Assembly (NCBI RefSeq): GCF_024808875.1
Contig: NZ_JANUCT010000008.1
Coordinates: 1-64,000 of the forward strand
DNA from: Methylohalomonas lacus
GTDB taxonomy: Bacteria; Pseudomonadota; Gammaproteobacteria; Methylohalomonadales; Methylohalomonadaceae
Direction of reading: 5' to 3'
DNA length: 64,000 nucleotides
Shown here: one piece after another, positions 1 through 64,000 of the stretch
Layout of the letters: the number at the start of each line of letters is the position of its first letter
Position numbering within the stretch: position 1 is the stretch's first letter
Made by a program: the position numbers and the translations under genes
Notes under the pieces: model-generated
What the model saw: the letters and a program-made list of their open reading frames with translations, nothing else
Told to the model about the DNA's origin: nothing
Database searches by the model: none

Positions 1-62
1 GGAAGCCCGCACTCAATCGCTTTATCATCGAATACGGTGAACGCGTGACACAATATCTTTGA
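1..62 (+). CDS. 3' end of an unidentified upstream gene (partial)
   Basis: Reading from base 3, an open frame gives 19 residues ending in GERVTQYL before a TGA at 60-62. It runs in from the left edge, so only the C-terminus is visible and I cannot name it. The neighbouring SDR resembles pteridine reductases, which often sit beside folate genes, but the visible residues do not confirm a folate enzyme. The assignment as coding rests only on the open frame and the position just before a repeat-containing gap. Confidence 0.35.
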   Translation, partial: KPALNRFIIEYGERVTQYL

Positions 63-125
63 ACGGGCACTTACACAGAATTATTTACAGGCTCGGTGTT
101 AAGGGGCTATTGAATTTTGATTTTT

Positions 126-204
126 CCTTGACATCGACACAGAGTCGATCACGCTATTTCCACTCACCACTCACCACTCACCACTCACCACTCACCAACC
201 AGTC
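126..204. repeat. Dispersed repeat, right-end module plus heptamer array
   Basis: A core beginning CCTTGACATC and ending TCACGCTATTT is followed by about five tandem copies of a CACTCAC heptamer. The same core plus a CACCAGT-type heptamer array recurs at 49067-49112 and 60531-60618. The array directly abuts the stop codon of the SDR gene on the other strand. Confidence 0.75.
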
Positions 205-934
205 ACTGACTAAGCAGCCTGCCGCCGTCGACGCTCAGTACCTGACCGGTAACGTAGTTGGCGTCGCGAACGAAAAACAGTACTGCCCTGGCGATATCCT
301 CGGGACTGCCACGTTCATCGAGGGCGATGCGCGACAGTATTTCCTGCTGGTTCGCCTCGGTCATGGCTTCCGGCCACAGCACGGCACCCGGTGAGACCGC
401 GTTGACGCGAACTTCGGGCGCCATTTCCTTCGCCAGTGCTTTTGTCAGCATGATGAGTCCGGCCTTGCTGGTACTATAAAGCGGGTGTTTGCTGAGCGGC
501 CGTTCGCCGTGAATGTCGGTCAGGTTGATGATGCAGCCCCGGTTGCTGCGCAGTTGTGCGGCGGCATGACGGGCGAGCAGCAACGGCGCACGCAGATTGA
601 CGTTCATCATGTTCGACCAGTTGTCGTCGTCGATCGCCTCCAGCGGCGTCGGGTAGAAAACCGAGGCATTGTTGACCAGTACGTCGAGCCGGCCGTTGCA
701 GTCAATGGCCGCATCGACGAGCTCGGGCAGCGCCTGACTGTCAGCGAGATCGGCCTGCAACAGCCAGGCCGACGCCGGGCGCTTGTCATTCAGCTCGGCG
801 ACCAGCGCGTTGGCTTCTGCGGTCGAGTGATGGTAGTGAATCACGACCTGCAGGCCGGCGCTGTGTAGTTCGCGTGCAATGGCAGCGCCGACGCGTTTTG
901 CAGCGCCGGTAATCAAGGCTGTTCTGTGGCTCAT
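203..934 (-). CDS. folM: Pteridine reductase-like short-chain dehydrogenase (FolM type)
   Basis: This 243-residue protein is a classical SDR. The cofactor loop TGAAKRVG lies at residues 9-16 with Arg where pteridine reductases bind NADPH. NNAS is at 88-91 and the catalytic YSTSK at 153-157. The segment DIHGERPL at 140-147 replaces the usual catalytic Ser region and is typical of pteridine reductases that reduce dihydrobiopterin or dihydrofolate, so a role in folate or pterin reduction is likely. The start codon overlaps head-to-head with a potential ATG of the divergent methyltransferase gene. An unrelated SDR substrate cannot be excluded, hence the symbol is provisional. Confidence 0.75.
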   Translation of the reverse strand: MSHRTALITGAAKRVGAAIARELHSAGLQVVIHYHHSTAEANALVAELNDKRPASAWLLQADLADSQALPELVDAAIDCNGRLDVLVNNASVFYPTPLEAIDDDNWSNMMNVNLRAPLLLARHAAAQLRSNRGCIINLTDIHGERPLSKHPLYSTSKAGLIMLTKALAKEMAPEVRVNAVSPGAVLWPEAMTEANQQEILSRIALDERGSPEDIARAVLFFVRDANYVTGQVLSVDGGRLLSQ

Positions 935-2213
935 GGCTCGGCTATGCTTGGCGGGTTTCGATACACATTACTATGAATTCGCCGGAGCCGGAAACCGGCC
1001 AACGAGTCTGTTGCCATTGTCCGTTCAATCACGAACCAGCGTTGAATCATTACCCGAGCCTGATGCCACGGCCGCCGCGCACAGCGATGCCGTGCGCGTG
1101 CATATTGCCGCGGCCATTGATGAGGCCGGTGGCATCATCAGCTTTGCCGATTACATGACGCAGGCACTGTATGCACCGGGGCTCGGTTATTACAGCGCCG
1201 GTGCGGCCAAACTCGGCGCCGCCGGCGATTTCGTGACGGCGCCGGAGATCTCGACGCTGTTTGGTCGCTGCATTGCGCGTCAGTGCGAGGAAGTACTGGC
1301 GACATTGGCGGGTGGCGCTATTCTCGAACTCGGTGCCGGCAGTGGCCGGCTGGCTGTCGATGTACTGGGTGAGCTCGCAAGCCGCGAGTGTCTGCCGGAA
1401 TGCTATTACATCCTCGAAGTCAGCGCCGACTTGCGCGAACGCCAGCAACGCCTGATTGCCGAGCAGTTGCCGCAGCTTGTCGATCGCGTGCAGTGGCTGG
1501 AGCAGTTACCGGCTGAGCCGCTACAGGGAATCGTGCTCGCCAACGAAGTGCTGGATGCGTTACCGGTCGAATGCGTGCAACTGGATGACACGGCACACGT
1601 CGAGCTCGGTGTCACACACGACGACGGCGTATTCCGCTGGCAAAGCCGGTCACCGGGGGCGCAATTGCATGCGGCGCTGGCGCGTCTGCTTGTCGAATTG
1701 CCCGAGACACCGGCGCCGCCCTATCGCACCGAGATCAACACCGGCCTGGAGGACTGGCTGCGTGCGGTCGCCGGTGTACTGGATCGCGGCGTCATGCTGT
1801 TTATCGATTACGGTTATCCGCGGGCCGAGTATTATCATCCGCAACGCAATGCCGGCAGCCTGATCTGTCACTACCGGCACCGGGCGCACGAGGATCCGTT
1901 CCTGTACCCGGGCCTGCAGGACATCAGTGCCTCGGTCGACTTCACCCGTCTCGCCGAGGCCGCGCAGGCCTGTGATCTGGAAGTGGCGGGATTTACCAGC
2001 CAGGCGCATTTCCTGCTCGGTTGCGGACTGGACAACATGCTGGCGGCCGCGGCGGATCAGTCCCAACAGGATTACTGGCGACTGACCGGTGAGGTCAAAC
2101 GGCTGACGTTGCCCGGCGAGATGGGCGAGCGTTTCAAAGCAATGGCGCTGGTGCGCGATTACGACGGCCCGCTGGCCGGTTTCAGGTTGCAGGATTTCCG
2201 TCACCGGCTTTGA
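933..2213 (+). CDS. SAM-dependent methyltransferase, MidA/NDUFAF7 (COG1565) family
   Basis: The protein (426 residues from this ATG) contains ISFADYMTQALYAPGLGYY and GDFVTAPEIS, hallmark segments of the MidA/NDUFAF7 family, followed by the SAM-binding glycine loop ELGAGSGRL at about 132-140. In mitochondria this family methylates an arginine of a complex I subunit; the bacterial substrate is not established. Start choice is uncertain. The frame is open back to 879, the ATG at 933 overlaps the start of the divergent SDR, and family alignment suggests the conserved part begins near 1050, so a TTG at 1015 is also possible. It ends 50 bp before uppP. Confidence 0.85.
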   Translation: MARLCLAGFDTHYYEFAGAGNRPTSLLPLSVQSRTSVESLPEPDATAAAHSDAVRVHIAAAIDEAGGIISFADYMTQALYAPGLGYYSAGAAKLGAAGDFVTAPEISTLFGRCIARQCEEVLATLAGGAILELGAGSGRLAVDVLGELASRECLPECYYILEVSADLRERQQRLIAEQLPQLVDRVQWLEQLPAEPLQGIVLANEVLDALPVECVQLDDTAHVELGVTHDDGVFRWQSRSPGAQLHAALARLLVELPETPAPPYRTEINTGLEDWLRAVAGVLDRGVMLFIDYGYPRAEYYHPQRNAGSLICHYRHRAHEDPFLYPGLQDISASVDFTRLAEAAQACDLEVAGFTSQAHFLLGCGLDNMLAAAADQSQQDYWRLTGEVKRLTLPGEMGERFKAMALVRDYDGPLAGFRLQDFRHRL

Positions 2214-2263
2214 TGAAAAACACCACGACCGGCCATCCACCCAACGCACGATGCTGAGCTAGC

Positions 2264-3061
2264 ATGGATTTCATTCACGCCTTTGTCCTCGCGCTGGTGC
2301 AGGGCATCACCGAGTTCCTGCCGATATCGAGTTCGGCGCATCTCATCCTGCTGCCTTACCTAAGCGGCTGGTCCGATCAGGGACTGATTTACGATCTGGC
2401 CGCGCATCTCGGTACGCTCGGCGCAGTCATTTTGTACTTTCGGCGTGATCTCGGCCGTGTTCTGGTTGGTGGCTGGCAGTCGATCAGCGGTCATGGTGTC
2501 AGCGAGGATGGCCGTCTGTTCTGGTATCTCGTCATCGCCAGCGTGCCGGTCGGCATCGTCGGCCTGACGATCTATGGATTGGTGGCCGGGCAGTTTCGGG
2601 CGGCAGCACTCATAGCGGTCACGAACATCCTGTTCGCCCTGCTGTTGTGGTGGTCGGACAAAAGTGCGCGCCTGTCACGCGATTTCAATGCGATCAATCT
2701 GCGCGATGCGCTGTTGATCGGAATGGCACAGGCGGTGGCACTGATCCCGGGCGTGTCGCGTTCCGGTGTCACCATAACCGCGGCACTGTTTCTCGGGCTG
2801 ACCCGCCAGGCGGCGGCACGCTTTTCGTTCCTGCTGTCGGTACCGGCGACGCTGATGGCGACGACCTATGGTCTCTACCGGCTGCTGTTTCTGCCCGCCG
2901 AGGGTGATGTACTGATGTTCAGCCTGGTTGCCGTACTGTCGTTCCTCGGCGCACTGATGGCGATTCACCTGTTCCTGCGTTTCCTGGATCGCTTTGGCAT
3001 GCTACCGTACGTGGTCTACCGGTTAGTGCTGGGCGGGCTGTTGCTGGTGTTGTTCATTTAA
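2264..3061 (+). CDS. uppP: Undecaprenyl-diphosphatase UppP (BacA)
   Basis: An integral membrane enzyme of 265 residues that dephosphorylates undecaprenyl pyrophosphate to recycle the lipid carrier for peptidoglycan and O-antigen synthesis. Both family signatures are present: [10 protein letters not shown] at 17-26 (the (E/Q)-rich motif with catalytic Glu) and PGVSRSG at 162-168. About eight hydrophobic segments span the rest. Length matches the family norm. Its last codons overlap the 3' end of the convergent cca gene by 8 bp, leaving no room for a separate terminator. Confidence 0.96.
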
Positions 3062-4262
3062 CAGCCGTAGCAATGGCCGTACTGCGCGCCTGCCTGATAC
3101 GCTCGCCGATTTCCTTGCCGGATAAATTTTCCGTCGCCAGGGTACCGGCATCGACGCTGTTCGCCGCCTGTAGCGCCTGGCGCAGGCGATCCGCCTGCGG
3201 GTAGTCGCGGTCTTCTAGGCCGGTACGGCCGCGACTGTCGGCTTCGCAGACGATCAGCAACTGCTCGAAGCGTTGCGGCCGGCGAAAGGCATCGCAGGCC
3301 TCGAACAGATTGAGGATCGTGTCGGCGCGCATTTCCCCGGCGCGATGCACACGGCCGTGTTCACGCGCCGCCATCACCGCCAGGTCACGGAAGTCGTTCG
3401 GTGCCTTCAGGCGGGCGCAGAGTTTTTCGATAATCTTCACGCCGCGTTGCTCATGGGCAATGTGACGCGGCCATTGATCCGCCGGCGTCGTGCCCTTGCC
3501 GAGATCATGCACCAGCGCGGCAAAACGCACGATCGGTTCATCACTCAGACGCACGGCCTGATCCAGCACCATCAGCGTGTGTACACCGGTGTCGATTTCC
3601 GGGTGGTGCTGCTGCGGCTGCGGTACACCGAACAGGCGATCGATTTCCGGCAGCAGTATCGCCAGCGCCTCGCAGTCACGCAGCACCTCGAAAAAACGCC
3701 GCGGCCATGGTTCCGATAGTGCGCGTTGCAGTTCCTGCCAGACGCGTTCGGCCGGCAGCGTTTCCAGTTCGCCGCTGGCAGCCAGCGTGTGCATCAGTGT
3801 CTGCGTCTCTGCCGCGACGGCGAAGTCCAGCCGCGCGGCGAAACGCGCGACGCGTAGGATTCTTAACGGGTCCTCGACAAATGCCGGTGAGACATGGCGC
3901 AACAGGCGTTGTTGCAGATCGCCGCGACCATCAAATGGATCAATGACGTGGCCGTTGTCATCCTCGGCCATGGCATTGATGGTGATATCGCGACGGGCAA
4001 GATCCTGCTCCAGCGTGATCTCCGGTGCGGCATGAAACTCGAAGCCGGTATAGCCCTGACCGCTTTTGCGTTCGGTCCGCGCGAGCGCGTATTCCTCGTG
4101 CGTGTCCGGGTGCAGGAAGACCGGAAAGTCGCGACCCACTGTGCGGTAACCGAGATCCTCCAGCTGCCCGGCCGTCGCGCCGACCACGACGTAATCGCGA
4201 TCCTTGACCTCGCGGCCCAGCAGCCTGTCGCGTACGGCCCCACCGACGGTGTAGATCTTCAT
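3054..4262 (-). CDS. cca: CCA tRNA nucleotidyltransferase with HD phosphohydrolase domain
   Basis: Adds or repairs the 3' CCA end of tRNAs from CTP and ATP. The 402-residue protein starts with the class II nucleotidyltransferase motif [10 protein letters not shown] at 7-16, then metal ligands DRDYVV at 21-26, RRDITINAM at 90-98 and the [16 protein letters not shown] helix-binding region near 130-145. The second half carries an HD domain (HDLGKGTTP at 252-260), as in the bifunctional gammaproteobacterial enzymes with phosphatase and 2',3'-cyclic phosphodiesterase activity. Upstream lies a repeat-filled gap. Convergent with uppP. Confidence 0.96.
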
Positions 4263-4600
4263 GGTTGATTGGTTAATTGGTTAATTGGTGATTGGTGATT
4301 GGTGATTGGAAAGGTGTGACCGTTGCTGTTCCAGTGCCAAGATAAAGTTCAGCATTAATAATGCCATTGATCGGCGCTGTTCGCGGTGGGGTCACCGCTC
4401 CTACCAACCAACTGCGATTCCCTCCCCCTTGACGGGGGAGGGTCAGGGTGGGGGTGATTGAATTGTCGAGGATGTTTAACTCACCCCCATCCTAACCTTC
4501 CCCCGTCAAGGGGGAAGGAACTAAGGTGGCGCTGCGCGCTGTTGGTTGATGCGCTCCCACAGCCGTCGGGCCTTGCCAATCACTAATCACCAATTACCAG
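4263..4600. repeat. Composite intergenic repeat between epimerase and cca genes
   Basis: This 338-bp gap is almost all repeat. At 4264-4311 there is a run of TTGGTTAA/TTGGTGA heptamer-like units. At about 4379-4404 lies a module reading GGTCACCGCTCCTACC, shared with 9247-9272 and, inverted, with 49011-49030. At 4424-4522 there is a large inverted repeat of G/C-rich arms. At 4571-4602 lies an inverted copy of the TTGGTGATTGGCAAGGCC end module. The ends are therefore inverted relative to each other, as in a non-autonomous element. No coding potential seen. Confidence 0.7.
4424..4522. repeat. REP-like large inverted repeat (G/C-rich hairpin)
   Basis: Left arm CCCTCCCCCTTGACGGGGGA and its continuation GGGTCAGGGTGGGGGTGA are mirrored by the right arm ending CCCCGTCAAGGGGGAAGG, with about 35-40 bp near-complementary arms around a short central segment. 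Each arm also has an internal dyad (CCCCCTTGACGGGGG). A diverged, inverted copy occurs at about 57769-57862. This resembles REP/BIME-type extragenic palindromes known in gammaproteobacteria. Confidence 0.75.
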
Positions 4601-5572
4601 TCAATGCCGTCCCGCCTCGCGGCGAAATTCATTGTACAACGAGCGCATGGAATGGTTGCCCAGATAACGCGGGACGATCGCCTCGATGGCCGTTGCATCG
4701 ATATCGAAGCGCTGCAGGTCGCCGCCATTGGTGCAGACGCTGGCGACCTGGCTGGACAGGTAATTGTCGGTCGAGAACGGTTTGCCCGGGACGAAATCGA
4801 ATACCATCGCCTGCAGTCGCGACAGGAAATTGTTCAGCGGCAGGATACGGCGCTGCAGGCCGACGCATTGCGCGGTGTATTCAACCAGCTGCTGCAGGGT
4901 GTATTCATGCGGGCCGCACAGGTCATAGCCCTGGCCGTAGGTGGCCGGGTCATTCAGTGATCGCACGAACGCCTCGGCAACGTCCTCGACATAAACGGGT
5001 GCAAAACGCGCTTCCGGGCAGGCCAGGGGAAACACCAGCGGCGTCAGTTTCAGCAGCTTGGCGAAGCGGTTAAAGAAGCTGTCGTCGGGACCGAAGATGA
5101 CCGATGGCCGAAAGCTGGTGACGTGCAGATCATAGCCTTCCGCCGCCAGCGCCTTGTGTTCGGCTTCACCCTTGCTCTTCAGGTAGTGGCTCGGGCCGCG
5201 TTCGGCATCGGCATTGAGTGCGCTCATATGCAGGTAGCGCTGGATGCCGGCGGCACGGCAGGTCGCCAGGATCGTTTCGGTCAGTTCGACATGGGCCTTG
5301 TGAAAACCGCGGCCGTCGCGGCCCCGCTCGTTGAGGATGCCGACCAGGTTGATGACCGCGTCGCAGCCGTCGACCAGTTCGCGCAGCTGCTGCGGATCGT
5401 GGACGTCGCCTTCAACCAACTCCGTGGTCGGCAGCAGGATCAGTTCCTGGCGATGGCTCTCGCGATCGCGCGTCGGAATGCGCAGTTGGTAACCCTTGCG
5501 GGTCAGGTGATTGGCCAGGGTGCGGCCGACAAAGCCGGTGCCGCCGATAATGCAGATTTTTTTGATAAGCAT
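4601..5572 (-). CDS. NAD(P)-binding epimerase-like protein, NDUFA9/atypical SDR family
   Basis: The 323-residue protein begins with the Rossmann motif GGTGFVG at 10-16 and shows VEGDVHDPQQL (the conserved GDxxD region), VINLVGILNERG and SALNADAERGPSHYLKSKGEAE. The latter matches the atypical SDR group that includes the NDUFA9/39-kDa complex I subunit and many bacterial complex-I-NDUFA9-like proteins; the usual YxxxK is represented by the YLKSK stretch. Substrate unknown. It sits 15 bp downstream of slt on the same strand, so they may be co-transcribed. Confidence 0.8.
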   Translation of the reverse strand: MLIKKICIIGGTGFVGRTLANHLTRKGYQLRIPTRDRESHRQELILLPTTELVEGDVHDPQQLRELVDGCDAVINLVGILNERGRDGRGFHKAHVELTETILATCRAAGIQRYLHMSALNADAERGPSHYLKSKGEAEHKALAAEGYDLHVTSFRPSVIFGPDDSFFNRFAKLLKLTPLVFPLACPEARFAPVYVEDVAEAFVRSLNDPATYGQGYDLCGPHEYTLQQLVEYTAQCVGLQRRILPLNNFLSRLQAMVFDFVPGKPFSTDNYLSSQVASVCTNGGDLQRFDIDATAIEAIVPRYLGNHSMRSLYNEFRREAGRH

Positions 5573-5587
5573 GAACTCGTTATTGAA

Positions 5588-7651
5588 TCAGGGTTGCATG
5601 GTCAGCGCCGAGAAATTGCACTGCAGGCTGGCCAGCAGGGAATCGGGTTTGTGGACCGGCTTGACCGCGTCCATGCGTGCCGTCACACGGCGCTGTTCGC
5701 GTTCCAGCCGCCAGTCGTAAACACTGGCGTATTCGAGCACCCGTTTGACATAACCCCGGGTTTCACGGAACGGGATGTTCTCGATCCAGATGTCCGGTTC
5801 GATACAGCCAGAATCGGGCAACCACGATTTTACCCGGTGTGGACCGGCATTATAAGCGGCAGTCGCCAGGATCATGTTGCCGTTGAAATTGTCGTAGACT
5901 TCTTTCAGGTAACGATTGCCGATCGGAATGTTGTAGTCGGCTTTCAGCAACTGATTGCTGCTGAAGTTTTTCATGCCGAGCTTGCCGGCAGTCTGTATGC
6001 CGGTACGCGGCATGACCTGCATCAGGCCCAGCGCGCCGGCCGGCGATCGGGCGCTCTCGTAAAACGCGCTTTCCGAGCGGATCAGGCCGTAGACCCAGGC
6101 GAGATCCAGATCGTGCTTGCTGGCGTGCCTGGCCAGTGTTTCGCGATAAAGCACGGGAAAGCGGACCTCGAGATCGTCATAGGCCTGCGCCCGGCCCATG
6201 GCCAGGATCGCCTGATTGTGCCAGCCGCGCTGCGCGGCGAGTTGCGCCGCACCCTGCATCTCCCGGGGCGACAGGGCACCCAGTATGTGATGCCATTCGC
6301 GCCGGGCAGCGTATTCCTCGTCCAGGGCCAGGAACTCGAAGGCTCGCTGGATGCCGGGCCGTTCGGCGATCTGCGCCAGTTCCTCGTCGCTGATCGGCAG
6401 CGGGTAATGGTTCATCCGGTAGTCGATACCGAGCCGGTCGGCGGCAAGAAAGCTGTAAAAATCGCGCTGGCTGGCGAGTTCGTGATAGCGATCGCGCGCC
6501 GCCTGTTTGTCACCGGTTTTTTCCAGCGCGCGAGCGCGCCAGTATTGCCACTGGTTTTCATGGACGTCGTCCGGTGGTGTGCCATCAGTCCAGGCGCGCA
6601 GTTGTTGCCAGTCGTCGTTGTTGATGGCCTGACGCAGGCGATAGAGAAACACGGTGGCGTCGACTTCGCTGTCGGCGACCTGCTCGAGCAGCTGCCTGGC
6701 GTCAGCATGTTCCTGGTCGGCGGCGCGCACGGCCAGGTCACGCTGCAGGGCGTTCTTCTCGGCCGGGGTGAAGGCATAACGCTGCTGCAATGCGGACCAG
6801 CGATCCAGCGCCTTGTCGATGTCCCGGCGCAACAGCCGGCGCAGGCCGTAAAGCACCGCCTCGCGGCCGATGACGGTGTCGGCGAGCTGCGGATCGCGCG
6901 TGCCGGCATCGGGATTGTTGTGAATCTCGATCCAGCGTTCGGCAACCTGGCGTTCGTCGCTGCTGAGCTTTTTCGCCAGATAGCGCACCAGGCCGGTCTT
7001 GTTATTGGCCATCGCCAGGCGGATGCGCTCCCAGACCAGCTGGCCGGTCATCTGCGGGCTGGCTTCGAGTTTCTCGAACGCCGGATCGCAGGCCTCGTCC
7101 TGGGAATAGCCGACCCGCCACATGCGGATGATGTCGTCCATGAGGCCGTCGGTCTGGCCGGTTTTCATGCGCGCGGTGAGGTACAGGCAGCGCAGCCGGT
7201 TATCGTTCGGTTGCTTGTAGTGATCGAGATAGGTTTGCCACTGGCCACGGCTGGTGAGTATGTCGAGCCAGCGGTTGCGCAGCCGGTCCGCAACAGGCAG
7301 GTCGCCATGCTTGCGCAGGAATTCGGCGACCTCGGCGTTATCCAGCGAACGCAGTCTCTTGTCGATATAGGCATAGCGCAGGTAGGGATACAGCGGGTAA
7401 TCCTCCAGCCCCGCGGCCAGTTGCCGGTAGCGCTCCAGCTGGCCGTTGGCGAGCGCCTTGCGCGCGGCTTCGAAGTCTGCGCGTTGCTGTTCGCGATCAG
7501 CGGCGGCTGGCAGGGGCAGGCAGAGCAGGCCGCCGAGCAGAACCAGCAGCGTCAGCAGACGCCGGCTGGGCTGGCCGGTGGACGGCCGGAAATGGCTTAA
7601 CACGATACCGATGGCAGGCATTCTGACTCCCGGATGATGCTTGAACGACAT
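5588..7651 (-). CDS. slt: Soluble lytic murein transglycosylase Slt (Slt70-type)
   Basis: Cleaves peptidoglycan glycan strands in the periplasm producing 1,6-anhydromuropeptides. The 687-residue precursor has an N-terminal hydrophobic signal (LLTLLVLLGGLLCLPLPAAA) then a long alpha-helical superhelix, and a C-terminal SLT domain. In that domain the catalytic Glu is in RSESAFY (about E527), GLMQVMP is at 542-548 and AYNAGPHRV at 600-608. Length fits Slt70. The annotated ATG precedes a second Met (MPAIGIV) ten residues in, which would give a more compact signal peptide; either start is possible. Confidence 0.94.
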   Translation of the reverse strand: MSFKHHPGVRMPAIGIVLSHFRPSTGQPSRRLLTLLVLLGGLLCLPLPAAADREQQRADFEAARKALANGQLERYRQLAAGLEDYPLYPYLRYAYIDKRLRSLDNAEVAEFLRKHGDLPVADRLRNRWLDILTSRGQWQTYLDHYKQPNDNRLRCLYLTARMKTGQTDGLMDDIIRMWRVGYSQDEACDPAFEKLEASPQMTGQLVWERIRLAMANNKTGLVRYLAKKLSSDERQVAERWIEIHNNPDAGTRDPQLADTVIGREAVLYGLRRLLRRDIDKALDRWSALQQRYAFTPAEKNALQRDLAVRAADQEHADARQLLEQVADSEVDATVFLYRLRQAINNDDWQQLRAWTDGTPPDDVHENQWQYWRARALEKTGDKQAARDRYHELASQRDFYSFLAADRLGIDYRMNHYPLPISDEELAQIAERPGIQRAFEFLALDEEYAARREWHHILGALSPREMQGAAQLAAQRGWHNQAILAMGRAQAYDDLEVRFPVLYRETLARHASKHDLDLAWVYGLIRSESAFYESARSPAGALGLMQVMPRTGIQTAGKLGMKNFSSNQLLKADYNIPIGNRYLKEVYDNFNGNMILATAAYNAGPHRVKSWLPDSGCIEPDIWIENIPFRETRGYVKRVLEYASVYDWRLEREQRRVTARMDAVKPVHKPDSLLASLQCNFSALTMQP

Positions 7652-7753
7652 CCTGAAAAAAGCGCTTTATTTGCAAGTGTGGCGGTAACTTTCTAAGCTG
7701 CCGCGACTGAATATCCTCGCACCTAACTATGAGTAACAAATAGCCGCTTGTCC

Positions 7754-8551
7754 ATGCCCATCGATCCGCTCATCCTGTTTTTTTATCTGCTCACCGGCAT
7801 CGTCGGAGGGCTGCTTGCCGGGTTGCTGGGTATCGGCGGCGGCATCGTCATCGTCCCGGCGCTCTATTATCTGTTCAGCTGGCAGGGGTTCAGCGGCGAT
7901 CACCTCATGCAGCTGGCGGTTGCCACCTCGCTGGCGACCATCGTGTTCACTGCCATCGCTTCGACCCGGGCGCATCACCGCCGCGGTGCCGTGGCCTGGC
8001 CGACGCTGACTGCCTTGCTGCCCGGCATTGTCATCGGGGCGGTCGCCGGCGGGTTGCTGGTGCGCGGCATGGCCAGCGACGGGCTGCGTGTCCTGTTCGG
8101 CCTGTTCGAAATCGCGGTGGCGCTGCAGATCGGCTTTGGCGCCAAACCGGCCGCGCATCGCCGCTTGCCGGGTCCCGTCGGCACGACGGCCGCCGGCACG
8201 ATCATCGGCGGTCTGTCGGCGCTGTTCGGCATCGGCGGCGGTACGCTCACGGTGCCGTTTCTGCTCTGGTGCAATGTCGCCATCCACCGCGCGGTGGCTA
8301 CCGCCGCGGCCTGCGGCCTGCCGATCGCATTGGTCGGCAGCCTGACCCTGATCGCGGCCGGCTGGTCGCTGCCGGATCTGCCGGCCCACAGTCTCGGCTA
8401 CGTCTACTGGCCGGCGGCGCTGGTGATCATTGCCGCCACCTATTTCACGGCGCCGCTGGGTGCGCGGCTGGCGCATGCCCTGCCGGTGGCGGCTTTAAAA
8501 CGGGTCTTTGCTGTACTGTTGGCCATTATTGGTCTAAGAATGGTGTTATAG
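7754..8551 (+). CDS. TauE/SafE-family (TSUP) membrane exporter
   Basis: A multi-span membrane protein of 265 residues with the two glycine-rich repeats of the TSUP family: GLLAGLLGIGGGIVIVPAL near the N-terminus and SALFGIGGGTLTVPF in the second half. TSUP proteins move sulfite, sulfoacetate or other small organosulfur anions; no substrate can be read from sequence. A TTG two codons upstream (7748) is an alternative start; neither has a strong Shine-Dalgarno. Divergent from slt. Followed 60 bp later by the CULT-domain gene on the same strand. Confidence 0.85.
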   Translation: MPIDPLILFFYLLTGIVGGLLAGLLGIGGGIVIVPALYYLFSWQGFSGDHLMQLAVATSLATIVFTAIASTRAHHRRGAVAWPTLTALLPGIVIGAVAGGLLVRGMASDGLRVLFGLFEIAVALQIGFGAKPAAHRRLPGPVGTTAAGTIIGGLSALFGIGGGTLTVPFLLWCNVAIHRAVATAAACGLPIALVGSLTLIAAGWSLPDLPAHSLGYVYWPAALVIIAATYFTAPLGARLAHALPVAALKRVFAVLLAIIGLRMVL

Positions 8552-8610
8552 ACAGCGGCCGCAGCCCGTAGTTGCCACCGCTGTTTCACTCGACGGCGCG
8601 GGAGTCGCGC

Positions 8611-9039
8611 ATGTTGCAGGTGGTTGGGTTGGCAGACGCGAGCCGGCTGGAGGCGTTGTTTGACGCTTCCGGCAATGCCGCGGTCGTGCTCGCCGAGGAG
8701 GAACGCGACGGTCTGCGCCAGCGCCATGCGCCGCGTGGCCTGCTGTGTCATCGCTGCCGCACGGCGATCAGCAACGACGCCGAGCGCATCGAAATCGCCG
8801 GCGCCCACGCCCATACCTGTGTCAATCCCCACGGTATCGTCTATCGCATCGGCTGTTTCGGCAGCGCGCCGGGCTGTAGCGCGGTCGGCGGCCTGTCGAT
8901 CGCTTACAGCTGGTTCCCGGACTACGGCTGGCAGGTGGCGGTCTGCCGGCACTGCGAGGAACATCTCGGCTGGCGTTTTCGCGGCGACGGGCTGTTTTTC
9001 GGCCTGATTCTCGAGCGGTTGCTGAGCGCCGGAGACTGA
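8611..9039 (+). CDS. Cereblon-like CULT-domain protein (bacterial)
   Basis: A 142-residue protein dominated by a CULT domain, the thalidomide-binding fold of cereblon. Zinc cysteines C46/C49 (CHRC) and C112/C115 (CRHC) are present, as is the conserved VNPHG with Asn72. The aromatic cage is complete: Trp101 (SWFP), Trp107 and Trp121 (HLGW), plus Phe123. The spacing of 6 and 14 residues equals that of human W380/W386/W400, and Cys112 lies five after the second Trp as in cereblon. Related stand-alone bacterial CULT proteins are known (Magnetospirillum MsCI4), with physiological role unknown; by family they would bind cyclic imides or uracil-like ligands. The ATG is preceded by GGGAG; an upstream TTG at 8572 is an alternative start. 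Confidence 0.85.
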   Translation: MLQVVGLADASRLEALFDASGNAAVVLAEEERDGLRQRHAPRGLLCHRCRTAISNDAERIEIAGAHAHTCVNPHGIVYRIGCFGSAPGCSAVGGLSIAYSWFPDYGWQVAVCRHCEEHLGWRFRGDGLFFGLILERLLSAGD

Positions 9040-9044
9040 TCGAT

Positions 9045-9300
9045 TGCCGGAACTACATTCGTGGGAGCCGATTATAAATCGGCGAAACATGCGCCGGATG
9101 GTTTGCGGATTTCAATTCGTTCCCATGAAAATCGGATATTGCCGATCACCCATCACGAATCACCAGTCACCGATGACCAATCCACCTTGTATGAGGCCCG
9201 ACCACGGGCCGAACAGGAGGTTGATTACGGCGTGACATTCAAAACTTTTCGCGGCGGGGTCGCCGCTCCTACCAATCACCTATCAACCACCAAACTGGCG
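9045..9300. repeat. Composite dispersed repeat in intergenic gap
   Basis: It contains GGAGCCGATTATAAATCGGC followed by GAAACATGCGCCGGATGGTT (module shared with 22471-22530, 48928-48990 and 51569-51625). Next comes a cluster of CACCCATCACGAATCACCAG heptamer-like units around 9148-9180, then GGGTCGCCGCTCCTACC at about 9254-9272, shared with the cca upstream gap. No gene is seen in the gap. Confidence 0.65.
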
Positions 9301-9302
9301 GC

Positions 9303-9590
9303 CTACTCAATGATCCGGTCGGCCTCGCTGCGCGTGTACTGCTTGAATTTGACCGCGTCGTTAACGAACTGGATGGTGATCCGCGTGTTGTCATCCTTCC
9401 AGACCGCCGAGGTGCCGGACAGGTCGCCGAACTGCAGGCTCGAGGTTTCGTCGGGCTCGCCGAGGATGGCAAACACCTCGGCCTCGCTCATGTCGGTTTC
9501 GATGCGCCGGAAGTTGTCCTGCTCAAGCTTCGATTCGCAGCCGGCGACAAGCAGCAGAACCACCAGGGGGAGTAGCGATAAAAGTTTCAT
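9303..9590 (-). CDS. Small lipoprotein, DUF3862/BamE-like
   Basis: A 95-residue protein with a lipoprotein signal: hydrophobic LLSLLPLVVLLLVAGC with the lipobox VAGC and Cys18 as lipidated residue. After it comes a short domain with MSEAEVFAILGEPDE, the turn seen in SmpA/OmlA/BamE-like and DUF3862 folds, followed by predicted beta strands (TRITIQFVNDAVKFKQY). Likely anchored in the outer membrane facing the periplasm. Function unknown. It lies 43 bp downstream of the HAD gene on the same strand. Confidence 0.75.
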   Translation of the reverse strand: MKLLSLLPLVVLLLVAGCESKLEQDNFRRIETDMSEAEVFAILGEPDETSSLQFGDLSGTSAVWKDDNTRITIQFVNDAVKFKQYTRSEADRIIE

Positions 9591-9633
9591 CGGCGCGGTC
9601 GATCCCTAATTTAGCGGTTTGTTGTCGCAGATA

Positions 9634-10341
9634 TCACGCACTTGCCCTGGCCAACAACTCGCGCAGGCGATCTTCCAGTTCCACCAGAGACGTGATTTCC
9701 ACGTCGGCGCCTTCGTCATGCGTCCAGTCGTCGGCACGTCGATTGACCCAGACGGTTTTCATGCCCACGGCGCGGGCGGCAAAGACGTCGGTGTGCGGAT
9801 CGTCGCCGACATGCACCGCCTCGTGCGGTTCGGCGTCCGCCAGGCGACAGGCCTCGAGAAACATGCGTGGCGCCGGTTTGGCAGCACCGACCTGTTCCGC
9901 CGACAGGCGGTGATGGAACACGTCGGCGATACCAATGGCATGCAGGTCGGCATTGCCGTTGGTCAGTGAACACAGCGTGTATTCTTGCCGCAGACGTTTG
10001 AGCACCGGCATGACGTCGTCGAACAGTTGCACATCGTTACGGTGCACCATGAATTTCTTGAAGGCCGCCTGGCTCAGGCGTTTCGCGGCAGTGGTGTCGT
10101 AGCCCATGTCCTCGGCGGCATGCTGCATGGCGAGCAGGCGCACGCGACCGATGTCGTGGCGCAGGTCGGCGTTTTCCTGCAGCAGCTGGCCGCGGCGCAG
10201 GCGCAGGTCATCGATCGAGTGGCGGCTGGAAAAATCGGGGTAATGTTCGTCCAGCCAGCGATGCAGGGTGGCCTCGGCGCGGGAGAGGGTGTCCTCGAAG
10301 TCCCAAAGTGTGTCGTCGAGATCAAAACAGATCAGTTTCAT
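9634..10341 (-). CDS. HAD-superfamily hydrolase, YigB-like
   Basis: A 235-residue phosphatase-type HAD protein. Motif I is FDLDDTLWD (nucleophile Asp7, acid Asp9), motif II is SLTNGNAD, motif III Lys is in GAAKPAPRMF, and motif IV is VGDDPHTDVFAA. A helical cap lies between motifs I and II (subclass C1). E. coli YigB, of similar size, dephosphorylates FMN and sugar phosphates, but specificity is broad in this family and cannot be fixed from sequence. Confidence 0.88.
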   Translation of the reverse strand: MKLICFDLDDTLWDFEDTLSRAEATLHRWLDEHYPDFSSRHSIDDLRLRRGQLLQENADLRHDIGRVRLLAMQHAAEDMGYDTTAAKRLSQAAFKKFMVHRNDVQLFDDVMPVLKRLRQEYTLCSLTNGNADLHAIGIADVFHHRLSAEQVGAAKPAPRMFLEACRLADAEPHEAVHVGDDPHTDVFAARAVGMKTVWVNRRADDWTHDEGADVEITSLVELEDRLRELLARASA

Positions 10342-10479
10342 GAGCGGGCAATCGTTGATGGTCCATGGTGCATTGTAGCTTGCATGAGTGGTGAATGGTG
10401 GACTGTCACCAGGCGGCTGGTGTTGATTCGGCGCGTGTCATTAAGATGACTTGGATTTTCCGGATGAATTCAAATTATC

Positions 10480-10977
10480 ATGTTCCGTATGCGTTTATTC
10501 GGTCTCATTCTGATTGTTCTGCCGCTGGCACTGGTGGTGGGCGCCCTGCTGCTCAACCGCGCCACGCTGTTTGCGCCGCCCGGCCCGCTGGCGCGGCTGG
10601 CGACCTATCTCGGCAGCAACGTTGCCGAATTACAACCACAGGCCGCTCTGCCGGAGTTGCGGCCCGGCGTCTATCCGGTCAAACCGGGCCTGTTGTGCCG
10701 CGAAGTCGCCGCGGCACTGGACGCCCTCGATTGGGATTGGCAGCAGACGCACGATTGCCGGTACCAGGCCACGGTCACCACACCGTTGCTGAAATTCACC
10801 GATGATGTAACCGTGACCGTCGAGCCGGTGGGCGAGGCCAGCGCGCGCTTGCACATTCGTTCGGCCGCGCGGCTAGGCCGCGGTGATTTCGGCGCCAACC
10901 GCCGGCACGTCCTCGACCTGGTCGCTGCCGTCGAGCGCCAGCTGTCGCAGGGCGAGCCGGTCAGGCTGGAAGACTGA
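10480..10977 (+). CDS. DUF1499 family membrane-anchored protein
   Basis: The 165-residue protein has one N-terminal transmembrane segment (LFGLILIVLPLALVVGALLL) and a C-terminal domain with TTPLLKFTDDVTVTVE and SAARLGRGDFGANRRHV. The last segment corresponds to the SR-x-G-x-SDLGxNRRR signature of DUF1499. Function unknown. It ends four bases before the YjbQ gene, so the two are probably one transcription unit. Confidence 0.8.
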   Translation: MFRMRLFGLILIVLPLALVVGALLLNRATLFAPPGPLARLATYLGSNVAELQPQAALPELRPGVYPVKPGLLCREVAAALDALDWDWQQTHDCRYQATVTTPLLKFTDDVTVTVEPVGEASARLHIRSAARLGRGDFGANRRHVLDLVAAVERQLSQGEPVRLED

Positions 10978-10981
10978 AACC

Positions 10982-11398
10982 ATGTTGGTACAGGAAACCC
11001 TTGAGTTCGATACCCCGGGCCGCGGCAGCACGGACATCACCCGCCGGGTGACCGAAGTCGTGCGCGCTGCGGGCATGACAACCGGCCTGTGCAACGTTTT
11101 TCTGCAGCATACCAGTGCCTCGCTGATGCTCTGTGAAAATGCCGACCCCGACGTGCGCCGCGATCTCGAGGCCTTCATGCAGCGGCTGGTGCCGGACGGC
11201 GACCCGCTGTTCGTGCATACCACCGAAGGCCCGGACGACATGCCTGCCCACGTGCGCTCGATCCTGACCGGCAACAGCCTGAATGTGCCGATTAGTGATG
11301 GCCGCCTGGCGCTCGGCACCTGGCAGGGCATTTATCTCTGGGAGCATCGTACGTCGCGGCAGGCGCGTCGTGTTACGCTAACCATTCACGGGGAATAG
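10982..11398 (+). CDS. YjbQ/UPF0047 family protein
   Basis: A compact 138-residue protein with the family signature: CNVFLQHTSASLMLCENADP, EGPDDMPAHVRSILTG, and LGTWQGIYLWEHR near the C-terminus. E. coli YjbQ shows weak thiamine-phosphate synthase activity, and the conserved His and Glu residues suggest metal or phosphate binding, but the natural role is unsettled. The frame extends upstream into the DUF1499 gene; the ATG chosen here gives the family length. Confidence 0.9.
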   Translation: MLVQETLEFDTPGRGSTDITRRVTEVVRAAGMTTGLCNVFLQHTSASLMLCENADPDVRRDLEAFMQRLVPDGDPLFVHTTEGPDDMPAHVRSILTGNSLNVPISDGRLALGTWQGIYLWEHRTSRQARRVTLTIHGE

Positions 11399-11454
11399 AG
11401 GTGTGTCGGCCATAGTGCGGGGGCAGCCTCAAGGATGCGGATTGCAGAGGGGGT

Positions 11455-13494
11455 ATGCAGTCACTTTCCAGCGTTTTACAGGCTAATCGCCGACGGTATT
11501 TCGTCGGCCGTGAGCAGGAACTGGCGCTACTGGATGCCATGCTCAGCGGCAGCGACACGCAATCCCGCTTGCTCTATCTGTATGGACCGGGTGGCATCGG
11601 CAAGTCCACGCTACTGGCGGAATGCAAGGCCAGGGTAGCCGAAGCCGAGCAGCCCGTGATCGACCTGAACGGTTACTACCTGCAGCCGGTTAGTACGCAG
11701 ATCGAGGCCGAGATTAGACAGTCCCTGGCGGCGCTGGCTGTTGATGAACAACCTGTCTGGTTATTCATTGATAATTTTGATCAGCTGGCTGCGATGGAAG
11801 GCTGGTTCCATGAAGTTTTTCTGCCGCAATTGCCGGTGAATGTCTATATGGTTCTGGCCGGTCGGCAGCCACCGGTAATGAACTGGCGTCTGGATCCGGC
11901 CTGGTCCGGGCTGATGCACTGTCTGGAATTGCCCCCCCTGTCACGCGAGGCAACCGAGACCTATCTGCAGCGCCGTGGACTGGATGGCGAATTGCGGGAA
12001 CGGATCATGGATTTCGCCAGGGGGTATCCGTTGGCACTGGCCATGAGTACGGATATTTGTCAGGCCAAGGGACATCATGAATTCAATAAAACGGATCATG
12101 AAGATCTGTTTCAGGCCCTGGCACTTCACTTTATCGAGGAAGCGCGTACAACGCGCCATGCGACTGCACTGCAGGCCGCTGCATTGAGTCGCACACTGAC
12201 GGAGCCTCTGCTGGCTGCCATGCTACCGGGCGAGAATGTGCAGGAACTTTATAACTGGCTCGCCGGCTTGTCCTGCGTCAGTGGTTCGGAACGCGGGCTG
12301 GTCGTTCATGATGTTATTGCTGAGGTGATTGCTGCGGATTTGCGCTGCCGTGATCCTGATAAAGCCGAACGCCTGATCTATCTGGGCGAAGAATATTTCC
12401 TGACTCAACTGAACAGTGATACGAGTACGGCCACTCACGACATCATTTTTGATATCACCTACCTTGCCCGTCAGGGCGAACTTTCCAACGAGTTGCATCA
12501 GGCTGCGCGGGAACTGCCCGTCCATATCGATAAACCAGCATCACAGGACGTGAAGTTGGTACGTGATCTGATTGAGCATTATCAGGGTGAGCAGCAGCGC
12601 GCACATTTTGATAACTGGCACGCCCGGCAGCCAGACGGTCTGGTTATCTTTCGCAATTCGGAAAACCGACTGCAGGGGTTCGGCTTCTTCATCGAAATAT
12701 CACCACAGGAAGACCTGTCGTCGTTATCCGATCCAGTAGTTACGGCCATTAATAAATATGCCCGATCATTGGATATCGGCAGGGTGGGTACGGTGGAGGT
12801 TTGCCGGTTCTGGATGGACTGCGAACGGCATATGCAGATGTCGTCGGTCATGACCAATGTTCTTACGCTGTTGATGTCGCGGGCAGCACAGCATACCGAT
12901 ATAGAGGCCAGCGGGGTTGTCTTGCTCGATAATGAGCTGGCACGGAATATGGCGGAAGTGGCCGAGCATCACTACCTGACCGAAGCTACTTATGATATGG
13001 GCGATGAACGTGTCATTGTCACCATGCACGACTGGCGTGATGAGTTAATCGGCAACTGGCTGGTTCGCACCAACCGTCGGGTGCGGGGCATGATGAAGGA
13101 TGCCAGACGGCTGGAATCACCGACCCTGACCCAGGAGCAGATACGCCGGTCGCTCAAGTCCATCCTGCGGAACTTCCAGCATGCCGACGCGCTGAAACAG
13201 TCGCCACTGCTGAAAAGCAGCCTGTTCCCCGCCGATCTGATCGCGGATGAACGCGTTGAACGACTGCGTCAACTTATCCAGACAGCCGCCGAGCGGCTGC
13301 AGCAGGCGCCCAAGACCGAGCGTTACTACAATATTCTGTTTCATACCTATTTCCGTCCCGCCACCAGCCGGTTGGGTGCCGCCGATAAGCTCAATATGGC
13401 ACCCAGCACCTACTATCGCCACCTGGCCACAGCAGTTGACCTGCTCGCAGGCGAGCTCGCGACCATGCAACAGGACCGTGAGTTCGATAACTGA
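11455..13494 (+). CDS. STAND-type ATPase with C-terminal helix-turn-helix (putative regulator)
   Basis: A 679-residue protein. Residues 15-25 (FVGREQEL) lead into an NTPase with Walker A GPGGIGKST at 44-52, Walker B LFIDNFD at about 103-109, and GYPLALAM near 190, as in AP-ATPase/NACHT-like STAND proteins. A winged-helix-like part follows (about 220-310). The middle (about 385-545) looks like a divergent GNAT or sensor fold, an impression only. The C-terminus ends in a helix-turn-helix with KLNMAPSTYYRHL near 650. That type of C-terminal domain occurs in other large bacterial ATPases of unknown function. A strong GAGGGGG Shine-Dalgarno precedes the ATG. It is immediately upstream of the four exported-protein genes and is a plausible regulator of them (inference). 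Confidence 0.75.
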   Translation: MQSLSSVLQANRRRYFVGREQELALLDAMLSGSDTQSRLLYLYGPGGIGKSTLLAECKARVAEAEQPVIDLNGYYLQPVSTQIEAEIRQSLAALAVDEQPVWLFIDNFDQLAAMEGWFHEVFLPQLPVNVYMVLAGRQPPVMNWRLDPAWSGLMHCLELPPLSREATETYLQRRGLDGELRERIMDFARGYPLALAMSTDICQAKGHHEFNKTDHEDLFQALALHFIEEARTTRHATALQAAALSRTLTEPLLAAMLPGENVQELYNWLAGLSCVSGSERGLVVHDVIAEVIAADLRCRDPDKAERLIYLGEEYFLTQLNSDTSTATHDIIFDITYLARQGELSNELHQAARELPVHIDKPASQDVKLVRDLIEHYQGEQQRAHFDNWHARQPDGLVIFRNSENRLQGFGFFIEISPQEDLSSLSDPVVTAINKYARSLDIGRVGTVEVCRFWMDCERHMQMSSVMTNVLTLLMSRAAQHTDIEASGVVLLDNELARNMAEVAEHHYLTEATYDMGDERVIVTMHDWRDELIGNWLVRTNRRVRGMMKDARRLESPTLTQEQIRRSLKSILRNFQHADALKQSPLLKSSLFPADLIADERVERLRQLIQTAAERLQQAPKTERYYNILFHTYFRPATSRLGAADKLNMAPSTYYRHLATAVDLLAGELATMQQDREFDN

Positions 13495-13569
13495 GAGTAA
13501 TCTGATATAGAAACTGAGAGTTAACCCTCCGTAGTCTGGCCTCAACGATATCAAAAGTTGTCCAGTTAC

Positions 13570-13634
13570 GGGGTTGTGCAGTATCTGCATGGAATGCAGG
13601 CCGTCGGGGGAGACGGCGAGTACTGCGCAACCCC
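13570..13634 (+). ncRNA. Predicted structured leader RNA, three-way junction
   Basis: The RNA would fold into an outer 14-bp stem (13570-13583 with 13621-13634, one G-U pair, otherwise perfect) enclosing two perfect 6-bp hairpins. One is 13585-13599 with loop GGA, the other 13600-13617 with loop GGGGGA, and three unpaired bases (GAG) precede the closing strand. It ends 18 bases before the ATG of the downstream gene and close to its AAGGGGA ribosome site. GGA-containing loops are what CsrA/RsmA proteins recognise, so translational control is one possibility; a new cis-regulatory motif is another. It matches no riboswitch class I recognise. Confidence 0.6.
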
Positions 13635-13652
13635 TATCAAAAGGGGATTCCC

Positions 13653-14312
13653 ATGCTGCTCAATCGTCAACAATTCAACAATGCCTTATCTGCGTTTGTT
13701 CTCCTGCTGCTGGCAAACCCGGCCATTGCGGGTGGCGGCGGCAATCTCAGTGTCTCGCCCGATCAGGGAAATGAAACGCCGCAACTACAGCTAGAGAATG
13801 GCGGGGATAATGGTATGAAAGCGAAAACCATGGAGGCTGAAACACAGCAGGTGATGTCCCAGCCCAACGCCGGCCTTAACCAGGTATCATCCAACAGCGA
13901 TTTCATTCTGGAAGTGCCGGTTGAATTCAACGGCACCGGCACATTCAGCTCTGAATATGGGGCCCTAGAGGGACAGCCTTATAATCAAATCGCGGTTTAC
14001 TGTCAGATGCATTTCCATGACGAAGACTGGGAGACTCCCGACACAGTCAAAATCACTGAAACCAAGGTGATCACTCTCGGGCCGGATAGTTCCTTTAATG
14101 GCTCGGTGCGTTTTGGTATCGCGTATTCGGGTCCCGTACAGGAACAGCTCGACGGACCTGGAAGATTGATTACCGTCCATGTGACAGGCCCCAGTCATTG
14201 TGACCTGAAGCTGGTCGCCCCCGATGGCAGCCAGGTAGCTGTTGAGGAAGCCGGCGCCATCTATGACTCGTCGGTCAACCTGGTCCATACCCTGAACAAC
14301 GATCTTCTCTGA
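13653..14312 (+). CDS. Exported protein of unknown function, first gene of exported cluster
   Basis: A 219-residue protein with a signal peptide (hydrophobic ALSAFVLLLLANPAIA, cleavage after AIA or nearby) followed by a low-complexity Gly/Asn/Gln-rich stretch to about residue 75. A beta-rich domain follows (FILEVPVEFNGTGTF, IAVYCQMHF, SVRFGIAYSG, LITVHVTG). Two Cys residues in the domain could pair in the periplasm or outside. I recognise no family. The ribosome site AAGGGG sits just behind the predicted three-way-junction RNA. The next gene starts 4 bp after its stop. Confidence 0.7.
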   Translation: MLLNRQQFNNALSAFVLLLLANPAIAGGGGNLSVSPDQGNETPQLQLENGGDNGMKAKTMEAETQQVMSQPNAGLNQVSSNSDFILEVPVEFNGTGTFSSEYGALEGQPYNQIAVYCQMHFHDEDWETPDTVKITETKVITLGPDSSFNGSVRFGIAYSGPVQEQLDGPGRLITVHVTGPSHCDLKLVAPDGSQVAVEEAGAIYDSSVNLVHTLNNDLL

Positions 14313-14316
14313 GTTG

Positions 14317-15441
14317 ATGCCACATCGAACCGGCGCAGATTTTGCGCGCCTGCAATCGCTGTTGCTCATCTTTTCGTTTTGTATAGCGGGTTCAGTCTTA
14401 TCCCAAACTCAACAGGCTGAAGATGCCGTTTCCGATATAGCAGGGCTGCCTGTAATCCAGACGGCACCGCTGCGTTTTGGTGTGGCAGCGGACGGTGGCG
14501 AAGGTGTGCCCACGATCCAGACGGCACCGCTGCGTTTTGGTGTGGCAGCGGACGGTGGCGAAGGTGTGCCCACGATCCAGACGGCACCGCTGCGTTTTGG
14601 TGTGGCAACGGATGGTGGCGAAGGTGTGCCCACGATCCAGACGGCACCGCTGCGTTTTGGTGTGGCAGCGGACGGTGGCGAAGGTGTGCCCACGATCCAG
14701 ACGGCGCCGCTGCGTTTTGGTGTGGCAGCGGACGGTGGCGAAGGTGTGCCCACGATCCAGACGGCGCCGCTGCGTTTTGGTGTGGCAGCGGATGGTGGCG
14801 AAGGTGTGCCCACGATCCAGACTGCCCCGTTGCGCTTTGGCACAGTCAAAGGGGACGATATTTCTCCTGACAACCGTGAAGTCGAATTTAGGCTGGTCCG
14901 GGTGACGTCACTCGATCCGAATAACGCCATCGATCCATTTGACTATCGTGATGTGATTGGAGTGATTAATAATGCCACGAGGCCAGATACCCCTGCTGGT
15001 CGCAACGCGATAGATGATCAGGGTGGCGTAGGTGATATAACCATCAATGGCGTTCCCGTGCCGCTTGTGTTTGGCACTATCGGGTTACAACCGATGGGTA
15101 GCGACACGAGTTGGCTTGCCAATTCACGCAATACTTCCGGTAATCCGCCGCCTTTGCCTTCCGGGTCGGCTGCCGGCTTCTATAGCGAATTCAGTGGCGG
15201 ACTGGGCGTGCGTTTTGTGACGGGCCAGGGATGGTCCAGCTCGCAATTGCCATTATTCCAGAATCTGCCCGGTTCGTTTCCGGATTTCGGAACAGTCACC
15301 GTCACCTTCGAAGTTACTCGTGACTCGGACGGCAGTCGTTTCAGTCTGACGTTAACCGCTTCGGCTGGTTCTGATGGGGATGTTGAGCTTATCAACGCAA
15401 GCGGCTTCGCCTGCAGCACGGGCGGAGGTAGCTGTCCATGA
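14317..15441 (+). CDS. Exported protein with six identical 20-residue repeats
   Basis: A 374-residue protein with a signal peptide (LLLIFSFCIAGSVLS). Residues about 50-180 are a repeat array with unit VPTIQTAPLRFGVAADGGEG, ending in a degenerate IQTAPLRFG-TVKGDD copy. After it comes a non-repetitive region of about 200 residues with FRLVRVTSLDPNNAIDPFDY and a Ser/Gly/Pro-rich linker, ending in a Cys-containing tail (FACSTGGGSC). No family recognised. The protein looks like a secreted or surface structural protein (inference). ATG chosen; a TTG one codon earlier is equivalent. The 3' end overlaps the next gene by ATGA. Confidence 0.7.
   Translation: MPHRTGADFARLQSLLLIFSFCIAGSVLSQTQQAEDAVSDIAGLPVIQTAPLRFGVAADGGEGVPTIQTAPLRFGVAADGGEGVPTIQTAPLRFGVATDGGEGVPTIQTAPLRFGVAADGGEGVPTIQTAPLRFGVAADGGEGVPTIQTAPLRFGVAADGGEGVPTIQTAPLRFGTVKGDDISPDNREVEFRLVRVTSLDPNNAIDPFDYRDVIGVINNATRPDTPAGRNAIDDQGGVGDITINGVPVPLVFGTIGLQPMGSDTSWLANSRNTSGNPPPLPSGSAAGFYSEFSGGLGVRFVTGQGWSSSQLPLFQNLPGSFPDFGTVTVTFEVTRDSDGSRFSLTLTASAGSDGDVELINASGFACSTGGGSCP
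14452..14841 (+). repeat. 60-bp tandem repeat array within coding sequence
   Basis: Six full 60-bp units occupy 14461-14820, with a diverged partial seventh to 14841 and a partial start from 14452. Units 1, 2 and 4 are identical; the others differ at only one or two positions (GCA/ACA, GAC/GAT, GCA/GCG), so silent and non-silent changes are both rare. This points to recent duplication or ongoing homogenisation. The unit is a multiple of three, so copy-number change keeps the frame. Confidence 0.97.
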
Positions 15442-15944
15442 AACGGCATGCACTTCTTTTCGCCGCTCTGATCCTGTTGTTGACCGGCATCATGCCCACC
15501 ACGTCAACCGACAGTCAGGCCCGTACTTTCCGCGAATTCCGCCAGATACCCAAACCGGAAGGCTTGCCGGATAACGCTGAACGCGTGGAAACGATCGAGC
15601 CGGTCGATCGTGAACTGGTCGAACGTGGCGTACGTGAGATCCTCGGTGCCTGGAATAGCGGCCAGCTTGAAAGTCTGCTTGCGGAGGCCTTTGTGAACCG
15701 GCAAAAGCTCGCCGATACGCTCATCACCGTCGTGCCGCGCGATGCCGAGCTGGATCTTCTGTCGCTTCGTTCATTTTCAACATTGGAGCAGTACAACACG
15801 GCTGTTTCACAAAAAGGCCGCTACCGCGTCAGCAAGGTCTCCGCTGTGATCCGAATGCAAGTGATCTTCAACGATCCGCAGACCGGCTACCAGCGCCTGC
15901 CCAATACCAGTGAATTCATCATCGAGATCCGCGAGCCGATTTGA
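15438..15944 (+). CDS. Exported protein of unknown function, third gene of exported cluster
   Basis: A 168-residue protein with an N-terminal signal (LLFAALILLLTGIMPTTS). The mature part has a helix-rich start (ELVERGVREILGAWNSGQLESLLAEAF) then strand-like segments (RYRVSKVSAVIRMQVIF, SEFIIEIREPI). This layout would suit an NTF2-like cone fold, but that is a guess from secondary structure alone. It overlaps the previous stop by four bases (ATGA) and the next start by one base (TGATG), so translation of the three genes is almost certainly coupled. Confidence 0.7.
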   Translation: MKRHALLFAALILLLTGIMPTTSTDSQARTFREFRQIPKPEGLPDNAERVETIEPVDRELVERGVREILGAWNSGQLESLLAEAFVNRQKLADTLITVVPRDAELDLLSLRSFSTLEQYNTAVSQKGRYRVSKVSAVIRMQVIFNDPQTGYQRLPNTSEFIIEIREPI

Positions 15945-18118
15945 TGCACAAGCTGTTGTACCAAACGGTTCTGGGGGCAGTATGTGCCTTGCCTGTGACA
16001 TTCGTTGCTGCCCAGTCACAGACAGGAAAATGGCTGGATCCCTGGCAGATCAATGCCTTCAACCGACTGCAGGTCGAGAATTACGACAACAGCGGCAATG
16101 CTGCTGCCTCGCCCTACCCATTTGAGGGTGGCCAGGTTTTCAATCAGTTCAGTGTCAATATGAACAGGCGGGTATCGTCCTATGAGCGCCTGAATATACG
16201 CTTCAGTGGCCTGCTGAACGATTCCGAGTATCGCAGCGACAAAAAGGGTTTCATTCCCGAGCGTGCGCGCTTTTTCTGGGAAAAAGGCGATGGGCTGGTG
16301 CCGTTCCGTTTCGAGGGTGGCGATTTCTTCGCCTTCCAGAGTTTGCGGACCATCCAGACGGGGCTCAAGGGCATGCAGGCCGAGTTTCAACCGGATTTTG
16401 GTAGTGATCGCCAGCACTCCATCCAGTTCTTTGCCGGACAGCAGGCCCAGACCTATCGGGATTTTGACGGTGATGAGCCGCAGTATCTGGGTGCCTCGTG
16501 GCTAATGCAGGATCCCGTGCTTGGCACATTCTCGTTCAACCTGTCGCATGGTCATATCAAGCAGCAATCACTCAGTGGCAGCGATGGGCTAAGCCAGAGT
16601 GTGGCATCACTGGCACATACGATACCTATACAATGGTGGGGGCAGTCACTGAAACTGGAAAGCGAGGTTGCCTATCTGAGTGGTGACCGGCGCGGCTTCG
16701 GTACGTCGGCTAATGAAGATCGCCATAATCTCGGGTTGTTTTTTGAACTGGCCGGCCACAGTCAAACTCTGCCGCTGCGATATCGGACGACCTATCAGGA
16801 GTACGGCCAGGATTATGCACCCTTCGGGGCAGCCATCGCTTCCGATCAGCGATCGTTCGAAAACTATGCGACCTGGACCTTCCCCGATGGCCAGTTCATA
16901 CGCGGCCGTTATCTTTATTTCCGTGATGCACTGGAAAGCAGCAATCCGGTTGATACCAATTCGGCGGGTCTGACCTATGGTGGCACATTAGCAACACTCG
17001 GTGACTATCGCTTTTTCGGTAATCTGGATGCGTTCGTCTCAGTCCGGCAGGATCAGAACGGTCAACAGGATAGCCGTAACGCAACATTGAATGCCAATAT
17101 AAGAACGCCCTTGACTGATGTGCTGACCGCACGTGTTGATCTGCTCGGGCAGGTATTGAAGAACGAGGCGCCCCCGACCAGTAAACGTATTATTCGTCAG
17201 GGTACTTTGACGTTCGATTATGATTTTCAGATTGCCGGGCTTGATGCAACGCTGTCGCCCGGCATGATGGTGCGCGACATCAACGGTGGCAGCAGTTCGA
17301 CGACGGACTGGAATCCGGTGATCAGCGGTACACTTTATGGCCGCCGCCATTCGTTAAGATTTTCCTATAACAGTCTGCTGCAGCAGCCGAGTGCGCCGAC
17401 CGGTTTCGATACACTGACCCAGCGTTTATCGGTGGAATACAATTACCGATACAATCAGCATCGTTTCGGCGTTCAGGCGAATTATTATGAGCGTCGTCCT
17501 GATCAGGGCTTGTCGACCGAGGCTAATCGTCTGATGGTATTTTGGGAGTACCAGTATGACAAGCCCGCCGTGCCGGTTGAGCGGCGCCGGGCTGTTGCGG
17601 CGGTGACCGACATGCCGGTGTCACTGACCCGTTTCGAGCCAGGTGCTTCGCCGACCATGCTGGAATCGGTCTTGCAGGACCAAGGGCTGGGCGAACCCAT
17701 TCAGCAGAATAACTTGCTTATCTATGAAAAGCAGTTGCTACAATCGATTCAGCGTCGTCAGCGACTGGTGTATGAAGTCGATGTCGGTAGTGTGGCCTCG
17801 AGCAATCTGATCATTGATTTCGATGCCATAGGTGACGGCCGATCGGCACAGAGAGTCTTCAATGAAGTCCGGGCATTACTCATTCAGAAATATGGCGCAC
17901 CGGAAGTCCAGATTGAGGAAGGTGAGTTCGGTCCCGGGTTGGCCGGACGCCTGAGTACCGACCAGTTTGTTCGTGTTTACGAGTGGACGATTGATGGTCA
18001 CCCATTGCGTTTCGGTATTCCGTCACGCACTGATGGACTGGTACGCATGGAGATTCGTTATGCCGACCGTCTGACGCCGGCTGAACAGAACGACTGGAGT
18101 CTAACGCGGTTGCGCTAG
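15944..18118 (+). CDS. Putative outer-membrane beta-barrel protein, last gene of exported cluster
   Basis: A 724-residue protein with a signal peptide (GAVCALPVTFVAAQ). Much of it consists of alternating hydrophobic/polar strands rich in Tyr, Phe, Gln and Gly (LNIRFSGLLNDSEYRS, HSIQFFAGQQAQTYRDF, YRYNQHRFGVQANYYERR), the pattern of an outer-membrane barrel of many strands. The last ~130 residues (from about 595) look like a soluble domain with LVYEVDVGSVASSNLIIDF, and the protein does not end in the usual terminal Phe strand. Likely the surface or export component for the small exported proteins before it (inference). No family recognised. Confidence 0.7.
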   Translation: MHKLLYQTVLGAVCALPVTFVAAQSQTGKWLDPWQINAFNRLQVENYDNSGNAAASPYPFEGGQVFNQFSVNMNRRVSSYERLNIRFSGLLNDSEYRSDKKGFIPERARFFWEKGDGLVPFRFEGGDFFAFQSLRTIQTGLKGMQAEFQPDFGSDRQHSIQFFAGQQAQTYRDFDGDEPQYLGASWLMQDPVLGTFSFNLSHGHIKQQSLSGSDGLSQSVASLAHTIPIQWWGQSLKLESEVAYLSGDRRGFGTSANEDRHNLGLFFELAGHSQTLPLRYRTTYQEYGQDYAPFGAAIASDQRSFENYATWTFPDGQFIRGRYLYFRDALESSNPVDTNSAGLTYGGTLATLGDYRFFGNLDAFVSVRQDQNGQQDSRNATLNANIRTPLTDVLTARVDLLGQVLKNEAPPTSKRIIRQGTLTFDYDFQIAGLDATLSPGMMVRDINGGSSSTTDWNPVISGTLYGRRHSLRFSYNSLLQQPSAPTGFDTLTQRLSVEYNYRYNQHRFGVQANYYERRPDQGLSTEANRLMVFWEYQYDKPAVPVERRRAVAAVTDMPVSLTRFEPGASPTMLESVLQDQGLGEPIQQNNLLIYEKQLLQSIQRRQRLVYEVDVGSVASSNLIIDFDAIGDGRSAQRVFNEVRALLIQKYGAPEVQIEEGEFGPGLAGRLSTDQFVRVYEWTIDGHPLRFGIPSRTDGLVRMEIRYADRLTPAEQNDWSLTRLR

Positions 18119-18173
18119 CCTACCGTTCTGGCACCGGTGTCAGAGTTCGCTGTTTCGCCTTGATACAGCCAGT

Positions 18174-19751
18174 CTAATTGAACAGGGTCGTCGCAAGCGA
18201 TTGGCCGCTGATATGCTGAGGTATCGTTTCGCCAAGCAGATCGAGGACCGTGGGTACGACGTTGAATGAACTCGTGATGCCCCGGTCGGTCGGCCTGATG
18301 CCTTCGCCGGCCGTGCAAAGAAAGCCATAGGGACCGGTGTGACCACCGGTACGGCGATAGGGGATTGGACCGATATCACCAAGCACAGGATGGCTCAGCC
18401 CCAGTGGTGCCCCTTGCCAGGTTATATAAAGATCCGCTTCCGTGGCAGTTAACTGCATGGGGTCGTCTGCTCCGCGCACTATAGTGTCAATAATGGGTCG
18501 ATCTGTTTGCAGGTCGCGACAAACTTGTAGTAATTCAACAAGTTCTTCGCATTTCGCCGCATAGTTGCTGCGCGATACCTTGCCGTGCGATTCACGATCT
18601 CTGAGATTGATGCGGATACGCCCATCGTAGAAAGATGGCAAGGCAAATGCCGGCATGTGTGACCAGAATGAGCGATAGCGGGCGGCTGGCATCCAGTCCA
18701 GTGGCGGAGATGCCGATTGTCTGGCTTGTCCGAATTTCGGAAATAGACGCAATAGTCGCTGTTTACGTGTTTTCGGCCCCGGTATTGCCTCGCGCATTGC
18801 CTGGTTCCAGCTGAAAGTTTCATCCAGTAATGGCGTGGTATCGGGCAGCTGAACGGGCCATTGACGTGATCGCAGGTAGGATTTTCCGAATGCGTTTCTA
18901 TAAAGCAACTCCGGCAGTAACACCATTGAAGCAATATCGGCATTGTTTGCCCCCATGCCATGCATGCCGAAAGCAACTATGGTTGCATCAGGGAAATTAT
19001 TGACCAGATCGCCTATAAGCTTGTCGATGGCCCGGTAAATGCGCCGCATTCCACGTGCAGCTACAGGAGCGGATGCAATGCCGTGCAGTGGATGTTCAGG
19101 ATCAATACCGTGCCATAGTGCCTCAATGCCGGAATGACACTCTGATACCACGACCATGGCCAGCTGCCAGTCAGGCAGATGCTCGCCAAGAAGCCATACG
19201 GCTGCTTGACTGCGTGTATCGACAGCGCGAACCAGCGCATCACTCATGTGTTTTGTTTTATCAACCGAAGGCCAGGCCATTCCATAGATCCATTCGGGGG
19301 CAGGATAAGGTCCGAAACGCTCGCGTAATATTGCCTGCAGGTTCCCGGGACGGCTGTATGTCGGCACACCGGGGTCATGGGCGCCCCAATTGGTCATGCC
19401 CATTACATTTGGTGCCTGTGAAAGGTCGCAGTAGGGTGTGTCGAAGATGACGGTAGGGCTGGTGATATCTGCAAAGAATGGCCGCATGGATGTCGGATCC
19501 TGGCGGACGGAATAGTCAGAAGTATTGAATGTGACAGCCGACCAGCGGCCACTGTCGGCTGGCGACAGTCCGCTACTAACGTGTTCCCAGGCAAGACCCG
19601 AATACTTGGCGCGGCCATGATCCAGGGCAAAATTGGCACTGTTCTGATACAGACGGGCGAGGTTCGGCATCTCACCCTGTTGCATCCATGATTCAGCCAG
19701 CGAAGGTTCAAAACCATCGAGCCCTATCATTAATATCCGGCGATTGCTCAT
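18174..19751 (-). CDS. Alkaline-phosphatase-superfamily protein (type I phosphodiesterase/pyrophosphatase-like)
   Basis: A 525-residue protein starting ILMIGLDGFEPSL, where Asp12 matches the first metal-binding Asp of the superfamily. EMPNLARLYQNSA follows, as in nucleotide pyrophosphatase/phosphodiesterase relatives. Later FGMHGMGANNAD corresponds to the usual SDHGM metal site, although the Asp is replaced (GMHGM), and GGHTGPYGFL provides a C-terminal His. No signal peptide, so it probably acts in the cytosol or peripherally. Such proteins often accompany glycosyltransferases in polysaccharide loci, as here. Convergent with the exported cluster. The altered metal site leaves its activity in doubt. 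Confidence 0.75.
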   Translation of the reverse strand: MSNRRILMIGLDGFEPSLAESWMQQGEMPNLARLYQNSANFALDHGRAKYSGLAWEHVSSGLSPADSGRWSAVTFNTSDYSVRQDPTSMRPFFADITSPTVIFDTPYCDLSQAPNVMGMTNWGAHDPGVPTYSRPGNLQAILRERFGPYPAPEWIYGMAWPSVDKTKHMSDALVRAVDTRSQAAVWLLGEHLPDWQLAMVVVSECHSGIEALWHGIDPEHPLHGIASAPVAARGMRRIYRAIDKLIGDLVNNFPDATIVAFGMHGMGANNADIASMVLLPELLYRNAFGKSYLRSRQWPVQLPDTTPLLDETFSWNQAMREAIPGPKTRKQRLLRLFPKFGQARQSASPPLDWMPAARYRSFWSHMPAFALPSFYDGRIRINLRDRESHGKVSRSNYAAKCEELVELLQVCRDLQTDRPIIDTIVRGADDPMQLTATEADLYITWQGAPLGLSHPVLGDIGPIPYRRTGGHTGPYGFLCTAGEGIRPTDRGITSSFNVVPTVLDLLGETIPQHISGQSLATTLFN

Positions 19752-19819
19752 GTTTGTCTATTGGGCATCTGTCCCCGGAATGGCGCGAAGGTTTACAGTT
19801 GGCTAGTAAAGCAAACTGG

Positions 19820-20785
19820 CTAGCAGTTTTCACCCTGTTTTGATGTGTTGTCCCGCCAGCGAGCATCCAGGCGGCCCCGCCAGCGACTTGCGTGGAGCAT
19901 GCCGGGTAACCAGTGTGCTGCCGGCTGTCGGGCCAGACGCTGGAGCCGGTAGCGAATTTCCGGACCCAGCCATCGGCGTAGCAGATACAGCAGCTTCCTG
20001 CTTCGGCCGTCGATGTCTGCAAGACTGCGACCATAGCGGCCTTCGCAATACTGAAGTCGCCGTAAATAGGATAGGCACATTCTTGATGCCGGGATATGGT
20101 GAATTACGGGCGCGTCTGGTACCCAGATAATTTCTTCGCCCGCATCCCACAGGGCGGCCATGATCCGCGTTTCCTCGCCGCCGATCAGCATATCGCCGTT
20201 ACGCCCCAAGCCGGCTTCAAACGGCCGCTCGCGCAATATGCAGGTTCGCAACGCCATGTTGGCACCGTACGGATAATGCTTTTCAGGCAGCACATGTCGC
20301 GTGGGCCCGAAGTCCCGCAGGGCATAATAAGAGCCCAATCTGTCGATGTTTCGTGCGAGCCACTCGGGCGGTTCAATCTCGAAGCAAGGCTGGATCGGAC
20401 CGCCGAAAGCCGCGGCGCCGGGGTATTCCTCGAAGGCGGCGATATAGGCCTCTAGCCAGCCGGCACCGACCCGTACATCGTCGTCTGTCCAGATGATGTA
20501 ATTTCCCCGCGCATGGCGTACGGCGGTATTGCGCGCGTGGGAAATACCCTGACGCGCTTCATGCAGGTGGATGATCGGCAGAGCCGGCATGTGTCGCCGG
20601 ATAACCGTATCCGTGGCATCACTGCAGTTGTTGTTGACGATCAGCAGTTCCCAGTCCTGTCTGGCGGGCAACCTCAGATCACGCATGGAGGTCAACAGAC
20701 CGTCGAGTTGCTCGGCCCGGTTCCAGGTACAGACGGCGACGCTAAGCACAGGGCGATCGTGCAATAGCTGGCCTGGGCGGCTCAC
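19820..20785 (-). CDS. Glycosyltransferase family 2
   Basis: Residues 10-30 (LSVAVCTWNRAEQLDGLL) and INNNCSD-like VNNNCSDAT give the GT-A nucleotide-sugar fold. The acidic motif is in WTDDDVRVGAGW, and GGEETRIM supplies the likely catalytic region. The C-terminal third is basic. The GTG start at 20785, three bases after the hemH stop, gives 321 residues; the frame stays open further upstream but that would be an extension inside hemH. Donor and acceptor unknown; a cell-surface polysaccharide is likely. Confidence 0.85.
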   Translation of the reverse strand: MSRPGQLLHDRPVLSVAVCTWNRAEQLDGLLTSMRDLRLPARQDWELLIVNNNCSDATDTVIRRHMPALPIIHLHEARQGISHARNTAVRHARGNYIIWTDDDVRVGAGWLEAYIAAFEEYPGAAAFGGPIQPCFEIEPPEWLARNIDRLGSYYALRDFGPTRHVLPEKHYPYGANMALRTCILRERPFEAGLGRNGDMLIGGEETRIMAALWDAGEEIIWVPDAPVIHHIPASRMCLSYLRRLQYCEGRYGRSLADIDGRSRKLLYLLRRWLGPEIRYRLQRLARQPAAHWLPGMLHASRWRGRLDARWRDNTSKQGENC

Positions 20786-20786
20786 A

Positions 20787-21899
20787 TTAGCGCTCGGATC
20801 CCATGGCCAGGGCGCGCTGCCGGGCATTGGCCTGTTCCCTGCTGACCGTTTCCCGGTCATAGTCCGGACGTACTTCCGGCCAGCCCTGGGCATGTTTCGC
20901 GACCAGATCGGCAAGAAAGTCGATATGCGCCGGCTGGTCATTCAATGCCGGGATGTAGGTGAAGCGATCGCCGCCGGCCTGCATGAACAGTTCGCGGTTC
21001 TGGATATTCATTTCCTCCAGCGTTTCCAGGCAGTCGGCAGAAAACCCGGGGCAGACCACCTGCACCGATTTCACGCCCTGGCCGGGCATCGCCGCCAGTA
21101 CTTCATCCGTGTAGGGCCGCAGCCATTCGCGCGGACCGAAGCGCGACTGGAAGCTGACCTGCCATTGGCTCTCGGGCAGGCCGAGTTTTTCCGCCAGCAG
21201 CCGGGCAGTGGCGTGGCATTCACAATGATAGGGGTCACCGGCGGTGAAGTAGTGTTTGGGAATACCGTGGAAGGTGAACAGCAGCTTGTCGGCACGACCT
21301 TCGTTGTCCCAGTGGGCACGGATACGCTGGGCCAGCGCGTCGATGTAGCCGGGTTCGTCATGGTAGTGACTGATGAAGCGAAAGTCCGGCAGCCAGCGCC
21401 AGCGTTGCAGAACCTTGCTGACGGCGTCGAAGGTCGAGGCATTGGTGGCCGCCGAATACTGCGGATACAGCGGCAATACCAGCAGGCGCCGGATACCGGC
21501 ACTGCGTAATTCCTCCAGTCCGCTCCGGATCGACGGATCGCCGTAGCGCATTGCCAGCGCCACCTTGACCGGTCCGCCGAACTTCTCTTCCAGTGCGCGC
21601 TGCAGCGCCTGCTGCTGCTTGAGCGAGATTCGCATCAGCGGCGAGCCTTCCTCGGTCCAGATCTTGCGATAGGAGCGGGCGGATTTCTGCGGCCGCGTAT
21701 TCAGGATAATGCCGTTGAGGATGAACCACCACGGCAATCGCGGTGTTTCGATTACCCGCGGGTCGGACAGGAACTCCTTCAGGTAGCGGCGCAGCGCCCC
21801 GGTCGTGGGCGCGTTCGGCGTACCGAGATTGGTGAGCAGCACACCCATGCGTGGCTCGCTGCCGTGGACGTAGTCGGGCTGTCCGATATAACGATTCAT
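20787..21899 (-). CDS. hemH: Ferrochelatase HemH
   Basis: Inserts ferrous iron into protoporphyrin IX, the last step of protoheme synthesis. The 370-residue protein has GVLLTNLGTPNAPT near the start, LAMRYGDPSI, LLVLPLYPQYSAAT, the catalytic His in LLFTFHGIPKHYF and the conserved acidic CPGFSADCLETLEEM. Length is normal. The frame extends far upstream to 22376, but the conserved family start is MNRYIGQPDYV here. Divergent from the cupin gene. Confidence 0.97.
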   Translation of the reverse strand: MNRYIGQPDYVHGSEPRMGVLLTNLGTPNAPTTGALRRYLKEFLSDPRVIETPRLPWWFILNGIILNTRPQKSARSYRKIWTEEGSPLMRISLKQQQALQRALEEKFGGPVKVALAMRYGDPSIRSGLEELRSAGIRRLLVLPLYPQYSAATNASTFDAVSKVLQRWRWLPDFRFISHYHDEPGYIDALAQRIRAHWDNEGRADKLLFTFHGIPKHYFTAGDPYHCECHATARLLAEKLGLPESQWQVSFQSRFGPREWLRPYTDEVLAAMPGQGVKSVQVVCPGFSADCLETLEEMNIQNRELFMQAGGDRFTYIPALNDQPAHIDFLADLVAKHAQGWPEVRPDYDRETVSREQANARQRALAMGSER

Positions 21900-21944
21900 G
21901 TCAGTATGTCGTTTTCTTGTATGGATTAGAGGAGCAAAGCGCCC

Positions 21945-22304
21945 ATGTTGATCAAGCGCACCGCCGATTGCAATGAATTCACCGCCAATGACGGTTGCGG
22001 CATCCGCGAGGTACTGCACCCGCGCAACGACGGTGCAGGACTGCCGTTGTCGCTGGCCGTGGCCCGGGTTGCGCCGGGCAAGCAGAGCTACGCCCATTAT
22101 CTGGAGCAGATCGAAGTCTACTATATCCTCGAAGGCCGTGGCCTGATGCATGTTGACGACGAGACTGCCGAGGTGGGCCCAGGCGATGCCGTTTATATTC
22201 CCGCCCGGGCGCACCAGTGGATCGAGAACCTGGGCGCGGAAGAACTGCTGTTTGTCGCCGCCTGTGTGCCGCCATGGTCGGAGGAGGGCGATGTGCGGCT
22301 GTGA
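21945..22304 (+). CDS. Small single-domain cupin protein
   Basis: A 119-residue single cupin domain. Motif 1 is YAHYLEQIEVYYILEGRG (metal-ligand equivalents are His and Glu), and motif 2 is GDAVYIPARAHQWIEN. Such proteins range from isomerases to dioxygenases or sensors, so no function is assigned. RBS GAGGAG-like (TTAGAGGAGCAAAGC) precedes the ATG. The start region is divergent from hemH with 45 bp between. Confidence 0.85.
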   Translation: MLIKRTADCNEFTANDGCGIREVLHPRNDGAGLPLSLAVARVAPGKQSYAHYLEQIEVYYILEGRGLMHVDDETAEVGPGDAVYIPARAHQWIENLGAEELLFVAACVPPWSEEGDVRL

Positions 22305-22424
22305 ACGCTTGGCCGCAAACGCATGCGAATGAACGCAAATCAGGCGGGGTGAGCGTCGCTGTCGTCCGGTTTTCACCGGGCTTGAGCGCTTGGCTTGTCA
22401 GTATGGCGCAGCACAACCTCTTGG

Positions 22425-22560
22425 TGACTGGTTGATTGGTAACTGGTGATTGGCAGGGCCGGCTCCTGTGGGAGCGGATTATAATCCGCGAACACTTCAG
22501 CGCATGTTTCGCCGACTGAAGTCGGCTGCGGGCGGTTGGTGATTGCCGCCTTTGAAAGCC
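22425..22560. repeat. Composite dispersed repeat upstream of typA
   Basis: It begins with a run of TTGGTGA-like heptamers (22421-22456) leading into GATTGGCAGGGCC, the left-end module. Then come GGGAGCGGATTATAATCCGC and CATGTTTCGCCGACTGAAGT (22471-22530), and a final TTGGTGATTG at about 22537. The remaining gap from 22305 shows a CATGCGAATGAACGCAAATC motif similar to 51475-51500. Confidence 0.7.
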
Positions 22561-22751
22561 CGTTTGCCGGGCGAACAGCCGCGGGACAAGCTGAACAGAC
22601 TTTCACGCCCCGTGCGCCGCCAGCAATGGCCCGGCCCGGCTTGTTTTTTTATCTTATTGATTTTTATGTTTATTGGCGGGTATGCGCGAACGTCACCCGG
22701 CGGCCAGTAGAGAAACCCAGAAATCCCTTATGTTGCACCGCACTTAAACGT

Positions 22752-22757
22752 TATAAT
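22752..22757 (+). promoter_or_regulatory. Putative -10 promoter element of typA
   Basis: TATAAT lies about 35 bp before the typA ATG and is followed by the expected short leader. A convincing -35 at 16-18 bp is not present (TTGCAC is only 13 bp upstream), so strength relies on the -10. Confidence 0.45.
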
Positions 22758-22792
22758 GTCCGACTTTTTCGCACCGGACCGGTAGCATCTAC

Positions 22793-24625
<1,833 letters not shown>

Positions 24626-24637
24626 CACGCTCAGTCG

Positions 24638-25426
24638 TCATTGACGGCTGTCTGACGAGCGGCGCTTGTCTTTGTCGAGTTGTCTGGCCTTGGCATATTT
24701 CAGGAACACCGCCATACCGGACAGCCAGCAGAGACTAAAACCGTGGAAGCCGTCGAGAAAGCCACGGTTCAATAGATACATGCGGAAGAACCGGAATAAC
24801 CCGCCGAGTACCGCCCGGCCGCCGAGTGCCGTTTTGCCGGCGACTTTCCGGGCCCCCAAATCCGAATACTGATTGATGCGGTCGATATGGTCGGCAATGC
24901 TGTCGAAGGAATAGTGCAGCAGATCGCCATCCAGAACTGAACGCGTTACCCGTTCATTGCAAACAATGTGTTCGTGTACCAGTACGTCCTGCCAGTGGCA
25001 GTGGCGCCGATCGAACAGCCGCAGCTGTTTGTCCGGGTACCAGCCGCAATGCCGTATCCAGCGGCCACAGTAGTTGTTCAGTCGCTTGAGATAGTAGGCC
25101 TGCCCCGGTTCGAAGCCCGTCTCCCTGAGGGAGAGAATACTGGCGGCCAGTTCTTCGGACAGACACTCGTCGGCATCCAGCGACAGGATGCGGTCATGTT
25201 GGCAGGCATCAACCGCCGCCTGTTTCTGTGCGCCGAAACCGCGCCAGGCAACGGCCAGAAAACGGACCTGCGGATAGTTGCGGCAGATGGCCTCGGTGTC
25301 ATCGCTGCTGCCACTGTCGATGACCACGATCTCGTCAACTACACCGACCAGCGAATCCAGGCAGCGGGCTATATTGGCGGCCTCGTCCTGGGCAATGATC
25401 GCGGCGGAAATCGAGTGGTTGTCCAT
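24638..25426 (-). CDS. Glycosyltransferase family 2, LPS-core-type (WaaE/KdtX-like)
   Basis: The protein (262 residues from this ATG) starts ISAAIIAQDEAANIARCLDSL and has DSGSSDDTEAICRNY and LSLDADE, the nucleotide-sugar and metal motifs, with LVHEHIVCNERV in the acceptor part. Two C-terminal hydrophobic segments suggest membrane association. This is the WaaE/KdtX type that adds glucose or other sugars to the lipopolysaccharide inner core; the exact linkage is unknown. The ATG forms a head-to-head CATG with a possible start of the next gene. Confidence 0.85.
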   Translation of the reverse strand: MDNHSISAAIIAQDEAANIARCLDSLVGVVDEIVVIDSGSSDDTEAICRNYPQVRFLAVAWRGFGAQKQAAVDACQHDRILSLDADECLSEELAASILSLRETGFEPGQAYYLKRLNNYCGRWIRHCGWYPDKQLRLFDRRHCHWQDVLVHEHIVCNERVTRSVLDGDLLHYSFDSIADHIDRINQYSDLGARKVAGKTALGGRAVLGGLFRFFRMYLLNRGFLDGFHGFSLCWLSGMAVFLKYAKARQLDKDKRRSSDSRQ

Positions 25427-25487
25427 GTATCCTGTATCTATAAATAATGACCGGAATAATCCGGCAAGCAAACCACAGGAGCAGGTT

Positions 25488-26597
25488 TTGAGCAAGCCAC
25501 TCAGGGTGCTGCATATCGGCGACGAGATGAACTGGCGCGGTGGCGAGAACCAGATTCGCCTGCTGATCGAGGGCAGTGCCGGCGAGAATATCGAACATCA
25601 TGTCGCCTATCCGCATGGTAGCCGCGGACTGGAGCGTTTTGTCGAATGGTGTCCGGTGCTGGGTTTCGAACGCAGAAAGTGGTGGCCGATACCCGTGCAA
25701 CATCTTGTTGCGTATTGCCGTGATCAGCAGATTCAGATTATCGATGCCCAGTCTTCCGGCGGCCACAGCCTGGCATTGCGGTTGAAACGCCATCTGCCGC
25801 AGCTGCGCCTGGTGGTGCATCGGCGCGTGGACAACCGCATCAAGCCGTACTGGCCGACACGCCGGAAATATCTCAATAAGCATGTTGATCGGTATGTCGC
25901 CATATCGGGCTGTATTCGCAACATACTGATCCGTTACGGCGTGTCCGGGGAAAAAATCAGTCTGGTACGCAGTGCCATCGATGCTGCTGTGTATGCGGAC
26001 ATCGACAGGCCGGCGGCAAAGCGCGAACTGCAGCGCGAACTGGGCCTGTACGAAAATACCGTATTGCTGGGCAATGCTTCCGCCTTTACCCATCAGAAAG
26101 GCTATGAAACCCTCATCCAGGCGCTGGCGATGCTGCCGCGCGACCTGAATTTTCATGCGGTCCTGGCGGGCGACGGGCCGCTGCTGGATACCATGAAGGA
26201 ACGCGTGGCGGCCAGCAATCTGGACAGTGCGGTCACCTTCCTGGGACATCGACGCGATGTACCGAGGATTCTGGGTGGCCTGGACATACTGGCGCTGCCC
26301 TCGAACAATGAAGGACTCGGTTCGTTGCTGCTCGACGCCGGGACGGCCGGTTGTGCCCTGGTGGGCAGCCGGGTCGGTGGCATACCCGAGATCATCCGTG
26401 ATCAGAAAACGGGGTTGCTGTGTCCGGTAGGTGATGCGAGCGCGCTCGCCGCCTGCCTGGAAAGGCTGATCCGCGAGCCGGCACTGCGCACGCGCCTGGT
26501 GACGGCGGTGCAGGAACATATCCGCCAGCATTTCTCCCTGGACAACATGGTCGCCGGCAACCTGCAGGTTTACCGCAGCCTGCTGGAGACTGCCTGA
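25488..26597 (+). CDS. Glycosyltransferase family 4
   Basis: A 369-residue GT-B enzyme: LRVLHIGDEMNWRGGENQ at the N-terminus, LVRSAIDAAVY and LGNASAFTHQKGYETLI at the domain junction, LAGDGPLLDTM, and the donor-site SNNEGLGSLLLDAG with the E-x7-E-like pattern. GT4 enzymes transfer sugars with retention, often in LPS core or capsule synthesis. TTG is chosen as start because AGGAG lies 7 bp upstream; an ATG at 25425 in frame is possible but would add a basic, non-conserved leader. The divergent GT2 is probably from the same surface-glycan pathway. Confidence 0.88.
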   Translation: MSKPLRVLHIGDEMNWRGGENQIRLLIEGSAGENIEHHVAYPHGSRGLERFVEWCPVLGFERRKWWPIPVQHLVAYCRDQQIQIIDAQSSGGHSLALRLKRHLPQLRLVVHRRVDNRIKPYWPTRRKYLNKHVDRYVAISGCIRNILIRYGVSGEKISLVRSAIDAAVYADIDRPAAKRELQRELGLYENTVLLGNASAFTHQKGYETLIQALAMLPRDLNFHAVLAGDGPLLDTMKERVAASNLDSAVTFLGHRRDVPRILGGLDILALPSNNEGLGSLLLDAGTAGCALVGSRVGGIPEIIRDQKTGLLCPVGDASALAACLERLIREPALRTRLVTAVQEHIRQHFSLDNMVAGNLQVYRSLLETA

Positions 26598-26637
26598 GGA
26601 TCGGGGCCAGTCCGCTTTTATCGCCGGAGGCCTTGCA

Positions 26638-27555
26638 ATGGCTGAAACCATGACCGAGTTGAACTACTACACGCTGGATGTATTCACCGAGCGCGTCTTC
26701 GGTGGTAATCCGCTGGCCGTGATCCCCGATGCCCCCGATCTGGATACCGGTCTCATGCAGTCGATCGCGCGCGAGTTCAACTACCCGGAGACCGTGTTCG
26801 TACGCCCGGCCGAGCATCCCGATGCACTACGTCGTTTGCGGATATTCACACCGCAAAGCGAACTGCCGTTCGCCGGTCATCCGACCATTGGCACGGCGCA
26901 ACTGCTGGCCGAGATCGGGATGGCGCCGGCGCCGGCCAGTGACGTGACGGAATTCCTGCTGGAAGAAGGCATTGGCCAGGTGCCGATCACGCTACAGCAT
27001 GATCACAATGGCGGCTGCTTCACGTGGCTGACACTGCCGCAATTACCCGAGGCTGGTCTGCAGGCACCGCCGGCGGCGCGTCTCGCGAATATGCTCGGAC
27101 TCGCCCCGGAGCAGATCGGCGCGCACGGTATGCCGGTGCAGACTGGCAGCGCCGGCGTGCCGATGACTCTGATCCCGCTGCGCGATCGCCAGGCCCTGCG
27201 CGACTGCGTTCTCGACCTCCATTGCTGGCGCGACCTCCTGGCCAATAGCGACGCAGCACAGGTTTACCTGTTCTGTCGTGGCGATGATGCCAGCGGCGTC
27301 GATTTCCACGCACGCATGTTTGCCCCGGCGTTGGGCGTACCGGAGGATCCGGCCACTGGCGCGGCCGCGGCGGCTTTTGCCGGCTATTTATGGCATGCCA
27401 CTCGCAGCGCTGGCCATTATGTGATTGCCCAGGGCGAGGATATGCTGCGGCCGAGCCGCCTGCATATTGAATTGTCAGCTGCCGGCGATCACCTGCAGCG
27501 CGTGCGCGTCGGCGGCCGCGCGGTTCGCGTCTGTCATGGTCAAATGCGCGTGTAG
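26638..27555 (+). CDS. PhzF-family isomerase/epimerase
   Basis: A 305-residue protein with YTLDVFTERVFGGNPLAV at the start, the catalytic Glu region EFNYPETVFV, FTPQSELPFAGHPTIG and the second-domain EDPATGAAAAAF motif. These features define the PhzF fold (two pseudo-symmetric halves). PhzF isomerises trans-2,3-dihydro-3-hydroxyanthranilate in phenazine makers, but no phenazine genes surround this one, so the substrate is probably different. A good GGAGG precedes the ATG. Confidence 0.9.
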   Translation: MAETMTELNYYTLDVFTERVFGGNPLAVIPDAPDLDTGLMQSIAREFNYPETVFVRPAEHPDALRRLRIFTPQSELPFAGHPTIGTAQLLAEIGMAPAPASDVTEFLLEEGIGQVPITLQHDHNGGCFTWLTLPQLPEAGLQAPPAARLANMLGLAPEQIGAHGMPVQTGSAGVPMTLIPLRDRQALRDCVLDLHCWRDLLANSDAAQVYLFCRGDDASGVDFHARMFAPALGVPEDPATGAAAAAFAGYLWHATRSAGHYVIAQGEDMLRPSRLHIELSAAGDHLQRVRVGGRAVRVCHGQMRV

Positions 27556-27605
27556 ACGACGGGTTTTATTGCAATCCAGCAGCCGGTCGAGGTAAAAAAG
27601 CCGTT

Positions 27606-28181
27606 ATGGTCGATGTCGTACTGAAATGTCGTTGCGGCGCCGTTCAGGGTATGGCCCGTGATGTCTCCGCGCGCAGCGTTACCCGTGCTGTCTGTTATTG
27701 CGACGACTGCCAGGCGTTTGCCTGCTATCTCGGCCGCGAGACAACAATACTGGATGAATACGGCGGCACAGAGGTCTTCCAGATGACGCCGGCGCAGATC
27801 GATATTCGCCGCGGCACGCAACAGCTGCGCTGTGTCCGTCTGACCGCCGGCGGCATGTATCGCTGGTATACCGCCTGCTGCCATACGCCGGTCGCCAATA
27901 CGGTCTCGGCGCGCCTGCCATTCGTCGCCGTGATTCATGCTTTCATGGACGCTACCGGTGTACCCGACAACCATCTCGGCCCGGTCCGGTTTCGGGTACA
28001 GGGCAGACATGCCCGCGGCACTCCGCCGTATCGAACCGTCTATAAGGGCTTCCCTGCACGCATGCTGCTGCGGGTTCTGCCGCGTCTTTTGCTGGCCATT
28101 CTGCGGCGGCAGCACAGACCGACACCGTTCTTCGATGCTACGGGCAGACCGGTAGTCACGCCGCACGTTCTCGCCGCATGA
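27606..28181 (+). CDS. GFA-like zinc-binding protein (DUF6151-type)
   Basis: A 191-residue protein with LKCRCGAVQG (C-x-C), VCYCDDCQAF and TACCHTPVAN, the cysteine pattern of the GFA/Mss4-like zinc fold found in glutathione-dependent formaldehyde-activating enzyme relatives. It lacks further catalytic features, and I attribute it to the GFA-like DUF6151 group with moderate certainty. A basic C-terminal tail (LRVLPRLLLAILRRQHR) may contact a membrane. Same strand and 50 bp after phzF-like. Confidence 0.65.
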   Translation: MVDVVLKCRCGAVQGMARDVSARSVTRAVCYCDDCQAFACYLGRETTILDEYGGTEVFQMTPAQIDIRRGTQQLRCVRLTAGGMYRWYTACCHTPVANTVSARLPFVAVIHAFMDATGVPDNHLGPVRFRVQGRHARGTPPYRTVYKGFPARMLLRVLPRLLLAILRRQHRPTPFFDATGRPVVTPHVLAA

Positions 28182-28200
28182 AGATGTCAGGCAGGCAACG

Positions 28201-28917
28201 TCACTCGTCTAGCTCCGGGTAATGGCGAAATATGCCGTGCTCGCTGAACGGCAGGCGCCGTTCGGAATCGAGATAGGCGGCGATATTCGGGCGTGCCGCA
28301 ACCCGGTTGTGTATGCCGATCAGACCGCGGTAGTCCGGCGCCAGCTTTTTCATATTTGCCGGAAACGCATAGTTCAGGCCGGCGATGATCTGGAATAGCG
28401 ACAGATCCACGTATGAGAGTTTACGGCCGAACAGGTAGTCGCCGTTCGGCCCGTTCGTCCAGACGCGTTCAAAGTAGTCGAGGAACTTCGGTAGCCGTTC
28501 GGCCGTGAAATGTTGCGTCCGTCGGCGTGCCTCGCGTTTCTGCTCTTCATAGTAAAGGCCCACCGCTACGGGATGATGGACGTCGTGGATCTCGGCGACG
28601 AAGTCGGCGATCGTCAACTGCAGCTGATGTGCCCAGAGCCGGCCGGGCTCGCTGTCCGGCACCAGTTCCAGCCGCGGTCCCAGGTAGAGCAGGATATTGG
28701 CGACCTGGGCGATAATTTGCCGGCCGGCTTTCAGGAACGGCGGGGCGAACGGCGGACGTGTATTTTCGGGATCTTCCAGCAGCTGCATCATGGTTGCCAT
28801 GCCCGCGTCGGACTCACGCGCAACATCGCGATAGTCGGCGGCGGCCGCCTCGAGTGCGAGCCGGATGAATTCACCGCGGCCCTGTATGCCGGGCCAGTAG
28901 TAGAGTTCGTAGCGCAT
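28201..28917 (-). CDS. Glutathione S-transferase family protein
   Basis: A 238-residue protein: MRYELYYWPGIQGRGEFIRL with the N-terminal Tyr region of the sigma-class thioredoxin fold, then an alpha-helical C-terminal domain with GRKLSYVDLSLFQII (the conserved N-capping box-like SxxD). It conjugates glutathione to electrophiles or isomerises them. The frame is open to 29082, but the family start lies at this Met. Divergent from the nitronate monooxygenase gene, which starts at 29105. Confidence 0.85.
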   Translation of the reverse strand: MRYELYYWPGIQGRGEFIRLALEAAAADYRDVARESDAGMATMMQLLEDPENTRPPFAPPFLKAGRQIIAQVANILLYLGPRLELVPDSEPGRLWAHQLQLTIADFVAEIHDVHHPVAVGLYYEEQKREARRRTQHFTAERLPKFLDYFERVWTNGPNGDYLFGRKLSYVDLSLFQIIAGLNYAFPANMKKLAPDYRGLIGIHNRVAARPNIAAYLDSERRLPFSEHGIFRHYPELDE

Positions 28918-29104
28918 GACGCGGTCCTCATAAAACCACGGCTCATAATCTACGCCGCATGACGGCACCATGCCACGGTCGGCGGTGGCAAGAGGGTCAT
29001 CCAGCGATGGCAGCGCGGTATAGTTTTGCCGTGGTACGCTGATGCCGTCACCGAGATGCAGCGATCGTGCAGTCAGTCTCATAACTCATCAAGGAGCAGC
29101 GGCC

Positions 29105-30085
29105 ATGCCCGGAGAGACCTCGATACAGACATCCCTGACGCAATTGCTTGATATCAAGCATCCGATCCTGCTTGCACCCATGGCCGGAATCGCGGACGGG
29201 GAACTGGCGGCAGCGGTTTCCGCTGCCGGCGGGCTGGGCATCCTCGGTGGCGGCTACGGTGATCGTGACTGGCTGGAGGCGGAACTGGCCCACCTCAGCG
29301 GCAAACCGTTCGCCATTGGCTTCATCACCTGGAGTCTGGCCAACCAGCCAGCGTTACTTGATGTTGCGCTGGCGGCTGGACCGCACGCGATCATGCTGTC
29401 GTTCGGCGACCTGGCGCCGTTTGTCGAGAAGATCAAGGCGGCCGATTGCCTGCTGATCGCGCAGGTACAGACACTGGCCCAGGCCCGCCAGGTCGCCGAT
29501 CAGGGCGCGGACGTGATCGTTGCCCAGGGCACCGAGGCTGGCGGCCACGGTGCCAGCCGCGCCACGTTGCCGCTGGTGCCGGCGTTGGTCGATGCCGTGG
29601 ACCCGCTGCCGGTTGTCGCCGCCGGTGGCATAAGCGACGGCCGCGGTCTGGCGGCGGCACTCATGCTGGGCGCCGCAGGGGTGCTGATGGGCAGCCGTTT
29701 CTACGTCACCGAGGAATCGGGCGCCCATCCGGTGGCCAAGGCGGCGGCGCTGGCAGCCGACGGCGACAGGACGCTGCGCAGTTCCGTCTTCGATGAGCTG
29801 CGCGGACTGGACTGGCCGCAGCCGTACACGCTGCGCAGCCTGCGTAATGACATGACCGAAAACTGGCACGGCAATCGCGAGGCGCTGGAAGCGGTGTTGC
29901 CGGCGGAACGGGCGCGCCTGCAGGCGGCCATCGAGGCGGGCGATTTCCGTTTAGCACCCCTGATCCTCGGCGAGGGCGTCGATCTCATCACCGATAGTCC
30001 GCCGGCCGGAGTACTGGTCGAACGCCTGGTGGCCGGCGCCCGGGCGCAGCTGGAACGACATGCCGGTCGCGTGGCCAGCCCGTGA
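29105..30085 (+). CDS. Nitronate monooxygenase (2-nitropropane dioxygenase family)
   Basis: A 326-residue FMN enzyme of TIM-barrel fold: HPILLAPMAGIADGELAAAV for FMN phosphate binding, and AQGTEAGGHGASRATL, which contains the catalytic His of class I and II enzymes, then VVAAGGISDGRGLAAALMLGA. It oxidises propionate 3-nitronate and similar toxic nitronates. AAGGAG lies a few bases before the chosen ATG. The same frame runs upstream, but the conserved region starts here. Confidence 0.9.
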   Translation: MPGETSIQTSLTQLLDIKHPILLAPMAGIADGELAAAVSAAGGLGILGGGYGDRDWLEAELAHLSGKPFAIGFITWSLANQPALLDVALAAGPHAIMLSFGDLAPFVEKIKAADCLLIAQVQTLAQARQVADQGADVIVAQGTEAGGHGASRATLPLVPALVDAVDPLPVVAAGGISDGRGLAAALMLGAAGVLMGSRFYVTEESGAHPVAKAAALAADGDRTLRSSVFDELRGLDWPQPYTLRSLRNDMTENWHGNREALEAVLPAERARLQAAIEAGDFRLAPLILGEGVDLITDSPPAGVLVERLVAGARAQLERHAGRVASP

Positions 30086-30220
30086 CCCGGCCAACACTCT
30101 GGCGAGTAGCGCAGTCAGGAAAAAACGCACCGCGGGCAGCGCGATCGCGCTGCTGGTCATGGCGCTCTGCGCCGTGTATATACGTATACAGGCCCGGAAC
30201 GGATCCGGGCGGGGACGGCC

Positions 30221-30487
30221 ATGCATAATGAAACGATCAAGGTACGGGTAACGGAAAGCGGTCAATTGCTTGATGTGCTGGTTTACAGCAAGCATGCGCA
30301 TCATATTGAAGTGGTACTGGGTGAAGGTGTGCACAGTGTCCGCTGTGATCTGCTGCCCGGCCGCAACGGGCTTTTCTTTGTCGGCAACGTGATGGGTCGC
30401 GAAATTGTCTACGAACGCAGCTGTGAACAGGTACAGGCCGACATCGATCGGGCCAATCCGGCACTACGCGAATTCCGGCGGCGCTAG
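30221..30487 (+). CDS. Conserved hypothetical protein
   Basis: An 88-residue protein with VYSKHAHHIEVVLGEGVHSVRCDLLPG and GNVMGREIVYERS, mostly beta strands with a charged helix at the end. No signal peptide or membrane segment. I do not recognise a family. The gap upstream (30086-30220) contains no gene that I can support. The next gene on the other strand ends 17 bp away, so they converge. Confidence 0.6.
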   Translation: MHNETIKVRVTESGQLLDVLVYSKHAHHIEVVLGEGVHSVRCDLLPGRNGLFFVGNVMGREIVYERSCEQVQADIDRANPALREFRRR

Positions 30488-30504
30488 TTCTATTGCTTGC
30501 GCGA

Positions 30505-31344
30505 TCAGATCGCGATCGTCGATATTGCGGTCGTCGCCATGTCCGTGTCGCTGTCCGCCTCGCCATTGATGAACAGTTCCATCCAGGTCATCTCCACCGG
30601 TCCGAAGATCGTGGCAAACGACACATCGGCGGCATCATGACCGGTGCCGACGCGTATGAACTGGTCCAGTGATACCAGCCGCGTAGCGTCGAACAGGTAC
30701 CAGCGATCCTCCAGGTAAACCTCGAAGGCGGCGTGAAAGTCGGGCGGGTTGAGACCGACCACGTAGCCCGTCACAAATCGCGCAGGCACACCCAGTGCCC
30801 GGCAGAAGGCAATGCCCAGATGGGCAAAGTCGCGACATACCCCGGCCCGCTCGGTCACCGTGTTGAATGCCGAGGTGCCACTGCTGGTACTGCCGGACAG
30901 ATAGACGACATTGTCATAGATCCAGTTGCAGATGCCCTGGACTCGCGAGTAACCCGGCAGCAGGTAACCGAACTGCAGTTCGGCCAGCCGCATGAGCCGA
31001 TCGGATTCGCAGTAGCGGCTCGGGTACAAATAGGTCAGCACATCCAGCGGCATTACGGCATGCGGGACTTCTGCAATGACCGGGGCGGTGGAATAGTAGG
31101 GTGTTGACTCGACTGTGGCGCGATAATCGATTTCGAAACTGCCGGCGGTGGGCACATTGACGCGTAGGTAACGGCTGTCTCCCGGCTCGTAGACGTGCTG
31201 CTCGAAATCCAGTTCCGGCAGCAGGCGGATATCCTCGGACACGACCTTCTGGTGATCGTTTTCCGCCACGGCAATGTTGAACACGAAAGTCGCGGGCTCG
31301 AAGGTACGGTATTGCAGTCTGGCGCCGAGGTTAAAACGCTGCAT
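30505..31344 (-). CDS. Transglutaminase-like cysteine protease family protein
   Basis: A 279-residue protein with a beta-sandwich N-terminus and a transglutaminase core. The catalytic triad is visible as Cys in AGVCRDFAHL, His in PDFHAAFEVY and Asp in WYLFDATR. These stand-alone bacterial proteins are usually found with circularly permuted ATP-grasp and peptidase genes, but none is near here. Activity is peptidase or amidase-like by family; substrate unknown. Confidence 0.88.
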   Translation of the reverse strand: MQRFNLGARLQYRTFEPATFVFNIAVAENDHQKVVSEDIRLLPELDFEQHVYEPGDSRYLRVNVPTAGSFEIDYRATVESTPYYSTAPVIAEVPHAVMPLDVLTYLYPSRYCESDRLMRLAELQFGYLLPGYSRVQGICNWIYDNVVYLSGSTSSGTSAFNTVTERAGVCRDFAHLGIAFCRALGVPARFVTGYVVGLNPPDFHAAFEVYLEDRWYLFDATRLVSLDQFIRVGTGHDAADVSFATIFGPVEMTWMELFINGEADSDTDMATTAISTIAI

Positions 31345-31426
31345 GCGGATCGATTCTCCCCGCTGGTTGGGTGTGTTTCATCAATCAGAATACGTTAAAT
31401 GTATGCCGCTGTCCGCAGCTACCGCG

Positions 31427-32683
31427 TCAGTGAAACAGCCACCAGCCTGCCATACCGGCGATGATGATGGCCATGCCCGCGGCACCGGCGCGCCGGCCGA
31501 GCTGCGACCCGCCTATGCCGATCGCCAGCAGAGTCTTGACGAATGTGTTCATGAACGCGGCGATCAGCAGTGCAAGAGCGGCGGTCTCGATGCGTAAATC
31601 GTTGCCCGCCATGTCCGCCAGCGACAGGGTGATCGCGTCGACGTCGGCGATGCCGGAGGCGGCCGCCAGCAGGTAGGTGCCGGTATCGCCGAACTGCTCA
31701 CGCAGTACGTGCGACAGCAGCATGATCGCGGCGAGCAGGGCGGCGAAGATCAGCGCCGGCTTCAACTCGAACGGATTGCTGAGCCGGGCCTGGTCGCTAT
31801 GTGCCTGGTGTTTGCTCTGTCGCCAGAACAGCCACGCACCGGTATAGGCAACGACGGTCATGACGCCGGCCGGAACCAGTAGCGCCAGCGCCAGGGGCTG
31901 GCTGAACAGGCTGCTGACGATCAGCATGCGCGGAAACATGGTTGCCCAGGCCAGCAGGATGCCGGCGGCGTAGATGTTGCAGGGCCCGGGCTGATGGCGG
32001 GCAAGCCGTGCCAGGTGCAAGGTCACGGCGGTGGATGATGCCAGACCGGCAAACAGGCCGGTGACCATGATGCCTTTTCTTGCACCGATAATTCGGGTGG
32101 CGAAATAGCCGACAAACGAGATGGCGGCGATCAATACCACCATCCACCAGATCTTGTAGGGATTCAGGGCCTGCCAGGGACCGAAACCTTCGTTGGGCAG
32201 CAGTGGCAGGATGACGACCGAGATCAGCAGCAACTTTAGCGTGGCGTGGAGTTCCTGCTTCTCCAGCCGTCTGACCCAGGCGTGCAGAGTCGGCTTCATG
32301 CCCAGTAGCAGGACGGTAATCACCGCGCCGGTGGCGGCGAGGGCCGCCTCACCCAGCATGGCCAGCGCCCCGAAGGTAAAGGTCAGCAGGCCGGCGATGA
32401 CCCCGGTAATGCCAACGTCAGTGTTGTGCTGCTGACTGACGGCATGCGCCCAGCCCAGCACAACGGCGAGCGCGACAAAGGCAACGGCCAGCACGACTGC
32501 GTTGAGGTTCTGTGCCAGCAGACCGCAGACGCCGCCGAGCAGACCGATCAGCGCGAACGTACGGATGCCGGCAACGCGCTGCCCTTCGGCCTGTTCGCGA
32601 TCTTTCCAGCCGCGTTCCAGGCCGATCAGTAGGCCCAGCAGCAGTGCAACGCCAAGCCCGTAAAATGGCATGTTCGCTTCCAT
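31427..32683 (-). CDS. MgtC/SapB and DUF4010 domain membrane protein
   Basis: A 418-residue polytopic membrane protein. The N-terminal part GLGVALLLGLLIGLERGWKDR and GIRTFALIGLLGGV is MgtC/SapB-like; the remainder (ATRIIGARKGIMVTGLFAGLASSTAVTLHLARLA; DVDAITLSLADMAG) is DUF4010. MgtC proteins act in Mg starvation and acid or intracellular survival in pathogens; the role of the DUF4010 fusion is unknown. It stands alone between the transglutaminase and lipase genes. Confidence 0.85.
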   Translation of the reverse strand: MEANMPFYGLGVALLLGLLIGLERGWKDREQAEGQRVAGIRTFALIGLLGGVCGLLAQNLNAVVLAVAFVALAVVLGWAHAVSQQHNTDVGITGVIAGLLTFTFGALAMLGEAALAATGAVITVLLLGMKPTLHAWVRRLEKQELHATLKLLLISVVILPLLPNEGFGPWQALNPYKIWWMVVLIAAISFVGYFATRIIGARKGIMVTGLFAGLASSTAVTLHLARLARHQPGPCNIYAAGILLAWATMFPRMLIVSSLFSQPLALALLVPAGVMTVVAYTGAWLFWRQSKHQAHSDQARLSNPFELKPALIFAALLAAIMLLSHVLREQFGDTGTYLLAAASGIADVDAITLSLADMAGNDLRIETAALALLIAAFMNTFVKTLLAIGIGGSQLGRRAGAAGMAIIIAGMAGWWLFH

Positions 32684-32792
32684 GAATGATAGGGTACAGC
32701 AGATGTAGCATCGGCTGGTATGGACTCATTGCCTGCCCGGTGCCGGCGATGCAGGTGTCGCCGGTGCAAGCAGGCGGCGGTGACCGGTTTCG

Positions 32793-34130
32793 TTAATAGG
32801 GATGCAGACGGAACAGTTTATCCGTCTGCTCGCGACGCAGCGTGATGCTCAGCAGCAGCGTGCGGTTGTCCTGAAACAGGGCATCCCTCTGTTCGCGTTG
32901 CAGCGACAGAAAGCCGATATCCTTGTCGCTGTAGGTGCCGAAGCCGACATCGTGGTTGTTGATGTCGGGACTGGCCGTGATGCTGATGTTCAGACGGTCA
33001 TCATCCCGATCGAGTAACGCGCGCAATTGCCGACAGTTGATCAGCATGCTGCGGCGTGCAGCATCGTCGCTATAGGCATGCACGTTGACGATGATTCCCT
33101 CCTGCAGCTGTCGGGTAAGTCGCCGGTTGCGGCGGCCCTTGTCGTCGTTGGCAAACAGTTCGATGAGGTAGTCCGGCACCGGGTTGCCGTATTGATCCTG
33201 CACATGGACCACAGTGTTCTGGTAACCGTGATAGTACGGCTGACTGCCGCGCCTGTTGCGTTTGTCCATCAGCTGGCGGGTCTGCCCGGCCAGCTTGTCG
33301 CACCAGCCCTTGAAATCGTCATCATCAACCCGTAGCGCCTCGAAGATAGTTTGCAGCGTTGCATTGCTGCGCGGGCCGCCGCCCTTGCAGGCAACCGAAC
33401 TGTGATCCTCACCGTCCATGATACCGAAAGCCGTCAGGCCGTTGCAGTCGGTCAGTCTGTAGTCCGGCTGTTTCGGATCGCTGGCAAAATCGACATCGAG
33501 CCGGGCGCAGTTGAGGTTTGCGGTCGATACCCGCACGGTACCGTCGCTGCCAGGTCGGTTGGCGATTGCGGCAATGCCGCTATAACCGGTATTGCCGACC
33601 AGAACAGTGCAGAGCATGCGGCCGGGACCATACCAGGATTCGGTGCAGAACCGATCGCGTCCGGCCAGCGCGGCTGAATAGGGGCTGGCCAGTTCCAGGC
33701 CCTTGAGGATATGCGTGCCGGTCTCGAAAAGCCGCGAGCCGTGCCAGCCCTTGGTCGCCCGGCCGATCAGGCTGCGGCCGGTGTGCGCGAGCGGTGAGCC
33801 GAAGTTAGCCGGTGCCAGCATTAGCAGCCGGTGGACCGGTGCCGTGCCCGGCTCGAAATAGCGCGTCAGCCAGTCGCGGATTACCAGTGCGCCGGTGCTG
33901 TGGACGACGACGTCGACACTGCGCGGTCCGCGCGGCAGGTTGTGTTGTGTCCAGGCGCGTTCCAGTGCCGTGGCGACATCGTCGAAGGTGACCTGATCGT
34001 CCAGCGACAGGTAGTCGCCGAGGTGAATCTGTTCGATACCTTCCTGCGCAATGCCGGCGGCAACCAGTCGCCGCACCAGCGGTTTGAAGGAATCGGACCC
34101 GTCGCTCCATCCATGTATAATGACCAGCAT
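32793..34130 (-). CDS. Alpha/beta-hydrolase, lipase-like
   Basis: A 445-residue protein with MLVIIHGWSDGSDSF (oxyanion-hole His-Gly), and VVVHSTGALVIRDWL where Ser is the likely nucleophile (H-S-T-G in place of GxSxG). No signal peptide is apparent, so the enzyme is probably cytosolic, or the start lies upstream of what I chose. The second half, from VHVQDQYGNPVPDYLIELFAND, looks like an added beta-sandwich domain that may bind substrate. Substrate unknown. Confidence 0.75.
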   Translation of the reverse strand: MLVIIHGWSDGSDSFKPLVRRLVAAGIAQEGIEQIHLGDYLSLDDQVTFDDVATALERAWTQHNLPRGPRSVDVVVHSTGALVIRDWLTRYFEPGTAPVHRLLMLAPANFGSPLAHTGRSLIGRATKGWHGSRLFETGTHILKGLELASPYSAALAGRDRFCTESWYGPGRMLCTVLVGNTGYSGIAAIANRPGSDGTVRVSTANLNCARLDVDFASDPKQPDYRLTDCNGLTAFGIMDGEDHSSVACKGGGPRSNATLQTIFEALRVDDDDFKGWCDKLAGQTRQLMDKRNRRGSQPYYHGYQNTVVHVQDQYGNPVPDYLIELFANDDKGRRNRRLTRQLQEGIIVNVHAYSDDAARRSMLINCRQLRALLDRDDDRLNISITASPDINNHDVGFGTYSDKDIGFLSLQREQRDALFQDNRTLLLSITLRREQTDKLFRLHPY

Positions 34131-34276
34131 GGCCGCCCCCTTCGCCTGTGTGCTCGACTCCAGTGCCGTATTATGGAGTGTAGCCTAATCGTCCATCACT
34201 TTATCAGTGTTGATGAAGGTTGAGTGCTTCGCGGAATACGGTTATACACGTTCATCGCTCGGGCAGGATTATCGGG

Positions 34277-35338
34277 TCAGCGATCCGGCATGAGCCAGCG
34301 CGGGATCCATTGAACAAAGGCCACCATGCCGAACAGTTCAACCAGCGATTGAAAGACGATGACCACCACGGCAGCGCGAAAGGTATCAGGCGCGGCCAGG
34401 GCAAGCGGCAGCACGACGAAGGAGTTGCGGGTGCCGAAACTGAAAGCCAGCGTCCGAGCGGCGCGAACGGATAACCGAAACCAACGCGCGAGCAGCTTGC
34501 CGAGGCCGGCCGCGGCGATGAGATACAGGGCAAACACCAGCAGCAACTGAGCGAGCAGATTGCTCAGTTCAAGGACGATGCCGATTTGTGAACCGGCGAT
34601 CAGGAATACCACCACGGCCAGTAGCGGCACCGGCAGGATCCCCAGATCCTCGACCAGGCGTTTGCCATGATGACTGCGCTCGACAATATATTCCGTGAGC
34701 CAGGCGAGCATCAGCGGCAGCAGAATCAGGCCGGAAAACGCGGTCAGCAGGTGCCCGCCGAGGGCCAGTTCGATCGCCGGCGTGCCGATAAACAGCCACA
34801 GGTATACTGGCAGCAGCAATAATTGCGCGACCAGCAGCAATGGGGCAGCGGCGATGGCGCGCGGCGCATCGCCCCGGCCGAGATAGGTGAAGCTGATGAA
34901 CCAGTCGGTACAGGGCACCAGCAGTACCAGCAGAACGCCGAGCTGAATGGCGGGTTCGGCAGGCAACAACAACCGTAACAGGCCGACAATCAACGGTATG
35001 CACAGGAAATTGCCGACCAGCAGTGCGGCGATGAAACGGCCATCGCGAAAGGTCATTGTCAGGCGCGTGAGCGGTACCTGGGTGAAGGTGACATAGAGCA
35101 GCAAGCCCAGTGCCGGCCACAGCAGGAATGCCCCACTCTGTAGCGTTGCCGGCGCGACTGTACCGGCGACCATACCGGCCAGTATCGCCGCCAGGTAGAT
35201 CCATGCCTGCTGACGTTCGAGGGCTGCGCGCAAGTGTTGTATTCCGGATTTAAGCCGTTGCTCGATCAGCAAAATAGCATGATGATGCTGGATGGAGTGA
35301 ATGGGCCAGCCCAGTCGCACAGCCAGCGGCTGGTGCAC
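34277..35338 (-). CDS. ACR3/bile-acid:sodium symporter-superfamily permease
   Basis: A polytopic membrane protein (353 residues from the GTG used here) with about ten hydrophobic segments. VPCTDWFISFTYLGRGD contains the conserved Cys of ACR3-type arsenite permeases, and RTLAFSFGTRNSFVVLPLALA matches the second conserved region. Arsenite or a related oxyanion is a plausible substrate, but no arsC/arsR neighbours are visible. The N-terminal 35 residues are non-conserved, so the true start may be the TTG near residue 23. Confidence 0.8.
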   Translation of the reverse strand: MHQPLAVRLGWPIHSIQHHHAILLIEQRLKSGIQHLRAALERQQAWIYLAAILAGMVAGTVAPATLQSGAFLLWPALGLLLYVTFTQVPLTRLTMTFRDGRFIAALLVGNFLCIPLIVGLLRLLLPAEPAIQLGVLLVLLVPCTDWFISFTYLGRGDAPRAIAAAPLLLVAQLLLLPVYLWLFIGTPAIELALGGHLLTAFSGLILLPLMLAWLTEYIVERSHHGKRLVEDLGILPVPLLAVVVFLIAGSQIGIVLELSNLLAQLLLVFALYLIAAAGLGKLLARWFRLSVRAARTLAFSFGTRNSFVVLPLALAAPDTFRAAVVVIVFQSLVELFGMVAFVQWIPRWLMPDR

Positions 35339-35412
35339 TTGTATCAGGCACCTATAGACTGATCGAGTGTGTTAATGATCCGTAATTCTGGTTTGTGGGG
35401 TGATCGGCTTCA

Positions 35413-37911
35413 TCAACGCAGCACGGCCAGAGGCGAGTGCTGCAGGACTTTCCAGGTACCGGCCAGGCCGGCCAGCAGTACCACCAGCACGCCGCCGCCG
35501 AGGCCGATGACCCAGATGAGCGGGTTGAACTCGAACGGAATGTTCAGCACCTGCGTGGCCAGCAGCCAGCTGGCCAGCGTTGCGGCCAGGCCCGACAGGG
35601 TACCGGCGACCAGGCCGATCACGGCGAACTCCGCTGCCAGGCCGCGCAGGATCTGCGCGCGGCTGGCGCCCAGGGCGGTCAGCAGTGCGGTCTCGTAGCG
35701 CCGCTCGTCATGGGTCGACTGCATGGCCGCGAACAGCACCAGCAGCCCGGCCAGCAGGGTGAAGCCGAAGACGTATTCCACCGTCTGGATCACCTGTTCC
35801 ATGATCTTCCTGACCTGGGTCAGCAGGGTGTCGACGTCGATGACGGTGGCGCTGGGGTATTGTCGTACCAGCTCGTTGAGCGCGCTTCGATGCTCGGCCG
35901 GCAGGTAGAAGCTGGTGATGTAGGTTGCCGGCTGATCGTCGAGCACACCGGGATTGGCGACGACGAAGAAGTTGACGTTGAACGAGTCCCACTCGACCCA
36001 GCGCAGGTTGCGCACCTGGCCCTGCACCGTTTCCCCGGCGATTTGATAGGTGAGCGTGTCGCCGATTTCAATGCCCAGCGTATCGGCGATGCCTTCTTCC
36101 ACCGAGAACCAGTTCTGATCGGTGCCTTCTTCCGGCCACCAGCGGCCGGCCTCGAGTTTGTTGTCGGCCTGCAGCTGTTCCGCCCACGACAGGTTGAACT
36201 CGCGTTCGGCGAGTCGCCGGGCGCGGCCGTCCGGATAGTCCTGCTCGGCGTCGATCTCGGTGCCATTGATGGCCACCAGACGGCCGCGCACCATCGGATA
36301 GAGGCTGGCATCGACGCCGGCGCGCTGCTTCAGAAAGGCGCTGACGCCCTGCACTTCATCCGGCTGCACGTTAATCAAAAAGTAGTTCGGCGCGTCGTCC
36401 GGCACGCGCTCGCGCCAGCCGTCGAGCAGGTCGGCGCGCACCAGGGTGAGCAGCAGCATCAATGTCAGACCGAGGCCGATGCCGAGTACCTGGGCGGCGC
36501 TGCCGCTGGCGCGGCGCGCCACGTTGGCCAGGCCGAAGCGCCAGGAGATACCGACCCGGGCGCGCAGCCGGCTCAGGCCCCGGATCAGCAGCCAGGCACT
36601 GCCGGCCAGCAATGCGGCGCCGGCCAGCAGACCAAACAGGGTATAGAGGCTGAGTTTCGGATCGCCGCTTTGCCACGGCAGCAGCGCGGCGAGCGCGGCT
36701 ATGGCGAGACCGTAGACGCTGACGGTGCCGAGCGAAACGGGGCCGAGATCGCGGCGCAGCACGCGTCCCGGCGGCACGCTTTTCAGGCTATAGATTTGCG
36801 GCAGGGCGAAGCCGAGCAGGGTAATGAGGCCGATGGCCAGGCCGATGAATACCGGCAACGGTCCGGCAGCCGGTAACGGCCCGGCGACCAGCGCGCCCAT
36901 GAGCGCGGCCAGCCCGTGCTGTGCCAGCCAGCCGATGCCACAGCCGATGAGACCGGCGATCAGGCCCAGCCAGACAAGCTGCAGGGTATAGCTGGCGAGG
37001 ATGAAGTTCTGCGTCGCGCCGAAGCAGCGCAGAATGGCGCAGTAATCGAGGTGCCGGGTTACATAGCGCCGGGTTGCCAGGGCGACGGCGAGTCCGGCCA
37101 GGGCGACGGCGACGATCGCGGCCAGACCGAGGTACTGCTCGGCGCGATCCAGCGCGGTGCGCAGTTCCGGCCGGCCCTCGCGCACGTCCTGGATTTCCAG
37201 GTCGTCCGGCGCGCTGGCCGCCAGCCAGTCGCGCATGCGCTCGACCGCTTCCAGTGGTCCGGCCAGCAACAGGTGATAGTCGAGCCGGCTGCCGGGCTGG
37301 ATCAGTTCGGTGGCCGGTATGTCGGCGAGGTTGATCATGGCGCGCGGCGCGATGTTCAGCAGGTCGCCGCCACGATCCGGTTCATAGGTGAGCACGCGGC
37401 TGACGGTGAACGACTTGGCGCCGATATCGACGCGATCGCCGACAGCCAGCTCCAGTGCCTGCATCAGGCGCGTGTCCAGCCAGACGTTATCGCGCGCCGG
37501 GATCTGATCCGTCTCGTACTCGTCGCCGAAGAGTTGATCGGCGACCCGCAGCCTGCCGATCAGCGGATAGGGTGCGGCGACGGCCTTGAGTTCGGCCAGC
37601 AACAGGTCGTCATCACTGCTGACGGCGCTGCGAAAGGTCAGTGTTTCGGCGTGGCTGAGACCGGCGTCGGCGGCGCGCTGTTTGATCGTATCGGCAATGG
37701 GATCAGCGGATTCCAGGACCAGGTCACCACCGATCAGTTCGCCGGCCTGGCTGGCCAGGGCGCGGCTGATGCGGTCGGTGAAAAAGCCGACGGCGGTGCT
37801 TGCCGCCACGGCGATGACCAGCGCCGCAGCGATCAATCGCAGTTCGCCCGCACGCCAGTCGCGCCGCAGCGCATTCCAGGACCAGCGCGGAATCATCCCT
37901 GGATGCATCAT
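35413..37911 (-). CDS. ABC transporter permease of the YbbP/FtsX family
   Basis: An 832-residue permease with two FtsX-type domains (about 255-370 and 710-825), each of several transmembrane helices, flanking large periplasmic loops. The C-terminus ends with FEFNPLIWVIGLGGGVLVVLLAGLAG. It works with the ATPase next door, whose stop overlaps its start by four bases, and with the divergent lysophospholipase gene; this tesA/ybbA/ybbP arrangement is known from E. coli. Such systems are thought to move lipids or envelope-stress ligands; substrate unproven. Confidence 0.93.
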   Translation of the reverse strand: MMHPGMIPRWSWNALRRDWRAGELRLIAAALVIAVAASTAVGFFTDRISRALASQAGELIGGDLVLESADPIADTIKQRAADAGLSHAETLTFRSAVSSDDDLLLAELKAVAAPYPLIGRLRVADQLFGDEYETDQIPARDNVWLDTRLMQALELAVGDRVDIGAKSFTVSRVLTYEPDRGGDLLNIAPRAMINLADIPATELIQPGSRLDYHLLLAGPLEAVERMRDWLAASAPDDLEIQDVREGRPELRTALDRAEQYLGLAAIVAVALAGLAVALATRRYVTRHLDYCAILRCFGATQNFILASYTLQLVWLGLIAGLIGCGIGWLAQHGLAALMGALVAGPLPAAGPLPVFIGLAIGLITLLGFALPQIYSLKSVPPGRVLRRDLGPVSLGTVSVYGLAIAALAALLPWQSGDPKLSLYTLFGLLAGAALLAGSAWLLIRGLSRLRARVGISWRFGLANVARRASGSAAQVLGIGLGLTLMLLLTLVRADLLDGWRERVPDDAPNYFLINVQPDEVQGVSAFLKQRAGVDASLYPMVRGRLVAINGTEIDAEQDYPDGRARRLAEREFNLSWAEQLQADNKLEAGRWWPEEGTDQNWFSVEEGIADTLGIEIGDTLTYQIAGETVQGQVRNLRWVEWDSFNVNFFVVANPGVLDDQPATYITSFYLPAEHRSALNELVRQYPSATVIDVDTLLTQVRKIMEQVIQTVEYVFGFTLLAGLLVLFAAMQSTHDERRYETALLTALGASRAQILRGLAAEFAVIGLVAGTLSGLAATLASWLLATQVLNIPFEFNPLIWVIGLGGGVLVVLLAGLAGTWKVLQHSPLAVLR

Positions 37912-38579
37912 GCCAGCCGGCCGCCGCTGAGCGTGAGTTGCCGATCGCAGTCGCCGGCGATGCCCGGATCGTGGGTGACCAGCACCAGCGTCGTGCCGCG
38001 TTCACTGTTGAGATTGAACAGCAGGTCCATGACCTGGTGGGCGGTCTTCTGATCGAGGTTGCCGGTGGGTTCGTCGCCGAACAGGATGTTCGGGCTGCCG
38101 GCGAAGGCGCGTGCGATGGCGACGCGCTGCTGTTCGCCGCCGGACAGCTGGTTCGGGTAATGCCCGGTGCGCGCGGCCAGACCGACCTGTTCGAGTTCGT
38201 GTTCGGCTTCGGCGCGGGCATTGCCGTGACCGGCCAGTTCCAGTGGCAGCATGACGTTTTCCAGTGCCGTCAGGCTCGGCAGCAGCTGGAAGGACTGAAA
38301 CACGAAGCCGACCTGCTGGCCGCGCAGTCGCGCGCGGCCGTCTTCATCGAGACTGTTGAGGTCGGTATTATTCAGCAGTACGCGGCCACTGGTCGGTGTA
38401 TCGAGGCCGGCGAGCAGGCCGAGCAGCGTTGATTTGCCGGAACCGGAGACGCCGACGACGGCGACCGTTTCGGCGCGCTGGATGCCGAGATCGATGTCGG
38501 CGAGAATATCGAGATGGCCGCCGGGCCCCTGAACACGTTTACCGAGATTTTCCGCTCGGATAATGGTCTCATCAGTCAT
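37908..38579 (-). CDS. ybbA: ABC transporter ATP-binding protein YbbA-like
   Basis: A 223-residue MacB-type ATPase: Walker [12 protein letters not shown], signature [14 protein letters not shown], Walker [13 protein letters not shown], and the H-loop in VTHD. It powers the YbbP permease, translated as an overlapping pair. The ATG shares its bases with the divergent TesA start (CATG at 38577-38580). The frame is open further upstream, but family start and the pairing support this Met. Confidence 0.95.
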
Positions 38580-39267
38580 GCTGAAAAATCTGCTCCTGTT
38601 ATTCGTGCTGTTGTCTGCGATCGTGCTGACCGAGGCGACTGCTGCAGCGTCAGCCGACGCGTCTGAACAGCGCACCATTCTAGTGCTTGGCGACAGTCTC
38701 AGTGCCGGTTACGGTATTCCCATGGATGAAGGCTGGGTAGCCTTGCTTGAACAGCGGCTGGCCCAGCAGGCGGAAAACGCAGGTTACCGATACCGTGTGA
38801 TCAACGCCAGCATCAGCGGCGACACTTCGCGCGGCGCGCGCAGCCGTCTCGACCGGATACTCGAACGCCACAAACCTGATGTGGCGATCATTGAGCTTGG
38901 CGGCAATGATGGCCTGCGCGGCATCCAGCCGGATGAAATGCGCCGCAATCTGGCCGTGATCATCGAGAACCTGCAGGACGCGGGCGCCCGTGTCGTGCTG
39001 GTACCGATGAAAATGCCGCCCAACTATGGCCCGGCCTTCACGAAAAAGTTCGAGGCGGTCTACGAGCAACTGGCGAACGAGTATGATCTCGTGCTCAGCC
39101 AGTTTATCCTCCATGACATCGCTGAACATCCCGAGCTGATGCAGGAGGATGGTATACACCCGACCGCCGCGGCGCAGTCGCGCATGCTGGCCAATATATG
39201 GCCGGTGCTGAAGCAGATACTGCCGTTGCCTGACGCTGCCAATAATCAATCGACCGAGCCATTATGA
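38578..39267 (+). CDS. tesA: Multifunctional esterase/lysophospholipase TesA
   Basis: A 229-residue SGNH hydrolase with a signal peptide (LLLLFVLLSAIVLTEATAAA). Block I is VLGDSLSAGYG with the catalytic Ser, block III LGGNDGLRG with Asn, block V DGIHPTAAAQ with catalytic Asp and His. Periplasmic thioesterase I/arylesterase/lysophospholipase L1 with broad acyl-ester specificity. Starts head-to-head with ybbA. An upstream ATG at 38563 is possible. The stop overlaps the Nudix gene by four bases. Confidence 0.95.
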   Translation: MLKNLLLLFVLLSAIVLTEATAAASADASEQRTILVLGDSLSAGYGIPMDEGWVALLEQRLAQQAENAGYRYRVINASISGDTSRGARSRLDRILERHKPDVAIIELGGNDGLRGIQPDEMRRNLAVIIENLQDAGARVVLVPMKMPPNYGPAFTKKFEAVYEQLANEYDLVLSQFILHDIAEHPELMQEDGIHPTAAAQSRMLANIWPVLKQILPLPDAANNQSTEPL

Positions 39268-39839
39268 AATACTGCAGTCAGTGTGGTGCCGTCGTTGCCC
39301 TGAAAACGCCGCCGGCGGATAACCGGCCACGCTACATCTGCGACAGCTGCGAAACCATTCATTACCAGAATCCCAAGGTTGTTGCCGGTTGCCTGGTCGA
39401 AGCCAATGACGGTCGCATCCTGCTGTGCCGGCGTGCAATCGAACCGCGTTACGGTTACTGGACACTGCCGGCCGGTTTCATGGAACTGGGTGAGACCACC
39501 ATCGAGGCGGCGCTGCGCGAAACGCTGGAAGAGGCCGAGGCCAGGGTGCAACTCGACGGCCTGTTTGCGGTGTTCAATCTGCCGCACGTCGATCAGGTCT
39601 ACATGATGTTCCGCTCGCGGCTGCTCGACGGCCGATTCGGCGCCGGCGACGAGTCGCTGGAAGCCAGCTTGTTCAGCCAGGACGCCATTCCCTGGCAGGA
39701 ACTGGCGTTTTCAACGATCTACCATACCCTGCGGCTGTACTACGAAGATCAGGCGCACGGCCGTTACCGCGTGCATACCGGTGATATTATCAAGCTTGAT
39801 GAAGGACGCTACGAATTACGCAGTGGTCCAGCGGTATGA
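39264..39839 (+). CDS. Nudix hydrolase with N-terminal zinc ribbon
   Basis: A 191-residue protein with a zinc ribbon (CSQCG at 4-8, CDSCE near 30) as in NudC-type enzymes. It continues with the Nudix box GFMELGETTIEAALRETLEEAE, complete for the REXXEE catalytic set though the last Gly is replaced by Ala. Likely an NADH or ADP-ribose pyrophosphatase. It overlaps tesA by four bases, suggesting co-expression. Confidence 0.85.
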   Translation: MKYCSQCGAVVALKTPPADNRPRYICDSCETIHYQNPKVVAGCLVEANDGRILLCRRAIEPRYGYWTLPAGFMELGETTIEAALRETLEEAEARVQLDGLFAVFNLPHVDQVYMMFRSRLLDGRFGAGDESLEASLFSQDAIPWQELAFSTIYHTLRLYYEDQAHGRYRVHTGDIIKLDEGRYELRSGPAV

Positions 39840-39845
39840 TAGCCA

Positions 39846-40523
39846 CTAATCAGTAGCTATAGTGTCGCTGTGTTCAAGCGCCTGCAACGGTTCCATGACG
39901 TCATCGGCGGTGAGTACCATGAATGTGCCCAGTGGCACGCCGGCCTCCTTAAGCATGACCGCCGTCCAGCGATTACAGTTGTTGAACGCATGAAACAGTC
40001 CGGTAGCGGCGAAGAAGCGGCTGTTACCGTAGAGCCCCTGGCCGATCTCGATAATATGATCGTCATTATCGCGACTGAAACTGTCGGCAATCCGCGCGAT
40101 CATCGCCCGGTAGCCCGCTTCGCTGACTGTCAGTTCGACCACCTGCCCATGGCGGAAGTAATCGCCCGGCATGCTCGGCAGGGCGACCACATGCAGGGCT
40201 GAAGCCGTTGGCAACAGCCCGGCACGCAGCGTCAGCCACAGATTGCCTTCACCCGCTTGGTAGAAACGCCGATCGCCCCAGCCGATTTCGTACCAGCCGG
40301 TGGCGTCCGCCGCCGGGAAATGATCCTCCAGAAAAGCCAGCGCCCCGGGCTGCCGGGCCGGAATGACGATGCCGGTATGCCAGCCGTGGCTGACGACGTA
40401 GATCGTCACGTCCGGTGCTGCAGTTCGGTCCGTACGCGGTTCGGCCGCGCCGGCACAGCCGGCCAGCAGCGACAGCAACAATGGCCCGATCAGGTGCCGG
40501 CCGTGTTTGAGTATCGAATGCAT
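39846..40523 (-). CDS. DUF2459 family putative lipoprotein
   Basis: A 225-residue protein with lipobox LLAGC (Cys23) after a short hydrophobic segment, so it is probably a lipoprotein. VTIYVVSHGWHTGIVIP, WYEIGWGDRRFYQ, and NNCNRWTAVMLKEAGVPL match DUF2459, which carries a conserved Cys-His arrangement reminiscent of papain-like folds. Function unknown. Convergent with the Nudix gene. Confidence 0.82.
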   Translation of the reverse strand: MHSILKHGRHLIGPLLLSLLAGCAGAAEPRTDRTAAPDVTIYVVSHGWHTGIVIPARQPGALAFLEDHFPAADATGWYEIGWGDRRFYQAGEGNLWLTLRAGLLPTASALHVVALPSMPGDYFRHGQVVELTVSEAGYRAMIARIADSFSRDNDDHIIEIGQGLYGNSRFFAATGLFHAFNNCNRWTAVMLKEAGVPLGTFMVLTADDVMEPLQALEHSDTIATD

Positions 40524-40590
40524 GCGCTTTACGGGAACCTCGTTCGCCTGTCAGGGTTCCTAGTAAAATAATCATAACAGGTGCAAGTCG

Positions 40591-41955
40591 ATGTCGGATG
40601 CCCAACCCTCGCGTTTCAGCCAGCGGGTCAGCCGCTGGCTGCGGCCACTGGTGCCGCTGGAAGCCCAGGAAGTGGCCGCAGTCTTCTGGTCGTTCGTGTA
40701 CTTTTTCTGCCTGTTGGGCGGCTATTACATTCTGCGTCCCGTGCGCGACGAGATGGGGATTATCGGCGGCGTCGAGAATCTGCAGTGGCTGTTTACCGGC
40801 ACCTTCGTCGCCATGCTGGCGGCGGTACCCCTGTTCGCCTGGGTCGCGGCGCGTTATCCGCGGCGTACCTTCGTGCCGCTGGTGTATTACTTCTTCATCG
40901 CCAATATTCTGATCTTCTATGCGCTGTTCAAGCTCGATATCACCGATGCGGTGATCGCACGTGCCTTCTTTATATGGACCAGTGTGTTCAACCTGTTCGT
41001 CGTGTCAGTGTTCTGGAGCTTCATGGCGGACATCTATTCAACGGCGCAGGCGCGCCGGTTGTTCGGTTTCATCGCCGCCGGCGGCTCCGTCGGCGCCATC
41101 GCCGGCCCGGGAATGACCGCCCTGATCGCACCGGCGCTGGGTCCGATCAACCTGCTACCGGTAGCCGCCGGCGTTCTCGCATTGGCGCTGATCGCAATCC
41201 ACCAGCTGCGCGACTGGGACATCCACGTCGCGCATGATCCCGGCACCGCCGAGCAGCATGAAAATCCGATTGGTGGCGGCATCCTGACCGGTGTCAAGAA
41301 AGTCATCGCCAGTCCCTACCTGATCGGCATCGTCGGCTTCATCCTGTTTTACACGACGCTGGCGACGTTCCTGTATTTCCAGCAGGCGCATCTGATCGAG
41401 GACGCGTTTAGCGATTCGGGTCAGCGTACCGCGGTGTTTGCCTGGATCGATTTCAGCGTCAACGCCCTGACCATAGTCGGCCAGGTGTTGATCACCCACC
41501 GGCTTGTGACCCGTTTCGGCGTCGGCGTGACGCTGGCCTTCGTGCCACTCGTGTTGTTGATCGGCTTTGCCTCGCTGGCAGTGGCGCCGATACTGGTTGT
41601 GCTGCTTGCCGTACAGGTACTGCGTCGCGCCGGCAACTACGCACTGACCAAGCCGGCGCGCGAGATGCTGTTTACCGTGCTCGACCGCGAGTCGAAATAC
41701 AAATCCAAGAACTTTATCGATACGGTGGTCTACCGCGGCGGCGATGCGGTTGCCGGCTGGATATTCGCCGGTCTTATGGCGCTGGGCATCGGCCTCGGCG
41801 GTGTCGCCGCGGTGGCGGTGCCACTGGCGGTTGGATGGATCGCGCTGGCCCTGTGGCTGGGACGGCGCTACGAGGGTAATCAGGACGGCCAGGACAGCGA
41901 CACGGCCAGGCATAAACCGGCGGCGACCGCCGCCGAAGCGAATCAGGAGGTTTGA
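40591..41955 (+). CDS. ATP:ADP antiporter-like MFS carrier
   Basis: A 454-residue polytopic protein with FVYFFCLLGGYYILRPVRDEMG at the start and WSFMADIYSTAQARRLFGFIAAGGSVGAIAGP. Both stretches are typical of the NTT/AAA (ATP:ADP antiporter-like) branch of the major facilitator superfamily. Twelve hydrophobic segments. The well-known members exchange nucleotides in intracellular bacteria and plastids; free-living bacteria carry relatives of unproven substrate, so I make no nucleotide-transport claim. Confidence 0.75.
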   Translation: MSDAQPSRFSQRVSRWLRPLVPLEAQEVAAVFWSFVYFFCLLGGYYILRPVRDEMGIIGGVENLQWLFTGTFVAMLAAVPLFAWVAARYPRRTFVPLVYYFFIANILIFYALFKLDITDAVIARAFFIWTSVFNLFVVSVFWSFMADIYSTAQARRLFGFIAAGGSVGAIAGPGMTALIAPALGPINLLPVAAGVLALALIAIHQLRDWDIHVAHDPGTAEQHENPIGGGILTGVKKVIASPYLIGIVGFILFYTTLATFLYFQQAHLIEDAFSDSGQRTAVFAWIDFSVNALTIVGQVLITHRLVTRFGVGVTLAFVPLVLLIGFASLAVAPILVVLLAVQVLRRAGNYALTKPAREMLFTVLDRESKYKSKNFIDTVVYRGGDAVAGWIFAGLMALGIGLGGVAAVAVPLAVGWIALALWLGRRYEGNQDGQDSDTARHKPAATAAEANQEV

Positions 41956-41957
41956 TC

Positions 41958-42941
41958 ATGCAACATGACAATGGCAATAAGCGGCGTCGCCAGTTTCTGA
42001 AATTGCTTGGTCTCGGCGGTGCCAGCCTGGGACTGGCCGGCCGTGGCCTGTGGCCGGATGCGGCGACGGCGGCCGACAATGCGCTGGCCGGGCGTTCCAC
42101 CGGGGACATCATCAAGCGCACGATACCTTCATCGGGCGAACAGGTTCCGGCCGTCGGCCTCGGCACCGCGCGCACCATGGATGCCGGCCGCGTCAGCAAT
42201 CTGGCCGCAGCCAAGCTGCAGGAACTGACCGAAGTCATTCGTCTGTTTCATGCCCACGGCGCAAGCCTTATAGATACTTCGCCGATGTACGGTACCGCCG
42301 AGGAAGTCGTCGGCCATATCGTCAATGAACTCGACCTCGGCGACGATATCTTCATGGCAACCAAGGTCTGGACCGACGGGCGCGAGCCCGGCATCGAACA
42401 GATGAACCAGTCCATGGACTTGTTGCATAGCAGACCCATGGACCTCATGCAGATCCACAACCTCGTCGACTGGCGCACGCATTACAAGACGCTGCGCGAC
42501 TGGAAAGACGCGGGACGCGTTCGCTATATCGGCGTCACGCATTATCGCAGCGATGTCCACGCCGAACTCGAAGACGTTTTGAAAAGCGAAACGTTCGACT
42601 TCGTCCAGTTCAACTACAATATTCTTGATCGTAACGCCGAGCAGCGCTTGTTGCCGCTGTGCCAGGACAAGGGGATCGCGGTGTTGATTAATGAGCCGTT
42701 CGAGAAGGGCAGTCTGTTCGGTAAAACCAATGGCCGCGAACTGCCGGAATGGATGCGGGAATTCGCCGATTCCTGGGCGCAGGTCTTTCTCAAGTTCATC
42801 ATCGCCCATCCGGCAGTGACGTGCCCGATACCGGCGACCAGCGATCCGAAGCACGTCGTTGATAATGTCATGGCCGCTTACGGCAACCTGCCGGACGAGA
42901 ACCAGCGCCGGCGTATCGTGAAATACATTCAGGGATTATGA
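41958..42941 (+). CDS. Aldo/keto reductase with Tat signal
   Basis: A 327-residue protein with a twin-arginine signal KRRRQFLKLLG followed by a hydrophobic stretch and ATAAD cleavage-like site, so export in a folded, cofactor-loaded state is likely. The aldo/keto reductase signature is visible: SLIDTSPMYGTAEEVVG (catalytic Asp and Tyr), ATKVWTDG (Lys), LMQIHNLVDW (His). AGGAGG lies 7 bp before the ATG, making this start firm. The gene start overlaps the antiporter-like stop by close spacing. Confidence 0.93.
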   Translation: MQHDNGNKRRRQFLKLLGLGGASLGLAGRGLWPDAATAADNALAGRSTGDIIKRTIPSSGEQVPAVGLGTARTMDAGRVSNLAAAKLQELTEVIRLFHAHGASLIDTSPMYGTAEEVVGHIVNELDLGDDIFMATKVWTDGREPGIEQMNQSMDLLHSRPMDLMQIHNLVDWRTHYKTLRDWKDAGRVRYIGVTHYRSDVHAELEDVLKSETFDFVQFNYNILDRNAEQRLLPLCQDKGIAVLINEPFEKGSLFGKTNGRELPEWMREFADSWAQVFLKFIIAHPAVTCPIPATSDPKHVVDNVMAAYGNLPDENQRRRIVKYIQGL

Positions 42942-43050
42942 TGTTTGCCCGCTATGGGCTGTACCGCCTTGTCCGATAACCGGGCTAACATTGTTGAGCA
43001 ACCGGCTTGTAATTCCCGTCTGTTGCAGCATATTCTGTCACCAAAATAAT

Positions 43051-43087
43051 AAGCGGGAACCACATGCGCTGCATGTGGTTCCCGCTT
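43051..43087 (+). promoter_or_regulatory. Perfect 17-bp hairpin upstream of DUF3311/symporter
   Basis: Arms AAGCGGGAACCACATGC and its perfect complement enclose a GCT loop. It ends 34 bases before the DUF3311 ATG. There is no poly-T run after it on the plus strand, so a simple rho-independent terminator for the upstream aldo/keto reductase gene is not a full explanation; on the minus strand ATTATTTT follows but there is no gene to terminate. It may terminate weakly, stabilise mRNA ends or be a regulatory leader. Confidence 0.6.
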
Positions 43088-43121
43088 TGATAAACAATAA
43101 TATCGAATCTCGGGGAAGTGT

Positions 43122-43355
43122 ATGCGTGCTGCCGTATTCGTGTTGCTGATTCTGGCAACCACCACCCTGTCTACCTTGCCGTTCGTGTTCCAGTGGTCCA
43201 ATCGAATCGAACCCACACTGCTGGGCCTGCCTTTTGCTTTCCTCTGGCAGTTCGGTCTGGCATTACTGGCCGCGATATTTTTTGTCGGCTGGTACCTGGC
43301 TGATAAACGGCGCGGCCGGCTGGATGTCGATGTGACCATGGGGGATCGCCGATGA
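43122..43355 (+). CDS. DUF3311 small membrane protein
   Basis: A 77-residue protein with two hydrophobic segments (VFVLLILATTTLSTLPFVF; LPFAFLWQFGLALLAAIFFVGWYL), the layout of DUF3311. This family is usually found directly before sodium:solute symporters, as here, where the stop overlaps the next ATG by four bases (ATGA). Probably an accessory or helper subunit (inference from position). Confidence 0.85.
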   Translation: MRAAVFVLLILATTTLSTLPFVFQWSNRIEPTLLGLPFAFLWQFGLALLAAIFFVGWYLADKRRGRLDVDVTMGDRR

Positions 43356-44842
43356 TCCCCATGCTGATGATCGCCGCTTTCCTCGGCCTGCTCCTGCTGA
43401 TCAATCGACACCAGCTTGGTGTTAATACACTCAACGATTACGCTACCGCCAGCCACAGCATCGGCGTGCTCGGCATTACTTTCGGTTTCCTGGCAACCTG
43501 GTATGTTGGTGCCGGTTACACTGTGTTTTCCGGCTTTGCCGTCAGCTACGGCATGATCGGCATGTATGTTATCCCCTATGGCATCATCACGCTGCTGGTC
43601 ATGTACCTGGTGGCCGAGAAGTCATTCATCTGGGGCAAGAAATACAATCTGCGCACGCAGTCGGAATTGCTTGGGCTGCGTTATCGCAGTGATTTTATTC
43701 GTATACTGACCGGCTTTGCCGGTGTCGCACTGTCAATTCCGTGGCTGCTCATGGAGTGGTACACGATCGGTTACGTGTTCAACTATGCCACCGAGGGATT
43801 GATCAGCCCACTGGTCGGCATGGTTATCGGGATAGCAGTGGTGGTTTCATACGTGGCGTTGGGCGGCATGCGTTCGGTGGTGACCGCCAACATCATTCAG
43901 GGTCTGTACATGATGTTCGCTGGATCGGCGGTCCTGATATGGGTGCTGTACAGTGAACTTGGCGGCTTGCAGGGTGCCATGCAGCGTCTGCAGACGCATG
44001 CTCCCGAAGCGCTGACCTATCCCGGCCCGGGCTGGGAACTGTCGCCGAACTACTGGACCGCGATCGTGCTGACCAGCGGTCTCGGCGGTTTTATGTGGCC
44101 GTGGGTCTATAACAAACTTTTTGCTGCCGACAGTATCCGCACCATCAAACAGTCGGTGCTGTTCGCGCCCATACTGGGCATACTGTCATTCGGGCTGCTG
44201 ATCATCGTTGCTATGGCGCTGCATCCGCTGCCGTTCGCGCAGGAGAATCCGCAGCAGGCATTGCTGTGGATTCATGCCGAAGCGGGTGTCTGGCCGCTGG
44301 CATTTTTCGCCGTGTTGGTTATGGCGGCCAGCCTCGGTACCGTCAGCGGCATTCTCAACGCCATGTCGACGGCGATCTCCGGTGACATGGCACAGGTCCT
44401 GAAGCGTGACATCAGCGAGCGTAGTGCGTTGACCATCGCTCGCTGGTCGGTGGTCCTCATCGGTCTCGGCGCCCTGGCCGGCGCCTATGTGCGCGAGGGG
44501 CTCCTGGTGTTCCTGGCATTGATGACCTACCAGGGCATGATCGTATTGTCGCCGGTCGTGCTGCTGGGACTGTACTGGAAACGTGCCAACCGCGGCGGCG
44601 CCGTCATCGGTTTTCTGCTCGGCATGGCGGTATCGTTCGGCCTGACGCTGGCGGAGCCAGCCTTCATCCAGACTTACGGCTGGACGCCGGGTGTTTACGG
44701 TTTCCTGATCACGCTCGGCATCATGCTGGTGGCCGGTTTTTGCCGGCCGGTCGAGGCGCATGTGCATACGCTTTGGCAGGATATTGCCGAAGCCCGCGGC
44801 TGCACCAGGCAGCCGGTCGGGGGCATGTTAGCGGCGCAGTGA
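43352..44842 (+). CDS. Sodium:solute symporter family transporter
   Basis: A 496-residue polytopic membrane protein of the SSS family with YCTSHSIG-like TASHSIGVLGITFGFLATWYVGAGYTVFSG, FVSYG-like AVSYGMIGMYVIPYG and TVSGILNAMSTAISGDM. It takes up a small solute with Na+; substrate cannot be told. It is translationally coupled to DUF3311. The 3' end overlaps the convergent small gene below. Confidence 0.9.
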   Translation: MIPMLMIAAFLGLLLLINRHQLGVNTLNDYATASHSIGVLGITFGFLATWYVGAGYTVFSGFAVSYGMIGMYVIPYGIITLLVMYLVAEKSFIWGKKYNLRTQSELLGLRYRSDFIRILTGFAGVALSIPWLLMEWYTIGYVFNYATEGLISPLVGMVIGIAVVVSYVALGGMRSVVTANIIQGLYMMFAGSAVLIWVLYSELGGLQGAMQRLQTHAPEALTYPGPGWELSPNYWTAIVLTSGLGGFMWPWVYNKLFAADSIRTIKQSVLFAPILGILSFGLLIIVAMALHPLPFAQENPQQALLWIHAEAGVWPLAFFAVLVMAASLGTVSGILNAMSTAISGDMAQVLKRDISERSALTIARWSVVLIGLGALAGAYVREGLLVFLALMTYQGMIVLSPVVLLGLYWKRANRGGAVIGFLLGMAVSFGLTLAEPAFIQTYGWTPGVYGFLITLGIMLVAGFCRPVEAHVHTLWQDIAEARGCTRQPVGGMLAAQ

Positions 44843-45061
44843 CAGTAATAGTTCGATGATGCCGATGACGATGCCGACAAGTCCCAGCAGCATACCAGCA
44901 ACGGCCAGCAGGCCCAGGCCGATGGGATTGCCGTCCGCCGGTCCGAACAGGATATAAAGCAGTAATGGCAGCAGCGACAGTAGCGCCAGGCCTGTCGCTA
45001 CCACGATGATTTTTAGTCCGAGCGGATTATTGTCGGTCAGAAAGCGCGTGGTCTTGTTCAC
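44828..45061 (-). CDS. Small two-helix membrane protein
   Basis: A 77-residue protein with two strongly hydrophobic segments (IIVVATGLALLSLLPLLLYI; GLGLLAVAGMLLGLVGIVIGI) and charged ends. No family recognised. Its start overlaps the stop of the 71-residue gene upstream on the same strand by four bases (ATGA), so the two are coupled. The 3' end overlaps the symporter end by 15 bp. Confidence 0.55.
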   Translation of the reverse strand: MNKTTRFLTDNNPLGLKIIVVATGLALLSLLPLLLYILFGPADGNPIGLGLLAVAGMLLGLVGIVIGIIELLLSLRR

Positions 45062-45273
45062 ATGTCAGATTGGTTAGTGTTCACCCAGCAGCCAAAGGTG
45101 CATTCATAGGTTTTGCCGTCGATACTGACCTGGTCGCCCCTGGCGAAGACCTGGTCGTTCCAGTGGCATTGCGCATGTTCCTGGTCGAGCTGCATGGTTG
45201 CCCCCAGACCGTCGACGATGCGCGAAGTCTTTTTGTCCGCTTCCGGCTGTTCCACGTTCGTGATTTTTCCCAT
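45058..45273 (-). CDS. Small Cys-containing hypothetical protein
   Basis: A 71-residue acidic protein with YECTFGCWVN near the C-terminus and KTYECTFG as a possible zinc or disulfide site. CAGGGGGAAT before the ATG is a good ribosome site, which decides this start over a longer in-frame one in the sat promoter region. Possibly related to DUF1496-like small proteins, which is a weak impression. Divergent from sat. Confidence 0.55.
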   Translation of the reverse strand: MGKITNVEQPEADKKTSRIVDGLGATMQLDQEHAQCHWNDQVFARGDQVSIDGKTYECTFGCWVNTNQSDM

Positions 45274-45455
45274 GATTCCCCCTGGTGACAGGTCATTCTG
45301 GGTCGATTTAAGCATAGCCGCGCCGCGCCGGCCAGCAGCCGGGGCTTGGCAAGTGCGTCGCGGATCGCTATGTTTGTCGGCCTTTGACCGGACATGCGGC
45401 AGCTGCCGCGGCCCGGTGGGAGGCGCCCCATTCACCATTTTCAGGAGAGTAAACA

Positions 45456-46649
45456 ATGATTAAGCCGCACGGCTCGGACCAGCTGAGGCCGCTGTTTGTT
45501 GACGATGAAAGCCGCCGCCAGGCGCTGCTCGAAGAGGCCGAGACGCTGCCGTCGCTGCGACTGAATTCTGCTGCCGCCGCCAATGCAGTGATGCTTGGTG
45601 CCGGCTATTTTAATCCACTGCCGGGCTACATGAATCTTGCTGACGCGCTCAGCGTCGCCGACGACATGGCGACCCGCGACGGCCTGTTCTGGCCGGTGCC
45701 AATCCTGAACCTCACTGACGACATCGAAGCGATCGGCAAGGCCGAGCGTATTGCGCTGCGCGATCCGAACGTGCCCGGCGAACCGGTGCTGGCCATCCAG
45801 ACCATCGACACCGTCGAGAAGGTCAGCGACAGCCAGCTTGAGCACATGGCCGAGCGGATATTTGGCACCACCGATAGCGAGCACCCGGGCGTGGCCACGT
45901 TCATGACGCTGGGCCATCACGCCGTGTCCGGACCCGTCGAGGTGCTTAATTTCAGCTACTTCGAGCAGGACTTCCCCGAGACCTTCCGTACCGCCGGTCA
46001 GATCCGCGACGAATTCGCCGAGCGTGGCTGGGAGACGGTGGTTGCGTTCCAGACACGCAATCCGATGCACCGTGCCCACGAGGAGCTGTGCAAGATGGCG
46101 AAGGACGCTGTTGGCGCCGACGGTATTCTGGTGCACATGCTGCTCGGCAAGCTCAAGCCCGGCGATATTCCCGCCGATGTGCGCGACGCGGCGATCCGCA
46201 AGATGGTCGATCTCTACTTCCCGCCGAACAGCGTCATGATCACCGGCTACGGCTTCGACATGCTTTATGCCGGCCCGCGCGAGGCACTGCTGCACGCGGT
46301 ATTTCGCCAGAATGCCGGTTGTACGCATTTCATCGTCGGTCGCGATCACGCCGGTGTTGGTGACTACTATGGCCCGTTCGATGCGCAGAAGATCTTCGAT
46401 GAGGTGCCGGCGGGCGCGCTTGGCATCGACATTTTCAAGGCCGATCACACCGCGTTCTCGAAGAAGCTCGGCCGCGTGGTCATGATGTCCGACGTGCCGG
46501 ATCACACCATGGACGACTTCGTCATCCTCTCGGGGACCAAGGTGCGCGAGAAGCTCGGCCGGGGCGAGCATCTGCCGGAGGAATTCTCACGGCCGGAGGT
46601 CGCCGAGGTACTGATGGGTTACTACCAGTCTCTGGACAACAAGTCCTAG
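45456..46649 (+). CDS. sat: Sulfate adenylyltransferase (ATP sulfurylase), homo-oligomeric type
   Basis: A 397-residue enzyme that interconverts ATP plus sulfate with APS plus pyrophosphate. The catalytic loop is QTRNPMHRAHEEL (HxGH-like) and GRDHAGVGDYYGP. It is the single-subunit form of dissimilatory sulfur metabolism rather than the CysDN type. In sulfur-oxidising gammaproteobacteria it runs in the ATP-forming direction after the AprAB step, but aprAB is not in the window. Followed by a strong rho-independent terminator. Confidence 0.95.
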   Translation: MIKPHGSDQLRPLFVDDESRRQALLEEAETLPSLRLNSAAAANAVMLGAGYFNPLPGYMNLADALSVADDMATRDGLFWPVPILNLTDDIEAIGKAERIALRDPNVPGEPVLAIQTIDTVEKVSDSQLEHMAERIFGTTDSEHPGVATFMTLGHHAVSGPVEVLNFSYFEQDFPETFRTAGQIRDEFAERGWETVVAFQTRNPMHRAHEELCKMAKDAVGADGILVHMLLGKLKPGDIPADVRDAAIRKMVDLYFPPNSVMITGYGFDMLYAGPREALLHAVFRQNAGCTHFIVGRDHAGVGDYYGPFDAQKIFDEVPAGALGIDIFKADHTAFSKKLGRVVMMSDVPDHTMDDFVILSGTKVREKLGRGEHLPEEFSRPEVAEVLMGYYQSLDNKS

Positions 46650-46697
46650 CCTGTACTCTGGTCGGGTGCGTTCAATGCCCACCCGGCTCCAGGACAG

Positions 46698-46727
46698 AAA
46701 AGCCGGCCCCGCGGGGCCGGCTTTTTT
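46698..46727 (+). terminator. Rho-independent terminator after sat
   Basis: AGCCGGCCCC and GGGGCCGGCT form a 10-bp perfect stem with a GC loop, followed by TTTTTTT. Position right after sat fits a terminator. Confidence 0.9.
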
Positions 46728-46750
46728 TATGCTTGTGTGCGCTGGCCATC

Positions 46751-46778
46751 TTGACTTCCGGTGGGGTTGGCCTATATT
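46751..46778 (+). promoter_or_regulatory. Sigma-70-type promoter of groESL
   Basis: TTGACT, 16-bp spacer and TATATT end just where the CIRCE operator begins, so HrcA binding would block it. Confidence 0.7.
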
Positions 46779-46804
46779 TAGCACTCACTAATAGAGAGTG
46801 CTAA
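46778..46804 (+). promoter_or_regulatory. CIRCE operator (HrcA-binding)
   Basis: TTAGCACTC, 9-bp spacer, GAGTGCTAA: both arms match the consensus without a mismatch. It controls groESL by the HrcA repressor, known to sense GroEL availability. Confidence 0.97.
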
Positions 46805-46853
46805 TAAATTATTATTAGCAATTTAATCAATGACTTAAGGAGGACAACAAGTC

Positions 46854-47144
46854 ATGAATATTCGTCCATTGCATGATCGCGTGATCGTGAAGCGCCTGGA
46901 GGAAGAAAAAACCACCGCCGGCGGCATCGTGATCCCGGACAGCGCCGCAGAAAAGCCCATCAAGGGTGAAGTGATCGCCGTGGGTAACGGCAAGATCCTG
47001 GAAAACGGCGAAGTCCGTGCCCTGGATGTGAAAAAAGGTGACAAGGTCCTGTTTGCCAAGTACTCCGGCACCGAAGTGAAAGTCGGCGCTGACGAGTTAC
47101 TGGTACTGCGCGAAGAGGACATCATGGGCGTCCTCGACGCCTGA
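46854..47144 (+). CDS. groES: Co-chaperonin GroES
   Basis: A 96-residue 10-kDa lid of the GroEL chamber: [19 protein letters not shown], the mobile-loop [18 protein letters not shown] and the [14 protein letters not shown] core. AAGGAGG sits upstream of the ATG. Followed 44 bp later by groEL. Part of the CIRCE/HrcA heat-shock operon. Confidence 0.99.
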
Positions 47145-47188
47145 TTGTCATATCGATCCTGAACAATTCAACAAGAGGTTATTAAACA

Positions 47189-48820
<1,632 letters not shown>

Positions 48821-48847
48821 AAGAACGCTACAAAGTCCGTGTAGTCA

Positions 48848-48879
48848 GACCCCGCCCTCCGTGGCGGGGTTTTTTTTGA
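48848..48879 (+). terminator. Rho-independent terminator after groEL
   Basis: ACCCCGCC and GGCGGGGT form a stem around CTCCGT, followed by eight T. Confidence 0.9.
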
Positions 48880-48884
48880 TTTAT

Positions 48885-49112
48885 TGGTGACAGGTTATTG
48901 GTGATTGGCAAGGCCTGAACATCTGTAAAGTGGATTGGAATCCGCGAACCTATCGGATCATGTTTCGCCGAATAAATTCGGCTACGACAGGAGAAGGAAT
49001 TCAGGATGGTAGGAGCGGTGACCCCACTGCGAACATGCCGGCTAAGGTACATTGAATTTTAATTTCCCTTGACATCAAAACAGGGTTGCTCACGCTATTT
49101 TAGTCACCAGTT
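48885..49112. repeat. Composite dispersed repeat between groEL and Gdt1 genes
   Basis: Modules in order: TTGGTGATTGGCAAGGCC end (48897-48916), GGATTGGAATCCGCGAACC, CATGTTTCGCCGAATAAATT, GTAGGAGCGGTGACCCC (49015-49032), then CCTTGACATCAAAACAGGGT with CACGCTATTTT and a short heptamer tail (49067-49112). This is the most complete copy of the family in the window, holding both end modules. Confidence 0.8.
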
Positions 49113-49118
49113 AACCGA

Positions 49119-49694
49119 TCAACCACCAAACAGCCGAGTCTCGGCGATCAGCGTCCACAAGCCGATGAGGATGAATAACAGGCTGGCGCTGACATGTATT
49201 GCCCGCAGCGGCAGTTCGCGACAGAAGCGGTTGCCCAGCCACAATACCGGTGCGTTGGCCAGCAGCATACCCACCGTCGTGCCCAGGGTTACGGCCACGA
49301 CGCTTTCAAAACGCGCCGCCAGCAGAACGGTGGCGACCTGCGTCTTGTCACCGATCTCGGCAATAAAGAACAGTACCAGCGTGGTCAGAAAGACACCATG
49401 GTGGCGGTTGTCCGTCGCCAGGTTATCGTCGCTGTCCGGGATCAGCATCCACAGGCCGACTGCAATAAAGGCGAACGCCAGAAAGATATTAAGCCAGTCA
49501 CCTTCAATGAACCGTGACAGCGATACGCCAAGTGCTGCCGAGAGGCCATGATTGAGTAATGTCGCCAACAGGATGGCCCAGAGAATAGGCCAGGGTTTGC
49601 GATAGCGTGCCACCAGCAACAGGCTGAGCAGTTGCGTCTTGTCGCCGATCTCGGCGATGGCGACGGCGACAGTGGAAGTAATGAATGCGTCCAA
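49119..49694 (-). CDS. Gdt1/TMEM165 (UPF0016) family manganese exporter
   Basis: A 191-residue membrane protein of six helices with the paired motif AEIGDKTQLLSL and AEIGDKTQVATV, the metal-binding E-x-G-D-(K/R)-(T/S) signature of UPF0016. Members of this family export Mn2+ in bacteria (MneA-type) and maintain Golgi Mn/Ca in eukaryotes. The start is a TTG with GGAGG 8 bp upstream. The preceding leader is a yybP-ykoY Mn riboswitch, supporting a role in Mn homeostasis. Confidence 0.9.
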   Translation of the reverse strand: MDAFITSTVAVAIAEIGDKTQLLSLLLVARYRKPWPILWAILLATLLNHGLSAALGVSLSRFIEGDWLNIFLAFAFIAVGLWMLIPDSDDNLATDNRHHGVFLTTLVLFFIAEIGDKTQVATVLLAARFESVVAVTLGTTVGMLLANAPVLWLGNRFCRELPLRAIHVSASLLFILIGLWTLIAETRLFGG

Positions 49695-49703
49695 AGCTTG
49701 TTT

Positions 49704-49756
49704 CCTCCGGGCCGGTCAGCGTGCACGCCAGAACACCGTGTCCCCCGGCCCGGAGG
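49704..49756 (-). promoter_or_regulatory. SD-sequestering hairpin of the Mn exporter leader
   Basis: A 12-bp perfect inverted repeat, 49704-49715 with 49745-49756, hides the GGAGG Shine-Dalgarno (49704-49708) of the exporter gene. A second helix, 49730-49740 with 49759-49769 (one G-U pair), overlaps its loop region and would compete, suggesting ligand-dependent switching between open and closed states. Confidence 0.7.
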
Positions 49757-49764
49757 TGCACGAT

Positions 49765-49927
49765 GTTCTGGGTCTCGCCAGGTCCCGTAAGGACTGTTTG
49801 CACCACGGCCGCGAAACGGCCAAATCTGTTGATGCAAACCTCTCGATGTGAGGACGCCTGCGTGCCGGCATGCAGCCATAACAGGCTGATTCGGACAACA
49901 GGTGGAGAGCGACTACTCCCCCAAAAC
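49765..49927 (-). promoter_or_regulatory. yybP-ykoY manganese riboswitch
   Basis: On the minus strand the leader starts TTTTGGGGGAGTAG, the conserved 5' strand of the yybP-ykoY aptamer, and about 145 bases later has GGCGAGACC, the conserved 3' strand. Internal hairpins and TTTGCATCAACAG fit the class. It lies upstream of a UPF0016 gene, a known target of this Mn2+-sensing riboswitch. Boundaries are approximate. Confidence 0.85.
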
Positions 49928-50158
49928 AGATTTTTATCTTACTGCCTGTAGTGAAAGCTGGCAAGTAGTTGCTGCTCTGCCGACACGAAAATCAATACTC
50001 CAAATAGCGGTATGCGGTATCTGTCTCCGTTTTGTCAGCCACTGCTTTAGAGTGCTGACTTCACATACTGTGCAAATAGGGGTAGTTTAAAACAACAAAA
50101 TCATAAAAATGCGGAGTTGGGATCTTGCGTCTGTCTTTACTGATAGTGGAGGACATAA
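49928..50158. other. Intergenic gap with no recognised element
   Basis: Together with the Mn riboswitch (49765-49927) this forms the divergent gap between the Gdt1 gene and the pair at 50159. AT-rich, with AAAACAACAAAATCATAAAA just before the next gene; a promoter is likely but I cannot pick a clear one. Confidence 0.5.
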
Positions 50159-50794
50159 ATGATGATGTCAGAGAAAACCCATGATTCGCTTATTACTGGT
50201 CTGGATGTGCGGCATTACTTTCAGGACAGTGTTCAGACGGCAGTACGTAACCAGCAGCTCGAAGTGCGTGATGACACGCTGGTGTACGTGATCAACCTGC
50301 TGACCGATTTCACCCGTTCCGACATGCTCTACGAAGACACGCCCGATGGCCGCATGATCAAGCCACTGGTCCGGTTTTACAGCGAGGCGGTCAGTGCTTC
50401 CTCATGGCAGGAAGCCAACGAGTCCCTGAAACGGCTTGGCGATGTCGCTTTGTTCATTGCCGGCCTGTTCGCCAACAGTCTGCAGCGCAGCCTTGTCGAT
50501 GTGGATTACTATATCGCCATGGGCGGCTCGGCTTACGATAGCCTGGCCGAGAGCATGCGCCGGAGTTTTCATGGTCGCAATTTCAGCGACGTCTACCGGG
50601 AGCTGGGGGAAAAGTTTACCGGCCTGGTCGACGTGCTCGGTGAAGTGGCCGATGAATTCCAGCCCGGCAATGATCAGGATCTGCTGCGCCTTTACGAGAT
50701 ATGGGTGCTGACCAACAGCCCCCAGGCGGAGCGCAAGTTGCGGCAGCATGGTATCCAGCCGGTGGCTACCTCCGCCGGCAAGACGTCGCACTAG
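50159..50794 (+). CDS. Conserved hypothetical protein, alpha-helical
   Basis: A 211-residue soluble protein with no signal peptide. Predicted mostly helices: VYVINLLTDFTRSDMLYED, VALFIAGLFANSLQRSLV, DVDYYIAMGGSAYDSLAESM, FTGLVDVLGEVADEF. I know no function for it. GTGGAGG sits 6 bp before the start. The next gene begins 5 bp after its stop. Confidence 0.75.
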   Translation: MMMSEKTHDSLITGLDVRHYFQDSVQTAVRNQQLEVRDDTLVYVINLLTDFTRSDMLYEDTPDGRMIKPLVRFYSEAVSASSWQEANESLKRLGDVALFIAGLFANSLQRSLVDVDYYIAMGGSAYDSLAESMRRSFHGRNFSDVYRELGEKFTGLVDVLGEVADEFQPGNDQDLLRLYEIWVLTNSPQAERKLRQHGIQPVATSAGKTSH

Positions 50795-50799
50795 ATCCC

Positions 50800-51447
50800 A
50801 TGCCGATCGCTGAACTGCAGTCGCGGCTGCAAAGCTGTTACGAACTCGATCTGCCTTATCGGGTCGAGGATTTTCTCACCACGGATCGCGATTTGGCGCG
50901 GGCGCTGGACGGTGAACATGCGCATCAGCCGCGCGAGCGTCTGCTGCTGCAGGAGTCGGGCGACGAGCTGTCGATGTCGCTGTATCTCGATGCCGAGTTG
51001 CTCGACGGCTTTCGCGACAGCGGTTCTTTGGCAGGTACTGGCCGCCATCAGTTCGCCGATCTGAGCCTGGTGCTTGAAGGTGTCAGCCATTTTGTCTACA
51101 TGGCCTGGTGTGCCGGCCACGAGCGCGAGGTCAGTCTGCTGGAGCTGGAATTACAGGCGGAGGTCGACAAGTTTGTGACGCTGCTGTTGCTGCAGGCGGA
51201 AAACGATCAATACGGGATTGCCGAGTTGCATCGCTGGCTATTCGAGGACGTGCATTTTGCCGAGACCCTAGATGACGAGCAGCGCCAGCGCTATGTCACC
51301 GCCAACCGTTTTGCCGCACGCTATTGCTGGATGCTGGGACAGGATTTTCGCCGGCGGCAGGACCGACAGCACTGGTACAAGGAACTGCGGCGTTTCTACC
51401 GCCTGCAGCACGACGCCAAACTGCGGCGGATTACCGCACTACAGTAA
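50800..51447 (+). CDS. Conserved hypothetical protein, partner of preceding gene
   Basis: A 215-residue acidic protein with LPYRVEDFLTTDRDLARALDG, LSLVLEGVSHFVYMAW, LQAEVDKFVTLLL and a charged C-terminus (FRRRQDRQHWYKELRRFYRLQHDAKLRR). The ATG is chosen because the frame upstream lies inside the previous gene. Soluble, helical, no recognised domain. The very close spacing to the 211-residue gene suggests they act together. Confidence 0.7.
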   Translation: MPIAELQSRLQSCYELDLPYRVEDFLTTDRDLARALDGEHAHQPRERLLLQESGDELSMSLYLDAELLDGFRDSGSLAGTGRHQFADLSLVLEGVSHFVYMAWCAGHEREVSLLELELQAEVDKFVTLLLLQAENDQYGIAELHRWLFEDVHFAETLDDEQRQRYVTANRFAARYCWMLGQDFRRRQDRQHWYKELRRFYRLQHDAKLRRITALQ

Positions 51448-51681
51448 TCATATATCAACCGGGTGAAGACAGACCGCGAATGAACGCAAATACACGCGAA
51501 TGGTCTGGATATTCCTGCGGCCAAGAGTCGGAATAGTGATACAGGGATTGTTGTCTGCGAACGCGTGTGGGAGCGGATTCCTATCCGCGATTAACTGAAT
51601 CGCCGATTCTAATCGGCTCCCTCGGTAACTGATGTGGGAAGCTTTTCGAACAACGAGAGACGAGCGACGAGGAACGTTATT
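51448..51681. repeat. Dispersed repeat modules upstream of rho gap
   Basis: The motif CGCGAATGAACGCAAATACA lies at 51477-51498, similar to 22325. GGGAGCGGATTCCTATCCGC is followed by GATTAACTGAATCGCCGATT and GGCTCCC (51569-51628). No gene seen. Confidence 0.55.
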
Positions 51682-52941
51682 TTATTGCCTCTTCATCGCA
51701 TCGAAGAATTCGGCGTTGTTCTTGGTCGCTTTCAGGCGCTCAAGCAGGAATTCCATCGCCCCGAGCTCTTCCATCGGGTGCAGCAGTTTTCTCAGGATCC
51801 ACATCTTTTGCAGTTCGTCGGGTGAGGTCAGCTTCTCCTCGCGGCGCGTGCCCGATCGATTGATGTTGATTGCCGGGTAAATGCGTTTTTCGGAAATCTC
51901 GCGGCTCAAGTGGATTTCCATATTGCCGGTGCCCTTGAACTCTTCGAAGATAACGTCGTCCATGCGCGACCCGGTTTCCACCAGCGCCGTGGCGAGGATC
52001 GTCAGCGAGCCGCCTTCCTCGATATTCCGGGCGGCACCGAAAAAGCGCTTCGGCCGTTGCAGGGCGTTGGCGTCGACACCGCCGGTGAGTACCTTGCCGG
52101 ACGCCGGCACCACCGTGTTGTAGGCGCGTGCCAGACGGGTGATGGAGTCGAGCAGGATGACGACATCCTTCTTGTGCTCGACCAGGCGCTTGGCACGCTC
52201 GATGACCATGTCGGCGACCTGGACGTGGCGGCTGGCCGGTTCGTCAAAGGTCGACGAGATGACTTCGCCGCGCACCGACCGCTCCATCTCGGTCACTTCC
52301 TCGGGCCGCTCGTCGATGAGCAGAACGATCAGGAAGCACTCCGGGTAGTTGCTGGTGATGGACTGCGCGACCTGCTGCAGTAGCATGGTCTTGCCGGCCT
52401 TCGGCGGTGACACGATCAGGCCGCGCTGGCCCTTGCCGATGGGAGCGACCAGGTCGATGATGCGCGGTGTCAGGTCCTCGGTGCTGCCATTGCCACGTTC
52501 GAGTTTGAGCCGGTCATGTGCAAACAGCGGCGTCAGATTCTCGAACAGGATCTTGTTCTTGGCGTTTTCCGGCGGCTCGAAGTTGATCTCGCTGACTTTC
52601 AGCAGGGCAAAATAGCGTTCCCCGTCTTTCGGCGGCCGGATCTTGCCGGCGATGTTGTCGCCGGTGCGCAGGTTGAAGCGCCGGATCTGGCTCGGTGAGA
52701 CATAGATGTCATCCGGTCCGGCCAGGAAAGAGCTGTCCGCTGACCGCAGGAAGCCGAAGCCGTCCTGGAGGATTTCGAGGACGCCATCGCCGTAGATGTC
52801 TTCACCCTTCTTGGCATGTGCCTTGAGGATTTCAAAAATGACATCCTGTTTGCGAGAGCGGGCGAGGCCTTCGAGTCCGAGTGACTTCGACAGTTCAATC
52901 AGGGCCGAGGCGGGTTGTTGCTTGAGTTCTGTTAAGTTCAT
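51682..52941 (-). CDS. rho: Transcription termination factor Rho
   Basis: A 419-residue hexameric RNA helicase. It has the N-terminal RNA-binding region [25 protein letters not shown], the Walker [13 protein letters not shown], Walker [17 protein letters not shown], and the Q- and R-loop region [26 protein letters not shown]. Length equals E. coli Rho. Positioned after trxA on the same strand, the conserved gammaproteobacterial order. Confidence 0.99.
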
Positions 52942-53139
52942 GGCCTCATGAACGCTGGAGCGAGAAAAAGGATAGATCGAACGCGTGGGCGCCCCTGGAA
53001 GGACGGGTGCGCAAGCTAAAAATTAATTAAAGTTAGTAATGAGGGAATAACTGTTAAGACAGGTATTACTGTTCTTAATTAGGCTAAAATTAGCACGTCG
53101 CACGGGGCACGTCCAGTGTCCCGTGCCAAAAAAGCGACC

Positions 53140-53466
53140 TCATATGTTGCTGTCGATAAAGGCGGACAGCTGCGACTTGGACATGGCGCCCACCTTGGTG
53201 GCGGCCACGTTACCATTCTTGAAGATCATCAGCGTCGGGATACCGCGCACCGCATATTTCTGCGGGGTCTCCTGGTTCTCGTCGATGTTCAGCTTGGCCA
53301 CGTTGACCTTGCCCTCATACTCGCTGGCGATTTCGTCCAGGATTGGGGTGATCATCTTGCACGGGCCGCACCATTCGGCCCAGTAATCGACGATGACCGG
53401 GGTTTCAGATTTAAGTACCTGATCTTCAAATGTAGAATCGGTAACCGTTATGATGTTTTCGCTCAT
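53140..53466 (-). CDS. trxA: Thioredoxin TrxA
   Basis: A 108-residue cytosolic disulfide reductase. The active site WCGPC lies at 32-36, preceded by VIVDYWAE and followed by [11 protein letters not shown] and the cis-Pro [12 protein letters not shown]. The start is chosen as [13 protein letters not shown], which gives the exact family length. Downstream of rhlB-divergent promoter region and upstream of rho. Confidence 0.98.
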
Positions 53467-53589
53467 TTTGGGAGGGTCATTCCGCTGTATATCAAGTATG
53501 ATGCGTATTTCATCGGAATTACCCCGTGAATGCAAGCGACCGTACGGGCTCCCCCGCGGGGCGGCGGCCGCGCCAACCGACTAGATGGA

Positions 53590-54906
53590 ATGACTAATAC
53601 GCTACTGACTGAAAAAGCATTTTCCGATCTTCCGCTGCACGACGACCTGCTCCGGGCACTGACCGACGCCGGTCTGACCCACTGCACGCCCATCCAGGCC
53701 GAGACCCTGCCGCTGATGCTGACAGGCCGAGATATCGCCGGCCAGGCGCAGACCGGGACCGGCAAGACCGCCGCCTTTCTGCTCGCGACCTTCAACCGTC
53801 TGATCAACAATCCGCCGGCGGCCGAGCGCCGCGTCAACCAGCCGCGCGCGCTGATGATCGCGCCGACGCGTGAACTGGCCATCCAGATTCACAAGGATGC
53901 ACTGCTGCTGAACAAGTATGCCAACTTCCGCATCAGCCTGGTCTATGGCGGCGTCGACTACGACAAGCAGCGCGACGAACTGCGCGAGGGCGTCGACATA
54001 CTTATCGGCACGCCGGGGCGCCTGATCGACTACTTCAAGCAGAAGGTCTACGATCTCAAGGCCGCCGAGATGATGGTGCTCGACGAGGCCGATCGCATGT
54101 TCGACCTCGGTTTCATCAAGGACGTGCGCTACCTGCTGCGGCGGCTGCCGCCGGTGGACCAGCGCCAGGGCCTGCTGTTCTCGGCGACCCTGCCGTACAA
54201 GGTCACCGAGCTGGCCTACGAGCACATGAACAATCCCGAGCTCATCAAGGTGAACCCGGACCAGGTCACCGCCGACAAGGTGACCCAGGTGCTGTATCAC
54301 GTCTCGAAAGAGGAAAAGATTCCGCTGCTGCTGGGACTGCTCAAGCAGATGGACCCGAAGCGCACGATCCTGTTCGTCAATACCAAGCACGTCGCCGAGA
54401 AGGTCTGGGGCTACCTCGAGGGCAACGGCTTCCAGGCCGCAATCCTGTCCGGCGACGTGCCGCAGAACAAGCGCCAGAAGATGTTCCAGCGTTTTTCCGA
54501 CGGCGAGCTGGCGATCCTGGTCGCCACCGACGTGGCCTCGCGCGGCCTGCACATTCCAAATGTCAGCCATGTATTCAACTACGATCTGCCGCAGAACGCC
54601 GAGGATTATGTCCACCGCATCGGCCGCACGGCGCGTGCCGGTGAAGCCGGTGACGCGGTCAGCCTTGCCTGTGAGGAGTACGTCTACTCGCTGATGGAAA
54701 TCGAGGAATACATCGGTTACAAGCTGCCGACCCAGCCGGTCAGCGACGAAATGCTGGAAACGAATCCGGCCGCACCGGTACGGCGCGAGCGTAGCAAACC
54801 GCCGGCGGGTCGCAGTGGCGGTGGCCAGCGTCGCGGTGGTGGCGGCAACCGGCGCAGCGGTTCCGGCCGGCGCGACGGCAGCCAGTCAAAGCCGTCCGGC
54901 CGCTAG
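53590..54906 (+). CDS. rhlB: DEAD-box ATP-dependent RNA helicase RhlB
   Basis: A 438-residue helicase with Q motif THCTPIQAETLPL, motif I AQTGTGKT, Ia PTRELA, GG, motif Ib GTPGR, motif II VLDEADRMFD, motif III SAT, motif V and VI ATDVASRGLH and HRIGRTAR. It ends in a basic, Arg/Gly-rich tail, as in degradosome-associated RhlB. Divergent from trxA, the usual rhlB-trxA-rho context. The ATG gives the family start. Confidence 0.95.
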   Translation: MTNTLLTEKAFSDLPLHDDLLRALTDAGLTHCTPIQAETLPLMLTGRDIAGQAQTGTGKTAAFLLATFNRLINNPPAAERRVNQPRALMIAPTRELAIQIHKDALLLNKYANFRISLVYGGVDYDKQRDELREGVDILIGTPGRLIDYFKQKVYDLKAAEMMVLDEADRMFDLGFIKDVRYLLRRLPPVDQRQGLLFSATLPYKVTELAYEHMNNPELIKVNPDQVTADKVTQVLYHVSKEEKIPLLLGLLKQMDPKRTILFVNTKHVAEKVWGYLEGNGFQAAILSGDVPQNKRQKMFQRFSDGELAILVATDVASRGLHIPNVSHVFNYDLPQNAEDYVHRIGRTARAGEAGDAVSLACEEYVYSLMEIEEYIGYKLPTQPVSDEMLETNPAAPVRRERSKPPAGRSGGGQRRGGGGNRRSGSGRRDGSQSKPSGR

Positions 54907-54911
54907 ACGAT

Positions 54912-55592
54912 TCAGGCGAGCAGGCGTCCCAGCCACTCGCCGATCTCGGCGATTTCTTCCATGCACACCGAATGCGGCATCGGGTAGTCATGCCAGATCA
55001 CGTCATAACCCGCTTCCTGTAGCTGGTCGCGGCTGGCCTGGCCGTGGCCCATCGGAATGATCGGATCCTCGCGGCCATGCTGCAGCAGGATCGGCGTCTC
55101 CTGGTTGGCCGGACTCGCCTCGGCGGCCAATGTGTCTGCCAGCGGCAGGTAGCACGACAGGCCGAGAATGCCGGCCAGCGGCTGGCTGTAACGCAGGCCG
55201 CCGTACAGTGCCACCGCGCCGCCCTGGGAAAAGCCGGCGACGACGATCTTGTTGCTGGGAATGCCCTGGGCGATCTCGGTGTCGATCAGTGCATGCAGGA
55301 AGCGACCCGATTCAGCGATGGCGGCGGCGTCTTCCATTTGCGTCAGATCCGGGCTGCGCACGTCGTACCAGGCGCGCATTTCCATACCGCCGTTGATCGT
55401 TACCGGCCGCTTCGGCGCATGCGGAAAAATGAAGCGCGCGCCCAGCGCCGGCTCCAGGTTCATCTCCGGGACAATCGGCTCGAAGTCATGACCGTCGGCG
55501 CCGAGGCCGTGCAGCCAGATGACGCTGGCGCGATGTACGCCGACGGCCTCGATGATAACCGGGGTTTCCTGCTGCGGGGCTGTATCGTTCAC
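54912..55592 (-). CDS. Carboxylesterase/phospholipase family serine hydrolase
   Basis: A 226-residue alpha/beta hydrolase: WLHGLGADGHDFEPI, VVAGFSQGGAVAL with the nucleophile Ser, and ILLQHGREDPIIPMGH and HDYPMPHSVCMEE supplying Asp and His. It corresponds to the acyl-protein thioesterase/carboxylesterase group (YpfH-like). Convergent with rhlB. Confidence 0.9.
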   Translation of the reverse strand: MNDTAPQQETPVIIEAVGVHRASVIWLHGLGADGHDFEPIVPEMNLEPALGARFIFPHAPKRPVTINGGMEMRAWYDVRSPDLTQMEDAAAIAESGRFLHALIDTEIAQGIPSNKIVVAGFSQGGAVALYGGLRYSQPLAGILGLSCYLPLADTLAAEASPANQETPILLQHGREDPIIPMGHGQASRDQLQEAGYDVIWHDYPMPHSVCMEEIAEIGEWLGRLLA

Positions 55593-55742
55593 GTGGACTC
55601 CGGGGAGGCGGGCTTGAATGGCGCGCTATCGTCGCAGCTGTTTCACGGCTTGGCAAGGCAGCCTTTGCGGGGCGAATCTGCTATGCTCGCCGACCTGCCA
55701 ATAGCCACGAATTGTCACAACCCGAACAAGAGGAATTGCCGC

Positions 55743-55877
55743 ATGCCGCGTCGATACATCGCCTGCCTGAGCATACTCGGTCTGCTGGTCGCTCTGGCCG
55801 GCTGTGGCCAGAAGGGGCCGCTGTACATGCCGGAAGAGACACCGGACTCGCAGTCCGGCGATCAAGCCGAAGACTGA
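55743..55877 (+). CDS. lptM: LptM (YifL) small lipoprotein
   Basis: A 44-residue lipoprotein: LSILGLLVALAGC lipobox with Cys21 then GQKGPLYMPE, the LptM signature. LptM helps oxidative maturation of the LptD/LptE LPS translocon. Direct upstream of lysA, the conserved gammaproteobacterial order. The length is normal for the family. Confidence 0.92.
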   Translation: MPRRYIACLSILGLLVALAGCGQKGPLYMPEETPDSQSGDQAED

Positions 55878-55883
55878 AATCCC

Positions 55884-57134
55884 ATGTCCTGCCTGAGTTA
55901 CCGCGACGCGCAGCTGTGCGTCGAGGATGTCGCCGTCGCCGATCTTGCCGCGCGTTTCGGTACGCCCTGTTACGTCTATTCACGCGCCCGGATCGAGGCG
56001 AGCTGGCGCGCCATCGACGCCGCCTTTGGTGCACAGCCGCATCGCGTTTGCTATGCGGTCAAGGCCAACTCCAATCTTGCCGTGCTGAACGTCCTGGCAC
56101 GACTGGGTTCCGGTTTCGACATCGTCTCCGTCGGTGAGCTTGAACGCGTACTGGCGGCCGGTGGCGACGCCGCCAACGTGGTCTTCTCCGGCGTCGGCAA
56201 GCGCAGTGACGAGATGCGCCGCGCCCTTGAGGCCGGTATCCGCTGCTTCAACGTCGAATCGGTTGCCGAACTCGAACGCCTGAACCAGGTTGCCGGCGAG
56301 CTGGGCCGGAAAGCGCCGATCGCGCTGCGCGTGAATCCGGACGTCGATGCCGGTACGCATCCCTATATCGCCACGGGCATGAAGGAAAACAAGTTCGGCA
56401 TCGCCCACGAGCAGGCGCTGGATGTCTACGCCCAGGCGGCGACAATGGCGCACATCGAGATCGTCGGCATTGCTTGTCACATCGGCTCGCAGATCACCCG
56501 GACCGAACCGTTCCACGACGCGGCGGCGCGCGTTCTGGCGCTGGTCGCGGCGCTGCGCGAGCGCGGCATCGAACTGCACCATATCGACTGCGGCGGTGGT
56601 CTGGGCGTTTGCTACGAGGACGAGACGCCACCACCGGCGGCCGACTGGATCGCTGCCCTGCGTGCAGGCCTGGGCGACAGCGGTCACGAACTGATCGTCG
56701 AACCCGGCCGTTCGATCGCCGCCACTGCCGGCATCCTGGTCACCCGGGTCGAGTACCTGAAGCCGACCGCGGCGAAGCACTTTGCCGTGGTCGATGCGGC
56801 CATGAACGACCTCATGCGCCCGGCGCTGTACGGCGCCTGGCAGCGCATCCTGCCGGTGCAGGAAAACAGCACTGCGCCGGCGGCGCTGTACGACGTGGTC
56901 GGGCCGGTGTGCGAGAGCGGCGACTGGCTCGGCAAGGACCGCGAACTGGCGATCCGGGCCGGCGATCTGCTGGCGATCGGCGAGGCCGGCGCCTACGGTT
57001 TCGGTATGAGTTCGAACTACAACACGCGGCCGCGCCCGTGCGAGGTCATGGTCGACGGCGCACACTGCCAGCTGGTGCGCGAACGCGAAACGGTTACCGA
57101 ACTGTTCGCTGGCGAGCGGGTGCTGGGTGGTTGA
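55884..57134 (+). CDS. lysA: Diaminopimelate decarboxylase LysA
   Basis: A 416-residue PLP enzyme converting meso-diaminopimelate to L-lysine. PLP Lys is K60 in YAVKANSN, with HIGSQI, GGGLGVCYEDE, EPGRSI and GEAGAYGFGMSSNYNTRPRP. Starts 6 bp after lptM. In most gammaproteobacteria dapF follows, but here a repeat module and an IS481 remnant lie behind it, so dapF must be elsewhere or absent. Confidence 0.97.
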   Translation: MSCLSYRDAQLCVEDVAVADLAARFGTPCYVYSRARIEASWRAIDAAFGAQPHRVCYAVKANSNLAVLNVLARLGSGFDIVSVGELERVLAAGGDAANVVFSGVGKRSDEMRRALEAGIRCFNVESVAELERLNQVAGELGRKAPIALRVNPDVDAGTHPYIATGMKENKFGIAHEQALDVYAQAATMAHIEIVGIACHIGSQITRTEPFHDAAARVLALVAALRERGIELHHIDCGGGLGVCYEDETPPPAADWIAALRAGLGDSGHELIVEPGRSIAATAGILVTRVEYLKPTAAKHFAVVDAAMNDLMRPALYGAWQRILPVQENSTAPAALYDVVGPVCESGDWLGKDRELAIRAGDLLAIGEAGAYGFGMSSNYNTRPRPCEVMVDGAHCQLVRERETVTELFAGERVLGG

Positions 57135-57135
57135 T

Positions 57136-57176
57136 TGGTGACTGGCCATTAGTAATTGGTGATTGGCAAGGCCGAC
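57136..57176 (+). repeat. Dispersed repeat, TTGGTGATTGGCAAGGCC end module
   Basis: TTGATTGGTGACTGG followed by TTGGTGATTGGCAAGGCC lies right after lysA. The remaining module parts seem displaced by the transposase remnant; a second partial module set resumes after 57765. Confidence 0.65.
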
Positions 57177-57187
57177 TTTTGCGGAAG

Positions 57188-57712
57188 TGCATCAACCAGC
57201 AGCGCGGAGCGCACTTCGGTACGAACCGGAGACATACGGTCTGGTGGCTGAAGCTGGGCGTGTGGCCGGAACGGATTGAACCGGGCCATCCCGAACAGAA
57301 TGGCCGGCATGAACGTCTGCACCGGACCCTGAAGGCGGAGGCGACCCAGCCGGCGTCAAAGCACCGGCGCGGCCAGCAGCAACGGTTTGGCCGGTTCCGG
57401 AAGGTCTACAATGAGCAGCGGCCGCATGAAGCCCTGGCGGGCCGGACGCCGGGGCAGGTGTACCAGGCGTCATTGCGGCCCTATCCGGCGCGCCTGCCGG
57501 CGGTGGCTTATGACGACGACGTCGCGGTCCGGCAGGTGCGCAACAATGGCCTCATCAAGTGGCGCGGCGAACTGTACTTCGTCTCCCAGGCCCTGATTGG
57601 GGAGCCGGTGGGACTGACCCTCGTGGACGATGAGCGCTGGCAATTGCAGTTTGCCGGGATGCCGTTAGGCTTACTGGATACACGACTGGGCCGGGTCATC
57701 CGCCCAGCTTGA
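57188..57712 (+). pseudogene. IS481-family transposase remnant (C-terminal half)
   Basis: About 175 residues remain, with PGHPEQNGRHERLHRTLK, the C-terminal part of the integrase core including the last acidic residue of the catalytic triad, and KVYNEQRPHEAL typical of IS481-type transposases. The DDE's first two acidic residues and the N-terminal HTH are missing, and no proper start is available, so it cannot be active. The frame stays open into lysA but that part is not transposase. An end-like TGTAACCCATGTCCCCGG and TGTTACCGATGTCTCCG follow. Confidence 0.85.
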
Positions 57713-57765
57713 ATGTGTAACCCATGTCCCCGGTTTAATGTGTTACCGATGTCTCCGACCCGTAC
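57713..57765. mobile_element. Probable right-end terminus of the IS481-type element
   Basis: GTGTAACCCATGTCCCCGG followed by GTGTTACCGATGTCTCCG resembles the ends of IS481-family elements. The left end and most of the element are missing. Confidence 0.6.
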
Positions 57766-57768
57766 AGG

Positions 57769-57960
57769 GGGTGAATTAAACAGCCTCGATAATTCAATCA
57801 CCCCCACCCCCGTATCAGGTACGGGGCAGGCTCTGACCCTCCCCCCGTCTAGGGTGAGGGAATGAAATATAACTGGTGGTTGATTGGCTAATTTGTTTAA
57901 TGGTTATTGGTATTGGATTTTATCTTGACGTAGGAGCAGCGACGGTCACGCTTTTTTAAT
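57769..57960. repeat. Inverted copy of REP-like hairpin and heptamer tail
   Basis: GGGGGTGAATTAAACAGCCTCGAT and TAATTCAATCACCCCCACCC then TGACCCTCCCCCCGTCTAGG match the 4424-4522 element in inverse orientation, with about 30 bp inserted. Then come TTGATTGGCTAATT-like heptamers, TATCTTGACG, GTCACGCTTTTTTAATCACC up to the methyltransferase. Confidence 0.65.
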
Positions 57961-57968
57961 CACCAATC

Positions 57969-58631
57969 ATGCATCGCATCCCCGAACCGGAACTGATGAC
58001 CGACCCGGAACAGGCGCGGGCCTATGCCGCGGCCGACTTCAGTGAAGCGCACGACCACTTCATTGACCAGTTCCGCGCCCATTTCCCGGACTTTGCCGGC
58101 ACCGGCGTGGTGCTCGATCTGGGCTGCGGTCCGGCCGATATCAGTATCCGCTTTGCCCGTGCCTACCCGGACTGTCACGTGCTTGGCATCGATGGCGCCC
58201 GTGCCATGCTTGACGAAGGTGCACGGGCGGTTACAGCGGCCTGCCTGCAGGCGCGCATACAACTGCAGCAGGGTTACCTGCCGGGCCTGGCTTTGCCGGC
58301 GGGCGATTACAGTGCCGTCATCAGCAACAGCCCGCTGCACCACATGTGCCAGCCAATGTTTTTCTGGCAGACTGTCCTGAAAGTCTTGCCGGTCGGTCAG
58401 CCGCTGTGCGTGATGGACCTGGTACGGCCCGAGGATACGGCGGCCGTTGATCGACTGGTCGCACACCACGCTGCTGACGCCCCGGCGGTTCTGCGGCACG
58501 ATTTCCGCCATTCCCTGCTGGCGGCCTACCGGCCGGAGGAAATCGACCGGCAACTGCACACGGCCGGTCTGGCGCATTTGAGTGCAGAACGCATCAGCGA
58601 CCGCCACTGGCTGGTGGCCGGTGCGCGCTAG
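57969..58631 (+). CDS. Class I SAM-dependent methyltransferase
   Basis: A 220-residue protein with the SAM motif VVLDLGCGPADISIRFA, acidic loop LGIDGARAML and a motif SPLHHM that often accompanies small-molecule methyltransferases. No signal peptide. Substrate unknown. The gene starts just behind a repeat tail and has no close partner. Confidence 0.85.
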   Translation: MHRIPEPELMTDPEQARAYAAADFSEAHDHFIDQFRAHFPDFAGTGVVLDLGCGPADISIRFARAYPDCHVLGIDGARAMLDEGARAVTAACLQARIQLQQGYLPGLALPAGDYSAVISNSPLHHMCQPMFFWQTVLKVLPVGQPLCVMDLVRPEDTAAVDRLVAHHAADAPAVLRHDFRHSLLAAYRPEEIDRQLHTAGLAHLSAERISDRHWLVAGAR

Positions 58632-58633
58632 AA

Positions 58634-58680
58634 TGCACAATATTGGTGCGTTAATGGCGCATTTTGCACCAAAATAGACT
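58634..58680 (+). promoter_or_regulatory. NtrC-binding sites upstream of glnA
   Basis: TGCACAATATTGGTGCG at 58634-58650 matches the TGCAC-N7-GTGCA NtrC consensus with one mismatch. A second, weaker site reads TGGCGCATTTTGCACCA (58655-58671). They lie about 70-110 bp upstream of the sigma-54 promoter, the usual enhancer position. Confidence 0.8.
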
Positions 58681-58743
58681 TAATCAGCGAGCCGCCCTGA
58701 TTGTAAGTACTTAAAATCAGGGGCATTCGCCCCGAACGATTCA

Positions 58744-58759
58744 TGGCATGCTATATGCA
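58744..58759 (+). promoter_or_regulatory. Sigma-54 promoter of glnA
   Basis: TGGCATGCTATATGCA has the -24 GG and -12 GC with the exact 10-bp spacing. With NtrC sites upstream it fits nitrogen-regulated expression of glnA. Confidence 0.8.
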
Positions 58760-58874
58760 CTAATACTGTCCCGAATTGCTATTGAAATTGTCTTATCAGC
58801 CACTTGGTTCATAGATGAGGCGTGAAGGACGCAAATATATAAAGCGGTGAATACCGACTGAGGAGATGCAACAA

Positions 58875-60284
58875 ATGTCTAAAGACAAGGTCCTGGAACT
58901 GATTAAAAAGAGCGACGCCAAGTTCGTCGACATGCGTTTTGCCGACACCAAGGGCAAGGAACAGCATGTGACTATCCCGGCCAGCACCGTCGACGAGGAT
59001 TTCTTCGAAAACGGCAAGATGTTCGACGGTTCGTCAATCGCCGGCTGGAAGGGCATTAACGAATCCGACATGGTGTTGATGCCGGATACGGAAACCGCTT
59101 TTGTCGATCCGTTCTTCGATGACGCCACCATCAACATCCGCTGCGACGTGCTCGAGCCCTCGACCATGCAGGGCTATGAGCGCGATCCGCGTTCGCTGGC
59201 CAAGCGTGCCGAGGCCTATCTGCAGTCCACCGGTATCGCCGACACCGCTTTTTTCGGCCCGGAGCCGGAATTCTTCGTATTCGACGACGTCCGCTGGGGC
59301 TCGAGTATTCAGAGTTCGTTCTACGAGATCGATTCCGACGAGGGCAACTGGAATTCCGAGCGCGTGTTCGAGGAAGGCAATATTGGTCACCGGCCCGGCA
59401 TCAAGGGCGGCTACTTCCCGGTGCCGCCGGTCGATTCGCTGCACAATATCCGTGCTGCCATGTGTCAGACGCTGGAACAGATCGGTATGCCGGTCGAGGT
59501 ACACCATCACGAAGTGGCGACTGCCGGTCAGGGCGAGATTGGCACCAAGTTCAATACCCTGGTGAAAAAGGCCGATGACCTGCTGGCGCTGAAGTATGTC
59601 GTGCAGAACGTGGCGCACGGTTTCGGCAAGACCGCGACCTTCATGCCCAAGCCACTGGTCGGTGACAACGGTTCCGGCATGCACGTGCACCAGTCGCTGG
59701 CGCGCGATGGCAAGAACCTGTTCGCCGGCGAGAAGTACGGTGGCCTGTCGGAAACGGCATTGCACTACATCGGCGGTATCTTCAAGCATGCTCGCGCGAT
59801 CAACGCCTTTACCAACGCCAGCACCAACAGCTACAAGCGTCTGGTGCCGGGCTTTGAGGCACCGGTCATGCTGGCCTACTCGGCACGTAACCGTTCGGCG
59901 TCCTGCCGTATTCCGTGGGTCTCTAGCCCGAAGGCACGCCGTATCGAGATGCGTTTCCCGGACTCCAGCGGCAACCCGTATCTGTGCTTTGCCGCACTGA
60001 TGATGGCCGGTCTCGACGGCATCCAGAACAAGATCGATCCGGGTAACCCGATGGAAAAGGATCTCTATGATCTGCCGCCGGAAGAAGAGCTCAGCATCCC
60101 GACCGTGGCCACCTCGCTGGAAATGGCGCTGGAAGCCCTGGACAAGGACCGTGAGTTCCTCACTGCCGGTGGTGTGTTCACCGACGACATGATCGACGGT
60201 TACCTGGAATTGAAGAAGGAAGAAGTCACGCGCCTGCGCATGACCACGCATCCGGTCGAGTTCGACATGTACTACAGCCTGTAA
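58875..60284 (+). CDS. glnA: Glutamine synthetase type I
   Basis: A 469-residue dodecameric enzyme making glutamine from glutamate, ammonia and ATP. Seen are [53 protein letters not shown], and the adenylylation Tyr in [10 protein letters not shown], the site used for GlnE control. The start MSKDKVLEL gives the exact E. coli length; an upstream ATG at 58866 would add three residues, and AGGAG supports 58875. NtrC/sigma-54 promoter upstream. Confidence 0.98.
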
Positions 60285-60310
60285 CCGGCCGCAGCAGTCC
60301 CTGGAGTCCG

Positions 60311-60338
60311 AAAACCCCGCCGCTGGCGGGGTTTTTTT
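60311..60338 (+). terminator. Rho-independent terminator after glnA
   Basis: AAAACCCCGCC with GGCGGGGTTTT forms a strong stem around GCT and is followed by seven T. Confidence 0.9.
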
Positions 60339-60445
60339 ATGGCTGCTGTTCGTGGCAGCGCCGACACCGCCGCGAAGCAAGGGGTCGGCTCTCGCGCTGC
60401 AATCATTTTCCCGGTCCGGCCCGGGGGGCTCCTACGAGGGTATTT

Positions 60446-60618
60446 GGTCAATGGTGATTCGTGATTGGCAATGCCTGCCATTGTGGCTGCGAATTCTGAA
60501 TCCCGTAACTCTCCAGAGGATGTTTGATTGTTCCTTGACATCAAAACAGGGTCGATCACGCTATTTTGGTCACCAGTCACCAGTCACCAGTCACCAGTCA
60601 CCAGTCACCAGTCACCAG
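60446..60618. repeat. Composite dispersed repeat between glnA and DUF4124 gene
   Basis: TTGGTCAATGGTGATTCGTG and GATTGGCAATGCC, then TTCCTTGACATCAAAACAGG with GTCGATCACGCTATTTTGG, then about seven CACCAGT heptamers (60569-60618). This copy has the longest CACCAGT heptamer array in the window. Confidence 0.8.
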
Positions 60619-60719
60619 CCTGTGGCACCTTTCACGATCAGCGACGGGTCCGGCAGAACTATACGCGTGACAATTCATCCAAACTTGTGTACCCGTAATG
60701 TCTGGGATAAGCTCAAACA

Positions 60720-61394
60720 ATGCATAAGTTACTGTTTCCTTCGGGATTGCTGCTCGCGCTGGTGCTACTGCCGGTAGCTGCGGGGGCAGCGATCTACAAG
60801 AGCGTCGACGAGAACGGCAATACCGTCTTTTCCGATCAGCCGTCGCCTGGCGCCGAGCAGATCGAGAAAAAGCAGGTGCCGACCGTGCCCGCGGCGGTAC
60901 CGGATGTGGACTTTGATGATTCCGCTGAGGGCGAACAGCAGGAACAGGCCGGTGACGCTTACAGCCTGCGCATCGCCAGCCCGGAACATGACAGCGCGGT
61001 GCGTGAAAACGCCGGCAACATCACGGTTAATATTGCGCTTGAGCCGAACCTGCGACAGGGACACGAGGTCGTGCTGTACTTGGATGGCGAGGAAGCCGCG
61101 CGCGGCAGCATGTCGAGTTTCAGTCTGGCCAACATCGACCGAGGCACGCACAATCTGACTGCAGCCGTGTTCGACGCCAGCGGCAACGAGCTGGCCCGCT
61201 CCGACAGCACTGAGTTCACCATGCAGCGCCGTTCCAGGCTGCAGAATTCGCCCGAGAACCCGGCGCCTAACACCTCGGCACCGGAGGGGACACCGACCAA
61301 TCCGCCCGACGGCAGCAGTTCCGGGCAGAATCCGATCACGCCCAATAACCCCGGCCCGACTCCCACCAACCCGCCGCGTCCGCCGGCACGCTGA
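60720..61394 (+). CDS. DUF4124 domain exported protein
   Basis: A 224-residue exported protein with signal peptide LLLALVLLPVAAGA, then the DUF4124 start AAIYKSVDENGNTVFSDQPSPGA, a beta-sandwich (IASPEHDSAV, VNIALEPNLRQGHEVVLYLDGEE) and a low-complexity Pro/Asn tail. Such proteins sit between glnA and ntrB in many gammaproteobacteria. Function unknown; it may be cell-wall associated. Confidence 0.85.
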   Translation: MHKLLFPSGLLLALVLLPVAAGAAIYKSVDENGNTVFSDQPSPGAEQIEKKQVPTVPAAVPDVDFDDSAEGEQQEQAGDAYSLRIASPEHDSAVRENAGNITVNIALEPNLRQGHEVVLYLDGEEAARGSMSSFSLANIDRGTHNLTAAVFDASGNELARSDSTEFTMQRRSRLQNSPENPAPNTSAPEGTPTNPPDGSSSGQNPITPNNPGPTPTNPPRPPAR

Positions 61395-61444
61395 ATGCCC
61401 GGCGCCAGCGGCGCCCAACCATCCTTTGCACCAATCCGGCAAGT

Positions 61445-61460
61445 TGGTCTGCATCTTGCT
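61445..61460 (+). promoter_or_regulatory. Possible sigma-54 promoter upstream of ntrB
   Basis: TGGTCTGCATCTTGCT has GG and GC separated by ten bases and the canonical TTGCT. TTTGCACCAATCC (61426 region) just upstream is an NtrC half-site. Suggests autoregulation of ntrBC. Weaker than the glnA promoter. Confidence 0.5.
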
Positions 61461-61599
61461 GGTTATTTGGTATGACTTTCGATGCCCTTAATGGCACATT
61501 TATAAGTGCCTGATAATAATGTTTAATTATTACAGACCGCGAGACACCATCGAGACCGCTTGGCACGAACGCACTAAAATAGTGCAAAATGATTCAACA

Positions 61600-62661
61600 A
61601 TGACCAGCCCCTTGCCCTTGGTACGGACGATCTTCGACAACCTCACCACCGCGGTGCTGGTGTTCGATGCGCAGTTGCGTGTGCAAACGATCAATACCGC
61701 GGCCGAGAACCTGCTATCAACCAGCGTACGCAAGACGCAGGGCCAGACGCCGGCCGAGGTTCTGCCGCTGGCGCCCCAGTTTGCCGAGGCGGTGGCGCGT
61801 GCCCTGGATTCCGACCACGCGTTCACCGAGTGGGGCATGGAATTGCAGCTCGTCGACGGCAAGAATCTTGTTGTCGACTGCATGATCACACCGCTCGTCG
61901 ACAGCAATGAAACCCGCTCGTCGCGGGTGATCGTGGAACTGGTTAGCACGCACATGCATTCACGTATTGTGCGGGAGGAAAACCTGCAGTCGCTGCATGA
62001 CACAGCGCGCGAGTCGATGCGTGCGGTGGCGCATGAAGTGAAAAATCCCCTGGGCGGACTGCGCGGCGCCGCGCAGTTGCTGGAACGCGAACTCGACGAT
62101 GACGGGCTGAAGGAATATACCCGCATCATCATCAGCGAGGCGGATCGTCTGCGTAATCTGGTCGATCGCATGCTCGGCCCGAACAGCAAGCCGTATTTCG
62201 AGCAGCTCAATATTCATGAAGTGCTGGAATACATTTGCAGCCTGATGGAAGCCGAGACCGACGGTGCCTTCACCGTAGAGCGCGTTTACGACCCGTCGCT
62301 GCCGGAAGTCAGTGCCGACCGGGAAAAGCTTATCCAGGCGATTCTGAACATTGTTCGCAACGCCTGGCAGGCCGCCGGGCCGCAGGGCCAGGTCACGTTG
62401 CTGACCCGGCCGCAGCGGCTGTTCACCATTGGTCAGAAAGTGCACAAGCTGGTCTTCCGCATCGAGGTAATCGATGACGGTCCCGGTATTCCACCGGAGA
62501 TCGGTGCCGGAGCGTTTTATCCCCTCATCACCGGCCGTGCTGACGGTACCGGCCTGGGACTGTCGATCGCACAGTCCCTGATTCATGAACATGGAGGCCT
62601 GATTGAATATGAGCGTCGTGACGGGAAGACCGTATTCGGCATCTCAATCCCATTGGAGTGA
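61600..62661 (+). CDS. ntrB: Nitrogen regulation sensor kinase NtrB (GlnL)
   Basis: A histidine kinase of 353 residues from this Met, with an N-terminal PAS-like domain (NLTTAVLVFDAQLRVQTINTAAE), H-box AHEVKNPLGGLRG with the phosphorylated His, N-box and G-boxes VIDDGPGIPPE and GTGLGLSIAQSL. It phosphorylates NtrC when PII (GlnB) does not bind. The frame extends to 61519 but the PAS start fits here. Followed by ntrC, with a gap of seven bases. Confidence 0.92.
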   Translation: MTSPLPLVRTIFDNLTTAVLVFDAQLRVQTINTAAENLLSTSVRKTQGQTPAEVLPLAPQFAEAVARALDSDHAFTEWGMELQLVDGKNLVVDCMITPLVDSNETRSSRVIVELVSTHMHSRIVREENLQSLHDTARESMRAVAHEVKNPLGGLRGAAQLLERELDDDGLKEYTRIIISEADRLRNLVDRMLGPNSKPYFEQLNIHEVLEYICSLMEAETDGAFTVERVYDPSLPEVSADREKLIQAILNIVRNAWQAAGPQGQVTLLTRPQRLFTIGQKVHKLVFRIEVIDDGPGIPPEIGAGAFYPLITGRADGTGLGLSIAQSLIHEHGGLIEYERRDGKTVFGISIPLE

Positions 62662-62668
62662 GCGGTTT

Positions 62669-64000
62669 ATGAGCGAAAGCAAGACAATATGGATCGTTGA
62701 CGATGATCGCTCGATTCGCTGGGTGCTGGAAAAGGCGTTGGCGAAGGAGTCATTGGAAACCCGCAGTTTCGATAACCCGCGCGAGGTCCTGTCTGCACTG
62801 GAACGCGAACGTCCCGATCTGATCATTTCCGATATCCGCATGCCGGAGGGCGATGGCGTGAAAATGATGGAGACGGTCAAGGAGCGGGCACCGGAAGTGC
62901 CGGTCATCATCATGACCGCGTATTCGGATCTGGACCGTGCCGTGTCGGCATTTCGTGGCGGCGCCTTCGAGTACCTGTCAAAACCATTCGACGTCGACGA
63001 GGTGCTGAGCCTGGTCAACCGGGCGGTGCGCCAGCAGGAGATACCGGCCACCAGCGCGGATATGGACAGCAGCGCGATCGATCCGGAAATCATCGGGTCG
63101 GCACCGGCGATGCAGGAGGTCTTTCGCGCCATCGGCCGATTGTCGCGTTCCAATCTCACGGTGCTGATCACCGGCGAGTCCGGTACCGGCAAGGAGCTGG
63201 TCGCGCGAGCGTTGCATCGGCACAGCCCGCGCGCCGACAGTCGTTTCATTGCCCTGAACACGGCCGCCATCCCGCGCGAGCTGCTGGAATCGGAACTGTT
63301 CGGCCATGAAAAAGGGGCGTTTACCGGCGCGACGGCGCAACGCATCGGTCGCTTCGAGCAGGCCCACGGCGGTACGCTGTTTCTCGACGAGATCGGTGAC
63401 ATGCCGGCGGAACTGCAGACGCGCCTGCTGCGCGTGCTCGCCGACGGCGAGTTTTACCGTGTCGGCGGCCATACCCCGATCCGGGTCGACGTGCGCGTCA
63501 TCGCCGCAACCCACCAGAACCTTGAACAGCGCGTCAAGGAAGGCAGTTTCCGCGAGGACCTGTTGCACCGACTCAACGTGATTCGCGTGCATGTGCCGTC
63601 ACTGCGCGAACGTCGCCCGGATGTCACTGTTCTGGCTGAGCATTTTCTGAAAAGCGCCGCCCGCGAACTCGATGTCGAACCGAAACAGTTGTTACCGGAG
63701 ACGGCCGATTTTCTGAATAAACTGGACTGGCCCGGCAATGTGCGCCAGCTCGAGAACTTCTGTCGCTGGGTGACGGTCATGGCCTCGGGCCAGCAGATCC
63801 ATATTGATGACCTGCCGCCGGAACTGCGGGAAAATACCGCCGTCTCCAGCAGCAGTGCGGACTGGGAAAGCATGTTGCGAGCCTGGGCCGAGTCGACCCT
63901 GCAAAACGGCAACGATCACCTGCTCGACGATGCCGTGCCGCGGTTTGAACGCATCATGATCGAGACCGCCCTGAAAATGACCGGCGGCCGGCGCCAGGAT
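62669..64000 (+). CDS. ntrC: Nitrogen regulator NtrC, partial at window end
   Basis: 444 codons are visible before the right edge. Order: receiver domain with IVDDDRSIRWVLEKAL and phosphoacceptor Asp in LIISDIRMPEGDG, then an AAA+ sigma-54 activator domain with Walker A GESGTGKELVARALH, GAFTGA (needed for sigma-54 contact), Walker B GGTLFLDEIGDM, and sensor 2 WPGNVRQLENF, then the start of the C-terminal Fis-type HTH (RFERIMIETALKMTGGRRQD). Activates glnA and probably itself. Confidence 0.96.
   Translation, partial: MSESKTIWIVDDDRSIRWVLEKALAKESLETRSFDNPREVLSALERERPDLIISDIRMPEGDGVKMMETVKERAPEVPVIIMTAYSDLDRAVSAFRGGAFEYLSKPFDVDEVLSLVNRAVRQQEIPATSADMDSSAIDPEIIGSAPAMQEVFRAIGRLSRSNLTVLITGESGTGKELVARALHRHSPRADSRFIALNTAAIPRELLESELFGHEKGAFTGATAQRIGRFEQAHGGTLFLDEIGDMPAELQTRLLRVLADGEFYRVGGHTPIRVDVRVIAATHQNLEQRVKEGSFREDLLHRLNVIRVHVPSLRERRPDVTVLAEHFLKSAARELDVEPKQLLPETADFLNKLDWPGNVRQLENFCRWVTVMASGQQIHIDDLPPELRENTAVSSSSADWESMLRAWAESTLQNGNDHLLDDAVPRFERIMIETALKMTGGRRQD

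Follow-up and report, generated by a model that had tools for sequence, protein, structure and literature searches.

Three adjacent genes, designated C, D and E, were distinguished in the window (the whole stretch of 64,000 nucleotides of Methylohalomonas lacus DNA analysed here), and sequence comparison indicates that they form a real, conserved and so far unannotated envelope cassette. The C-D-E arrangement was found in about 25 places, distributed among the Gamma-, Alpha- and Zetaproteobacteria, Magnetococcales, Smithellaceae and Ozemobacteraceae. This undescribed, widely scattered cassette probably displays one large, variable protein via its own barrel. According to the reading that we prefer (probability of about 0.5), C is a surface protein, E the outer-membrane translocon or anchor dedicated to it and D a periplasmic helper of E. 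An initial annotation had proposed that an operon of no recognised kind encodes a secretion device or surface structure that includes a large barrel, and the retention of C-D-E as a unit in many genomes supports this proposal. A search of the literature on 26-strand barrels and outer-membrane secretion returned no title or abstract describing the cassette, which is weak evidence.

Organization of the locus

The assembly comprises 2.76 Mb in 38 contigs (98.97% complete), and its closest sampled relatives belong only to the same class. Positions 11455-18118 are occupied by five plus-strand genes, A followed by B, C, D and E (Table 1). Genes A and B are separated by 158 bp, and the subsequent gaps, counted from ATG starts, are 4 bp (B/C), -4 bp (C/D) and -1 bp (D/E). 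The gene set and its tight packing are thus as the initial annotation described them. A TTG codon at position 14314 is a possible alternative start of C, as is a TTG at 15941 for E. The GC content of the block is 0.553, compared with 0.606 for the rest, and the block ranks 8th among 230 segments of equal size; this puts a figure on an AT-richness previously noted by eye. Signal-peptide-like N-terminal stretches were recognised by eye on B, C, D and E, in agreement with the four exported products postulated earlier. No above-cut-off match was obtained for any of these four proteins in Pfam or NCBIfam.

Table 1. Features distinguished within the analysed locus.
Feature	Position	Strand	Description	Basis
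Gene A	11455..13494	+	STAND-like P-loop ATPase, 679 aa	AAA_16 above cut-off
Leader RNA	13495..13652	+	Between A and B; very stable predicted three-way junction at about 13570-13634	Shuffle test
Gene B	13653..14312	+	Small putative exported protein, 219 aa	Signal-peptide-like N-terminus, no family
Gene C	14317..15441	+	Putative exported modular protein, 374 aa from ATG: signal peptide, seven ~20-aa repeats, GxNPFD-type motif, beta-rich C-terminal tail	
Tandem repeat array in C	14455..14840	+	60-bp repeat encoding (GVPTIQTAPLRFGVAADGGE)n	TRF, 6.4 copies, 96% match
Conserved motif of C proteins	14875..14973	+	Here FRLVRVTSLDPNNAIDPFDYRDVIGVINN	Profile A6
Gene D	15438..15944	+	Putative exported protein of ~168 aa, predicted NTF2-like fold; 4-bp overlap with C	Family in about 25 cassettes
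Gene E	15944..18118	+	Predicted 26-strand outer-membrane beta-barrel with C-terminal alpha/beta domain, 724 aa from ATG	Family A4 of 18 members
C-terminal domain of E	17633..18115	+	Putatively periplasmic	Profile P0006

The C-D-E genes and their products

Relatives of E were first obtained from five genomes of the class, with D located beside or near E. Of the alignments of E, the 7-row one was too diverse for use and the 4-row one gave a working search; a scan of genome contigs with a single E sequence found nothing. A scan of GTDB genomes for E identified 18 loci, including those of Gammaproteobacteria, Robiginitomaculum (Alphaproteobacteria), Magnetococcales, Mariprofundaceae, Smithellaceae and Ozemobacteraceae, as well as a Syntrophorhabdaceae locus in which E stands alone at a contig edge. 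Further copies of the cassette were added by class-wide and phylum-wide searches, which showed it to be rare, with 8 carriers among 369 genomes of the class and 7 among 398 of the phylum. No match was found on plasmids.

Gene D lies immediately before E in 19 places, while the order E-C-D occurs in four others, and these four constitute one well-supported E clade. Of the 19 D/E junctions, 15 are overlaps of 4 or 1 bp; overlaps of these lengths also link C to D at 11 of 21. Pairwise distances of D and E are correlated (Mantel r = 0.78 for 20 cassettes, with none of 5000 permutations as high), so the cassette appears to be inherited as a unit. Since D and E are present in about 2% of the sampled genomes, block-wise transfer of the cassette might account for this co-inheritance.

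The C proteins range from 237 to 1697 aa across the cassettes and at first seem unrelated. Near-identical tandem repeats of 19-49 aa were found in C of the window and of three unrelated cassettes (L050, L043 and L048); the repeats of the window had initially been described as identical, which the 96% match corrects to near-identical. In L077, a 20-aa repeat protein next to E is cut by the contig end. Many C proteins contain Cys-flanked coiled coils, and that of L017 contains HYR and GEVED domains. These two domains and the near-identical repeats are surface-type modules, which argues for a display role of C. The usual count is one C gene per cassette, with two in tandem in L055, and L038 has D and C with no recognised E. 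A C-terminal tail of the type HYHG...CGYG is confined to one E clade.

The common element of the C proteins is the motif G-x-N-P-[FYL]-[DN]-x-x-D, in a longer form roughly V-x-[VI]-x-x-[VI]-x-G-[NT]-[ND]-P-[FYL]-[DN]-x-x-D-[PV], located mostly 100-280 residues before the C-terminus. It had been noted in the first five genomes at a stage when the later loci had yet to be retrieved, and its strict form is present in 3 of 14 held-out C proteins (0.0035 expected from shuffles). The loose form, which like the 17-row profile was fixed after the sequences had been seen, is present in 9 of the 14 (0.04 expected). Among 268 other ORFs there were four matches, all of them truncated copies of C proteins. 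The profile yielded 10 matches over 11 whole genomes, 10 of 10 at cassettes, and it also recovered C proteins outside its build set (L046, L051, L054 and L038). In the genome of the window its sole match is C (E = 4.3e-8), which is one of the 17 rows building the profile and carries the divergent form AIDPFDYRDV. A motif-bearing C directly precedes D in 19 of the 21 places having that gene on the contig; an exported protein with no recognisable motif lies ahead of D in L018 and L020.

The structural model of D (pLDDT 85) was compared with solved structures. NTF2-like chains dominate the resulting list, with modest Z scores of 8-9 over 91-110 residues; Foldseek alone gave no match at E<=0.001, and a profile search found no solved structure related to D by sequence. 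The modelled fold is that of the NTF2/SnoaL type, by which D is a predicted NTF2-like periplasmic protein. Pfam searches among the D and E members gave single stray matches only, none convincing.

The model of E, built from 18 sequences (pLDDT 83.7), contains 26 strands in residues 35-541, followed by an alpha/beta domain, which bears out the large outer-membrane barrel suspected earlier. Its best solved match is MtrB (6r2q_B; Z 19.3, 446 residues, rmsd 4.9), and other near folds are ushers (Z 15-18) and AlgE (Z 17). The likeness of the modelled barrel to these proteins is general and is no demonstration of protein transport. A profile search of PDB chains found no solved structure related to E by sequence. 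The C-terminal domain of E also stands alone in G037, as a probable lipoprotein. The match between profile P0006 and BamE (BamE/SmpA-OmlA) is weak (E = 0.072; 13.3 bits, cut-off 23.2), and neither a BamE nor a DUF560 chain is among those listed in the PDB comparison of E, which does not exclude either.

Gene A, the leader RNA and gene B

The product of gene A matches Pfam AAA_16 (40.4 bits, cut-off 32.6), with additional weak nSTAND and NACHT matches. Of its initial description as a STAND ATPase with a C-terminal HTH, the ATPase part is upheld, whereas no C-terminal HTH was recognised by Pfam in A itself. Relatives of A were found in G332, G081 and G337. The latter two terminate in a LuxR-type GerE HTH, and A is for this reason best read as a STAND-type regulator, probably of transcription, that may or may not control the neighbouring genes. 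The C-terminal module of A (residues 551-668) is shared with the G332 relative and with a TPR protein in G040. No solved structure related to A by sequence was found, and PADLOC made no defence-system call for A, giving just a weak ATPase match.

The ATPase had been proposed as a member of the system, and its distribution speaks against this. Within one set of 369 genomes of the class, the D family occurs in 8 and A-like genes in 14, and the two lists share only the genome of the window; no A-like gene was found next to any other cassette. The nearest relatives of A adjoin ATP sulfurylase and PEP-CTERM-like genes, a peroxidase-like gene or other unrelated genes (named by reading of the sequences). 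Gene A thus appears to be a local, lineage-specific neighbour outside the conserved cassette, and it may regulate the operon locally.

The leader has a folding energy of -62.2 kcal/mol (z = -4.5), and none of 200 shuffles was as good, consistent with the three-way junction predicted at the outset. Save for one 18-base match, the leader is single-copy in the genome, which rules out a mobile repeat. It has no Rfam family match even at E<=1, and a known riboswitch was likewise ruled out.

No relatives of B were found among 143 related genomes. Small exported B-like proteins are present in L077, L050, L043 and L046, and BLASTP detected no relationship between them and B. On this comparison, B appears to be a lineage-specific neighbour of C-D-E.

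Proposed function and comparison with known systems

We infer the localisation of the proteins, the chaperoning, the motif recognition and all of the transport steps as follows. C would be synthesized with a signal peptide and cross the inner membrane via Sec, and D would hold or dock it in the periplasm. E would then recognise C by the GxNP[FYL][DN]xxD motif and the C-terminal beta tail, and would translocate or anchor it, so that the repeats, coiled coil or HYR domains of its variable N-terminal part end up displayed outside. Cassette by cassette, the export machinery would be dedicated to its own C.

Bacterial secretion systems are classified by protein transport across the outer membrane, and it is rare for a new barrel-cargo pair to come to light. 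The cassette occurs in several phyla, has a clear address-like motif and is absent from Pfam and NCBIfam, so that an entire class of surface proteins, in bacteria not yet cultured, is probably labelled hypothetical. We tentatively suggest, at somewhat below even odds, a new kind of outer-membrane secretion or display system that occurs sparsely in several phyla. Its parts would be a 26-strand barrel ending in a periplasmic domain, a chaperone of NTF2-like fold and a motif-addressed surface protein. Barrel-plus-cargo systems as such are already known; the cassette may still be a new secretion type. Three genes seem to be enough, which makes direct laboratory testing possible.

The same three genes might instead encode a stable outer-membrane complex. 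In that case E would be a channel for some other substrate (a nutrient, a metal, electrons or a polysaccharide), and C, brought to the surface along a different route, would act outside the cell as a receptor, a lid or a matrix protein. The identity of the closest solved barrels would suit such a channel, and the constant one-to-one linkage of the genes is as much to be expected of a complex as of a transporter and its cargo. We regard this reading as rather doubtful, given that C is much more variable than a receptor for a single substrate should be and that no polysaccharide synthase genes are conserved alongside the cassette. An MtrB-type electron conduit was rejected, as no haem proteins lie beside the cassettes: CxxCH is absent from ORFs within 4 kb of any locus, the one exception being a single motif in L052, a fragment at a contig edge. 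A fibre or matrix built from C, with E as an usher-like assembly platform and D as its chaperone, seems improbable. The repeats and coiled coils of C, together with the usher barrels among the closest folds, are what such a structure might exhibit, but there is mostly one C gene per cassette, E has neither a usher plug nor an N-terminal chaperone-binding domain (the barrel begins at residue 35), and D is NTF2-like rather than an Ig-like pilus chaperone.

A further explanation concerns the control of the operon: the STAND ATPase would, as the initial annotation proposed, sense a signal and switch on B-C-D-E, with the leader RNA adding post-transcriptional control. Gene A is directly upstream on the same strand, two of its relatives have a LuxR-type HTH, shuffles of the leader are much less stable than the leader itself, and a histidine-kinase-type regulator follows cassettes L043 and L046, so local regulators do occur. 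We nonetheless consider this switch unlikely, since no other genome combines an A-like gene with D and E, no other cassette has an A-like gene beside it, and the leader can equally be read as an intrinsic feature without a sensor.

Among known regulators, the LAL/MalT-type STAND proteins resemble A in the N-terminal P-loop ATPase, and the GerE HTH of two relatives extends this likeness; the C-terminal module of A itself, however, is not recognised as GerE. As for the preferred translocon reading of E, three systems provide comparisons. MtrB/PioB shares a 26-strand barrel with E and includes its best structural match, but identity is only about 10%, no MtrB_PioB Pfam match was found in the 18 E members, and the PDB profile search gave no related chain. 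Chaperone-usher pili (FimD/PapC) likewise have a single operon that encodes a large barrel, exported subunits and a helper in the periplasm. In contrast, none of the 18 E proteins matches the Usher family of Pfam, the model of E has no plug or N-terminal domain, and the helper D is NTF2-like.

The closest parallel in logic is type XI secretion, whose Slam/NilB barrels belong to DUF560, have 14 strands and carry a TPR domain at the N-terminus (PMC8406197, PMC9090332). Their genes lie beside those of their own cargo, which varies in its N-terminal part and is conserved in its C-terminal, targeting part (PMC8406197). The cassette similarly has an outer-membrane barrel gene adjoining that of its own probable exported cargo, again variable towards the N-terminus and conserved towards the C-terminus. 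It differs in the 26 predicted strands of E, in the barrel that starts at residue 35 after the signal peptide, with a C-terminal domain in place of an N-terminal one, and in the additional NTF2-like partner D. None of the 18 E proteins matches DUF560 in Pfam at E<=0.1, and no TbpBBD-type C-terminal domain was matched by Pfam in C of the window or in seven other C proteins. Lacking the DUF560, TPR and TbpBBD domains alike, the cassette is placed outside type XI, which it would, by analogy, resemble in its manner of working: a barrel adjoining, and probably serving, its own surface protein.

Variant, split and tandem cassettes

The C-terminal domain of the predicted outer-membrane barrel protein E has a homologue in another genome of the same class (G037), where a stand-alone, probable lipoprotein is encoded apart from that genome's cassette. 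At locus L077, E carries an additional N-terminal part (978 aa in total) and is followed by a pair of small proteins, exported and related to each other, and by a protein with a 20-aa repeat.

Assembly MH-Pat-SR_autometa_4-1 carries two cassettes, L042 and L044. Only in L042 is the single E replaced by two ORFs, reflecting either a frameshift or an assembly error. A Smithellaceae contig (L053) contains a tandem pair of cassettes, each preceded by two or three additional large exported proteins.

Genes adjacent to the cassettes

In both Robiginitomaculum assemblies (L043 and L046) the genes in the order E-C-D are followed by a hybrid histidine kinase gene, with the Pfam assignment made on the L043 copy. 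Within the window, the phosphodiesterase and glycosyltransferase genes are convergent with the C-D-E cassette; the likeness of the glycosyltransferase to HpsE scored below the cut-off.

Coordinates of the described features
Feature	Location	Strand	Remark
Probable lipoprotein	L021 8609-9307	-	40% identity to E C-terminal domain
Extended E with the genes that follow it	L077 1-5635		
Split E	L042 9932-12112		
Tandem cassettes	L053 1910-21968		
Hybrid 7TMR-DISM histidine kinase	L043 12844-15306; L046 10897-13332		
Type I phosphodiesterase/nucleotide pyrophosphatase and family 2 glycosyltransferase	window 18174-20941	-	
yybP-ykoY manganese riboswitch	window 49702-49933	-	Rfam RF00080, 55.2 bits
GDT1-type divalent cation transporter	window 49119-49694		

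Riboswitch and cation transporter

Elsewhere in the window, the yybP-ykoY riboswitch lies directly upstream of the GDT1-type transporter gene, which is an ordinary, expected pairing.
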